From NCBI GenBank assembly GCA_013697915.1, contig JACCVY010000122.1, forward strand, positions 1 to 37,565: a stretch of 37,565 nucleotides of DNA. Reading direction: 5' to 3'. Both the position numbers and the translations under genes were made by a program. The DNA is from Blastocatellia bacterium (GTDB lineage Bacteria; Acidobacteriota; Blastocatellia; Pyrinomonadales; Pyrinomonadaceae). Below are positions 1-37,565 of the stretch, piece after piece. The first letter of the stretch is position 1, and each line of letters starts with the position of its first letter. Below the pieces are notes generated by a model that was not told the DNA's origin, searched no databases, and was given only the letters and a program-made list of their open reading frames with translations.

Positions 1-964
1 GCATGCCGAAAGGAAATCGTGCCTTGTCATCCTTGAGGCGCTCTTTGTCGATGCGATCGACGTTGAATGGAGGATTCGCCATCACGAAATCAAACTTGCC
101 GACGGCATCGTGAATGTCTTCGTAGTAAGAATTGCCTTGGCGAATGTCTCCCTCAAGTCCGTGCACGGCGAGGTTCATCTTGCAGAGGCGCACAGTCTCT
201 TCGGTCTTCTCCTGGCCATAGACCATTATCTCGGCATTAGGATTCTTGTGATGGTTTTCGACGAAGCGCGCGCTCTGCACAAACATGCCACCGGAACCGC
301 AGGCTGGATCAAAGATGCGCCCATGATAGGGTTCAATCACTTCGACAATCAGCTTCACCAGGGACGTGGGCGTAAAGAACTCACCGCCTTTTGAACCTTC
401 CGCTTTAGCAAATTCGCCAAGGAAGTATTCATAGATCTTGCCGAAGACATCGCCCTCCATCATCGGAATCGTGGAAAAGGTCTTCAGTAGCGTGGCGAGC
501 AGGGCACCCTCAAGCGCCTGGTAATTCTTCGGTAGAACGCCATCGAGCTTGGGATTGTTGTTTGCGATGAGCGTCATCGCGAGGTTGATGGCTCCACCTA
601 AATCTGAACCTTCCGGAAGGTTCAGTAGGTTTTCAAAGCGGCTCGCCTCAGGTAAATAGATTGCGCCTCTTGCCTGATAGTCCGTTGGCCCAATCTCGCG
701 ACGCTTCCCACGCTTTTCCTGCAGTTGCCGCTCAGTTTGCGCAAATTTCTCACTGGCATAACGCAGGAAGATCAGACCCAGAACCGGAATCGCATACTCA
801 GCCGATTTCAGTTTCGAATTGGCCCGCAGCTCATCAGCGGCCTGCCACAGGCGCTTCTCAATATCGGCGAGCGCAAACCGTGATGACGGCTCGCTTATGT
901 TTGTGTTTTGTTTCCGGGCTTTAGGGGACAAGACCACTCCAGCGTAGCGAGGTTGAGTGAACAT
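1..964 (-). CDS. hsdM: Type I restriction-modification DNA methyltransferase subunit M (HsdM), N-terminal part, cut by window edge
   Basis: The minus strand is open from an ATG at 964 to the window edge (321 codons) with no stop. The N-terminal ~150 residues resemble the HsdM helical domain ([13 protein letters not shown], then [10 protein letters not shown]). The catalytic domain has the SAM-binding motif [10 protein letters not shown] near residue 220 and the N6-adenine methylase motif NPPF near residue 300, shortly before the edge. In the family this subunit transfers a methyl group from SAM to adenine and pairs with HsdS (specificity) and HsdR (nuclease). Those partners are not in the window and would have to lie beyond position 1. 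No frameshift is visible. About 150-200 C-terminal residues are missing only because the window ends. The family call is secure; the completeness of the system cannot be judged. Confidence 0.93.
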
Positions 965-1088
965 TGAGGATACTGCATCAATTGCGCGAAAAATTCCAGT
1001 CAGCTACCAACCAATTCTCTTGCATTGAATTTTCGATATATGCGGCTAGATGGCGCTGGTTGCTGAAACGAGGACAGCAGTAGCGAGC

Positions 1089-1186
1089 CGTAAATCGTGA
1101 ATCGTAACAGCGAAGGACCGTCGGCGGCCTGCTCTTCGTTAGCAAAATCCAACGAACCGGAGACGATTTACGATTTACGATTTACG
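1089..1186. repeat. Heptamer inverted array (GTAAATC-type unit)
   Basis: The left arm at 1089-1108 holds CGTAAATCGTGAATCGTAAC. The right arm at 1163-1186 is its complement in 7-bp steps (CGATTTA repeated about three times). The arms are separated by ~54 bp and can pair. The right arm lies within 10 bp of the stop codon of the upstream ABC permease gene (stop at 1193-1195 on the minus strand). The rest of the 965-1192 gap holds no credible gene. The same unit recurs at 25668-26010. Confidence 0.8.
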
Positions 1187-1192
1187 AATTTT

Positions 1193-2065
1193 TCAGTCGC
1201 TGCCGTAGCGAATTTCCATGCGGCGAATGCGATAGCTGGCGATGATCAGGACCAGAGCTGTGACGGTGATCAGACTGGGCACAGCAATCCACGCCGGTGT
1301 TGGTTCGACGACAACCGCGAATGGTCCTTCGGAAACCGGTACCGGCACCAGCGAATGCAGATAATGGATGACGCTTATTTTTTTCAACAGCGGCGGCATC
1401 AGGAAGTTGAGCCACTCCCAGCCATAAAGTACCAACGCCGGGATGATGGGATTACGGAAGAAGAGTCCGACTACGAGAAAGAACGCGCCGTAGCCAATGC
1501 AGGCAAGCGCGGTGATGCTGGTGTAAGTCAATAATTGGCCCAGACCCGGACCATCGAGAAAGAAGCGAGTGCTCTCGGAATAGAAGTGCGGTAGATAAAT
1601 CAGCAACATCGCGATGATGGTCGTCGCGCCAAACAAAACGACAGACGTGACTAAGCCCGCAAGATATTTCCCCAGCACTACTACTTCACGCCGCACCGGA
1701 CTTAAGAAATAAAAATGCAGGCTGCGGTCGATGATGTCGCCGCGAAAAAGGTTCATGAAAATCCAGGCGCAACCAAAAAATACAACCGTGCGCAGGATTA
1801 GCCCGCCGTAGTAGACCGCGAAGATCATGTTGTATTGATTGAAATCTCGCCACCCGTTTCCAGGCGGAGTGAACGGCGCGAGCAGTACCAGCGGCACGAT
1901 CGGCAGCAAAGCTAACAGGTAAAGCAGTATCGAGCGCCGGCCGAGAAAGTTCTTCTCGACTTCGAGCCTGAAGATGGCGCGAGTCTGGCGAAACCAAAGC
2001 GACCAGGGCAACGGTTGCTTGTCGATTGCCTTCTGCGGCGTGCTGTCTACAGTTGAGCTACTCAT
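1193..2065 (-). CDS. ABC-2 type transporter permease
   Basis: A 290-residue integral membrane protein with about six hydrophobic segments: residues ~45-65, ~85-110, ~130-155, ~180-205, ~210-230 and ~260-280. The loop after the second segment reads FRGDIIDRSLHFYFLSPVRREVVVLGKYLAG, typical of ABC-2 permeases of the NatB/YhaP kind (a short juxtamembrane helix followed by a PxxR/K-x-x-x-x-x-GK motif). It ends the minus-strand block that starts with the sigma factor at 8950 and lies 146 bp downstream of its likely partner ATPase (2212-3222). That gap is almost filled by an inverted repeat. It probably forms the membrane channel of an exporter or membrane-remodelling ABC system. The substrate cannot be read from the sequence. 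Confidence 0.85.
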   Translation of the reverse strand: MSSSTVDSTPQKAIDKQPLPWSLWFRQTRAIFRLEVEKNFLGRRSILLYLLALLPIVPLVLLAPFTPPGNGWRDFNQYNMIFAVYYGGLILRTVVFFGCAWIFMNLFRGDIIDRSLHFYFLSPVRREVVVLGKYLAGLVTSVVLFGATTIIAMLLIYLPHFYSESTRFFLDGPGLGQLLTYTSITALACIGYGAFFLVVGLFFRNPIIPALVLYGWEWLNFLMPPLLKKISVIHYLHSLVPVPVSEGPFAVVVEPTPAWIAVPSLITVTALVLIIASYRIRRMEIRYGSD

Positions 2066-2087
2066 AAACTTAAACCACCAGTCAATA

Positions 2088-2211
2088 TTTTGGAGTGCGC
2101 TGGCCTGGCAGCGCTTTGGCCCGTGCTATCGCTTCCAGCTCTACGCAAGAAAAATCGAATCTGTGCCAGTCCACCGAATTCCAAAGCGGCGCCGGGCCGC
2201 CGCACTTAAAA
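2088..2211. repeat. Inverted repeat, 'TTTTGGAGTGCG' family, degenerate copy
   Basis: The left arm at 2088-2119 begins TTTTGGAGTGCG. The right arm at 2181-2211 ends CGCCGCACTTAAAA. The arms are about 32 bp and roughly three quarters complementary, with a ~60-bp interior. The right arm touches the TAA stop codon of the ABC ATPase (2212-2214), and the left arm ends 22 bp before the permease start codon. A better conserved relative lies at 33633-33742. Confidence 0.75.
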
Positions 2212-3222
2212 TTAAGAACTACTTCCTTCCGAACCGATCAGGTATTGGTAAACGGCGCTCAGGTCATCGTCGACCGGCGCGATCGACTCAATATTGATTT
2301 CGCCTTCAGCTACCACTTGATTCAGTAGTAAATAAAATCGATCAGCGTCGCGAGTCCTGATAAACAGGCCCAGCCGATCTTCATGAAGTCGGGCTTCGAC
2401 AACGTGATCCTTATCAAACACACGCGCTGCCAGTTTTGAAGGATTGTCGCAGCGAATCAGAATCTGCATCGGGTGCTCCTGCATCTCGTCGCGCACTCCG
2501 TGCACGTTGCCTTCCGCAACCACGTAACCGTTGTTCAGCAAAATCACGCGATCGGACATCATGTCCACTTCATGCAGGATGTGGCTCGAAATGATCAGGT
2601 GCAGGCCGTCCGCCGCCAGCTTCCGAAACAGTGCAATGGTTTCCGCGCGCACCATCGGGTCCAGGCCGTTAAGCGGTTCGTCGAGAATCATCACCGCAGG
2701 CTGATGCGCGATTGCCTGCGCCAGACGAATACGCTGCCGCATGCCTTTGCTGTATGCCGCGACTTTTCGATCCGCCGCGTCCAGCAAACTGACACGTTCC
2801 AAAGCGGTCGTTGTCAGTTCCGCGGCCTTTTTCTTTTCATAGCCATGCACCAGCAGAAACGAGTTGATGAATTCCCTTCCCGTCAGCCCACGCGGAAATG
2901 AATCAAACTGAGTGCAGTAACCAAGCTGTTTGAAAAGGTGTTCCGGCCGGTCGGTAGGGATACCCAGAATCGTGATGCGGCCGCGCGTTGGTCGCAGCAA
3001 ACCAGTCATCAAATTCATGAGCGTGGACTTGCCCGCGCCGTTTGGCCCAACGAGGCTGGTGATGCCCGGCGCAATCTGCAGATTCACACGGTTCACCCCG
3101 AGTATCTCGCCATAGAACTTCGAGACATCAGCGAAAACGATCGTGGAATTGCGAATTTCGGATTTCGAAATTCGAATTTCGTTTTGATCAGTCACCATGT
3201 GTTCCAATTTCGTCTCGCTCAT
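2212..3222 (-). CDS. ABC transporter ATP-binding protein (NatA/CcmA-like)
   Basis: 336 residues. Walker [10 protein letters not shown] is at 59-67, the signature is YSKGMRQR rather than LSGGQ, and Walker B is [12 protein letters not shown], followed by the switch histidine (ISSHILHE). This fits the NatA-type ATPases that drive ABC-2 permeases. The C-terminal ~100 residues form the usual accessory domain. The ABC core begins only at about residue 27 ([13 protein letters not shown]). The preceding residues 13-26 are encoded by a 7-bp tandem repeat (3152-3180). The start is uncertain: ATG at 3222 has a weak ribosome site, and a second ATG at residue 9 has GGAAC just upstream. It lies 68 bp after the permease stop at 3291 and is presumably co-transcribed. 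Confidence 0.9.
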
Positions 3223-3291
3223 ACAAACCTAAATAACGCTCAGTTCATTGACTTCACGAAATCCGAATTCCGAAATCCGAAATTCGAAATT
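3145..3291. repeat. Heptamer inverted array (CGAAATT-type unit) flanking and entering an ABC ATPase gene
   Basis: The left arm at 3152-3180 is four units of CGAATTT, CGGATTT, CGAAATT and CGAATTT. The right arm at 3257-3291 is five units of CGAAATC, CGAATTC, CGAAATC, CGAAATT and CGAAATT. The arms are complementary. The right arm ends exactly against the TGA stop of the upstream permease (3291-3293). The left arm is inside the coding region of the downstream ATPase, whose start codon (3222) lies between the two arms. Confidence 0.88.
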
Positions 3292-4205
3292 CACTTTACC
3301 ACCTCGTAAGCCTTCACCTTTCGCGAAAGCAGCGCCAGGCAAATCATGCAAATCAAACCCAAAGCGAACCATGAAGCCCATAACGGAGGCTCGTTCATCA
3401 CAATTTCGCGTGCAACGTTGCCGTCGAAATCCGTCATGTGCCCGGTGGTGCGCACAAACGTTCCAAACAATCCTGCGGAAACATTGTTCATCAATGCGCC
3501 GAGGCTAATGATGTTTCCCCAACGCGTGACAAACAGTTGATTGACGACTTCGCCAAACACGGACGGAATGAAAAATATTCCGAGCAGCGCGCCGCTCGCC
3601 ACCACTCGCCATTTCACCAGCGCCGAGACAACCTGCGACAACAATGCCAACAGCAAAATCCAAACAACGCTGCCGATGAAAATCGCGCTGGCAATCCAAA
3701 GATTGTCGACAAACCAGCCGGCCCCTCCGAGGTATGCCTGGAAACAAAACAACAGTAATTGCGGAATCCAGGTTATTGCCGAAAGCAGGATCAAGAGCAC
3801 CGACATTTTTCCGAGCACATATTCAGTCCGTGAAAACGGCCGGCACAGGTAAAGCGGCAAGGCGTTGTTTCGCAGATCTCGCGCCACCAGCGGCGGTCCG
3901 ATCAACAGCGTGACAAAGAAGGCAAAGCTGGCTTGCAGGTTGACAAACGTCTGAAAAAAATACGCGTCGATCGGAATTAGCTCGCGAACATTAATCCTCA
4001 GGAGCGCCAGCGCATTCACATTGTGATGGAGGTAAATAAGAATCGCTTCGACCAGCAGCGGCGCAAAGCACACAATGAAGAACGCCGTGAACAATTTCGA
4101 CTTGAACACGTCGCGAAAAGCATGGCGCGGAATAATCAGAAAGCGGCTCCATTCAGGAGTCAGCTTCCCAAGATACTGCTTGTAAGTCTGCTCATAGACC
4201 GCCAT
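3291..4205 (-). CDS. ABC-2 type transporter permease
   Basis: 304 residues with six hydrophobic segments, roughly at 40-60, 90-115, 130-155, 165-195, 205-225 and 275-295. Between segments 2 and 3 is the ABC-2 loop [24 protein letters not shown]. The ATG at 4205 overlaps the end of the upstream ATPase gene by 14 bp (GGCCATGGCGG), a sign of translational coupling, so the two almost certainly form one transporter. The stop codon is immediately followed by a heptamer repeat arm. The substrate is unknown. The two neighbouring ABC pairs could act as separate exporters or as one heteromeric complex; the sequence does not decide. Confidence 0.87.
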
Positions 4206-5175
4206 GGCCGTTCTCCATCGCTTTTAAGAAGATGTCTTCCAACGAATCGCGCTTGTAACTCAGGCGCCGGATTTGAATGTCCTGCTGCGCGGCAATGCGA
4301 TAAAGGTCGCGCACTTCAACACCATCCTGCAGGACCACCTTGACCCGCGTCTCGCCCGTCAGCGCGTACTCGCAGCCAAGGGCTCCAATCGCCGCGGCAA
4401 ACTTGTGCTGGTCGCCGCGCGTCTCCAGCATCAGGAACTTGCGATTTGCCTTTCGTTCCTCTTCCAGGTTGCAGTAAACCGCAAGCCGCCCATCTTTCAG
4501 AATCAGGATTTCTTCGCAGCATTCCTCGACGTCGCGCAGCAGATGCGAAGACAAAACGATGTGCGCTTTGCCGCTGTCGCGAATTTCACGAACCAGCCGG
4601 ATCATGCGTGCGCGTGCCGGTGGATCGAGCCCGTTGGTCGGCTCGTCAAGAAAAATCAAACGCGGACCATGCACGATAGCCTGGGCCAACTTTGCCAGTT
4701 GCTTCATGCCCAGCGAATAGGTGTCGAGACTGCGATAACGAGCTTCGCCGAGGCCAACATAAAAGAGCGCTTCATGCGCGCGTTCGAGCGCGGCGTCGGA
4801 AGGCAAGCCTGAAAGCTCCGCCATCAATCGCACGAAATGCACTGCGCTCATCTTGGCGATAAACGAATCGCGCTCCGGCATGTAACCCACGAGCGCGCGG
4901 ATGTGCTTGGCGTCGGTGGTGATGTCGCGGCCAAAGATGTGCGCGGTGCCGGACGAAGGCGGATGAAAGCCCAGCAGCGTGTGAATCAGCGTGGTCTTGC
5001 CGGCGCCGTTGGGACCCAACAGACCGATAGCGCGCCCGCGCAGTTCACCTTTTAGGTTCTGCAGAATTGGGCGCTTGCCGAACCGCACGCTGAGGTCGTT
5101 GAGATCTATGACCGGTGCGAAACCGGCAGGATTCCTGAGGGCGACCTGGGCGTGAATGGGTTCGGGTATCGCCAT
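4192..5175 (-). CDS. ABC transporter ATP-binding protein (NatA-like)
   Basis: 327 residues from the ATG at 5175. The frame is open further to a TTG at 5211, but the ATG is the more natural start. Walker A is GPNGAGKTT, the signature is [14 protein letters not shown], and Walker B is [13 protein letters not shown] followed by LSSHLL. The C-terminal region ([35 protein letters not shown]) is the standard tail of this ATPase group. It overlaps the preceding membrane-protein gene by about 70 bp (in another frame) and the next permease gene by 14 bp. It hydrolyses ATP at the cytoplasmic face to power the permease at 3291-4205. Confidence 0.9.
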
Positions 5176-5576
5176 GCTGCTGACTTTATATCCCTGTTCT
5201 GATAATTCCAAACAAAACCAAGACCAAAGACTGCGCCCATTAAAACGAATGCGCTGATGAAAGCAAACGCTTCCGTCGCCGCTAAAGTTCTGCCAATCGC
5301 CAGAAATCCGATCAGAAAAACCGGCACGTTGATAATGAGCGCCGACGCCAGCGGGAATAAAGCAGCGGGCCGGCAGCCACCGAGGCGGTTGCGCAGCCAG
5401 AAGAGCGAAGGAGCGTAAGCGAGCGAGAAAAGGAGTGCGGTGATAACGAGGGAAACGAGGGTGGCGCCCTTAATGTTTGAAATACTTAAGGCGTCGCCTT
5501 CAATAAAAATGAAAGCAAGCACGATGATTGACAGAGCAAGCAACCACGAGCCTAGCGAGATAAAGGTGAGCTTCAT
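5106..5576 (-). CDS. Small four-helix membrane protein, unknown function
   Basis: 156 residues from ATG 5576. Four hydrophobic segments are visible: ~5-27 (starting [20 protein letters not shown]), ~35-60, ~70-100 and ~105-125. A polar tail follows (NQNRDIK-like, then about 25 Pro/Ser/Arg-rich residues). The tail lies over the start of the ABC ATPase gene in another frame. The overlap of ~70 bp is unusually long, so the tail may be a recent read-through extension. I recognise no family. Its position between the anti-sigma-like protein and the ABC genes suggests it belongs to the same operon. Confidence 0.6.
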
Positions 5577-5584
5577 TGAAATTT

Positions 5585-5676
5585 AGTTTCGGGTTTCGAG
5601 TTTCAATTTTAAGTTTCAAGTTCCGAGTTCCTGGTCCTTTTGACTCGGAACTCGGAACTTGAAACTCGAAACTTTT
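5585..5676. repeat. Heptamer inverted array (AAACTTG/GAACTCG-type) forming a 20-bp perfect stem
   Basis: The left arm at 5585-5631 and the right arm at 5642-5676 are built of 7-bp units (AGTTTCA, AGTTCCG; complement GAACTCG, GAACTTG). A perfect 20-bp stem pairs 5612-5631 with 5647-5666 over a 15-nt loop. It fills the gap between the stop of the anti-sigma-like gene (5682) and the start of the small membrane protein (5576). There is no U-run, so it is not a classical terminator, though it could stabilise or attenuate the transcript. Confidence 0.85.
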
Positions 5677-5681
5677 AGAAC

Positions 5682-8354
5682 CTACTTGTGTTTCAGGCCC
5701 TGCTGAAGTACGTGCTGAATCTCCAGCGAGTTTGGTATTCCGAAAAGAGTCGCCGGACTCAATCCAAATGGTCCGCCTTCAGTGTTGGCCGCGAACGTTA
5801 TGCTGTCGCCTTGTGCATAAGCGTACGCGAGTGTCGGCGCCAGGTTGGCAGCCATCGTCTTAATTGCCTGTTGCTGTTCCTGCGGCATCGCCCGCGAGTT
5901 TGCAACTCGCTCAGCGAACGGCTGCACCAGCGGCGCCAGCTTCTGATAAAAGACTGCCGAGAAATTCGCGTTACCGTCTGTCGGTAGTCCGGCAGTAAAA
6001 CGCGCCGACCGCAACAAGCTGTTACCCGATTCCTGTGAACGAACAGACCGCTCAACCATGGCGCGGCTGGGGCCCATCACCACATAACCATTGATGTAGG
6101 TGTAGTTCACCTCAACACCAAAGTCAGCGGAGCGCAGCGTGTAGTAGGGGCGCCCGCTAATTTCAGCGCGGTCCCACACCAGTCCAGCTTTGCCGAATTT
6201 GGCTGCTTCCTTGTTAACCTCCCCGACCAGTCGCTCCAGCGTCTCTTGCAAGTGCGCCGAATCGTTGACTTCGAACACCATCTTCCACGAGGGTGTCGGC
6301 AGAATTGGACCATCAATCGCGAAAGCAAACTCGCCACCGAGCGGCGCGGCGATGTCTTTGCGGATGTCCAGACCGTGATCTGCCTGCTGCTGGTCCAGGT
6401 TCTTTTTCAGATCAGGCGAAACTGTTTCCATTACGCCGAGCAGATCGTCAACGAGTTTCACCGGATCCTTAACGACAAAACCAGCAACTACATTCGCATC
6501 GGGCGAAATGTATTCCAGCGAGCCCATCGGTCCGGGCGCTGCGAGCCACGAAGGAATGCCGTGCTGTGCATCGCTGAAAGACAGCGAAGCCCTGGTGTGG
6601 GTCTTACCGTCGCTCTGGTTCTGATCCAAAACCAGGTACTTGACGCTCAACACACCCAGTTTGTTCAGCGCTTCTTCATGTCGAACTCCATTGGGTTCTT
6701 TGCTGCGCTGAGACGTGGTTTGCGCGATGATTCTTTCAAGATTAGCTGCGACTACCAAACCTGCGCCCTGTTGGTAAACCTCAGCAATGCGATTATGAAA
6801 AGGGCTGGAGGTGAAACCGTTTGTGCCGCCCCGGGCGAGGGACTGCAGTTGCTGCAAGTCGGGACTAGCAGCAAACAAATCATTCTGAATCCATACAAAG
6901 AGCTGCTTTCCCTTTTCTCCTGAAGCAGTCGCTGTCAGCGGGTCATCGACGAACCGGATTTCAGGCTGGCCGGATGACTTCGCGTACTTCGCCACCTGCT
7001 GTTCGAGAAATGCGCGGAAGCCGTTGGAGTTTTTCAGCTCCGCGAGCACCACCGGCGCCACTGGTTCCTGTTTTTCATTAAGCGAAACCGACACCGCGAT
7101 CTCTTCGCCAAGGTAATCGCCGAATTCGCGAATCGAATTGATGACCTGATCCACGTTTGGACCCTTATGGCCGGACTGTTCTTTGTCCCACCATTCTTTC
7201 AAGGCCGCATTCTGGTTGATGCGTTCCTGCATGATGCGGTGCGATTCGACAATCGTCGACGTCAGGTTTGGCAGCGCTGCATAAACGATTGTGTTTTCCG
7301 GCATCATGTCGAGCAAACGCGTTGAATTGCGCACGCCCGGCTGTGGCACTCTGCTCAATTCCCTGTTGAGCGCCGTTAGGCTGGCCAGAGTTGCGGCATA
7401 GTTTGCAGCCTTGCGGCTCCAGGCCAGTTCGTCTTTGACTGGAATCTTGTCGATAGATGCGTTCGTCGTTGCCTGCTCGCCGCTGTGCAGAACTATGTCG
7501 TGGTTAGCGTGGTCCAAATGCACTTCGCCTTCGACTACAGAAACGCGCGAGCCTTTCGTGCCGTTGTTGACGGAAAAGATTGTTCCGGTAACAGAAACCA
7601 ACGAATCGCCAGTAGCGACGAACAAATGCTGGTTCTTCTGCTTTGCAGCTTCGACGATAATCGCGCCGCGGTTCAAGTGAATGGTTGTCCCCTGACCGTT
7701 CTTCGTTAGGAAGAACTCAGAGCGTTCGCGCATTTCGATTGTTGAACCATCACCAAGACGAATATTGGCGTGGGCGTCTTTTGCGGTGCGAATGCGATCA
7801 CCTTTTTGCAATTTCTCGCCTGCCGTTACCTGCGCACTGCGCGTGTCGGCAATTTGATAGACCTGGCCATCGGCCGCCTGCACAGTCGCTTCAAGCTCGC
7901 CGCCAAAAGGCGAGTAACGCTGAATCAAAGGCAGCGCCAACAAACCAACGCCGATGATCAGTGCAGCGGCAATGCCCCAACGCAAAACAACCGGCTGGAT
8001 GCTGTAACGCTTCGTGCCGGCGACTTTTTTCACCGGCAGCACATGAAACGCGCGCGCATCCTTCATTGCCTTGCGACAAGGAATGCATTCGTGCGTGTGG
8101 TCCACCAGCAACAGCGAACGAGCTTCAGACAAGTCGCCGGCCAAATAGGCCGGGATCAGCGATTGAAAATCACTGCAATTTTCAATGTGTTCCGAGGCGT
8201 GACTCGCGGTTGCGACCTGGCCGGTGTTTTCCGCGGCGATACGTGCCCAAACACGCTCAGCCGCTTGTTTGACGACCATTGAATCGAGCTCTTCGTTTCT
8301 CATTTCAGTGGTCGCCCGGTCGAGGATGTTCTCCAACTCTTGATTCGTTTTCAT
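5682..8354 (-). CDS. Anti-sigma-like zinc-finger / FecR-domain membrane protein with large DUF3352-like extracytoplasmic region
   Basis: 890 residues. Residues ~55-95 contain an anti-sigma zinc-binding pattern (H86-x3-C90-x2-C93, with C60 nearby). Residues 122-145 form one membrane helix (LRWGIAAALIIGVGLLALPL). Residues ~155-300 resemble a FecR domain (GDRIRTAKDAHANIRLGDGS, then ATGDSLVSVTGTIFSV). Residues ~340-870 resemble DUF3352-type proteins (PENTIVYAALPNL at the start); this last match is tentative. The gene starts 36 bp after the ECF sigma factor gene and has GGAG upstream of its ATG. The layout suggests that the cytoplasmic zinc domain holds the sigma factor while the outer part senses the envelope. 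The size is far above an ordinary anti-sigma factor (~200-300 residues). Confidence 0.78.
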   Translation of the reverse strand: MKTNQELENILDRATTEMRNEELDSMVVKQAAERVWARIAAENTGQVATASHASEHIENCSDFQSLIPAYLAGDLSEARSLLLVDHTHECIPCRKAMKDARAFHVLPVKKVAGTKRYSIQPVVLRWGIAAALIIGVGLLALPLIQRYSPFGGELEATVQAADGQVYQIADTRSAQVTAGEKLQKGDRIRTAKDAHANIRLGDGSTIEMRERSEFFLTKNGQGTTIHLNRGAIIVEAAKQKNQHLFVATGDSLVSVTGTIFSVNNGTKGSRVSVVEGEVHLDHANHDIVLHSGEQATTNASIDKIPVKDELAWSRKAANYAATLASLTALNRELSRVPQPGVRNSTRLLDMMPENTIVYAALPNLTSTIVESHRIMQERINQNAALKEWWDKEQSGHKGPNVDQVINSIREFGDYLGEEIAVSVSLNEKQEPVAPVVLAELKNSNGFRAFLEQQVAKYAKSSGQPEIRFVDDPLTATASGEKGKQLFVWIQNDLFAASPDLQQLQSLARGGTNGFTSSPFHNRIAEVYQQGAGLVVAANLERIIAQTTSQRSKEPNGVRHEEALNKLGVLSVKYLVLDQNQSDGKTHTRASLSFSDAQHGIPSWLAAPGPMGSLEYISPDANVVAGFVVKDPVKLVDDLLGVMETVSPDLKKNLDQQQADHGLDIRKDIAAPLGGEFAFAIDGPILPTPSWKMVFEVNDSAHLQETLERLVGEVNKEAAKFGKAGLVWDRAEISGRPYYTLRSADFGVEVNYTYINGYVVMGPSRAMVERSVRSQESGNSLLRSARFTAGLPTDGNANFSAVFYQKLAPLVQPFAERVANSRAMPQEQQQAIKTMAANLAPTLAYAYAQGDSITFAANTEGGPFGLSPATLFGIPNSLEIQHVLQQGLKHK

Positions 8355-8389
8355 GATGTTTCTCCGAAAATGCCTTCCAATAATGACGG

Positions 8390-8950
8390 TTAAGACTGTG
8401 TGCTGTGCTTTCCCAGATACGCTGCAATTTCTTTTTTCAGTTTTGTGCGCGCGCGATGCAAGACGACGCCGACAACCATCTGCGACGTGCCCAGCAGCTT
8501 TGCAATCTCCTGGTTGTCGTGGCCTTCGTAATAGCGCAGCGCAAACATTTCCCCTGCAGTTTTTCCCAAACGGGCGACCGCCTGCCGAATCAGAGTTTGT
8601 AACTCGCGATCGGCATGCTGCGCTTCAGGATTCTTCGACTTGCTCTCGAGCGCCGCGGCAGCAACATCCGTAAGTCCCACTGATTTTGCGCGACTGCGGC
8701 TGCGCATCAGATCCAGCGACGCATTGATCGCGGCGCGAGAGAGATAAGCCTCGGGATGTTCGGAAAGGTCGTGGAACTCGCCGCTTTTGACCAGTCGCAG
8801 GAAAACCGTTTGCAGCACGTCTTCAGCGTCTGCGGGGCTGCCGGTAATGCGCTGGGCAGTGCGAAACACGCGAGCGTGATGCGCTTCGAACAGCGTTTCC
8901 AGCTCGCTTGGTGGTTGGGGAAGTGGTCTCAAGGTTCTGACTGCCTGCAC
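8390..8950 (-). CDS. ECF-type RNA polymerase sigma factor
   Basis: 186 residues. Region 2 spans about residues 17-85 (LFEAHHARVFRTAQRITGS, then DAEDVLQTVFLRL, the core-binding segment). Region 4 is at ~125-180 (LRYYEGHDNQEIAKLLGTS, then VLHRARTKLKKE), the helix-turn-helix that reads the -35 element. The start is a GTG at 8950, supported by a perfect AGGAGG six bases upstream. It heads the minus-strand block running to 1193 and is followed by an anti-sigma-like protein, so it probably controls its own operon, including the two ABC transporters. No promoter motif could be assigned with confidence. Confidence 0.9.
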   Translation of the reverse strand: MQAVRTLRPLPQPPSELETLFEAHHARVFRTAQRITGSPADAEDVLQTVFLRLVKSGEFHDLSEHPEAYLSRAAINASLDLMRSRSRAKSVGLTDVAAAALESKSKNPEAQHADRELQTLIRQAVARLGKTAGEMFALRYYEGHDNQEIAKLLGTSQMVVGVVLHRARTKLKKEIAAYLGKHSTQS

Positions 8951-9090
8951 GGTTGCCTCCTGAAAATCGTTTCCAATGAGTAAAACGACCGTCAGAAGGA
9001 TTTATTAACACTTTGCGCTGCTATCTTGGAAAATTAGCCCGCTCAGGATCTTTCTCGACTAGGAGACACTCGGGCAAAGATCACGATGAT

Positions 9091-9220
9091 GTGAGTTAAC
9101 CTCAGGGTTGGGAAGGCGGGCATGCCCCCGCTCTTTATGTGCTCGCACTTCAGCAAGGTTAGGAACCAATGCAAAGAGCGGGGGCATGCCCGCCTTCCCG
9201 ACCCTTAGCTTAAGTTACTC
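9091..9220. repeat. Long inverted repeat with GGCGGGCATGCCCGCC-type core
   Basis: The arms are 9091-9136 and 9173-9220. The inner ~32 bp of each (ending GCTCTTT and beginning AAAGAGC) are almost perfectly complementary; the outer ~14 bp pair imperfectly (GTGAGTTAAC versus AAGTTACTC). Each arm also holds a near-palindrome of its own around GGGCATGCCC. The 36-bp loop is unrelated. It occupies the 383-bp gap 8951-9333 between the DUF885 and sigma-factor genes, which otherwise contains nothing I can identify. Confidence 0.85.
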
Positions 9221-9333
9221 ACCTGGTTACTACGTTTGAAAGCCTTTCAAAGAGGAGCGATTAGAATTCTCACGATTCGTTGATTTAGCAGTGCTGCATC
9301 TTGTTAATCATGTAAATCCTGTCCATACAGAAT

Positions 9334-11079
9334 CTAAAACAGCGAACCCGTATCTCCCGGCAACATCGCCTTCCGCACCAGCGGAATTGGCGGGCCACCA
9401 TATTTCAGAAACTCATCATGAAACTGTTGCCAGGCCTGTTTGCCGCCGCGTGATGCGCTCCAATCTTCTCGCAGTTTACGAATCATCAGCTTGCCCATTG
9501 TGTAGTTTAGATAAGCGGGATCGAAAGTGCCGCGCGCCGATTGCTGTCGCGCGTTGGCTGCATCCTGATAACCTTGTTCCAAAAACATCTTTTCCGACTC
9601 TTCCACCGTCATCTTTCCGGTGTGCATTTCAATCGCCGAAACAAAACGCACGTTGCGCAATAGCGCTTCCAACAATTGGCCGATGTGCATTTCGTCAGAA
9701 CCATTTCCCAGACCTTCTTCCCACATCATCTCTTCAGTGTAGTGGGCCCACCCTTCGGAGAATGCATAACCGACAAACAGTTGGCCAAACTTTGAAGACG
9801 AACGATTGGCATGCAGGAATTGCAGGAAGTGGCCGGGCCAAACTTCGTGCACTGAAGTGAAAAGGAGACTTCCCTGCCCCGGCACATAAGCGTCCTTCTC
9901 TTGTTGCGACCAGGTGGGATCGGGTGGCGCCAGATAATAAATAGACGGCAGCCCCTTCTCATATGGCCCGGGAATATTGATGTAGGCGAAGTTCCAGCGG
10001 CGATAGGCCGGGGCCTCGGCAACCTTTGCTTCCTCGTTGCCGGGAATCGTTACCACCTTTTTGTCGAGAATGAACGCCTTCAAATCTTTCAATTGTTTGC
10101 GCGCCACCTCAACTGCACCGCCCTCAGGCTTATGCGATTGCGCCTGGGCTACGCATTCCACAATCGATTTGCCGGGCGCATAAGAAGTACACGCAGTTTT
10201 CAACGCCTCGAGATTTCGCTGCAGATCCTGGCGTCCCACTTGCGCGAGCTTGTCGAGCGGCACCTCGACGCGCTCAGTTGCTTTCAACATCTCGCTAAAT
10301 TTTTCCGCTCCGAGTTGGAAGTTTGTCGTCGCCGTTGCTTCCTGAGTTTTAAACCAGGCATCGATGTCCTGCATCGACTTTATGGCGCCGTCGTTCGCTT
10401 CCTTGAAATTTTTCTGAAGTTGTTCGTCTTTGACGGACGCGAAAATGTCCGGCACATCCTTCTGATAAAAAGAGATTAAGCCGCCGAACGTGGTGTGGCC
10501 GATATTTACAAAAGTCCTGGGCAAAGGAGTTCTCAGGTTCTTGCGGATCTGCTCAACGGCCACGGGGATCGCTTTCGCGTAAGCAGTGTAGGCACGCAGG
10601 CGTTGATCGAGCGGCGCGTATTCGCGGGAAACATAAACGTCAGGGTCAATACTATTCGCATAAAACTGCGGACAGCGGAAGGGCCATTCGGCCGACTCCA
10701 ACCAGAAGAGATCGCCGTCGATAACGGATGAAACATAGTCGCGCTCAAAACGTTGTCGCTCGTTGAGCGTCGCATCCTGGAAACCGGCGACGCGATCTTT
10801 GGCAGCATGCAGCCGCTTTACGTCGCCCGCAATGCCCTCCGCACTCCAGTCTGTTAGCTTGCCGTCAAACTCGTGCCGTCCGGCGCGCACCGCGAACTCA
10901 GGATGGGCTACGAAGTATGCTTCAAGAAACTCGTTTACATATGAATCCCATTCTTTTGATTCGCCTGTGGTCGCTGTTTGTTGATTGGCGGGTGGCTTGG
11001 CTTGCTGGCAAGCCGAAAAGATCAACAGCAGGGCGAAGGTAAGAACGATAAAAAAGCGCGACAGGATTTTGACTGACAT
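9334..11079 (-). CDS. DUF885 family lipoprotein (putative metallohydrolase)
   Basis: 581 residues from ATG 11079, preceded by AAGGGGAG; the frame extends upstream but without signal or conservation. The N-terminus is a lipoprotein signal (SVKILSRFFIVLTFALLLIFSAC, Cys at ~24), followed by a Pro/Gln/Thr linker. The body matches DUF885: YLAPPDPTW, the histidine motif HEVWPGHFLQF and GYAFSEGWAHYTEEMM near residues 430-480. The HExxPGH pattern and downstream Glu suggest a zinc-dependent hydrolase, but the family has no agreed biochemical role. It is expected on the outer face of a membrane. The gene stands 80 bp downstream of an exported hypothetical protein gene on the same strand. Confidence 0.88.
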   Translation of the reverse strand: MSVKILSRFFIVLTFALLLIFSACQQAKPPANQQTATTGESKEWDSYVNEFLEAYFVAHPEFAVRAGRHEFDGKLTDWSAEGIAGDVKRLHAAKDRVAGFQDATLNERQRFERDYVSSVIDGDLFWLESAEWPFRCPQFYANSIDPDVYVSREYAPLDQRLRAYTAYAKAIPVAVEQIRKNLRTPLPRTFVNIGHTTFGGLISFYQKDVPDIFASVKDEQLQKNFKEANDGAIKSMQDIDAWFKTQEATATTNFQLGAEKFSEMLKATERVEVPLDKLAQVGRQDLQRNLEALKTACTSYAPGKSIVECVAQAQSHKPEGGAVEVARKQLKDLKAFILDKKVVTIPGNEEAKVAEAPAYRRWNFAYINIPGPYEKGLPSIYYLAPPDPTWSQQEKDAYVPGQGSLLFTSVHEVWPGHFLQFLHANRSSSKFGQLFVGYAFSEGWAHYTEEMMWEEGLGNGSDEMHIGQLLEALLRNVRFVSAIEMHTGKMTVEESEKMFLEQGYQDAANARQQSARGTFDPAYLNYTMGKLMIRKLREDWSASRGGKQAWQQFHDEFLKYGGPPIPLVRKAMLPGDTGSLF

Positions 11080-11158
11080 CGGGCACTCCCCTTCAGGCGA
11101 ATTTGAGGTTGAAGCGAAGTGTATGAGACGGCAATTGGTCAATCAAGTCCGGCAGGCG

Positions 11159-11884
11159 TCAATGCCCTGGCGACGCCCCTTCCAGACGTTTCCGCGCCTC
11201 GGCCGCCTGCGAGCTGTGCGGATAACGATGAACTAACTCCTGCCAGCCTTCGCCATCGTAGCGAAATTGTTTCGCACTCTGGTCAAAGAGAAAAGTTATG
11301 CCCTGGCGATTGTAACGGTCCAATTCATTAAAATTGAGAAAGTAACTAAACAACGGAGCGCTGCCGGCGTTCATTTCTTTCTCATCAAGTCGCCGCGCAG
11401 CATCACGCGAAAGATGAATGGCGGCGTCCTCGGCAGCCAAAGCGTAGAGAAGTAATACTGCCGGCCGCAGCTCGGAAGCAGTGAAGTAATCCAAAAAGAT
11501 TTTCGCCCGCACCACACGATCAAAACTGTCGGAAGCTTTTATTAACCGTAACAAGCGCGCGTCGTCGCCGCCACGCGACGGCGCGAACACTGCGTCGCGC
11601 TGGATCCAGCCGCCCGTGCGCAGGGTTACGTTGACTTTATAAAAAACAATTCCATCCCGGCTGCGCTTGTCTCCCTTAATGGCAACCAGAATGCCACGTC
11701 CCAATCGCCGTAAAAGATTTGCCGAGAGTTCCGGACGGGCTCTGAGTGCCGACAATCTCTCATCAGCAACCACCGCCAGTCGTCCGCCCGGCGGTGGCCG
11801 CCGCTTGGCAAGAACCGCCGCCGGCAAGATGCTGAGACACAAAAAAATAACTACTGAGAAGACGCGTAAGGATCGATTCGTCAC
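11159..11884 (-). CDS. Exported hypothetical protein
   Basis: 241 residues if translation starts at the GTG at 11884, which has GAGGG six to eight bases upstream; another GTG lies at 11896. Residues ~5-28 form a signal peptide (VFSVVIFLCLSILPAAVLAK). Residues ~35-100 look like a small beta-rich SH3-like segment (LGRGILVAIKGDK, then GGWIQRDAVFAP). The C-terminal ~100 residues are helical and end with a tetratricopeptide-like phrase (YPHSSQAAEARKRLEG). I recognise no named family. The codon-like composition matches its neighbours, and the gene sits between ruvC and the DUF885 gene on the same strand. Confidence 0.65.
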   Translation of the reverse strand: MTNRSLRVFSVVIFLCLSILPAAVLAKRRPPPGGRLAVVADERLSALRARPELSANLLRRLGRGILVAIKGDKRSRDGIVFYKVNVTLRTGGWIQRDAVFAPSRGGDDARLLRLIKASDSFDRVVRAKIFLDYFTASELRPAVLLLYALAAEDAAIHLSRDAARRLDEKEMNAGSAPLFSYFLNFNELDRYNRQGITFLFDQSAKQFRYDGEGWQELVHRYPHSSQAAEARKRLEGASPGH

Positions 11885-11944
11885 GACAGCCCTCACAAAA
11901 ATGAGATCTATTTAGGGTGAATTATTTTGCCGGGCGCGACAGGG

Positions 11945-12499
11945 TCAGCGGGAGACGCGACGCCGGGTTTGAATGGCAGCCGTTAACTTGCTGCCTGCCC
12001 CCGCCTGTGCGGCGAGAATGCGTTGGGCATAAGAGGCATGATGAAAATGACAGATGGCCACTGCCAGCGCATCGGCAGCGTCGTGCGGTTCGGGAATGCT
12101 GTCGAGCGCGAGCAACGTCTTGACCATCTGTTGTACTTGAAATTTTTGGGCGTTTCCATGACCAACAACAGATTGTTTCACAAGCCTGGGAGAGTACTCG
12201 TGAATCGCAATCGCTGCTCGCTCGGCGACAAGCATGGCTACGCCCCGAACCTGTCCGAGTTTCAATGTTACTTTGACATTAGTAGCAAGAAAGCCATCTT
12301 CAATGGCACAAGCTTCCGGACTGTGACGTTGAATCACGTCCGCAAGCGCATCGGCAATTTTCAATAGCCGGGCTGGAAATCTTTGGCCGGCGTGCGATCG
12401 AATCGTGCCGCATTCGACCAAGCGATAATCCCGGCCATCGCTTTCGATAACGCCCCAGCCGGTGGTTTCGCTACCTGGATCGATTCCTAAAACGCGCAT
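11945..12499 (-). CDS. ruvC: Holliday junction endonuclease RuvC
   Basis: 184 residues. The protein begins MRVLGIDPGSETTGWGV with the first catalytic Asp at position 7. The second acidic site is in CAIEDGFLATN and the LKLGQVRG segment follows. The last two acids are in PHDAADALAVA. All four acidic residues of the RuvC active site appear present and the length is normal. The enzyme resolves Holliday junctions with RuvAB during recombination; ruvA and ruvB are not adjacent here. The C-terminal ~20 residues are Arg/Ala-rich and poorly conserved. Confidence 0.96.
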   Translation of the reverse strand: MRVLGIDPGSETTGWGVIESDGRDYRLVECGTIRSHAGQRFPARLLKIADALADVIQRHSPEACAIEDGFLATNVKVTLKLGQVRGVAMLVAERAAIAIHEYSPRLVKQSVVGHGNAQKFQVQQMVKTLLALDSIPEPHDAADALAVAICHFHHASYAQRILAAQAGAGSKLTAAIQTRRRVSR

Positions 12500-12534
12500 C
12501 TTTAGAAGAGTTGAGCGGCCGCGTTACTCGTGTT

Positions 12535-12576
12535 GAGATTTGAGATCTGAAATTTCAGATTACAGATTTAGACTTC
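12535..12576. repeat. Short heptamer array (GAGATTT/CAGATTT)
   Basis: Six consecutive 7-bp units (GAGATTT, GAGATCT, GAAATTT, CAGATTA, CAGATTT, AGACTTC) begin 36 bp upstream of the ruvC start. They fold back around GATCTGAAATTTCAGATT. The rest of the 260-bp gap (12500-12759) shows no gene. Confidence 0.7.
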
Positions 12577-12759
12577 AGAACTCAGCGCGGCGAGTATACT
12601 ACAGCGCGCCCACAGCGAGCATCGACTTTTCTTCCGATGAGCTATTTCAATTCTTGCCAGATTTCTTGCATAGAACTTTGCGTTCTCAAGGCAGGAAAGT
12701 GAAGGCATTCCTGGCATGCGGGTGGGCGCATACCTGAAATGTCAAATTCGAATCAAGCC

Positions 12760-13248
12760 TCACTCGGCACGCGGAATAATTAGCTGCTGTCCTACCTGAA
12801 TCTTGTCGGGATCGTGAAGCTTGTCGCGATTAGCATAGAAGATGCGCATATACTCGTTTGCATCTCCATAATACTGCTTGCTGATTCGCGAAAGATTGTC
12901 GCCGGCCTTGACCGTGTAGGTTTCCCCTTGTCCCGATCCCCCGCCTGCGGCTGCTGCCGCTGCGCGCGCTTGGTCGACATTGATCTCAGCAGTAATGTCG
13001 TCCTGACTGGGGTTAACTAACTTTATCTGGTCCCAAAACTTATTCTTAGCATCTTCAGATGGCGCACTGCCCTTGATGAAAAGCTTGTTGTCCTGAACGT
13101 GAAGATTCTGAAATTGAATTTGCTGCTGATCAGCCATGTTCAGAACCGATTGGTATTTCTGTTTCAATTCATTAAAGCGCTGCTGTGCGCCTTGTTGTTG
13201 TTCGGATTCAGACGCGCCGTGCCCAAACATTTTGTCGAAGAGTCCCAT
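12760..13248 (-). CDS. BON-LysM protein, Kbp/YgaU-like
   Basis: 162 residues from ATG 13248, which has GGAAGGAA upstream. It opens MGLFDKMFG like the E. coli potassium-binding protein Kbp (YgaU). A coiled, Gln-rich stretch (~15-45) precedes a degenerate BON domain (~45-95: NLHVQDNKLFIKGSAPSEDAK). An Ala/Gly linker leads to a C-terminal LysM domain (YTVKAGDNLSRISKQYYGDANEYMRIFYANR, then IQVGQQLIIP). The LysM half is very close to Kbp. There is no signal peptide, so the protein is probably cytoplasmic as in Kbp, where it binds K+. Whether this homologue binds K+ is an inference. It stands alone between ruvC and the lmbE-like gene. Confidence 0.85.
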   Translation of the reverse strand: MGLFDKMFGHGASESEQQQGAQQRFNELKQKYQSVLNMADQQQIQFQNLHVQDNKLFIKGSAPSEDAKNKFWDQIKLVNPSQDDITAEINVDQARAAAAAAGGGSGQGETYTVKAGDNLSRISKQYYGDANEYMRIFYANRDKLHDPDKIQVGQQLIIPRAE

Positions 13249-13407
13249 AATTCTTGATTCCTTCCGGTTTTGTTTTCGCTGTTTCAAACTCACGGGGGTT
13301 GTATAGAAGCGTTTGCAACGAGTGTGCCTAACTTTCAATGATCTCAGATTCGCAGGGTATGCGCTTCAGGGATCGGAGTTCTATCGTTTCCGCTGGCCCT
13401 GACCGTC

Positions 13408-14271
13408 TTAGTGACTTGCAGCGCTTTGCGGAAAAAGATTCGCCAAAGCATCGCAGGCAAGCGACTGCCACTCCTCCCTGGTCGGCGCCCAGTCGAACTT
13501 TTCGTAATGAAGCTTTCCCTTCTGGGGCGGCGTGCTGAAATCGTAAGCCAACGGTTGCCGAAATTTTTCCGGGCCGATTGGCGAGTTGTCGAGACTCTCG
13601 CGTTGGGTTTCAAAACACGCGAACATCCGCCGCTTCATTTCCCTGGCGTCATCGTCCAACAACAAGGTAGTCGTCTCGCGCTCGGCGCCCGACAAAAAGT
13701 CCGGGACCTTAGCTTTAAAGTCTTCACTGGGATGTAGGCCCATCTCGAATAACACCGGCGGCTTGAATCCGTTTTGCCTCATCAGGCGCAGGGCGGCATG
13801 CGTTGCAAAGGCCGTGGCATCGTGATCCGGATGTCCACCTTCGTAAGCGTGTGTAACAACGATATCCGCCGCCGCCTGCTGAAGAAAGGTTGAGATCTTC
13901 TTTGTCAGGTCAGCCAAACAGGCCGACGCGCGCTGGTCGGGGATGTCCAGTTCGACGACACGATTATCCGGGACATTCGCAATTGCCAGCGCCGCAAGAC
14001 ACTCTTCTTTGCGTGCCCGCGCATAATCCGCAAGCGCCTCAAACCCTGCCGCCCTGGCGTCCTGCATATCGCGCGGCGCGCCGTCGGTGACATGCAGAAC
14101 CGTGACGTCCACGAGTTTGGAGATCAAACAACCGGCGCCTACTACTTCATCAGCCGGGTGAGCGACAATTACGGAACAGCGCATCGTTCGATTCAAATCC
14201 CCCGTGCCAAACAATTTCGCGCGAGCCGAGCGGGGTTTCCAGAGCGGCGTATGTCGAACGGGCTGAGTCAT
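13408..14271 (-). CDS. PIG-L/LmbE family deacetylase homologue with altered active-site motif
   Basis: 287 residues; a start at ATG 14184 (residue 30) would give the usual family N-terminus. The zinc-binding loop of the family, AHPDDE, reads AHPADE here (H38, A40, D41). The second motif GGHPDHDA is intact (H147, D149, H150). These enzymes (MshB, PIG-L, BshB) remove N-acetyl groups from GlcNAc conjugates using one zinc. His, the second Asp and the distal His bind the metal, while the first Asp of the pair is the general base. The Asp-to-Ala change (codon GCT) thus hits the expected catalytic base. The ATG at 14271 overlaps a TGA of a small upstream frame. Confidence 0.85.
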   Translation of the reverse strand: MTQPVRHTPLWKPRSARAKLFGTGDLNRTMRCSVIVAHPADEVVGAGCLISKLVDVTVLHVTDGAPRDMQDARAAGFEALADYARARKEECLAALAIANVPDNRVVELDIPDQRASACLADLTKKISTFLQQAAADIVVTHAYEGGHPDHDATAFATHAALRLMRQNGFKPPVLFEMGLHPSEDFKAKVPDFLSGAERETTTLLLDDDAREMKRRMFACFETQRESLDNSPIGPEKFRQPLAYDFSTPPQKGKLHYEKFDWAPTREEWQSLACDALANLFPQSAASH

Positions 14272-14507
14272 CAGCAGTCACTTGCTCCCGGTTTCAGATA
14301 GCAGCAACTGCGCCTCGCCGTTTGCATATCTCGCATGGAATCAAGACATGCGCTGTGTATGTCCGGTACGAATTGAAGTGCCGCCTGGTTACACCAAAAG
14401 ATTGAGACAACATCGCTGCGGTAAGCCTGGCCGGGATGAATGCGAAGCTTTTGGCGTTTGCCGCCAATCTTTCGGCTTTGCCTGCCAATGATGTAGTCAA
14501 CCCTCAT
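14271..14507 (-). CDS. Possible small or eroded gene, unknown
   Basis: The 337-bp gap 14272-14608 between the GNAT and LmbE-like genes is open on the minus strand. From ATG 14507 it would encode 78 residues beginning MRVDYIIGRQSRKIGG. The frame stays open upstream to 14684, overlapping the GNAT gene. The stop TGA overlaps the LmbE ATG (TGATG). I recognise no domain, and the composition (His, Arg, Cys, Gln) is not convincing. It may be a short coupled gene, a gene remnant, or non-coding. I would not rely on it. Confidence 0.22.
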   Translation of the reverse strand: MRVDYIIGRQSRKIGGKRQKLRIHPGQAYRSDVVSIFWCNQAALQFVPDIHSACLDSMRDMQTARRSCCYLKPGASDC

Positions 14508-14608
14508 ACCAAAGGCAATTTGCGGAGGAATGCTGGGCGGGTCTATTTCGAAACGATCCTGGCGGAAGGCCTTTGGCGCGAGATTCGAGACAGGGTTAGT
14601 TAACGGTC

Positions 14609-15121
14609 TTATATCTTTGCGTACATCAACTGATCCAGGACTTCTCCATTCTTGAGCGCGCTGCGGCGCAAGCGCCCTTCGCAAGTGTAGCCGGCTTTTT
14701 CGAGTACCCTTATTGAAGCGTCGTTGTTGGCGAAGGGAACGGCGTACACGCGGGTGAGATTGAGATGTTTGAAGGCGTACTCGGTTATGATTTCAAGCGC
14801 GGCAGTCGCTATGCCCCGTCCCCAGTGCTGCTCGCTAAGCCAGTATCCGACCTCAGCGGAACAGCGCTCGACGTCTTGCTGTAACACCAATCCTATCCCA
14901 CCGACCGCTTCACCATTAACATCAATGGCAAAGCTAGTCCCGGGAGTTATTGCGGTAATGTGCTCGAGCCATCGCTCGGCATCCGCATCTGTGTAAGGAT
15001 GTGGAAACTGGTCGCGCAGGTTGATCCAGATTTTCCGATTGTTGGCGTGCAGGGGAAGTGTTTCCTTATCACTGTCACGCCACGAACGAATCGTGCACGG
15101 GCCGCATTCGAGATACACCAT
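14609..15121 (-). CDS. GNAT family N-acetyltransferase (RimJ/RimL type)
   Basis: 170 residues from ATG 15121 (AAGGATC upstream), 22 bp after the ligase gene stop. The frame runs further upstream over the ligase gene but without sense. The GNAT core has YWLSEQHWGRGIATAALEIITEYAF, containing the acetyl-CoA loop (GRGIATA), then YAVPFANNDASIRVLEKAGYTCEG. This matches the RimJ/RimL/Acetyltransf_3 pattern that acetylates ribosomal or other protein N-termini, or small amines. The substrate cannot be predicted. It is probably co-transcribed with the ligase. Confidence 0.9.
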   Translation of the reverse strand: MVYLECGPCTIRSWRDSDKETLPLHANNRKIWINLRDQFPHPYTDADAERWLEHITAITPGTSFAIDVNGEAVGGIGLVLQQDVERCSAEVGYWLSEQHWGRGIATAALEIITEYAFKHLNLTRVYAVPFANNDASIRVLEKAGYTCEGRLRRSALKNGEVLDQLMYAKI

Positions 15122-15143
15122 TTGATCCTTTTTCGCCTGCGTT

Positions 15144-16148
15144 TCAGTGGCTGTCGAGTTGCTCAAAGTTGCATTGCTTCGGTTTCTTTTCCGGACGCCA
15201 GCGCAGAAACCGCGTACCGTGACGAAAACGCCCGCCGGTGAAATGATCGTATTGAACTTCAACCACCAGTTTAGTTTTCAGCGGTTGCCATTCGCCAGAA
15301 CGTTCGGTGCTCCAGCGGCTTGGACCACCCGGCGCGTTACCGGTAAAACCCGGTGGCCCGATCAGCGGTTCGAGTTTCTTCGTTAACTCTTTTTTTCCGG
15401 CTTCGTTAAAGCTTGAAGTGAAACCAACATGATGCAATAGACCCGCGTCATCGTATAAACCGAGCAACAGCGAGCCGACCACTTTGCCTTTTGACGCATA
15501 GCGGAATCCGCCAAGCACGCAATCGGCGGTGCGCATCCTTTTGACTTTCTGCATGCCGTCGCGCGTCCCCGAGCGATACTCGAGATCGCTGCGTTTGGCA
15601 ATCACTCCATCAAGCTTTATGCCCGCTGATGAAAGCCACTTTTGCGCCGTCGCATAGTCTTCAGTTTTGGGAGACAACTCGATGCTCGCGTTCTTTGCAA
15701 AATATTTCTTCGCAAACTTCTCGAGCTTCTGACGACGCTTGACGAGTGGCTCTTCAAAGACAGTTTTGCCTGCCTCATCAACCAGCAAATCGAAGATGAT
15801 GTAATTGGCCGGCGTTGCGAGCGACAGCTTTTGTATGCGACTGGCGGCTGGGTGGATGCGCTGAAGCAAATCGTCAAACGACAGTCCACCTTTGACAGGA
15901 ATCACCAGTTCACCGTCGAGCACAAAACTGGTTGCTTTCAACTTCAGCAGCGCCTCGACCACTTCCGGAAAGTAGCGCGCCAGCGGCTGGCCCGACTTTG
16001 ATTGCAGCTCGATCTTCTTGCCGTCGCGAAAAGCGAGGCAGCGAAAGCCATCCCACTTTGGTTCATACTCCCACTCCGCGCCGGCGGGAATCTTGTCCAC
16101 GAGCTGCGCTTCCATCGGCGGAAATGGCGGCTTAATTGGCAAAGTCAT
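15144..16148 (-). CDS. ATP-dependent DNA ligase, LigC/LigD-ligase-domain type
   Basis: 334 residues. The nucleotidyl-transfer motif is YEPKWDGFR with the adenylated Lys at 31. Motif III/IIIa follows (VLDGELVIP, then YIIFDLL), then motif IV (LDGVIAKR) and motif V (VKRMRTADCVLGGFRY). The C-terminal OB domain ends with VVEVQYDHFTGGRFRHGTRFLRWRPEK. This is the compact stand-alone form related to LigC and to the ligase domain of LigD. No Ku, primase or phosphoesterase gene is adjacent, so a role in end joining or base-excision repair is an inference. The ATG at 16148 lacks a clear ribosome site and may be leaderless. The window also holds NAD-dependent LigA (26498-28555). Confidence 0.93.
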   Translation of the reverse strand: MTLPIKPPFPPMEAQLVDKIPAGAEWEYEPKWDGFRCLAFRDGKKIELQSKSGQPLARYFPEVVEALLKLKATSFVLDGELVIPVKGGLSFDDLLQRIHPAASRIQKLSLATPANYIIFDLLVDEAGKTVFEEPLVKRRQKLEKFAKKYFAKNASIELSPKTEDYATAQKWLSSAGIKLDGVIAKRSDLEYRSGTRDGMQKVKRMRTADCVLGGFRYASKGKVVGSLLLGLYDDAGLLHHVGFTSSFNEAGKKELTKKLEPLIGPPGFTGNAPGGPSRWSTERSGEWQPLKTKLVVEVQYDHFTGGRFRHGTRFLRWRPEKKPKQCNFEQLDSH

Positions 16149-16163
16149 ATTCGCAAAGATAGC

Positions 16164-16246
16164 AGATAGAAGTCAGAGGTCAGAAGTCAGAGATCAGAGG
16201 ACCTCTGACTTCTGACCCCCGACCTCGATCTTTGACCTCTGACTTA
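16164..16246. repeat. Heptamer palindrome (AGAAGTC/GACCTCT-type) in a divergent promoter region
   Basis: The left arm at 16164-16200 (units AGTCAGA, GGTCAGA, AGTCAGA, GATCAGA) meets the right arm at 16201-16246 (TCTGACT, TCTGACC, CCCGACC and others) with almost no loop; the centre is AGAGGACCTCT. It lies between the start codons of the divergent ligase (16148) and oxidoreductase (16397) genes, so it probably overlaps one or both promoters. Confidence 0.85.
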
Positions 16247-16260
16247 GGCATCGATATTGC
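16232..16260 (+). promoter_or_regulatory. Possible sigma70-type promoter for the FAD-Rieske gene
   Basis: TTGACC at 16232-16237 and TATTGC at 16255-16260 are spaced by 17 bp. The -35 hexamer is part of the last units of the heptamer array. The match is moderate and the untranslated leader would be about 130 bases. This is a suggestion only. Confidence 0.25.
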
Positions 16261-16396
16261 TATCTGTTCAATCGACATACTTAATAACGCAAACGCGGGA
16301 TATTAAAGGTGCAAACGAGACACGAACTTTTCGATTTGTACCGGATAGCTACATTGGAGCCGGAAGATCAGCGCCGCATCAAGCAGGATTGAAATT

Positions 16397-17974
16397 ATGA
16401 ATAAACCAATTGAAAAAAACGTTCAGCCGAATGAGGAAGAACCAGCGCAAACGCTTTCTCTTTGGACCGACACCGCCGCGATTCCGCTCGAGACGCCGTT
16501 GATCGAACGAGTTAGCGCCGACGTCTGCATGGTGGGAGCCGGCATTGCTGGAATGACCACCGCTTACCTGTTGGCTCGCGAAGGCAAGTCGGTCGTCGTG
16601 CTAGACGATGGACCAATCGGCGGCGGCATGACCGGGCGAACGACGGCGCATCTGGTTAACGCACTTGACGATCGTTACTTCGACTTAGAACGGTTGCATG
16701 GCGAGGAGGGCGCGCGCCTCGCTGCCGAGAGTCACACGGCGGCCATCGATAAAGTCGAGCAGATTGTTAAAGACGAAAAGATCGAATGCGAGTTTGAACG
16801 GCTGGATGGTTATTTGTTTGTGCCGCCGCGGGACTCAAAGAAAATTCTTGACGAGGAATTAGCAGCAGTGTACCGGGCGGGGTTGCTCGATATCGAAAAA
16901 GTGGAGCGTGTTCCCTGGGATTCATTCGACACTGGGCCGGCTTTAAGGTTTCCCCGCCAGGCGCAGTTTCACCCGCTCAAGTATTTGGCTGGCTTGGCGA
17001 AGGCGATAAAACAAAAAGGCGGGCGCATCTACACCGAAAGCCACGCGAAGGAGATCGAGGGCGGCAAGAAAGCGCGGGTGGAGACGAACGGCGGCGGAGT
17101 TGTAACTGCGGACGCGGTGGTGATCGCGACCAACAGTCCGGTGAACGATCTGATCGCGATTCACACCAAACAAGCCGGATACCAAACTTACGTTATCGGC
17201 GCGCGCATTCCGCGCGGCTCAGTTACTCGCGGGCTCTACTGGGACACGCCCGATCCCTACCATTACATTCGTATTGAAACCTTGGGTAAAGGCACGGCTG
17301 GTTACGACGTTTTGATTGTTGGCGGAGAAGATCACAAGACGGGACAAAAGGACGACGCCGGCAAGCGCTTTGGCGCGCTTGAGCGCTGGACTCGTCATCG
17401 TTTTCCGATGATCGAACGCATTGATTATCGCTGGTCGGGCGAAGTCATGGAACCGATCGACGGTTTGGCGTTCATCGGTCGCAACCCGATGGACTCGACC
17501 AATGTTTACATTGCAACCGGCGATTCCGGCAACGGCATGACGCATGGCACGATTGCGGGAATGCTTTTGACTGATTTGATTCTGGGTCGCAAGAACGATT
17601 GGGAGTCAATTTACGATCCATCGCGCATTACGCTGAAGGCGCTACCCGAGTTTGCGAAAGAGAACCTAAATGTCGCAAGTCAGTACAAGGACTTGATCTT
17701 CGGAGCGGACGTTGATTCCGAAACAGAGATTAAGCGGGGCTCGGGTGCGGTCATCTCGCGAGGGCTGCACAAGGTTGCGGTTTATCGTGACGCGGATGGC
17801 GCAACGCATGAACTTTCCGCAGTCTGCCGCCACCTGGGCTGCATCGTTAATTGGAACTCGTTGGAAAATACCTGGGATTGTCCGTGTCACGGCTCTCGTT
17901 ACGACGCATTGGGCAAAGTTATCCAGGGACCGGCGAATAGCGATCTGCCGCCGGTGGATGAGGCTGCAAATTAA
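16397..17974 (+). CDS. FAD-dependent oxidoreductase with C-terminal Rieske [2Fe-2S] domain
   Basis: 525 residues from ATG 16397 (AGGA upstream). Residues ~42-75 form the FAD dinucleotide fold ([15 protein letters not shown]47/G49/G52), within a DAO-type (D-amino-acid oxidase/glycine oxidase fold) domain to about residue 400. The C-terminal ~90 residues form a Rieske domain with CRHLGC (C477, H479, C482) and CPCHGS (C495, C497, H498). C477, H479, C495 and H498 bind the cluster, and C482/C497 could form the bc1/b6f-type disulfide. There is no signal peptide. Such DAO-Rieske fusions are found in Bacillus (YhfW-like) and soil bacteria, where the substrate is unknown. The intact ligands suggest a working electron relay from FAD to the cluster. 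Confidence 0.93.
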
Positions 17975-18008
17975 TTGGCCGCAGCCTGCGGAGCAGGCTT
18001 GCGTAGTG

Positions 18009-18755
18009 TTATCCGGCCGCCGCCATATCGGCTTCGCTGATGTCGAAATTGGCTGAGACTTTTTGCACGTCGTCGTGATCTTCCAGGGCTTCCATTAACT
18101 TCAGCATCTGCTTTGCTTCGCTGCCCTCGAGCTTCTTGTATTCCTTGGGCACCATTTCGACTTCAGCAACCTGCGGTTCAACGCCGGCTTTCTTCATTGC
18201 TTCGAGCACCTTATCAAAGTCGCCTGGTGATGTGATGATCTCAAAGTTGTCTTCATCATCGCGCAAATCTTCTGCGCCGGCATCGGTGACGATCTCAAAA
18301 AGTTCTTCTTCCGACTTGGCACTTTTGGCCACCACGATGTACCCCTTCTTCTCGAACATCCAGGCGACGGCGCCGGCTGCCGCCAGGTTTCCTCCGTTCT
18401 TGGAAAACGCGTGGCGAATCTCGGCCACGGTGCGATTGCGATTGTCGGTCATCGATTCAATCAGGAGCGCCACGCCGCCTGGTCCATAACCTTCGTAAGT
18501 GATCTCTTCGTAGTTGACGCCTTCTTCTTCGCCGGTGCCGCGACGAACAGCGCGTTCGATCGTGTCGTTGGGCATGTTGCCGTTCTTGGCGTCGAGGATA
18601 GCCTTGCGCAGCCGGGCGTTACCCTCCGGGTCACCGCCGCCCGAGCGCGCGGCAACGGTTATTTCCTTGATGAATTTTGTGAACAGCTTGCCGCGCTTGG
18701 CATCCAGCGCGCCTTTCTTGTGCTTAATACTATGCCATTTCGAATGTCCGGACAT
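18009..18755 (-). CDS. yebC: YebC/PmpR family protein
   Basis: 248 residues, the standard length. It opens [27 protein letters not shown] and contains the conserved [15 protein letters not shown] and [22 protein letters not shown] segments. The three YebC domains are all complete. The family was described as transcriptional regulators (PmpR) and, for some members, as factors that help ribosomes through stalling sequences; which applies here is open. In many bacteria yebC neighbours ruvC; here ruvC is ~5.5 kb away on the same strand. A long inverted repeat separates it from the kinase gene. Confidence 0.95.
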
Positions 18756-18820
18756 TTCGCTTCGAGTCCTTAATTAAGAGTCAGACTGTAGGTTTTGCAG
18801 GCCGGGAATATATCACAGAA

Positions 18821-18943
18821 ATTAGCGGCCGCGGATTAACCCGGATAATATAAGGATCTGAATAAAAGACAACAATGTACTGCTTTCCTCTCGAATGCTT
18901 TTCTATTCATATCCGCGCTTGTCCGCGTTAATCCGCGGCTAAT
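18821..18943. repeat. Inverted repeat with 'GCGGATTAA' arms
   Basis: The left arm 18821-18868 begins ATTAGCGGCCGCGGATTAAC. The right arm 18898-18943 ends GTTAATCCGCGGCTAAT. About 45 bp can pair imperfectly around a ~29-bp loop. It lies downstream of the kinase stop (18953) and upstream of yebC. The arms show a weak internal 8-9-bp periodicity (CGCGGATT, CGCGG). There is no gene in this gap. Confidence 0.8.
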
Positions 18944-18952
18944 AACTTCTTC

Positions 18953-21883
18953 TCACTTAAGTTGTTCGTATTCCTTCTTTGCCTGGACCAGCACGGGCAA
19001 ATCCTGGTCAGCATCCTTCCAGGTGGCAAAGAAATCCTGATACTCCTTGCGGCTCTTCGACGTATTGCCATCAAGTGCGGCGGCCCGCGCGAGTCCGACG
19101 TGCGCCAGCGGATACAGCAGGGAAAAAATCTCGACCGTACGATGATCCAGGATCTTTTGATACTCGAGGGCAGCCTCTTTTCCGGAGCGCTGGCCAAGAT
19201 AAGCCTGGCCACGAACGTAGTTAATCCCGAAGCCCGCAACGGCACCCAGCTCAAAACGGCTGGCTGGCTTTAATATCTCGATTGCTTGAGCGTAGTTGCC
19301 CCGGCTGTTTTCAATCGCAGCGCGAATCATTGGAATCGTTATGTTGATATTTATTGATTCCTGGGGAAACCGCTTAGCCAGCTCATCGGCAAGCGCTTGA
19401 GCTTGAGCCGTATCACCGCATTGAGCAAACGCCATAGCGGCGACGCCCAAATCAACCTTGCCGCGGGAAATACCTATGGCGTGCGTGGCCATCTGCCTGG
19501 CTTCCGGGCATTGGCCCAGGACTGCATGCGCGAAGGCTGCGTTGGCCTCATATTGGCTCGCATTTTCCTTACGATCCCGGGTCATCAGCAATTCAGTTGA
19601 GCGCCGCGTGAAATCCAGAGCTTTTCTCCACTGTCCACGGCTGAGCACTGTTCCGGTCTGCAAGTCGAAGAAATCAGGTTCAGTTGTCTTGCTCGCGAAC
19701 CAGTCGAGGTCTTTCTTCATGGTGTCTTCGTCGCCACGGAGGAATGCGATCTGGTAACTATAGGAGCGGTAGATGCCTCGATCAGGGTTTTGACCAAGAG
19801 TCTGCTCGAGCGTCTGCTTTGCTTCGTCCAGACGGCCCAGCTTGATAAAACAATCCACTACGTTGCTCTGGGCAGTAGCGTTGGTCGGACTGAGGCGAAC
19901 AGCCTCGCGGGACTCCTTAAGCGCGTCTTCGTACTCTCCGCTGAAGGTGTAATTCACTGCCAGATTATTATGTGGGATGTAATCGTTCGGATAAGTCTGC
20001 GCCCAAGCTTTCAGTATATTGATTACTTCGTCGCGGTTACCGGTCACGTAACTGTGGTACTTCTCTGAAATATAAAACTTCTCGTGCTCGCTGACCCGGT
20101 CGCGAAGGTCATAAGCCTTCTGCGAATACTCCTTCGCGACTTCAGTCTCGCCCCAGTTGTTAAAGGCAACGGCCAGCCGCGCGTAGGCCATCGCAAAGTT
20201 CGGGTCAACTTCGATGGCGCGTTTGTAAAAAGGTACTGCTTCGCGATCCTGACCCTTTTGGCGCAATTCATTCCCTTGAGAGAAAGCCTTGAGGGCTTCA
20301 AGCGAAGACGTGGTCGCCTGCTCGATCGGCGCATCAAACTTCTTAATCGATCCCAACGATTCGCCCAGCTTTTCGCGAAGTTGCGAGGCCACGCGGCCCA
20401 GCGTGCTTAGTACTTGTTCCTTGCTGTCCGCTTCTCCCTGTTCGCGCGCGATCGCATCACCGCTTTGCACGTTGATCGCTTCCAACGTGATCACATAGTG
20501 ACTGCCCAGACTCGAAATTGAGCCGGCAAGCATCGCCTTCAAACCCTGTCGTTGCCCAATTTCACGCGCCACATCTCTGGTTACGCGATCATCGGATGAG
20601 CGACCCATGAAACGCAGCGCCTCACGCACTCTGTCTTCAGGATAAATATTCAGAAAAGGAGACTGTCCCAGTTGCACTGCCAGCGCTTGCTTGAGAGTTC
20701 CATCAAAGACCGGCTCGCCTGTCGTGTTTACAAAATCAGCGAGCAGCACAGTGTCTTTGTCGGTAAGCGCCTGCGCGTGATGAAAATAGAAAAAGACTCC
20801 GGCGCCAACCAACACGACAAAGAGTGCGGCGAAGATACCCGCACCGGTCTTGTGACGTTTGATTTCGCTGACAATGTATTCCGCGCTCGATGGCGCATGT
20901 GTCGCCGTTTGCTCAGCAGTCGGCGGCACGCGATCTGAAATTGTTGGTGCCGCGCCGGCCGCGCTAATCGTCGATCTACCCAGGGTGTCAGGTGAAACTG
21001 AACGCTCTAGTTCAGCTTCGAATTCGATCTTCTGCTTCAACCGGCGCAGATCAGTTAACAATTCCCTAATGGTCTGATAGCGCTCGTCTCGGTCCTTGCG
21101 TAGCGCCTTGGTGATAATCCAATCAAGCTCCGCCGGGACGTTGGGGGCGAAGCGCGCGAGTGGCGGCGCTTCTTTTTGCGTGATTGAAACCAGAACGTCA
21201 GTTGAGGTCTCGCCTTCGAAAGGCGTGCGGCCCGCCACCATCTCATACAACACCACGCCGAGGCTCCAGATATCGCTGCGCGCATCAACTGCCTTGCCAC
21301 GCGCTTGTTCCGGCGACATGTAATGAGACGTGCCCATCACCACGCCGGCGTCGGTGTGCACCAAAACTCGCGTAGATGCTTCGTCGTCAGACGAACTGCG
21401 ATCGATCGAACTCTCGGTAAGTTTCGCCAGTCCAAAATCAAGCACCTTAACGTAGCCGTTGCGGCGGATCATGATGTTGTCCGGCTTGATGTCGCGATGA
21501 ATGATGCCGGCCGAGTGTGCTTCTTCCAGGGCGCCGGCCACTTGCACGGCGATATCGAGAATCTCGGCAACGTCCATAGGCGTGCCTGAAATCTTTCGGC
21601 GCAACGTGGCGCCGTCGATGTATTCAGTGGCGATGAAGTGTTTGTCGGCGTCGCTGCCGACCTCATGAATCGTGAGAATGTTAGGATGGTTAAGGGCCGA
21701 CGCGGCACAGGCTTCCTGTTCAAAGCGATGGAGCCGGTCACGGTTGGTGGTGTACTCTTCGCCTAATATCTTCAGCGCGACTTTTCGTCCGAGCTTGGTA
21801 TCTTCGGCGAGATACACTTCACCCATGCCGCCCGCTCCGAGCTTTTCTAAAATCCGGTAATGGGAAATTCTCTCGTTTTCCAT
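18953..21883 (-). CDS. Transmembrane Ser/Thr protein kinase with FlgO/CsgG-like and TPR C-terminal half
   Basis: 976 residues from ATG 21883; a TTG six codons upstream (21901) is possible. The kinase domain (~8-280) has LGAGGMGEVY, the ATP-anchoring K38 (VALK), HRDIKPDN with D131, DFG at ~149-151 and the APE-like SPEQARGKAVDARSDIWSLGVVLYEM. One membrane helix lies at ~347-368. The outer half begins with a FlgO/CsgG-like segment (LLADFVNTTGEPVFDGTLKQAL, to ~520), followed by about eight TPR-like units to the C-terminus (RAIEVDPNFAMAYARLAVAF is typical). All catalytic residues are present. This is a common Acidobacteriota layout. The signal sensed and the substrates are unknown. It is located in the inner membrane with the kinase in the cytoplasm. 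Confidence 0.93.
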   Translation of the reverse strand: MENERISHYRILEKLGAGGMGEVYLAEDTKLGRKVALKILGEEYTTNRDRLHRFEQEACAASALNHPNILTIHEVGSDADKHFIATEYIDGATLRRKISGTPMDVAEILDIAVQVAGALEEAHSAGIIHRDIKPDNIMIRRNGYVKVLDFGLAKLTESSIDRSSSDDEASTRVLVHTDAGVVMGTSHYMSPEQARGKAVDARSDIWSLGVVLYEMVAGRTPFEGETSTDVLVSITQKEAPPLARFAPNVPAELDWIITKALRKDRDERYQTIRELLTDLRRLKQKIEFEAELERSVSPDTLGRSTISAAGAAPTISDRVPPTAEQTATHAPSSAEYIVSEIKRHKTGAGIFAALFVVLVGAGVFFYFHHAQALTDKDTVLLADFVNTTGEPVFDGTLKQALAVQLGQSPFLNIYPEDRVREALRFMGRSSDDRVTRDVAREIGQRQGLKAMLAGSISSLGSHYVITLEAINVQSGDAIAREQGEADSKEQVLSTLGRVASQLREKLGESLGSIKKFDAPIEQATTSSLEALKAFSQGNELRQKGQDREAVPFYKRAIEVDPNFAMAYARLAVAFNNWGETEVAKEYSQKAYDLRDRVSEHEKFYISEKYHSYVTGNRDEVINILKAWAQTYPNDYIPHNNLAVNYTFSGEYEDALKESREAVRLSPTNATAQSNVVDCFIKLGRLDEAKQTLEQTLGQNPDRGIYRSYSYQIAFLRGDEDTMKKDLDWFASKTTEPDFFDLQTGTVLSRGQWRKALDFTRRSTELLMTRDRKENASQYEANAAFAHAVLGQCPEARQMATHAIGISRGKVDLGVAAMAFAQCGDTAQAQALADELAKRFPQESININITIPMIRAAIENSRGNYAQAIEILKPASRFELGAVAGFGINYVRGQAYLGQRSGKEAALEYQKILDHRTVEIFSLLYPLAHVGLARAAALDGNTSKSRKEYQDFFATWKDADQDLPVLVQAKKEYEQLK

Positions 21884-21980
21884 CTTGCGGTCGTCGACCA
21901 AACGCCTAAAAAAATCTTAACTTATTTAACGGTCGGGGGCTGATGTTGGTTTCAATATTCCCCTCTGCCGATCCGCGCTG

Positions 21981-22277
21981 TCAACGCGTCTTTTGCGCTG
22001 CGACGGTGTTCAAAATTTCCGGTAAGCATTGGCTTACAGTGACTCGTTTGGTTTTGGACGCATGTCCGGAGTTGATTGCGACTGCGCTTCGAGAAACATG
22101 CAGCGCTTTTGCCAGCACGGCGATCAGTTCTCGATTCGCAGCGCCGTCAACCGGCGGAGCGGCAAGCCGCACGCGCAAGGCGCCGTTGTGCTCGCCGGCG
22201 ATTTCGCTTCGCGAAGCGCGCGGCACAACATAAACCTGAAACGTCACGCCGCCATCCTTCTCGGAATAACTAATCAT
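21981..22277 (-). CDS. yggU: YggU/DUF167 family protein
   Basis: 98 residues, the normal length for DUF167. It contains VYVVPRASRSEIAGEHNGALRVRLAAPPVDGAANRELIAVLAKAL, the family core, then the INSGHASKTKRVTV segment. The function of the family is unknown. Its start codon at 22277 abuts the first unit of an inverted repeat, so the ribosome-binding region (GGCGGAT) is made of repeat sequence. It belongs to the yggS-yggT-yggU cluster but is parted from yggT by ~536 bp of repeats. The kinase gene follows after ~98 bp. Confidence 0.9.
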   Translation of the reverse strand: MISYSEKDGGVTFQVYVVPRASRSEIAGEHNGALRVRLAAPPVDGAANRELIAVLAKALHVSRSAVAINSGHASKTKRVTVSQCLPEILNTVAAQKTR

Positions 22278-22806
22278 ATCCGCCGTTTACGCAGATTTCA
22301 CAGATTACCGAATCACAAACTGTCAATGCCCTGCGAATATCAGGTGAAACCTCAACGTTTAATCATTTGCGCGGAAAATAAGGTACAAGACTAAAGGAAC
22401 CTCTGACTAGGGTATTGAAAAGTTTGCATTGAGCCAGCGAAGCGCGGCGTTAGCATAAAGCCTGGGGTAGAGCGAAGCGGAACCCCAGGATCGTTGACAT
22501 ATGATGCATGAGCCCGCGAACGCGGGCGACAGCGGCACATGATGAGTAAAGCGTAGCCTTCTCGCTATCGTACGCTCCACGCGCTGGTCCTCCTAACTGC
22601 CGTTGACCTGGGTTCCGCTTCGCTCCACCCCAGGGCGGGGTCCCCAGCCGAGCAGCTCGGCTGGGGTGCGAGACTTTACGCTTTCACCCGCTTCGCGGAT
22701 TGTGGAAAGCCCAATTAACTTGTTCAGAGTTTCCTAAACTCTCATTCGACAACTCGATTTTTCTTCATGTCTTCTTGATCTGTGTAATCTGCGCAATCTG
22801 CGGATT
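22278..22806. repeat. Composite repeat filling the yggT-yggU gap: 9-bp-unit arms enclosing CCTGGGGT hairpins
   Basis: The outer arms are 22278-22307 and 22776-22805. They are built of ATCCGC/CGCAGATTA/CACAGATTA units and are mutually complementary. Inside are CCTGGGGT...ACCCCAGG (22461-22489) and its inverted copy (22608-22635). Other hairpins are GCCCGCG-aa-CGCGGGC (~22512-22527) and CCCCAGCCGAGC facing GCTCGGCTGGGG (22642-22666). No T-run follows any hairpin. I see no gene in this 536-bp stretch. Confidence 0.82.
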
Positions 22807-22813
22807 TCTCGAT

Positions 22814-23425
22814 TTAGGCGAAGAATACTATTGGCCAACCGCGCAAAAGTGTTCCAGCGACCGCTGCCTGCAACAGCCAAATAATGATGAACGCGACTAT
22901 CGGGGAGATGTCAAATGCGCCTACGGCCGGGACATGACGACGCAGTGGACCAAGCAATGGCTCAGTAACATTCACCAGGAATCGCATCATACGGTTTTTG
23001 TAGCCCACCGTTCCCCACGAAAGAATAATGCGCAGAAAGATCAGCAAACTATAAAAGCCAAGCAGGCCGTAAAGCAGGTAACCCATGGTTGCGATGACCG
23101 AGTGAGCGCCAATGCTGAACAGAATTCCTGCGATGGTATTTGCAATACCCGAGACAAGCTGCAAAACGAACCACCCGAGCAGGATTGCCAGGAGGATCGC
23201 TACCAACGGCGCATACTTTGGATCGACCGCCATGCGGGCGAGGGTACGACGCACGGGACCGATGACGGGATCCGTCAGCCGGCGAATTGTTATTGAACTC
23301 CAGCCAAATGGATTGAGATCTGCCTGATTCGCAATCAGGCGCAATAAGATCAAGACGATGACGACAGCGATCGCCGTTATCAACGCCCAACTGATGAACC
23401 AGTAAAGTTTGCCAAGAAGAAACAT
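22814..23425 (-). CDS. yggT: YggT family membrane protein
   Basis: 203 residues with two YGGT repeats, each a pair of membrane helices around a conserved loop. The first repeat has LNPFGWSSITIRRLTDPVIGPVRR (~38-60). The second has NRMMRFLVNVTEPLLGPLRRHVP (~143-165), followed by DISPIVAFIIIWLLQ. A hydrophobic N-terminus and four further helices are visible. Homologues (YggT, YlmG) are linked to osmotic tolerance, chloroplast nucleoid distribution and cell division, without a fixed mechanism. It lies 7 bp downstream of yggS, so the two are certainly co-transcribed. Confidence 0.93.
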   Translation of the reverse strand: MFLLGKLYWFISWALITAIAVVIVLILLRLIANQADLNPFGWSSITIRRLTDPVIGPVRRTLARMAVDPKYAPLVAILLAILLGWFVLQLVSGIANTIAGILFSIGAHSVIATMGYLLYGLLGFYSLLIFLRIILSWGTVGYKNRMMRFLVNVTEPLLGPLRRHVPAVGAFDISPIVAFIIIWLLQAAVAGTLLRGWPIVFFA

Positions 23426-23432
23426 GAAGGTC

Positions 23433-24158
23433 CTACCCCCGCTCGCCGAAAAGAGCAGTACCTACGCGAATCATGGTTGCGCCTTCTTCAATTGCAACTT
23501 CGAAGTCGTGGCTCATGCCCATCGAGAGTTCACCTTTGGCCGAAGCGAAATGTCCCTGCACTTGCAACTCATCGCGTAGCTCGCGCAGGGTTTTGAAAAA
23601 AGGCCGGCTGCAATCCGGATTTTCAAAATAAGGCGGCAACGTCATTAGTCCGGTTAGACGAAGGTGTGGGCACTCTTTCAACGCCGCAAGCAAATTTGGC
23701 AGTTGCGCCGCCTCGATTCCAGACTTAGCCGCTTCCCCGCCGAGGTCGACCTGCACCAACACATCCAGGGATTGCCGGTTTTCTTCGGCGCACATTCGAT
23801 CAAGTCGTTCTGCCAAAGCGGACGAGTCAAGCGAATGAACTACATCGAAAAGACTGACTGCCCGCCGCGCCTTGTTCGTCTGCAGATGGCCCACCAAATG
23901 CCAACGAGCAGCGTCCCGTCCGAGTTCACTTATCTTTTCTTCCGCTTCCTGAACACGATTCTCACCCAGGTCCTGCATACCTAAAGCGAGCGCGGCTTTC
24001 AACGTTTCGGTTGGGTGTGTTTTGGTGATGGCAACCAGAGTTATCTCTGCGGACGAACGGCCGCAGGCCCGCGCGGCTGTCTCAATTCGTGTGCGAAAGT
24101 CCGCGAATCGGTCGTGCAGCGTTTGCAGAGCATCTGGTTTCGGCAGCATTCCCGTCAC
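23433..24158 (-). CDS. yggS: Pyridoxal phosphate homeostasis protein YggS/PLPBP
   Basis: 241 residues counting from GTG 24158; ATG 24149 is an alternative and neither has a strong ribosome site. The PLP-binding Lys is in ITLVAITKTHP (K46). Other family marks are LGENRVQEAEEK, WHLVGHLQTNKAR, VHSLDS, VLVQVDLGGEAAKSG, RLTGLMTLPP and LSMGMSHDFEVAIEEGATMIRVGTALFG. The fold is an alanine-racemase-like barrel without enzyme activity that buffers cellular PLP. It heads the yggS-yggT-yggU cluster. Confidence 0.95.
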   Translation of the reverse strand: MTGMLPKPDALQTLHDRFADFRTRIETAARACGRSSAEITLVAITKTHPTETLKAALALGMQDLGENRVQEAEEKISELGRDAARWHLVGHLQTNKARRAVSLFDVVHSLDSSALAERLDRMCAEENRQSLDVLVQVDLGGEAAKSGIEAAQLPNLLAALKECPHLRLTGLMTLPPYFENPDCSRPFFKTLRELRDELQVQGHFASAKGELSMGMSHDFEVAIEEGATMIRVGTALFGERG

Positions 24159-24426
24159 AACACAATCGAAATGAAACTGTAAGAAGGTCGCTCAAGTTGT
24201 TGGCAGGCTTACATTATCAGATCAATTCCACTGCCGCACCCGGTGATCGCGGGGGAAACATCAAGCGCAAGCCACCCGGAAGTTCTAATGTGTCAAAGTC
24301 GTGCCCGAGATTGGGGGCTGGCACGTCGATTGTTGTGAAAATGTGCAAACCGCAGCGCTCCCCGCTGTAAGAAGTTGAAATCGCGCATCAATAGCATCGC
24401 GCAATAATTTAAACAGGAGAGAATCT

Positions 24427-24864
24427 ATGAGACATTCAACTATGAGACATTCAACAAAGACCAGAATAGTTATTTTGAGTGCGGTCGCTGCCTTGTTGCT
24501 GGCGGTGTCAATTCCGACGACCTCGTTAGCACAGGGTCGGGGGAATGGACGCGGTCACGGCAAAGGCAATAGTGATCGCGCGGCTAGCGTTTGGCGAAAC
24601 GGCGATCTGCCAAATCGCATTGAGCGTGATCGCTCAAACAGAGGCTGGCGAAATAGAACCGGCAACCTGCCCAATTACAGTAAAAAGTGTGGCAAGTTTG
24701 TAAATTGCCACGACGCTCGCGCAGGACGAATTGATGGCCGCGGACCGCGTGGCACGCGAGTAGGAAACGTCATTTGGCGCAATCGATTCCGCAACCGTAA
24801 TACGAATGATGTTTGGCGCAATCGCATTCGCACTCGGCGAAACCGCGTTTACGAAAATCGCTAA
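24427..24864 (+). CDS. Exported Arg/Asn/Gly-rich basic small protein, unknown
   Basis: 145 residues with AGGAGAG just before ATG 24427. A signal peptide occupies residues ~11-35 (IVILSAVAALLLAVSIPTTSLA, cleavage before Q36). The mature chain is very basic. It has a Gly/Arg/His/Lys opening (QGRGNGRGHGKGN) and four WRN(G/R) motifs at about residues 56, 74, 117 and 130. It has only two cysteines (C88, C94), which could form a disulfide. The first 15 bp of the gene are duplicated in tandem, giving MRHSTMRHST. I recognise no family. A secreted nucleic-acid- or polysaccharide-binding role is a guess from charge alone. The 268-bp gap upstream (24159-24426) shows no other gene. Confidence 0.7.
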   Translation: MRHSTMRHSTKTRIVILSAVAALLLAVSIPTTSLAQGRGNGRGHGKGNSDRAASVWRNGDLPNRIERDRSNRGWRNRTGNLPNYSKKCGKFVNCHDARAGRIDGRGPRGTRVGNVIWRNRFRNRNTNDVWRNRIRTRRNRVYENR

Positions 24865-24940
24865 TCAGGACCATCAGCACCATTTGAGTCGGTCCACCCC
24901 CACGCGGCCTGCCCGCGCGGGGACGCCGCGAGGAAAAGTT

Positions 24941-24970
24941 GGTACTGGTTCATTTTCCTGAACCAGTACC
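24941..24970. repeat. Perfect 12-bp inverted repeat
   Basis: GGTACTGGTTCA (24941-24952) and TGAACCAGTACC (24959-24970) are perfect complements around a 6-nt loop. Only GAAAAGTT follows, so it is a weak terminator candidate. It lies 16 bp upstream of the -35 box of the tRNA gene and could also be an operator-like site. Confidence 0.6.
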
Positions 24971-24985
24971 GAAAAGTTAGGTTTC

Positions 24986-25014
24986 TTGACACGCTCCAAG
25001 CCCGTTCGCATAAT
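24986..25014 (+). promoter_or_regulatory. sigma70-type promoter of tRNA-Leu
   Basis: TTGACA at 24986-24991 and CATAAT at 25009-25014 are separated by exactly 17 bp. The tRNA begins 13 bp after the -10 box, consistent with a very short leader. Confidence 0.8.
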
Positions 25015-25026
25015 GCATTCCACACT

Positions 25027-25113
25027 GCGGATGTGGCGGAACTGGCAGACGCGCAGGTCTCAGAAGCCTGTGATGGTGACATCGTGGAGGTTCAAGTCCT
25101 CTCATCCGCACCA
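25027..25113 (+). tRNA. tRNA-Leu (anticodon CAG)
   Basis: 87 nt including an encoded CCA. The acceptor stem GCGGATG pairs with CATCCGC. The D arm is TGGCGGAACTGGCAGACGC. The anticodon stem CAGGT/GCCTG encloses the loop CTCAGAA with anticodon CAG (reads CUG). The long variable arm (GATG-GTGA-CATC) marks a class II tRNA, and the T arm contains GGTTCAAGTCC. It stands alone, with its own promoter and terminator, and no integrase gene is next to it. Confidence 0.95.
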
Positions 25114-25131
25114 ATTTTAAGCAGCAATTAG

Positions 25132-25161
25132 GCGAGTCCGAACGGGCTCGCTTTTCTTTTT
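25132..25161 (+). terminator. Rho-independent terminator of the tRNA gene
   Basis: GCGAGTCC-GAAC-GGGCTCGC forms an 8-bp GC-rich stem with a 4-nt loop, followed directly by TTTTCTTTTT. It begins 18 bp after the tRNA 3' end. Confidence 0.88.
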
Positions 25162-25271
25162 GGAACCCTCCAGCCTTCCTCGCGTTTGATTAAAAGATGT
25201 CACACCCGCAGCGGTCATGGTGTTTTACTAGTAACTGCGTTCAAGCTCGATCGTGTTAAAGGGAGCGAGGG

Positions 25272-25675
25272 ATGAAGGCCGAACACGCTGACTCAATTCA
25301 ATTGGACCGGGGCGGTCAGGAGCGGAATTCTCTCCGGGCCAGTGCGCCGCAGCCGTTTAAGATTAGCGACCGCCCGGCGCGTAATCGCGTCCAGCGTATC
25401 GCCGACCTGGCTCACATGCTTTTGAGAGAAGCTGAAACGCTGGCCTCCGACAGGACATTCACCGAAGATCAAATAAGTTGCGCACGCTGAACATCGCTGA
25501 AGGCATCGACTTTTACGACGAAGTCACTCGCTTTGAGATTACCCTCATCAGGCTCGCGCTCGAGCGCTCCGGGCGAAACCAGGCCGCCGCCGCCGCCGCC
25601 AGACTACTGCACATCAAGCCCACGACGCTGAACGTCAAGATAAAACTCTATGGGATTGAATACTCAAGATCGTAA
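25272..25675 (+). pseudogene. Fis-like helix-turn-helix protein gene with apparent -1 frameshift
   Basis: The first part (25272-25490) encodes 72 residues ending LASDRTFTEDQISCAR. The second part, open from about 25475 to 25675, encodes LRTLNIAEGIDFYDEVTRFEITLIRLALERSGRNQ and then RLLHIKPTTLNVKIKLYGIEYSRS. That is a Fis-type HTH of the kind at the C-terminus of NtrC-like regulators. Joining them by a -1 shift at AAATAAGTTG gives a smooth reading (EDQI-KLRTLNIAEG), as if one A were lost. Without the shift, the HTH part could start only at a TTG (25478). It may be a disrupted gene, a sequencing error or a recoded gene. The stop codon lies inside a heptamer repeat that follows. Confidence 0.6.
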
Positions 25676-26010
25676 ATCGTGAATCGTAAATGGTAAATAG
25701 AAGTTGGCACTGAGAGCTGCTGAGTTGGAGGACGCGGAGCGATCTGATTAGCACCGCGGCTTTAGCCCGGTGATAGCAAACTGGAATTGACAAGGAACCG
25801 TTTCTAACGGGTTTTGTTGGAGAGGATCAGGAGAAACCGTTCGAAACGGTTTAAGGAGTCATTTTGTAGAAACTTGAACACCGGGCTGAAGCCACGGTGC
25901 TAATGAGATCGCTTCGCGTTCCCGCGCTCGTAGTTCCAATCGAACTCGATATAACAACCCAAAACCGACCCACTACCGAAAACGATTCACGATTTACGAT
26001 TCACGATACA
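25668..26010. repeat. Nested element: heptamer arms (GTAAATC/GTGAATC) around a 34-bp inverted repeat
   Basis: The outer arms at 25668-25700 and 25978-26010 are heptamer arrays complementary to each other and of the same unit as 1089-1186. The inner arms at 25739-25772 and 25879-25912 are 34 bp and match at 31 positions; each contains TTAGCACCG and the mirrored CGGTGCTAA. Between the inner arms are two smaller hairpins based on AACCGTTT/AAACGGTT (25796-25814 and 25834-25852). The 343-bp gap 25676-26018 holds no gene. Confidence 0.85.
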
Positions 26011-26018
26011 CCCGCGCT

Positions 26019-26456
26019 TCAGTTAACTGCCTGCGAGGAGTTATCCGCCGAAGGTTCGCGCCCATCAGAAACAGTCAACGGCTGTTCGTCAAAGAGAGTT
26101 GAATTGATCAGCGTCTGTACCCAGTACTGCCCTGCCGCTGGAAACGTGACGTTCACAAAAAAGCTGATGTTGTCTGCAAATCCGCCCGGGGTTATTTCAA
26201 AACTGGTTGGCTGCGATACGACGATGGGATGTTGCCGATCAGGGGTCAGAATTCTAACTTCGGAAAGATGAGTGCCCTCGCCGCGCCAGTGATTGACCAC
26301 CGCAAACTTGATCAGCGAGACGGGCAACTGCTGCACCATGATGTTTTGGAACACGCCCATAAACGAAAGTTTGTTGCCGACTTCCAGCCGCACGTCATCG
26401 CAAAAAAGCGTGTAAAGCAATTCGAGTTTTTGATCATTAGTTTGCTTTGATATCAT
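26019..26456 (-). CDS. DUF6941-like hypothetical protein
   Basis: 145 residues, ATG with AGGAAAG just upstream. It reads LELLYTLFCDDVRLEVGNKLSFMGVFQNI, then a beta-rich middle (FEITPGGFADNISFFVNVTFPAAGQYWVQTLINSTL), the pattern of the small DUF6941 proteins. They have no known function and look like a single beta-sandwich domain. There is no signal peptide. It lies 41 bp downstream of ligA on the same strand, so it is probably the last gene of an M20-ligA transcript. Confidence 0.7.
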   Translation of the reverse strand: MISKQTNDQKLELLYTLFCDDVRLEVGNKLSFMGVFQNIMVQQLPVSLIKFAVVNHWRGEGTHLSEVRILTPDRQHPIVVSQPTSFEITPGGFADNISFFVNVTFPAAGQYWVQTLINSTLFDEQPLTVSDGREPSADNSSQAVN

Positions 26457-26497
26457 TTTACTTTCCTGTCAAGAATTCAAGTTCGGTAGTCTCAGGG

Positions 26498-28579
<2,082 letters not shown>

Positions 28580-30010
28580 TCAGGAATGTTTTCCGCTTTG
28601 TGAAATGCCGGCATGACTGCCACTAACCTGCGCGGCGCCACTCGTTTTGCTTTTCGTCTCGGCCAGCTTGTTTATCACTCGGCCGATCATGCGAATGTTC
28701 TGAAGAAAATCGTCGAGGCGAATATTTTCATCCGGCCCATGTGGATTCGATCCCGCGTGACTAATGCCAAAGGATGCGACCGGCGTGGGAGGCGACGACG
28801 CGCCACAGACTGCACCGACCGGGCCACTCGCCGGATCCATCGGGTAAACCAGCGGCGTACTTCCATAAACTTCTGTTGCCGACTGGATCACGGCGCGAGC
28901 GACGGTCGATTGCGCGGAAGACTTTGCGAGCGGCGCGCTGGCCAGTTCGATAATCTCAATGTCTTTGAAGCCACGCTCGTCCAGATGCGCGCGCAAAAGT
29001 TCCACTATGAGCGGCGGCGTAAGATCCGGGACCAGCCGAAAATCCAGTCGCGCCACTGCCAGGCTGGGAAGAATTGTTTTCATTCCGGCTTCAGTGTGAC
29101 CGGTTTGGATGCCGCAAATTGTACAAGTCGGTCCGAAGATGTGCTCTTTCACCAGCGCCGCGCCCTTCAGCGAACGCACCCAACCGCCGATGCGAAACTC
29201 ATGCTTCAAACCAGCTTCGTCAATCTCGATCATTTTGAGCGCTTCGGCATCTTCTGCGCTGATAGGTGCAATTTGCGACGAGAAGCCGTCGATGGTGATC
29301 ACGCCTTTCGGCGACATGATCGTCGCCAGCGCCTGCACCAGTCGCCAGGCTGGGTTGGGAACTATTGCGCCCCACTTTGAATGCAAATCAGCACGCGCGC
29401 CGTGCGCCCGCAACTCGACAAACTGAATGCCCTTGAATCCCAAACTGATGACCGGCCGCTCCTTCGTATCCTTGTACCCTTCATCCCAAATACAGCCTTC
29501 GGCGGCGAACATTTCGGGATGATCGTTTGCGAAACGATAAAGGCTTGGGCTGCCCAGCCCATCTTCGCCTTCAACGAAAAAACGCAGCGACACCGGCAAC
29601 TTGCCAAAAGTTTTTTGATAGGCTTCGACAGCAGCGAGTCGCGCGACCAGATCGCCTTTGCTGTTTGCGGCGCCGCGCGCGTAAAGCTTGCCGTCAAGAA
29701 TCGTTGCCGCGAATGGACCAACCGACCATTCACTTAAATGGCCCACCGGCTGGACGTCATAGTGGCCATAAAGAAGGTAACTCTGCGGCCCGCTGCCGCA
29801 TTCACCGTAGATTATTGGATAGCCATTGCCGACGCGCTGTGAACGCGTGCCGATGCCCACGCGCTGCATCATTTGTTCGACCGTCTCGGCAATTGCGCGC
29901 ATGCCGGTGCCGCGCGCCGCAACCGAAGGCATGCGACAGAGCGTCTGCAAACGCTCAACAAAACTCTGCGCGTGCCGGTCAACATATTTGTCGAAACGAG
30001 AAAAGGTCAT
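28580..30010 (-). CDS. M20-family peptidase/dipeptidase homologue with altered metal site
   Basis: 476 residues. The overall plan is that of M20 dinuclear zinc dipeptidases: YGHYDVQP (H83, D85), EGxxxxGSPSL, the dimerisation domain in the middle and a late His in SNPHGPDENIR. Three positions differ from the family. The bridging Asp of RGxxDxKG is Asn (RGAANSKG, N116). The catalytic Glu-Glu pair of EGEEExGS reads Glu-Asp-Gly (E149-D150-G151). The C-terminal ~25 residues (after LAETKSKTSG) are a Ser/Gly/His tail. No signal peptide. The altered residues imply changed metal use or loss of hydrolysis. The gene precedes ligA by ~25 bp. Confidence 0.85.
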   Translation of the reverse strand: MTFSRFDKYVDRHAQSFVERLQTLCRMPSVAARGTGMRAIAETVEQMMQRVGIGTRSQRVGNGYPIIYGECGSGPQSYLLYGHYDVQPVGHLSEWSVGPFAATILDGKLYARGAANSKGDLVARLAAVEAYQKTFGKLPVSLRFFVEGEDGLGSPSLYRFANDHPEMFAAEGCIWDEGYKDTKERPVISLGFKGIQFVELRAHGARADLHSKWGAIVPNPAWRLVQALATIMSPKGVITIDGFSSQIAPISAEDAEALKMIEIDEAGLKHEFRIGGWVRSLKGAALVKEHIFGPTCTICGIQTGHTEAGMKTILPSLAVARLDFRLVPDLTPPLIVELLRAHLDERGFKDIEIIELASAPLAKSSAQSTVARAVIQSATEVYGSTPLVYPMDPASGPVGAVCGASSPPTPVASFGISHAGSNPHGPDENIRLDDFLQNIRMIGRVINKLAETKSKTSGAAQVSGSHAGISQSGKHS

Positions 30011-30073
30011 ATGACTTTGAATGATCGTTTCTAACTGGTGGATTCAAGTTTGAAGCGCAACCTCGATTGCGTC

Positions 30074-30253
30074 TTCGCTCCGGAGGAGCGAGATGTTTAT
30101 AGACCAGCGGCAATTTTAAATAACTTCGCTCCGCAGGAGCGAGATCTACCGTTAATTTACTGGCGAATAGTCAGGAACACATTGCGCTCCTATGGAGCGC
30201 AGGATTTTTGATACCAATATCAGCTATAAACATCTCGCCCCTTCCGGGCGAAG
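30074..30253. repeat. Four-hairpin structured element, copy 1
   Basis: Hairpin 1 (30074-30102) reads CGCTCC-gga-GGAGCG followed by AGATGTTTATAG. Hairpin 2 is CGCTCC-gca-GGAGCG (~30126-30141). Hairpin 3 is GCGCTCC-tat-GGAGCGC (~30184-30200). Hairpin 4 (30223-30253) is CTATAAACAT followed by CTCGCCCC...GGGCGAAG. The 15-base ends GCGAGATGTTTATAG and CTATAAACATCTCGC are perfect complements, so the whole element can close as a multi-branched structure. The element fills the 303-bp gap (30011-30313) between the M20 and GNAT genes. No gene is visible there. Confidence 0.88.
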
Positions 30254-30313
30254 CAGTCCAGACATCTTGTCTCGCAACAATGAAACAATCTGCTGCGAAC
30301 CTTATGTTTTTGA

Positions 30314-31078
30314 CTAATCTAAGCCTTCCGCTGCGTACAGAAGATAGCGTGGCTGGTCCAGCGCGCGATCAAAACCTGCGCAAAGCAACCCGCCCGCAAA
30401 CGCGTTTTGAAACTCTGTTCGCACCCGCAATTGTTCCTCCCGGGCAGCGCGCGGATTTTGCGTGCACAGACCGTTCCAATCAGCAGGAATTTGAATCGTC
30501 CGCGCCGCGGGCACAGCAAATGATGCCGTCGCGCCTTGTGCCAACTTTATTACTCTGTTCGATTGCAGCCGCCATTCGGCAAACAGCCTATCGCTGTCGA
30601 TTCCCGGCGGCGGTGTACCCTCAGACAGCGGGCTCGTCGAGTAATCCGTGCCGTAGAAATTTGCCGCGTAACTGCGCACCGTCACCCCCAGCCGATTGAG
30701 ATTAAAGTGTGCATTGCGCGCTTGCATTGGATCCCAGGTCCACTTAATGAAATTTCGCCCTTCATTTATGGCGCGCTCTCGCTGGCTCCATTTCAACCGC
30801 GCGCCCACGCCTTTGTTCTGGTAGTCGCGCGCGACCGCCATCATGTGCGAATAACCGAAGATGGAATCGTCGTGCACCGCCGGCAGGTGATGAACAAACC
30901 CTACCAGGCGTTCAGCAACAAGAGCGCCCAACGTCCAACCACCCGCCTGGCGCGAAACAATTAAATGACGACGAGGCGAGATTTCCAGTTCGGGCAAACC
31001 GAAAACTTCTCGCTGCAAGCGGATACAACTATCGAATTCGTCGATGGTGGTGCATTCACGGATTTGAATGCCGTCCAT
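30314..31078 (-). CDS. GNAT-like acetyltransferase (COG3375-type)
   Basis: 254 residues from ATG 31078, which shares its A with the TGA stop of the kinase-like gene (TGATG), indicating translational coupling; a TTG one codon upstream is the alternative. Residues ~5-150 form a GNAT fold (ECTTIDEFDSCIRLQREVFG, then SHMMAVARDYQNKGVGARLKWSQRERAINEG, the acetyl-CoA loop being QNKGVGA). The segment IKWTWDPMQARNAHFNLNRLGVTVRSYAANFYG is typical of the 'predicted GNAT superfamily' proteins of COG3375. The C-terminal ~90 residues are an additional domain. The substrate is unknown. Coupling to a histidine-kinase-like protein suggests a shared signalling or modification role. Confidence 0.82.
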   Translation of the reverse strand: MDGIQIRECTTIDEFDSCIRLQREVFGLPELEISPRRHLIVSRQAGGWTLGALVAERLVGFVHHLPAVHDDSIFGYSHMMAVARDYQNKGVGARLKWSQRERAINEGRNFIKWTWDPMQARNAHFNLNRLGVTVRSYAANFYGTDYSTSPLSEGTPPPGIDSDRLFAEWRLQSNRVIKLAQGATASFAVPAARTIQIPADWNGLCTQNPRAAREEQLRVRTEFQNAFAGGLLCAGFDRALDQPRYLLYAAEGLD

Positions 31079-31899
31079 CAAGGCACCTTCACCGGACCAG
31101 CGGGTAATTGCAGTGAGGTCCGCAATCCGCCGGTCTCGCGGTTCTGCAAAGTCACGGCGCCTTTCATCATTTCGACCAGGCGACGACCCACGATGATTCC
31201 CAGCTCATTTAGATCGGTTTTTCCGGCGCGCGGCGCTTCCTCGGGGTCAAACACCAGAGACATATTTTTTATGGCGGCGCCTTCGTCTTCGATTTGCACT
31301 TGCAGCGTTGGTCCATCAAGTAATTTCGCGTAAGTCGTCACGTGCTGACCTGAGGTGCTGCGACTCACCGCCCAGGAGAGAAACGTAAAGAGTATCTGCC
31401 GCAACCGCCCTTGATCCGAAACGATTGTCGTTGCGTCAGGAGCAAGATGGTATTCGAGCGTCACATCATTCTTCTGTGCCAGGCGGCCAACGGCAGCACA
31501 GGTGTCGCGTAACGTGTCAGCCAGCGAGAATTCGTGAACGAACAACTCCGCCGGCCCCGATTCCAGGCGCGACAAATCTACCAATTGATTAAGACTGGCA
31601 AGCTGCTGCATTCCGGAGTTCTGAATCTTCTGACAAAAGCGTCGCTGCGTTTCAGTGAGCTTTTCCTGGTCCAGCAGAATTTCAGCAAAGCCGAGTATTG
31701 AAGTCAGCGGGGTGCGCAGTTCGTGTGACATTCGCGCGAGGAATAAGGAACGATAGTGGGAGATGTGGCGCAACTCGCGATTCGCCTCTTCAAGCGCGGC
31801 GGTTCGCTGTTGTAGTTGCTCAATCAATTGCGCCACGCGCTCGTCGTTAGACGGCTCGCTGCTGGTTTTATTTGTTTCCGTTACAGCCTTCTCAGACAT
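31078..31899 (-). CDS. Soluble histidine-kinase-like protein with degenerate ATPase domain
   Basis: 273 residues from ATG 31899. An N-terminal coiled coil (~18-45, VAQLIEQLQQRTAALEEANREL) leads into an intact HisKA motif MSHELRTPL with H59. The ATPase half is decayed. The N box that should read like LLxNAxKF is FLSWAVSRS (W176 for Asn). The G1 box DxGxG is DEGAA (205-209), and the G2 GxGxG loop is reduced to LNELG. No membrane helix or sensor domain is present. It probably cannot bind ATP normally and may serve as a phosphoacceptor, dimerisation partner or inhibitor. It is coupled to the GNAT gene downstream and divergent from the PATAN-DnaJ gene. Confidence 0.8.
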   Translation of the reverse strand: MSEKAVTETNKTSSEPSNDERVAQLIEQLQQRTAALEEANRELRHISHYRSLFLARMSHELRTPLTSILGFAEILLDQEKLTETQRRFCQKIQNSGMQQLASLNQLVDLSRLESGPAELFVHEFSLADTLRDTCAAVGRLAQKNDVTLEYHLAPDATTIVSDQGRLRQILFTFLSWAVSRSTSGQHVTTYAKLLDGPTLQVQIEDEGAAIKNMSLVFDPEEAPRAGKTDLNELGIIVGRRLVEMMKGAVTLQNRETGGLRTSLQLPAGPVKVP

Positions 31900-32093
31900 G
31901 ATAAGGATCGAGCGTAGCCTCGCAGCTCGGTTGCTCCGCGCAGTCGCGCAACTCAATTGTTTCGGTAAGTGCAATATAAGACTGCTCCAGACGAGTGTCA
32001 AAGGCTTGCTTCTTTTTTAACTAAATCGTGCGTTATCATGCTCGTGCCTGATGGTGCCAGGCATTTCTGAAAACGTCTGAGCGCCAGAAACGC

Positions 32094-33623
32094 ATGAAAG
32101 GAACACTTAGCGAGCAGCCTCTCGCCGAACTCATTCGCGAGATTTCTTCCCGGAATTTTTCCGGCACCTTGCGGCTGGAGCGTGACCGCGCCCAGGCGGC
32201 TGTCTATTTTGAAAACGGCCAGGTGATTTTTGCGGCCTCCAACCTTCGCTCACTTCGCCTTAAGGAATATCTGGAAAAACGCGCGCTCGTTTCAGAAAAA
32301 GAACTCACCCCGCTGAGCCGGGATCTTTCCGATTTAGATCTTGCTGCCGCCGTTTGCACTTCCGGCCTGACCACGCGCGAACAAGTCGATCAATTGCTGG
32401 CAGTAATGGTCGCCGATGTGTTGCGCGTAGTTTTGTTATGGACAAACGGAAGTTGGGACTATAACGAGCGAGCGCGGTTGGGCTATCCCATCGAGGTGCC
32501 GGTGGATATCAATAGTCTGCTGCGCGAAGCCGGACACAGACTGCCGCTCAAGTTTGTTTCCGCGCGCTTCCGCAATCCCAACGAAATGATCTCACGAGCT
32601 ATCGGCAGCGAAACGAGCGGAAACAACCTGCTGCCCAACGAAAGTTTTCTGCTGTCACGTCTGGATACACCAACAAAGTTGCAAGAACTGGTGGAACTCA
32701 GCGGACTGCGCGAGCTCGATGCTCATCGAATTATTTATGGGCTTGCGCTTAGCGGAATGGTCACGCGCGAGTACTGGCATCACGCTTTTCGCGCTGAGAA
32801 GGCGCCCACCGGCAAAGAGGCAGGAGAGGTTGCGCCGCCACGCGCAAAAACTCGCGAAGCTGAAGCGGCCGCTGAAGCCGAGAAAGAAATTGCGGAGCTG
32901 GAAACATTTCTCGCACGACTCGGCGACGCAGTTGACTACTACGAAGTTATTGGTTTATCCCCGGAAGCCGACGCCAATGAAATCAAACTGGCCTACTATG
33001 CTCTCGCTCGGCGCTATCACCCCGATCGATTTCATATACAATCCGGCACGCCGCAACATGCGCGTATCAGTTCTGCGTTCGCGCGAGTCACGCAAGCGTA
33101 TGAAACGTTAACTGATCCAGGTGCGCGCTCGGCCTACGATGCAGGCCTCGAGCGTTCGCGGCAATTCTCCGGATCTCGCAAGTCGAAAGCCGGCGGTGCT
33201 GTTGGTCCTACAGAGGGATTTGAATTTGCGGTGGGTTCGCCTGACGACGAGTTCCAGGAGGCCGGTCAATGTTTCCGGGAAGGCCTCCAGGCACTACAGG
33301 CTGGTCAGCTTCAGTTAGCAGTGAAGCAATTGGCAGCGGCGGCAAGGCTGTCCCCTCGAGATGCACGCTATCGCGCTCACTATGGGCGCGCCCTCGCCGC
33401 GGGTGAGCAGACACGCCGGCTGGCTGAAAGCGAACTCCAGGCGGCGGTGAAACTGGAGCCTGCCGCTACAATGTATCGCACCATGTTGGCGGAATTGTAT
33501 TTTGATTTGAACTTTCACCGGCGCGCGCAAACTGAGTTGAAACGAGCGCTGAGTATCGATCCAAACGATGCCAAAGCGCGCGCTCTGCTGCGCAAAATTG
33601 AGAAAGCCGGGAGAACAGGTTAA
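32094..33623 (+). CDS. PATAN (DUF4388) - DnaJ - TPR protein
   Basis: 509 residues. Residues 1-~160 form a PATAN/DUF4388 domain (MKGTLSEQPLAELIREISSRNFSGTLRLE, then VYFENGQVIFAAS). Residues ~160-250 are a helical linker with a winged-helix look (KLQELVELSGLRELDAHRIIYGLALSGMV). An Ala/Glu-rich coil (~260-285) precedes a J domain at ~288-355 with the HPD motif (RYHPDRF). The C-terminal ~130 residues are TPR repeats (FREGLQALQAGQLQLAVKQL, then RALSIDPNDAKARALLRK). PATAN domains occur in gliding, motility and two-component proteins of bacteria with complex behaviour. The DnaJ part would recruit DnaK. Cytoplasmic. It is divergent from the kinase-like gene and followed by an HD-GYP-like gene. Confidence 0.88.
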   Translation: MKGTLSEQPLAELIREISSRNFSGTLRLERDRAQAAVYFENGQVIFAASNLRSLRLKEYLEKRALVSEKELTPLSRDLSDLDLAAAVCTSGLTTREQVDQLLAVMVADVLRVVLLWTNGSWDYNERARLGYPIEVPVDINSLLREAGHRLPLKFVSARFRNPNEMISRAIGSETSGNNLLPNESFLLSRLDTPTKLQELVELSGLRELDAHRIIYGLALSGMVTREYWHHAFRAEKAPTGKEAGEVAPPRAKTREAEAAAEAEKEIAELETFLARLGDAVDYYEVIGLSPEADANEIKLAYYALARRYHPDRFHIQSGTPQHARISSAFARVTQAYETLTDPGARSAYDAGLERSRQFSGSRKSKAGGAVGPTEGFEFAVGSPDDEFQEAGQCFREGLQALQAGQLQLAVKQLAAAARLSPRDARYRAHYGRALAAGEQTRRLAESELQAAVKLEPAATMYRTMLAELYFDLNFHRRAQTELKRALSIDPNDAKARALLRKIEKAGRTG

Positions 33624-33632
33624 GAGCAGGTT

Positions 33633-33742
33633 TTTGGAGTGCGGCGGCTTGACTCTGCTTTTGGCCAGGCTCGCGAATCGTACAAGAAAAAAGCCAACTC
33701 TTTGGAGTCGTGAAAGGGGCGTCGAGCCGCCGCAGTCCAAAG
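33633..33742. repeat. Inverted repeat, 'TTTGGAGTGCGGCGGCT' family
   Basis: The left arm (33633-33653) begins TTTGGAGTGCGGCGGCTTGA. The right arm (33721-33742) ends GCCGCCGCAGTCCAAAG. They pair over ~21 bp with two mismatches. The interior (~67 bp) includes a second TTTGGAGTCG at 33701. It lies 10 bp after the stop of the PATAN-DnaJ gene and before the HD gene (33765). Related to 2088-2211. Confidence 0.82.
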
Positions 33743-33764
33743 CGTTAACGAAAGACTAATCATC

Positions 33765-34433
33765 ATGGTGACAGCTCCGGTTGAAACTGAACACGAACGC
33801 CTGGCGCGCGAGGCTTACCTGCAACTTGCATCAGCCGCCGATCGCTTTGAGCGTTACGAAAATCCGCATGCAGTGCGCATCGCTGCACTTGCCGACGCGA
33901 TTGCTCAAGCCTTTCATCTGGCGTCGCAGGATCGTCTGTCGCTGCGTAGCGCGGCCCACATGCACGACCTTGGCGAAGTGGCGATGGAGCGTGAATACAT
34001 TCGCCGCGAAGGCTCGCTGAGCGAAGAAGAGCGGTTGGATTTGGCTCGTCATCCGGTGATTGGCGAACAGGAAGCCGCTCGTGCCAGCGCCGACCGCGCT
34101 GTGCAATTGCTCGTCCGCTGGCATCATGAGTGGTGGAATGGCTGCGGTTATCCCGATGCGTTGAGACAGAATGAAATCCCGCTTGCCGCGCGCATATTGC
34201 GCGTCGCCGATTCTTACGCCGCGCTTACCGACGCGCGCCCCTATCGACCTGCGCTTAGCGAAGCCGAAGCGCGCCGGCAAATCATCGAGCGCGCCGCAAT
34301 TGAATTTGATCCGAGTATCGTAAGAGTCTTTCTTTCACTTCCCGACATGGAAGAACTGCGCTCGTTTGCGCGGCCGGCGAAACCGGCAGTGATAGTTGAC
34401 GAGGGCCCGGGGTTGTTTTCATCGTTTACATAA
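33765..34433 (+). CDS. HD-GYP-like domain protein
   Basis: 222 residues. The metal-binding pattern of HD-GYP phosphodiesterases can be followed: H35, H67-D68 (HMHDLGE), H96 (HPVIGE), H120-H121 (HHEWWNGCGYP, the GYP motif) and D149 (VADSYAALT). Differences from consensus: Lys after HDIG is Glu, the Asp of HHExxDG is Asn, and the FDA triplet is YAA. The main metal ligands are therefore present, while some c-di-GMP-contact positions changed. It could hydrolyse c-di-GMP or a related dinucleotide, or act on another phosphoester. No receiver or sensor domain is attached. No clear ribosome site precedes ATG 33765. It lies in the same transcriptional direction as the PATAN gene. Confidence 0.82.
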   Translation: MVTAPVETEHERLAREAYLQLASAADRFERYENPHAVRIAALADAIAQAFHLASQDRLSLRSAAHMHDLGEVAMEREYIRREGSLSEEERLDLARHPVIGEQEAARASADRAVQLLVRWHHEWWNGCGYPDALRQNEIPLAARILRVADSYAALTDARPYRPALSEAEARRQIIERAAIEFDPSIVRVFLSLPDMEELRSFARPAKPAVIVDEGPGLFSSFT

Positions 34434-34503
34434 CACCTCGAACTGTGGATCTTAAGAAATTAATGGTGAATCCCGAGTTACAAACGAAATAGTGGACTTC
34501 GTT

Positions 34504-34686
34504 TTCGCTCCAGCGGAGCGAGATGTTTATAGCAGCGAGCCCACCCCCAAAGATTTTCGCTCCGCGAGGAGCGACACGCGGCAACGGAACGACTACCCAG
34601 GTACGAAAAGGCGATTGCGCTCCTACGGAGCTAAGGGGAAAGAAATGACTGCCATGCTATAAACATCTCGCCCCTCTGGGGCGAAG
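34504..34686. repeat. Four-hairpin structured element, copy 2
   Basis: Hairpin 1 (34504-34532) is CGCTCC-agc-GGAGCG followed by AGATGTTTATAG. Hairpin 2 (~34557-34573) is CGCTCC-gcga-GGAGCG. Hairpin 3 (~34616-34631) is GCGCTCC-tac-GGAGC. Hairpin 4 (34656-34686) is CTATAAACAT followed by CTCGCCCC-tct-GGGGCGAAG. Length, order and spacing match copy 1 at 30074-30253 within a few bases, while the linkers between hairpins share little. It fills the 302-bp gap 34434-34735, which has no gene. Confidence 0.88.
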
Positions 34687-34735
34687 GACAAAACATGTTT
34701 CTGTACCACTTCCAACTTGAATTTACGAATACAAA

Positions 34736-35671
34736 ATGACTCCTGCAACTTTCTCCAATGGCTGGCTTAATTTCGAGCTGAGCGTCCTGCGTCGTTTAAA
34801 ATTCGCTTCGGTGGCCTTTCCCTTCACCGGCGAGCCGCAGCTTGGAATGCAACTCAAGCATTGGCAGGTCCGCGTTGCCGCTAACGATCCAATGACCTGG
34901 TCATTTATCAAGTCTACCGCGCTGCTGGAGAACAACACCTACCGCCTTAGCGATGAAGAGCTTGAGACAGTTGTTGAAGACGCCTACGTGCCGCGCGATC
35001 GTTTCGATAATCCATCGCTGTTGAACTGGTTCAATCAGACTGATGCCTGGTGGTTTGACACGGTGCGCTTCAATGCTGAGCGGCTCGATGCTCCTTACAA
35101 ACGCGCGCTCGCGTTAACGCTTGGCATGCTGGTCGGCGACTATGTGCTTTCGTTTACTGAAACTAATCGTCACCTGCGTGAACCCGCATCGTTGTCGCGC
35201 GTGTTTCGCCGGCTGGCTGACTTGCTGCCTTACCCGCACGACAATTCTTTCCGCAGCAAAGCCTCTAATCAGGACGTGCGCGCTTTTCTGGCTGAACGCC
35301 GTCACAGCGATCTGATGTTCCTGCGTTTGCCGCCGCTGGAGGATTCGCATGCAAACCAACGGACTGCGGACGCGTGGCGTGAAGAATGGCTGCAAGGTGG
35401 CGACGATTTTTGGCAAGGCTTTGAGCAGCGCCGCGCCGGTAAGCTGGGCGCGCGCGCGCAAAGCAAGCAACAATACCTGGGCTTCCTCGAGGATTTGTTG
35501 CACACGGCCGCGCACATACCGGGCTGGGCCATCGCGCTGGTCGAAAACGGCTTCATCTCAATTGAAGAGCTGGTCGAAACCGTGAGCCGCGTTCGCAAAG
35601 TCGATGCTATCTACTCAAAGGATTTTTCAGATCTACTGGGAGTGCGCGCCACCATCGTCACTGCGAGTTAG
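34736..35671 (+). CDS. Hypothetical protein, unknown fold
   Basis: 311 residues from ATG 34736. No signal peptide or membrane helix. The middle reads WQVRVAANDPMTW, then NPSLLNWFNQTDAWWFDTVRF and RALALTLGMLVGDYVLSF. This faintly recalls the layout of D12-class adenine methylases (a VxANDxN-like strand followed by helices), but the catalytic DPPY and the GG(K/R) SAM motif are absent, so I would not assign that function. Residues ~200-250 (HANQRTADAWREEWLQGGDDFWQGFEQRRAGK) are helical and charged. Its end overlaps the end of the convergent response-regulator gene by 14 bp. Confidence 0.6.
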   Translation: MTPATFSNGWLNFELSVLRRLKFASVAFPFTGEPQLGMQLKHWQVRVAANDPMTWSFIKSTALLENNTYRLSDEELETVVEDAYVPRDRFDNPSLLNWFNQTDAWWFDTVRFNAERLDAPYKRALALTLGMLVGDYVLSFTETNRHLREPASLSRVFRRLADLLPYPHDNSFRSKASNQDVRAFLAERRHSDLMFLRLPPLEDSHANQRTADAWREEWLQGGDDFWQGFEQRRAGKLGARAQSKQQYLGFLEDLLHTAAHIPGWAIALVENGFISIEELVETVSRVRKVDAIYSKDFSDLLGVRATIVTAS

Positions 35672-36407
35672 AAGTCACGAACCGGTAGCCGACGCCGCGG
35701 ACGGTGAGCAGGTGCGTCGGCTTAGCAGGATCTTCTTCAAGATACTTTCTGAGGCGAACGATGAAGTTATCGATGGCGCGTGTGTCTGTGTCTTCAGCCA
35801 GGTTCCAAACTTCTTCCAGAATCGCTTTTCGCGAAACCACTTTTCCTTCGTGATGGATCAGGTAGCGCAACAACTCGGCTTCCATCAAAGTTAATCTGAT
35901 CGTTTGTTCGGGAGTGTGCAGTTCCAGATTCGCGAGATCGATGGTGCGGCCGTTGAAGGTGAACTGCGCAACGGCGTCAGCGCTTGGTGTGCCGCTCTCT
36001 TTTTCTGTCGTCACGACGCTTGCCGGCTTTTGATCGAACCATTGACGCCGGCGCAACAACGCGTTCAGCCGCGCCAGCAAAACCGACAACTCAAAAGGCT
36101 TGGGCAAATAATCGTCGGCACCGGATTCGAAACCGCGCAACACGTCTTCCGCGCGCCCGCGCGCTGTTAGCATCAACACGGGAACAAAATTTCCCGCCGC
36201 GCGCAGTTCCGCAGCAACCGTAAAACCATCCTTGCCGGGCAGCATAACGTCGAGCACGACCACATCGTATTCCTGTTTGGTGTCGAGCAAGAGCGCTAAA
36301 GCAGCTTCGCCGTCGCCGGCAATCTCAGCGTCGTAGCCCTCCGCCTCGAGATTAAAACGCAGCCCATCGGCAAGGTGCTGCTCGTCTTCAACAATCAACA
36401 CATTCAT
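35658..36407 (-). CDS. OmpR/PhoB-family response regulator
   Basis: 249 residues. The receiver domain (1-~120) has the acidic pocket VEDE at 7-9, phosphoacceptor D53 (VVLDVMLPGKDG), the conserved Thr (LMLTARG) and Lys (YLPKPF). The DNA-binding winged helix (~145-245) has LTLMEAELLRYLIHHEGKVVSRKAILEEVW and IDNFIVRLRKYLEEDP, typical OmpR. Its ATG overlaps the TGA of the sensor-kinase gene (ATGA), so the pair is translationally coupled. Targets are unknown; no PhoB-like box was searched for successfully. Confidence 0.95.
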   Translation of the reverse strand: MNVLIVEDEQHLADGLRFNLEAEGYDAEIAGDGEAALALLLDTKQEYDVVVLDVMLPGKDGFTVAAELRAAGNFVPVLMLTARGRAEDVLRGFESGADDYLPKPFELSVLLARLNALLRRRQWFDQKPASVVTTEKESGTPSADAVAQFTFNGRTIDLANLELHTPEQTIRLTLMEAELLRYLIHHEGKVVSRKAILEEVWNLAEDTDTRAIDNFIVRLRKYLEEDPAKPTHLLTVRGVGYRFVTSNSQ

Positions 36408-37312
36408 CGCGCTTCAGCCCTGGGGAGTTGAATAGTAAAAGTGCTGCCGCGCCCTGGTCCTGGGCTTTCGGCAAACACGCGGCCGCCGTGCTTCTCGACC
36501 ACCGAGCGCACGATAAAGAGGCCGAGGCCGGTTCCTTTTACGCGCGCCATGAAGCGGCCCGGCGCGCGATAGAATCGTTTAAAGATTCGTTTCAGTTGCG
36601 CGGCGGGTATGCCGATGCCGCGATCGCCTATGCGCACGGCGATCTGTTTGTTATCAAGCGTTGCAACTTCGACCGACAACTTCACCTCTTTATGCGAATA
36701 CTTCACCGCGTTGTCCAAAAGATTCGTAACCGCGGCGCGTAACTCGTCCGGGTCTCCCAGAACGCGCGCAGCTTGTCCATTAAGTGATTCGGTGTAACTT
36801 AACGAATTCGGATCAAGGTTGTAACGCGTGCGCGCAATGTCTACACATTCATTCACGATTGCGCTGAGATCGATATTAGTTTTATGCAGCGACCGCCCGC
36901 GGACTCCGGCGCGGCCCGCGCGTAACACCTGCTCGACTGTTTTCAGCAACCGATCGTTGTCGGCAAGCATGACATCGTAAAACTCCTGCCGCTGTTCTTC
37001 GTTGATTTCGCGCGTCTTGAGCGTCTGTAGATACAGCCGGGAGGAGGCAAGCGGCGTTTTGAGTTCGTGAGTGACCGCATTGATAAATGCGTCGTGTTGT
37101 TCGTTGCGACGAATCTCGCGAATCAGAAAAGTGGTGTTCAAGACCAGGCCGACGATTATCAACAGGAAAAAGACAATGCCTAAAACGAGCATCGCGACTT
37201 CGCGCCAGTTGAGGATGATCCAACCGACGTTGAGCGCGATGGCCAAGGCAACGAGGCACGACCCGAGCGTGATGAAAAACGCTATCGATTTGCGGCGGGC
37301 GCTGACAGCCAT
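36404..37312 (-). CDS. Membrane sensor histidine kinase without periplasmic domain
   Basis: 302 residues. Two membrane helices (~10-35 and ~39-62) are separated by only a few residues, so there is almost no outside loop. A HisKA domain follows with H82 (AVTHELKTPLASSRL). The ATPase domain has an N box (NLLDNAVKYS), G1 box (IGDRGIGIP), F box (IFKRFYR) and G2 box (GTGLGLFIVRSV), all intact. Sensing inside the membrane, as in bacitracin-type kinases, is an inference from the missing outer domain. It is coupled to the response regulator gene by a 4-bp overlap. Confidence 0.94.
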   Translation of the reverse strand: MAVSARRKSIAFFITLGSCLVALAIALNVGWIILNWREVAMLVLGIVFFLLIIVGLVLNTTFLIREIRRNEQHDAFINAVTHELKTPLASSRLYLQTLKTREINEEQRQEFYDVMLADNDRLLKTVEQVLRAGRAGVRGRSLHKTNIDLSAIVNECVDIARTRYNLDPNSLSYTESLNGQAARVLGDPDELRAAVTNLLDNAVKYSHKEVKLSVEVATLDNKQIAVRIGDRGIGIPAAQLKRIFKRFYRAPGRFMARVKGTGLGLFIVRSVVEKHGGRVFAESPGPGRGSTFTIQLPRAEAR

Positions 37313-37366
37313 GCTTTTATTCTATCAGGAGTGAGGTTGTGACAAGCCGGAAGAAATAAAGATTTG

Positions 37367-37565
37367 CCATTTATCATTTACCATTTGTCATTTTCCATTG
37401 GAAAGAGGACCTAGCACCGCCATCTCTCTGCAAACCAGAGAAGCAGTGATGGGGCGCGTTTAGCTCTCTTCCCCGGCAACCAAACAGTAAGAGACAAAGA
37501 AGAGAGACAGAGAGCAGAGAGAGAGGGGGGGCACAGTTTTTCTCTTCAATGGAAAATAAAAAATG
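37367..37565. repeat. Heptamer inverted array (CATTTAC-type) running off the window edge, with a purine-rich core
   Basis: The left arm at 37367-37401 has units CCATTTA, TCATTTA, CCATTTG, TCATTTT and CCATTGG. The right arm begins at 37547 (CAATGGAAAAT) and continues past the window. Between them is a ~44-base purine-rich tract (37488-37531: repeated AGAGAC/GAGAG, then seven G). The gap 37313-37565 upstream of the sensor kinase holds no gene. Confidence 0.78.

Follow-up and report, generated by a model that had tools for sequence, protein, structure and literature searches.

The window, i.e., the whole analyzed stretch of 37,565 nucleotides, is contig C6 of a 4.5-Mb genome, which is placed nearest to the Pyrinomonadaceae (Acidobacteriota) by its ligA neighbours. 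It contains two copies of a hairpin element in gaps of about 300 bp, at 30011-30313 (copy 1) and 34434-34735 (copy 2), as an earlier note on this DNA had stated. The four hairpins per copy described there, identical in order and similar in spacing, are also borne out by the sequence.

Anatomy of the two copies

All features of copy 1 lie on the plus strand. A left outer inverted repeat of the IS30 type, GGTGGATTCAAGTTTGAAGCGCAACC (30037-30062), fits the repeat at 24 of 26 positions. Hairpin 1, TCGCTCC-GGA-GGAGCGA (30075-30091), is followed by the tag ATGTTTATAG (30093-30102) and by hairpin 2, TCGCTCC-GCA-GGAGCGA (30126-30142). Then come hairpin 3, TGCGCTCC-TAT-GGAGCGCA (30183-30201), the tag CTATAAACAT (30224-30233), which pairs with the first tag, and hairpin 4, TCGCCC-CTTCC-GGGCGA (30235-30251). 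No recognizable partner of the outer repeat was found on the right side, where the score was 14, i.e., background.

Copy 2 extends from 34465 to 34727 (263 bp) with its outer inverted repeats and is flanked by the 3-bp target duplication AAT on the left (34462-34464) and on the right (34728-34730), for which a strand is not applicable. The length of about 180 bp given in the earlier note was too short for this copy. The left outer repeat of the IS30 type, GGTGAATCCCGAGTTACAAACGAAAT (34465-34490, plus strand), is degenerate and was registered by hand on GGTG, and the right one (34702-34727, minus strand) fits at 22 of 26 positions. Between them, on the plus strand, lie hairpin 1, TCGCTCC-AGC-GGAGCGA (34505-34521), the tag ATGTTTATAG (34523-34532), hairpin 2, TCGCTCC-GCGA-GGAGCGA (34557-34574), hairpin 3, GCTCC-TAC-GGAGC (34619-34631), the tag CTATAAACAT (34657-34666), which pairs with the first tag, and hairpin 4, TCGCCCC-TCT-GGGGCGA (34668-34684).

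The perfect 15-bp terminal pairing that had been claimed is present in both copies, between GCGAGATGTTTATAG and CTATAAACATCTCGC, located on the inner side of hairpins 1 and 4. The stems of these hairpins include the first four bases of the pairing, and thus the local and the terminal folds compete. As single-stranded DNA both copies folded far better than shuffled sequences (z -8.3 and -6.6). The sequence GATGTTTATAG occurs 15+15 times in the genome, compared with 0+0 occurrences of the reversed control, and its repetition is not due to chance.

The stems of hairpins 1 and 2 are identical in the two copies, i.e., conserved in sequence between these two. A two-sided compensatory change in hairpin 4 had been reported, but TCGCCC-CTTCC-GGGCGA and TCGCCCC-TCT-GGGGCGA are the same stem, from which copy 1 has lost one pair. 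The linkers were correctly described as unrelated between the two window copies; for the family this did not hold, and the linkers of most copies in the genome can be aligned. Copy 1 is a divergent subtype, and this is why the linkers in the window look unrelated.

Size and distribution of the family

A covariance-model search of the genome and its relatives had been proposed in the earlier note. The model, which was built from 12 copies, revealed 29 loci in the window's genome (matches on both strands merged) and detected the element in 31 of the 60 Pyrinomonadaceae genomes sampled. Several of these genomes had at least about 43 scored places each (both strands counted). Among 247 sampled genomes of the phylum, the model matched two from outside the family, G185 weakly and G131, which belongs to another class, strongly. 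Copy 2 is present at the orthologous place in the isolate BP_18 (DNA about 84% identical) and absent from the orthologous gap in two relatives that are further removed and share the gene order. Viral contigs yielded one exact match, and the covariance model found no element there. Rfam searches at gathering and relaxed thresholds returned a tRNA, then chance matches, and no family that fits the element. No description of these repeats was found in the part of the literature that was searched.

Covariation of the stems

Across genera the linkers share nothing obvious, and the order hairpin 1-ATGTTTATAG-hairpin 2-hairpin 3-CTATAAACAT-hairpin 4 is kept. It was constant in 110 copies, whose cores measure 104-161 bp apart from one of 190 bp. 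In these copies the arms of hairpin 1 paired with their own partners at 5.77 of 6, versus at most 5.27 with arms dealt from other copies, and the values for hairpin 4 were 5.56 and at most 4.98. GC, CG, TA and AT were all seen at the same stem positions, in pair counts that leave out alignment A2, which mixes both strands, and in a set that includes related copies, so that the pair changes are not independent events. The claim that structure rather than sequence is conserved therefore holds across genera, but it did not follow from the two window copies.

Hairpin 1 paired better with itself (5.77) than across to hairpin 4 (4.69), and thus the local hairpin, not the long terminal pairing, is kept at this position. 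For hairpin 4 the difference was small (5.56 versus 5.35 across to hairpin 1). One clear two-sided change was seen in hairpin 4 of copy 2, which has CCCC/GGGG in the window and CTCC/GGAG in the BP_18 orthologue (stem TCGCTCC/GGAGCGA). The 12 copies of the window's genome alone gave weak covariation, and 43 of 500 shuffles were as high, because these copies had been chosen by the exact tag and are closely related; the wider set settled the question. A strict ATGTT after the inner hairpins was found in only 18 and 14 of the 110 copies (shuffled cores: 1), so that only part of the family can be described as four equal REP units.

A Y1 transposase gene between the hairpins in relatives

A search of Y1 transposase genes revealed a first linked enzyme in genome G034, where hairpins lie directly around the gene. 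The clade of this enzyme has identities of 66-100% in eight genomes and 49% in two more, and then the values drop to about 42%. Units of a hairpin plus ATGTT adjoin the gene in 8/8 examined loci of the clade (66-100% group). They were near the gene in none of 22 other Y1 loci; at one of these, two units lie at a distance of about 1 kb or more. At three loci (L295, L296, L299), read in gene orientation, the arrangement is hairpin 1-tag-hairpin 2-[gene]-hairpin 3-tag-hairpin 4, and little space separates the hairpins from the coding region. At some enzyme loci a unit with all four hairpins, not hairpins 3 and 4 alone, lies downstream of the gene, and arrays and hairpin 3-hairpin 4 pairs as in G034:C273 adjoin some enzyme genes. 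In BP_18, which belongs to the same genus as the window, the left end of the gene matches the window elements over about 75 nt; hairpin 1 plus tag agrees with the family consensus at 29/29 positions (z 24), and the right end has a z of 8. An empty site of the bare unit was searched for by joining flanks; only the G034/G009 enzyme locus was found, and it is not clean.

All ten enzyme-bearing genomes among the 60 contain elements. As predicted, G131, G201 and G209, which were known first from their elements, hold the enzyme, at 64, 58 and 57% identity; a search of G185, with its one weak element match, revealed no enzyme. The enzyme is present once in most genomes and twice in G053 and G201. The tag changes along with the enzyme: the 49% relatives carry ATGTCTGTAG, and the tags around the genes of G131, G201 and G209 are variants (CTGTTTATAG-like, ATGTTTGTAG and CTGTTTGTAG).

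No gene of this Y1 clade was found in the window's genome (best identity 37%, assembly 97% complete), and G029, G030 and G002 have many element copies and no enzyme of the clade. None of the eight examined Y1 loci of the window's genome has the tag nearby. This result argued at first against a link to Y1 enzymes, until the relatives were searched.

The enzyme scored 93.7 bits with Pfam Y1_Tnp and passed the NCBIfam IS200/IS605 model (69, cut-off 55), but failed the NCBIfam model REP_Tyr_transpos (30-34 bits, cut-off 80). The alignment contains the motifs DHxH (DH[IV]H), WQE and YIxNQxxHH, the length is about 150 aa, and the copy number is low. TnpA-Y1 subclass 1.2 has been described as low-copy enzymes of about 150 aa with DHxH, WQ and YIxNQxxHH motifs (PMC6006769, Table 1), generally without terminal structures, without the IS properties of subclass 1.1, and mostly from Cyanobacteria and Bacteroidetes (PMC6006769). 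Set against this description, the enzymes appear to match subclass 1.2 by motifs, length and copy number. At 23 of 50 loci, versus 0 of 50 with shuffled flanks, other Y1 genes of the family with the subclass motif were bordered on either side by two or three hairpins in mirrored order, in a set that includes near relatives and repeats of one locus and has a few approximate flank boundaries. This suggests that mirrored multi-hairpin ends are a general architecture among these Y1 genes, as seen at these loci rather than in a full survey.

An outer layer of the IS30 type

Many copies of the window's genus, and some of those in G029, G053 and G059, have the unit enclosed by inverted repeats like GGTGAATTCAACTTACAAGTGCAACA, which makes a MITE of 245-270 bp. 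An intact IS30-family element of the same genome (L047) has the same ends, an AAG duplication and a score of 300 bits with the NCBIfam IS30 model. The target-site duplications that the earlier note had proposed to look for were found at copy 2 (AAT/AAT) and, as exact 3-bp pairs, in 13 of 27 flank pairs of the family versus 2.4 expected; for this count a few boundaries were placed manually at the GGTG start. An exact duplication is lacking in about half of the IS30-type copies. The IS30-type ends are a possible second means of movement for the copies in the window's genus. Another subfamily (L174, L206, L225, L246, L248) has a different outer repeat, CTAGTGTCCTGTCTCTAAAGTTCT, and thus enclosure of the hairpin unit seems to have happened on more than one occasion.

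Discussion

The observed anatomy, the linkage to the enzyme, the covariation, the outer repeats and the duplications are best explained if the four-hairpin unit derives from a small IS200-like Y1 single-strand transposon and is its gene-less, non-autonomous form, with some units lying inside IS30-type MITEs. We assign a probability of about 80% to this reading. It agrees with the earlier suggestion of a non-autonomous mobile element with structured ends, since the hairpins flank a Y1 transposase gene in relatives and IS30-type repeats with target duplications are present. On this reading the ends of the transposon are hairpin pairs, hairpin 1-ATGTTTATAG-hairpin 2 on the left and hairpin 3-CTATAAACAT-hairpin 4 on the right. 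The window element lacks the HUH/Y1 gene, and its ends lie near each other; relatives keep the low-copy gene exactly between them. On the model of other Y1 enzymes (PMC3116915, PMC2817692, and general background), the transposase would bind the hairpins and the tag in single-stranded DNA, cut and join, and the unit may be copied or moved in this way, possibly still today, as RAYTs are thought to move REPINs. Recognition by the enzyme would keep the stems paired while the linkers drift. An IS30-family DDE transposase could also spread enclosed units as a MITE and leave 3-bp duplications. Copy 2 is of this double kind, a Y1 unit with an IS30 layer, and copy 1 keeps only the left outer repeat. 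Because the window's genome has no enzyme of the clade, its copies would be either relics or now dependent on the IS30 layer.

A plain IS30-family MITE, which would consist in essence of its outer inverted repeats with the hairpins as an incidental interior, would account for the outer repeats and the 3-bp duplications; both of these are genuine and agree with an IS30-family element in the window's genome. However, the same core is found without these repeats in many genomes and also inside a different outer repeat, its stems covary and it flanks a Y1 gene, so that this explanation is quite improbable. Even less probable is that the copies serve the host as a structured RNA or a cis-regulatory element (riboswitch, small RNA, bidirectional terminator) whose fold is maintained. 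The strong predicted fold and the covariation would fit, 22 of 24 examined copies lie outside open frames, and some hairpins are terminator-like. Against it stand tens of copies per genome in both orientations, sets that differ between relatives, the near-symmetry on both strands, the absence from orthologous gaps in relatives and the link to a transposase gene. The earlier note's alternative was a functional fold (RNA or cruciform DNA); no Rfam family matches, and nothing points to a function as host RNA.

Similarly remote is the idea that single REP units (hairpin plus ATGTT) have clustered by chance or as modules, with pairs and arrays assembling freely as in BIMEs. Arrays and hairpin 3-hairpin 4 pairs do occur beside some enzyme genes (G034:C273), but the order is the same in the 110 copies with their core lengths given above, it matches the order around the Y1 gene, and mirrored ends with two or three hairpins recur at further Y1 genes of the family.

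Beyond the gene-less Y1 transposon itself, we would give even odds to the wider proposal that the subclass 1.2 enzymes define a class of single-strand transposons whose ends mirror each other and contain several hairpins (A-B-tnpA-B'-A'), each transposon having its own tag and its own gene-less derivatives, some of these taken over by DDE transposons as double-layered MITEs. The hairpins are the likely DNA substrate for an HUH transposase group that was described without one, and a large repeat family in Acidobacteriota would be explained. The enzyme-tag pairs are a natural series in which to test the recognition of hairpins and guide sequences by Y1 enzymes. In addition, the data suggest that two transposases of unrelated kinds can carry one miniature element, one after the other.

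Comparison with known systems

REPINs are intergenic inverted-hairpin repeats with compensatory changes and the tag GTAG/GTGG; the low-copy Y1 transposase RAYT (TnpA-REP) is flanked by the same repeats, which survive in genomes without the gene (PMC3116915, PMC2817692). Likewise, the inverted hairpin repeats of the window family flank a Y1 gene (8/8 clade loci), have many extragenic copies (29 loci in the own genome) whereas the enzyme gene is present in one or two, persist in genomes without the enzyme and show compensatory changes. In contrast to REPINs there are two hairpins per end instead of one, no GT[AG]G tetranucleotide lies 5' of the hairpin and the conserved tag is ATGTTTATAG/CTATAAACAT, and the enzyme is not a RAYT by sequence, the model for REP-associated transposases staying below its cut-off. 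With PATEs and other IS200/IS605-derived miniature elements the family shares the loss of the gene and the retention of only the palindromic ends of a Y1 transposon (PMC3119063); unlike PATEs, which are described as having no terminal inverted repeats (PMC3119063), its ends mirror each other with two hairpins each. The Y1 HUH transposase has the DH[IV]H and Y---Q motifs of IS200/IS605-type elements. Motifs (Y---Q--HH), length and low copy number are as in TnpA-Y1 subclass 1.2, but the flanking mirrored hairpins and the host phylum, Acidobacteriota, differ from the published description (PMC6006769). As in IS30-family MITEs, an IS30-family element with matching inverted repeats is present in the same genome and 3-bp duplications occur, but the interior is a second mobile-type unit, which is also found without IS30 ends.

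The window element is best read as derived, in the manner of REPINs and PATEs, from a Y1 single-strand transposon that has two hairpins at each end. Those two kinds of element have been described before, as have IS30 MITEs; new are the tag, the two-hairpin ends, the link to an enzyme of the subclass 1.2 type and the double-layered MITE.

Hairpin ends of other Y1 clades

Among Y1 transposase genes (HUH enzymes) of clades other than the one with element hairpins beside the gene, there are some with two or three hairpins at each end, the two sides being mirror images in the order A-B-C-gene-C'-B'-A'. Such ends were found at 23 of the 50 Y1 loci, compared with 0 after shuffling, and the other-clade loci that carry them include L303, L304, L307, L312, L279 and L284, among others. 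Each has hairpin sequences of its own.

Variants of the four-hairpin element

A second kind of outer inverted repeat, CTAGTGTCCTGTCTCTAAAGTTCT, which is not of the IS30 type, encloses the copies L174, L206, L225, L246 and L248. In a subfamily from the sampled genomes G030 and G034 (L230, L232, L233, L235, L251, L252 and L256), the inner hairpins are lengthened to CTCCGTTCGGAGGAGCGGA and its mirror, and the members also have sequence in common outside hairpins 1 and 4.

Two IS30-type copies, L164 and L195, have inverted instead of direct flanks (GTCATT...AATGAC and GTCAGT...ACTGAC, respectively), which look as if the copies had inserted into the middle of a palindrome.

Group II intron and further features of the genome

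In the window's own genome, a hairpin loop of an IS30-type copy, at about 5590-7530 of locus L330 (contig C142), holds a group II intron (RF02005, RF00029) with a reverse-transcriptase frame (L330 ORF 5706-7019, -). In another copy, L031 (contig C156), the same hairpin is occupied by the same intron end. An Acido-Lenti-1 RNA (RF01687) scored above the gathering cut-off at L330:2689-2737 (-). In addition to the intact IS30-family gene on contig C136, the genome contains a second, truncated frame of this family, of 120 aa, at L048 (contig C199).
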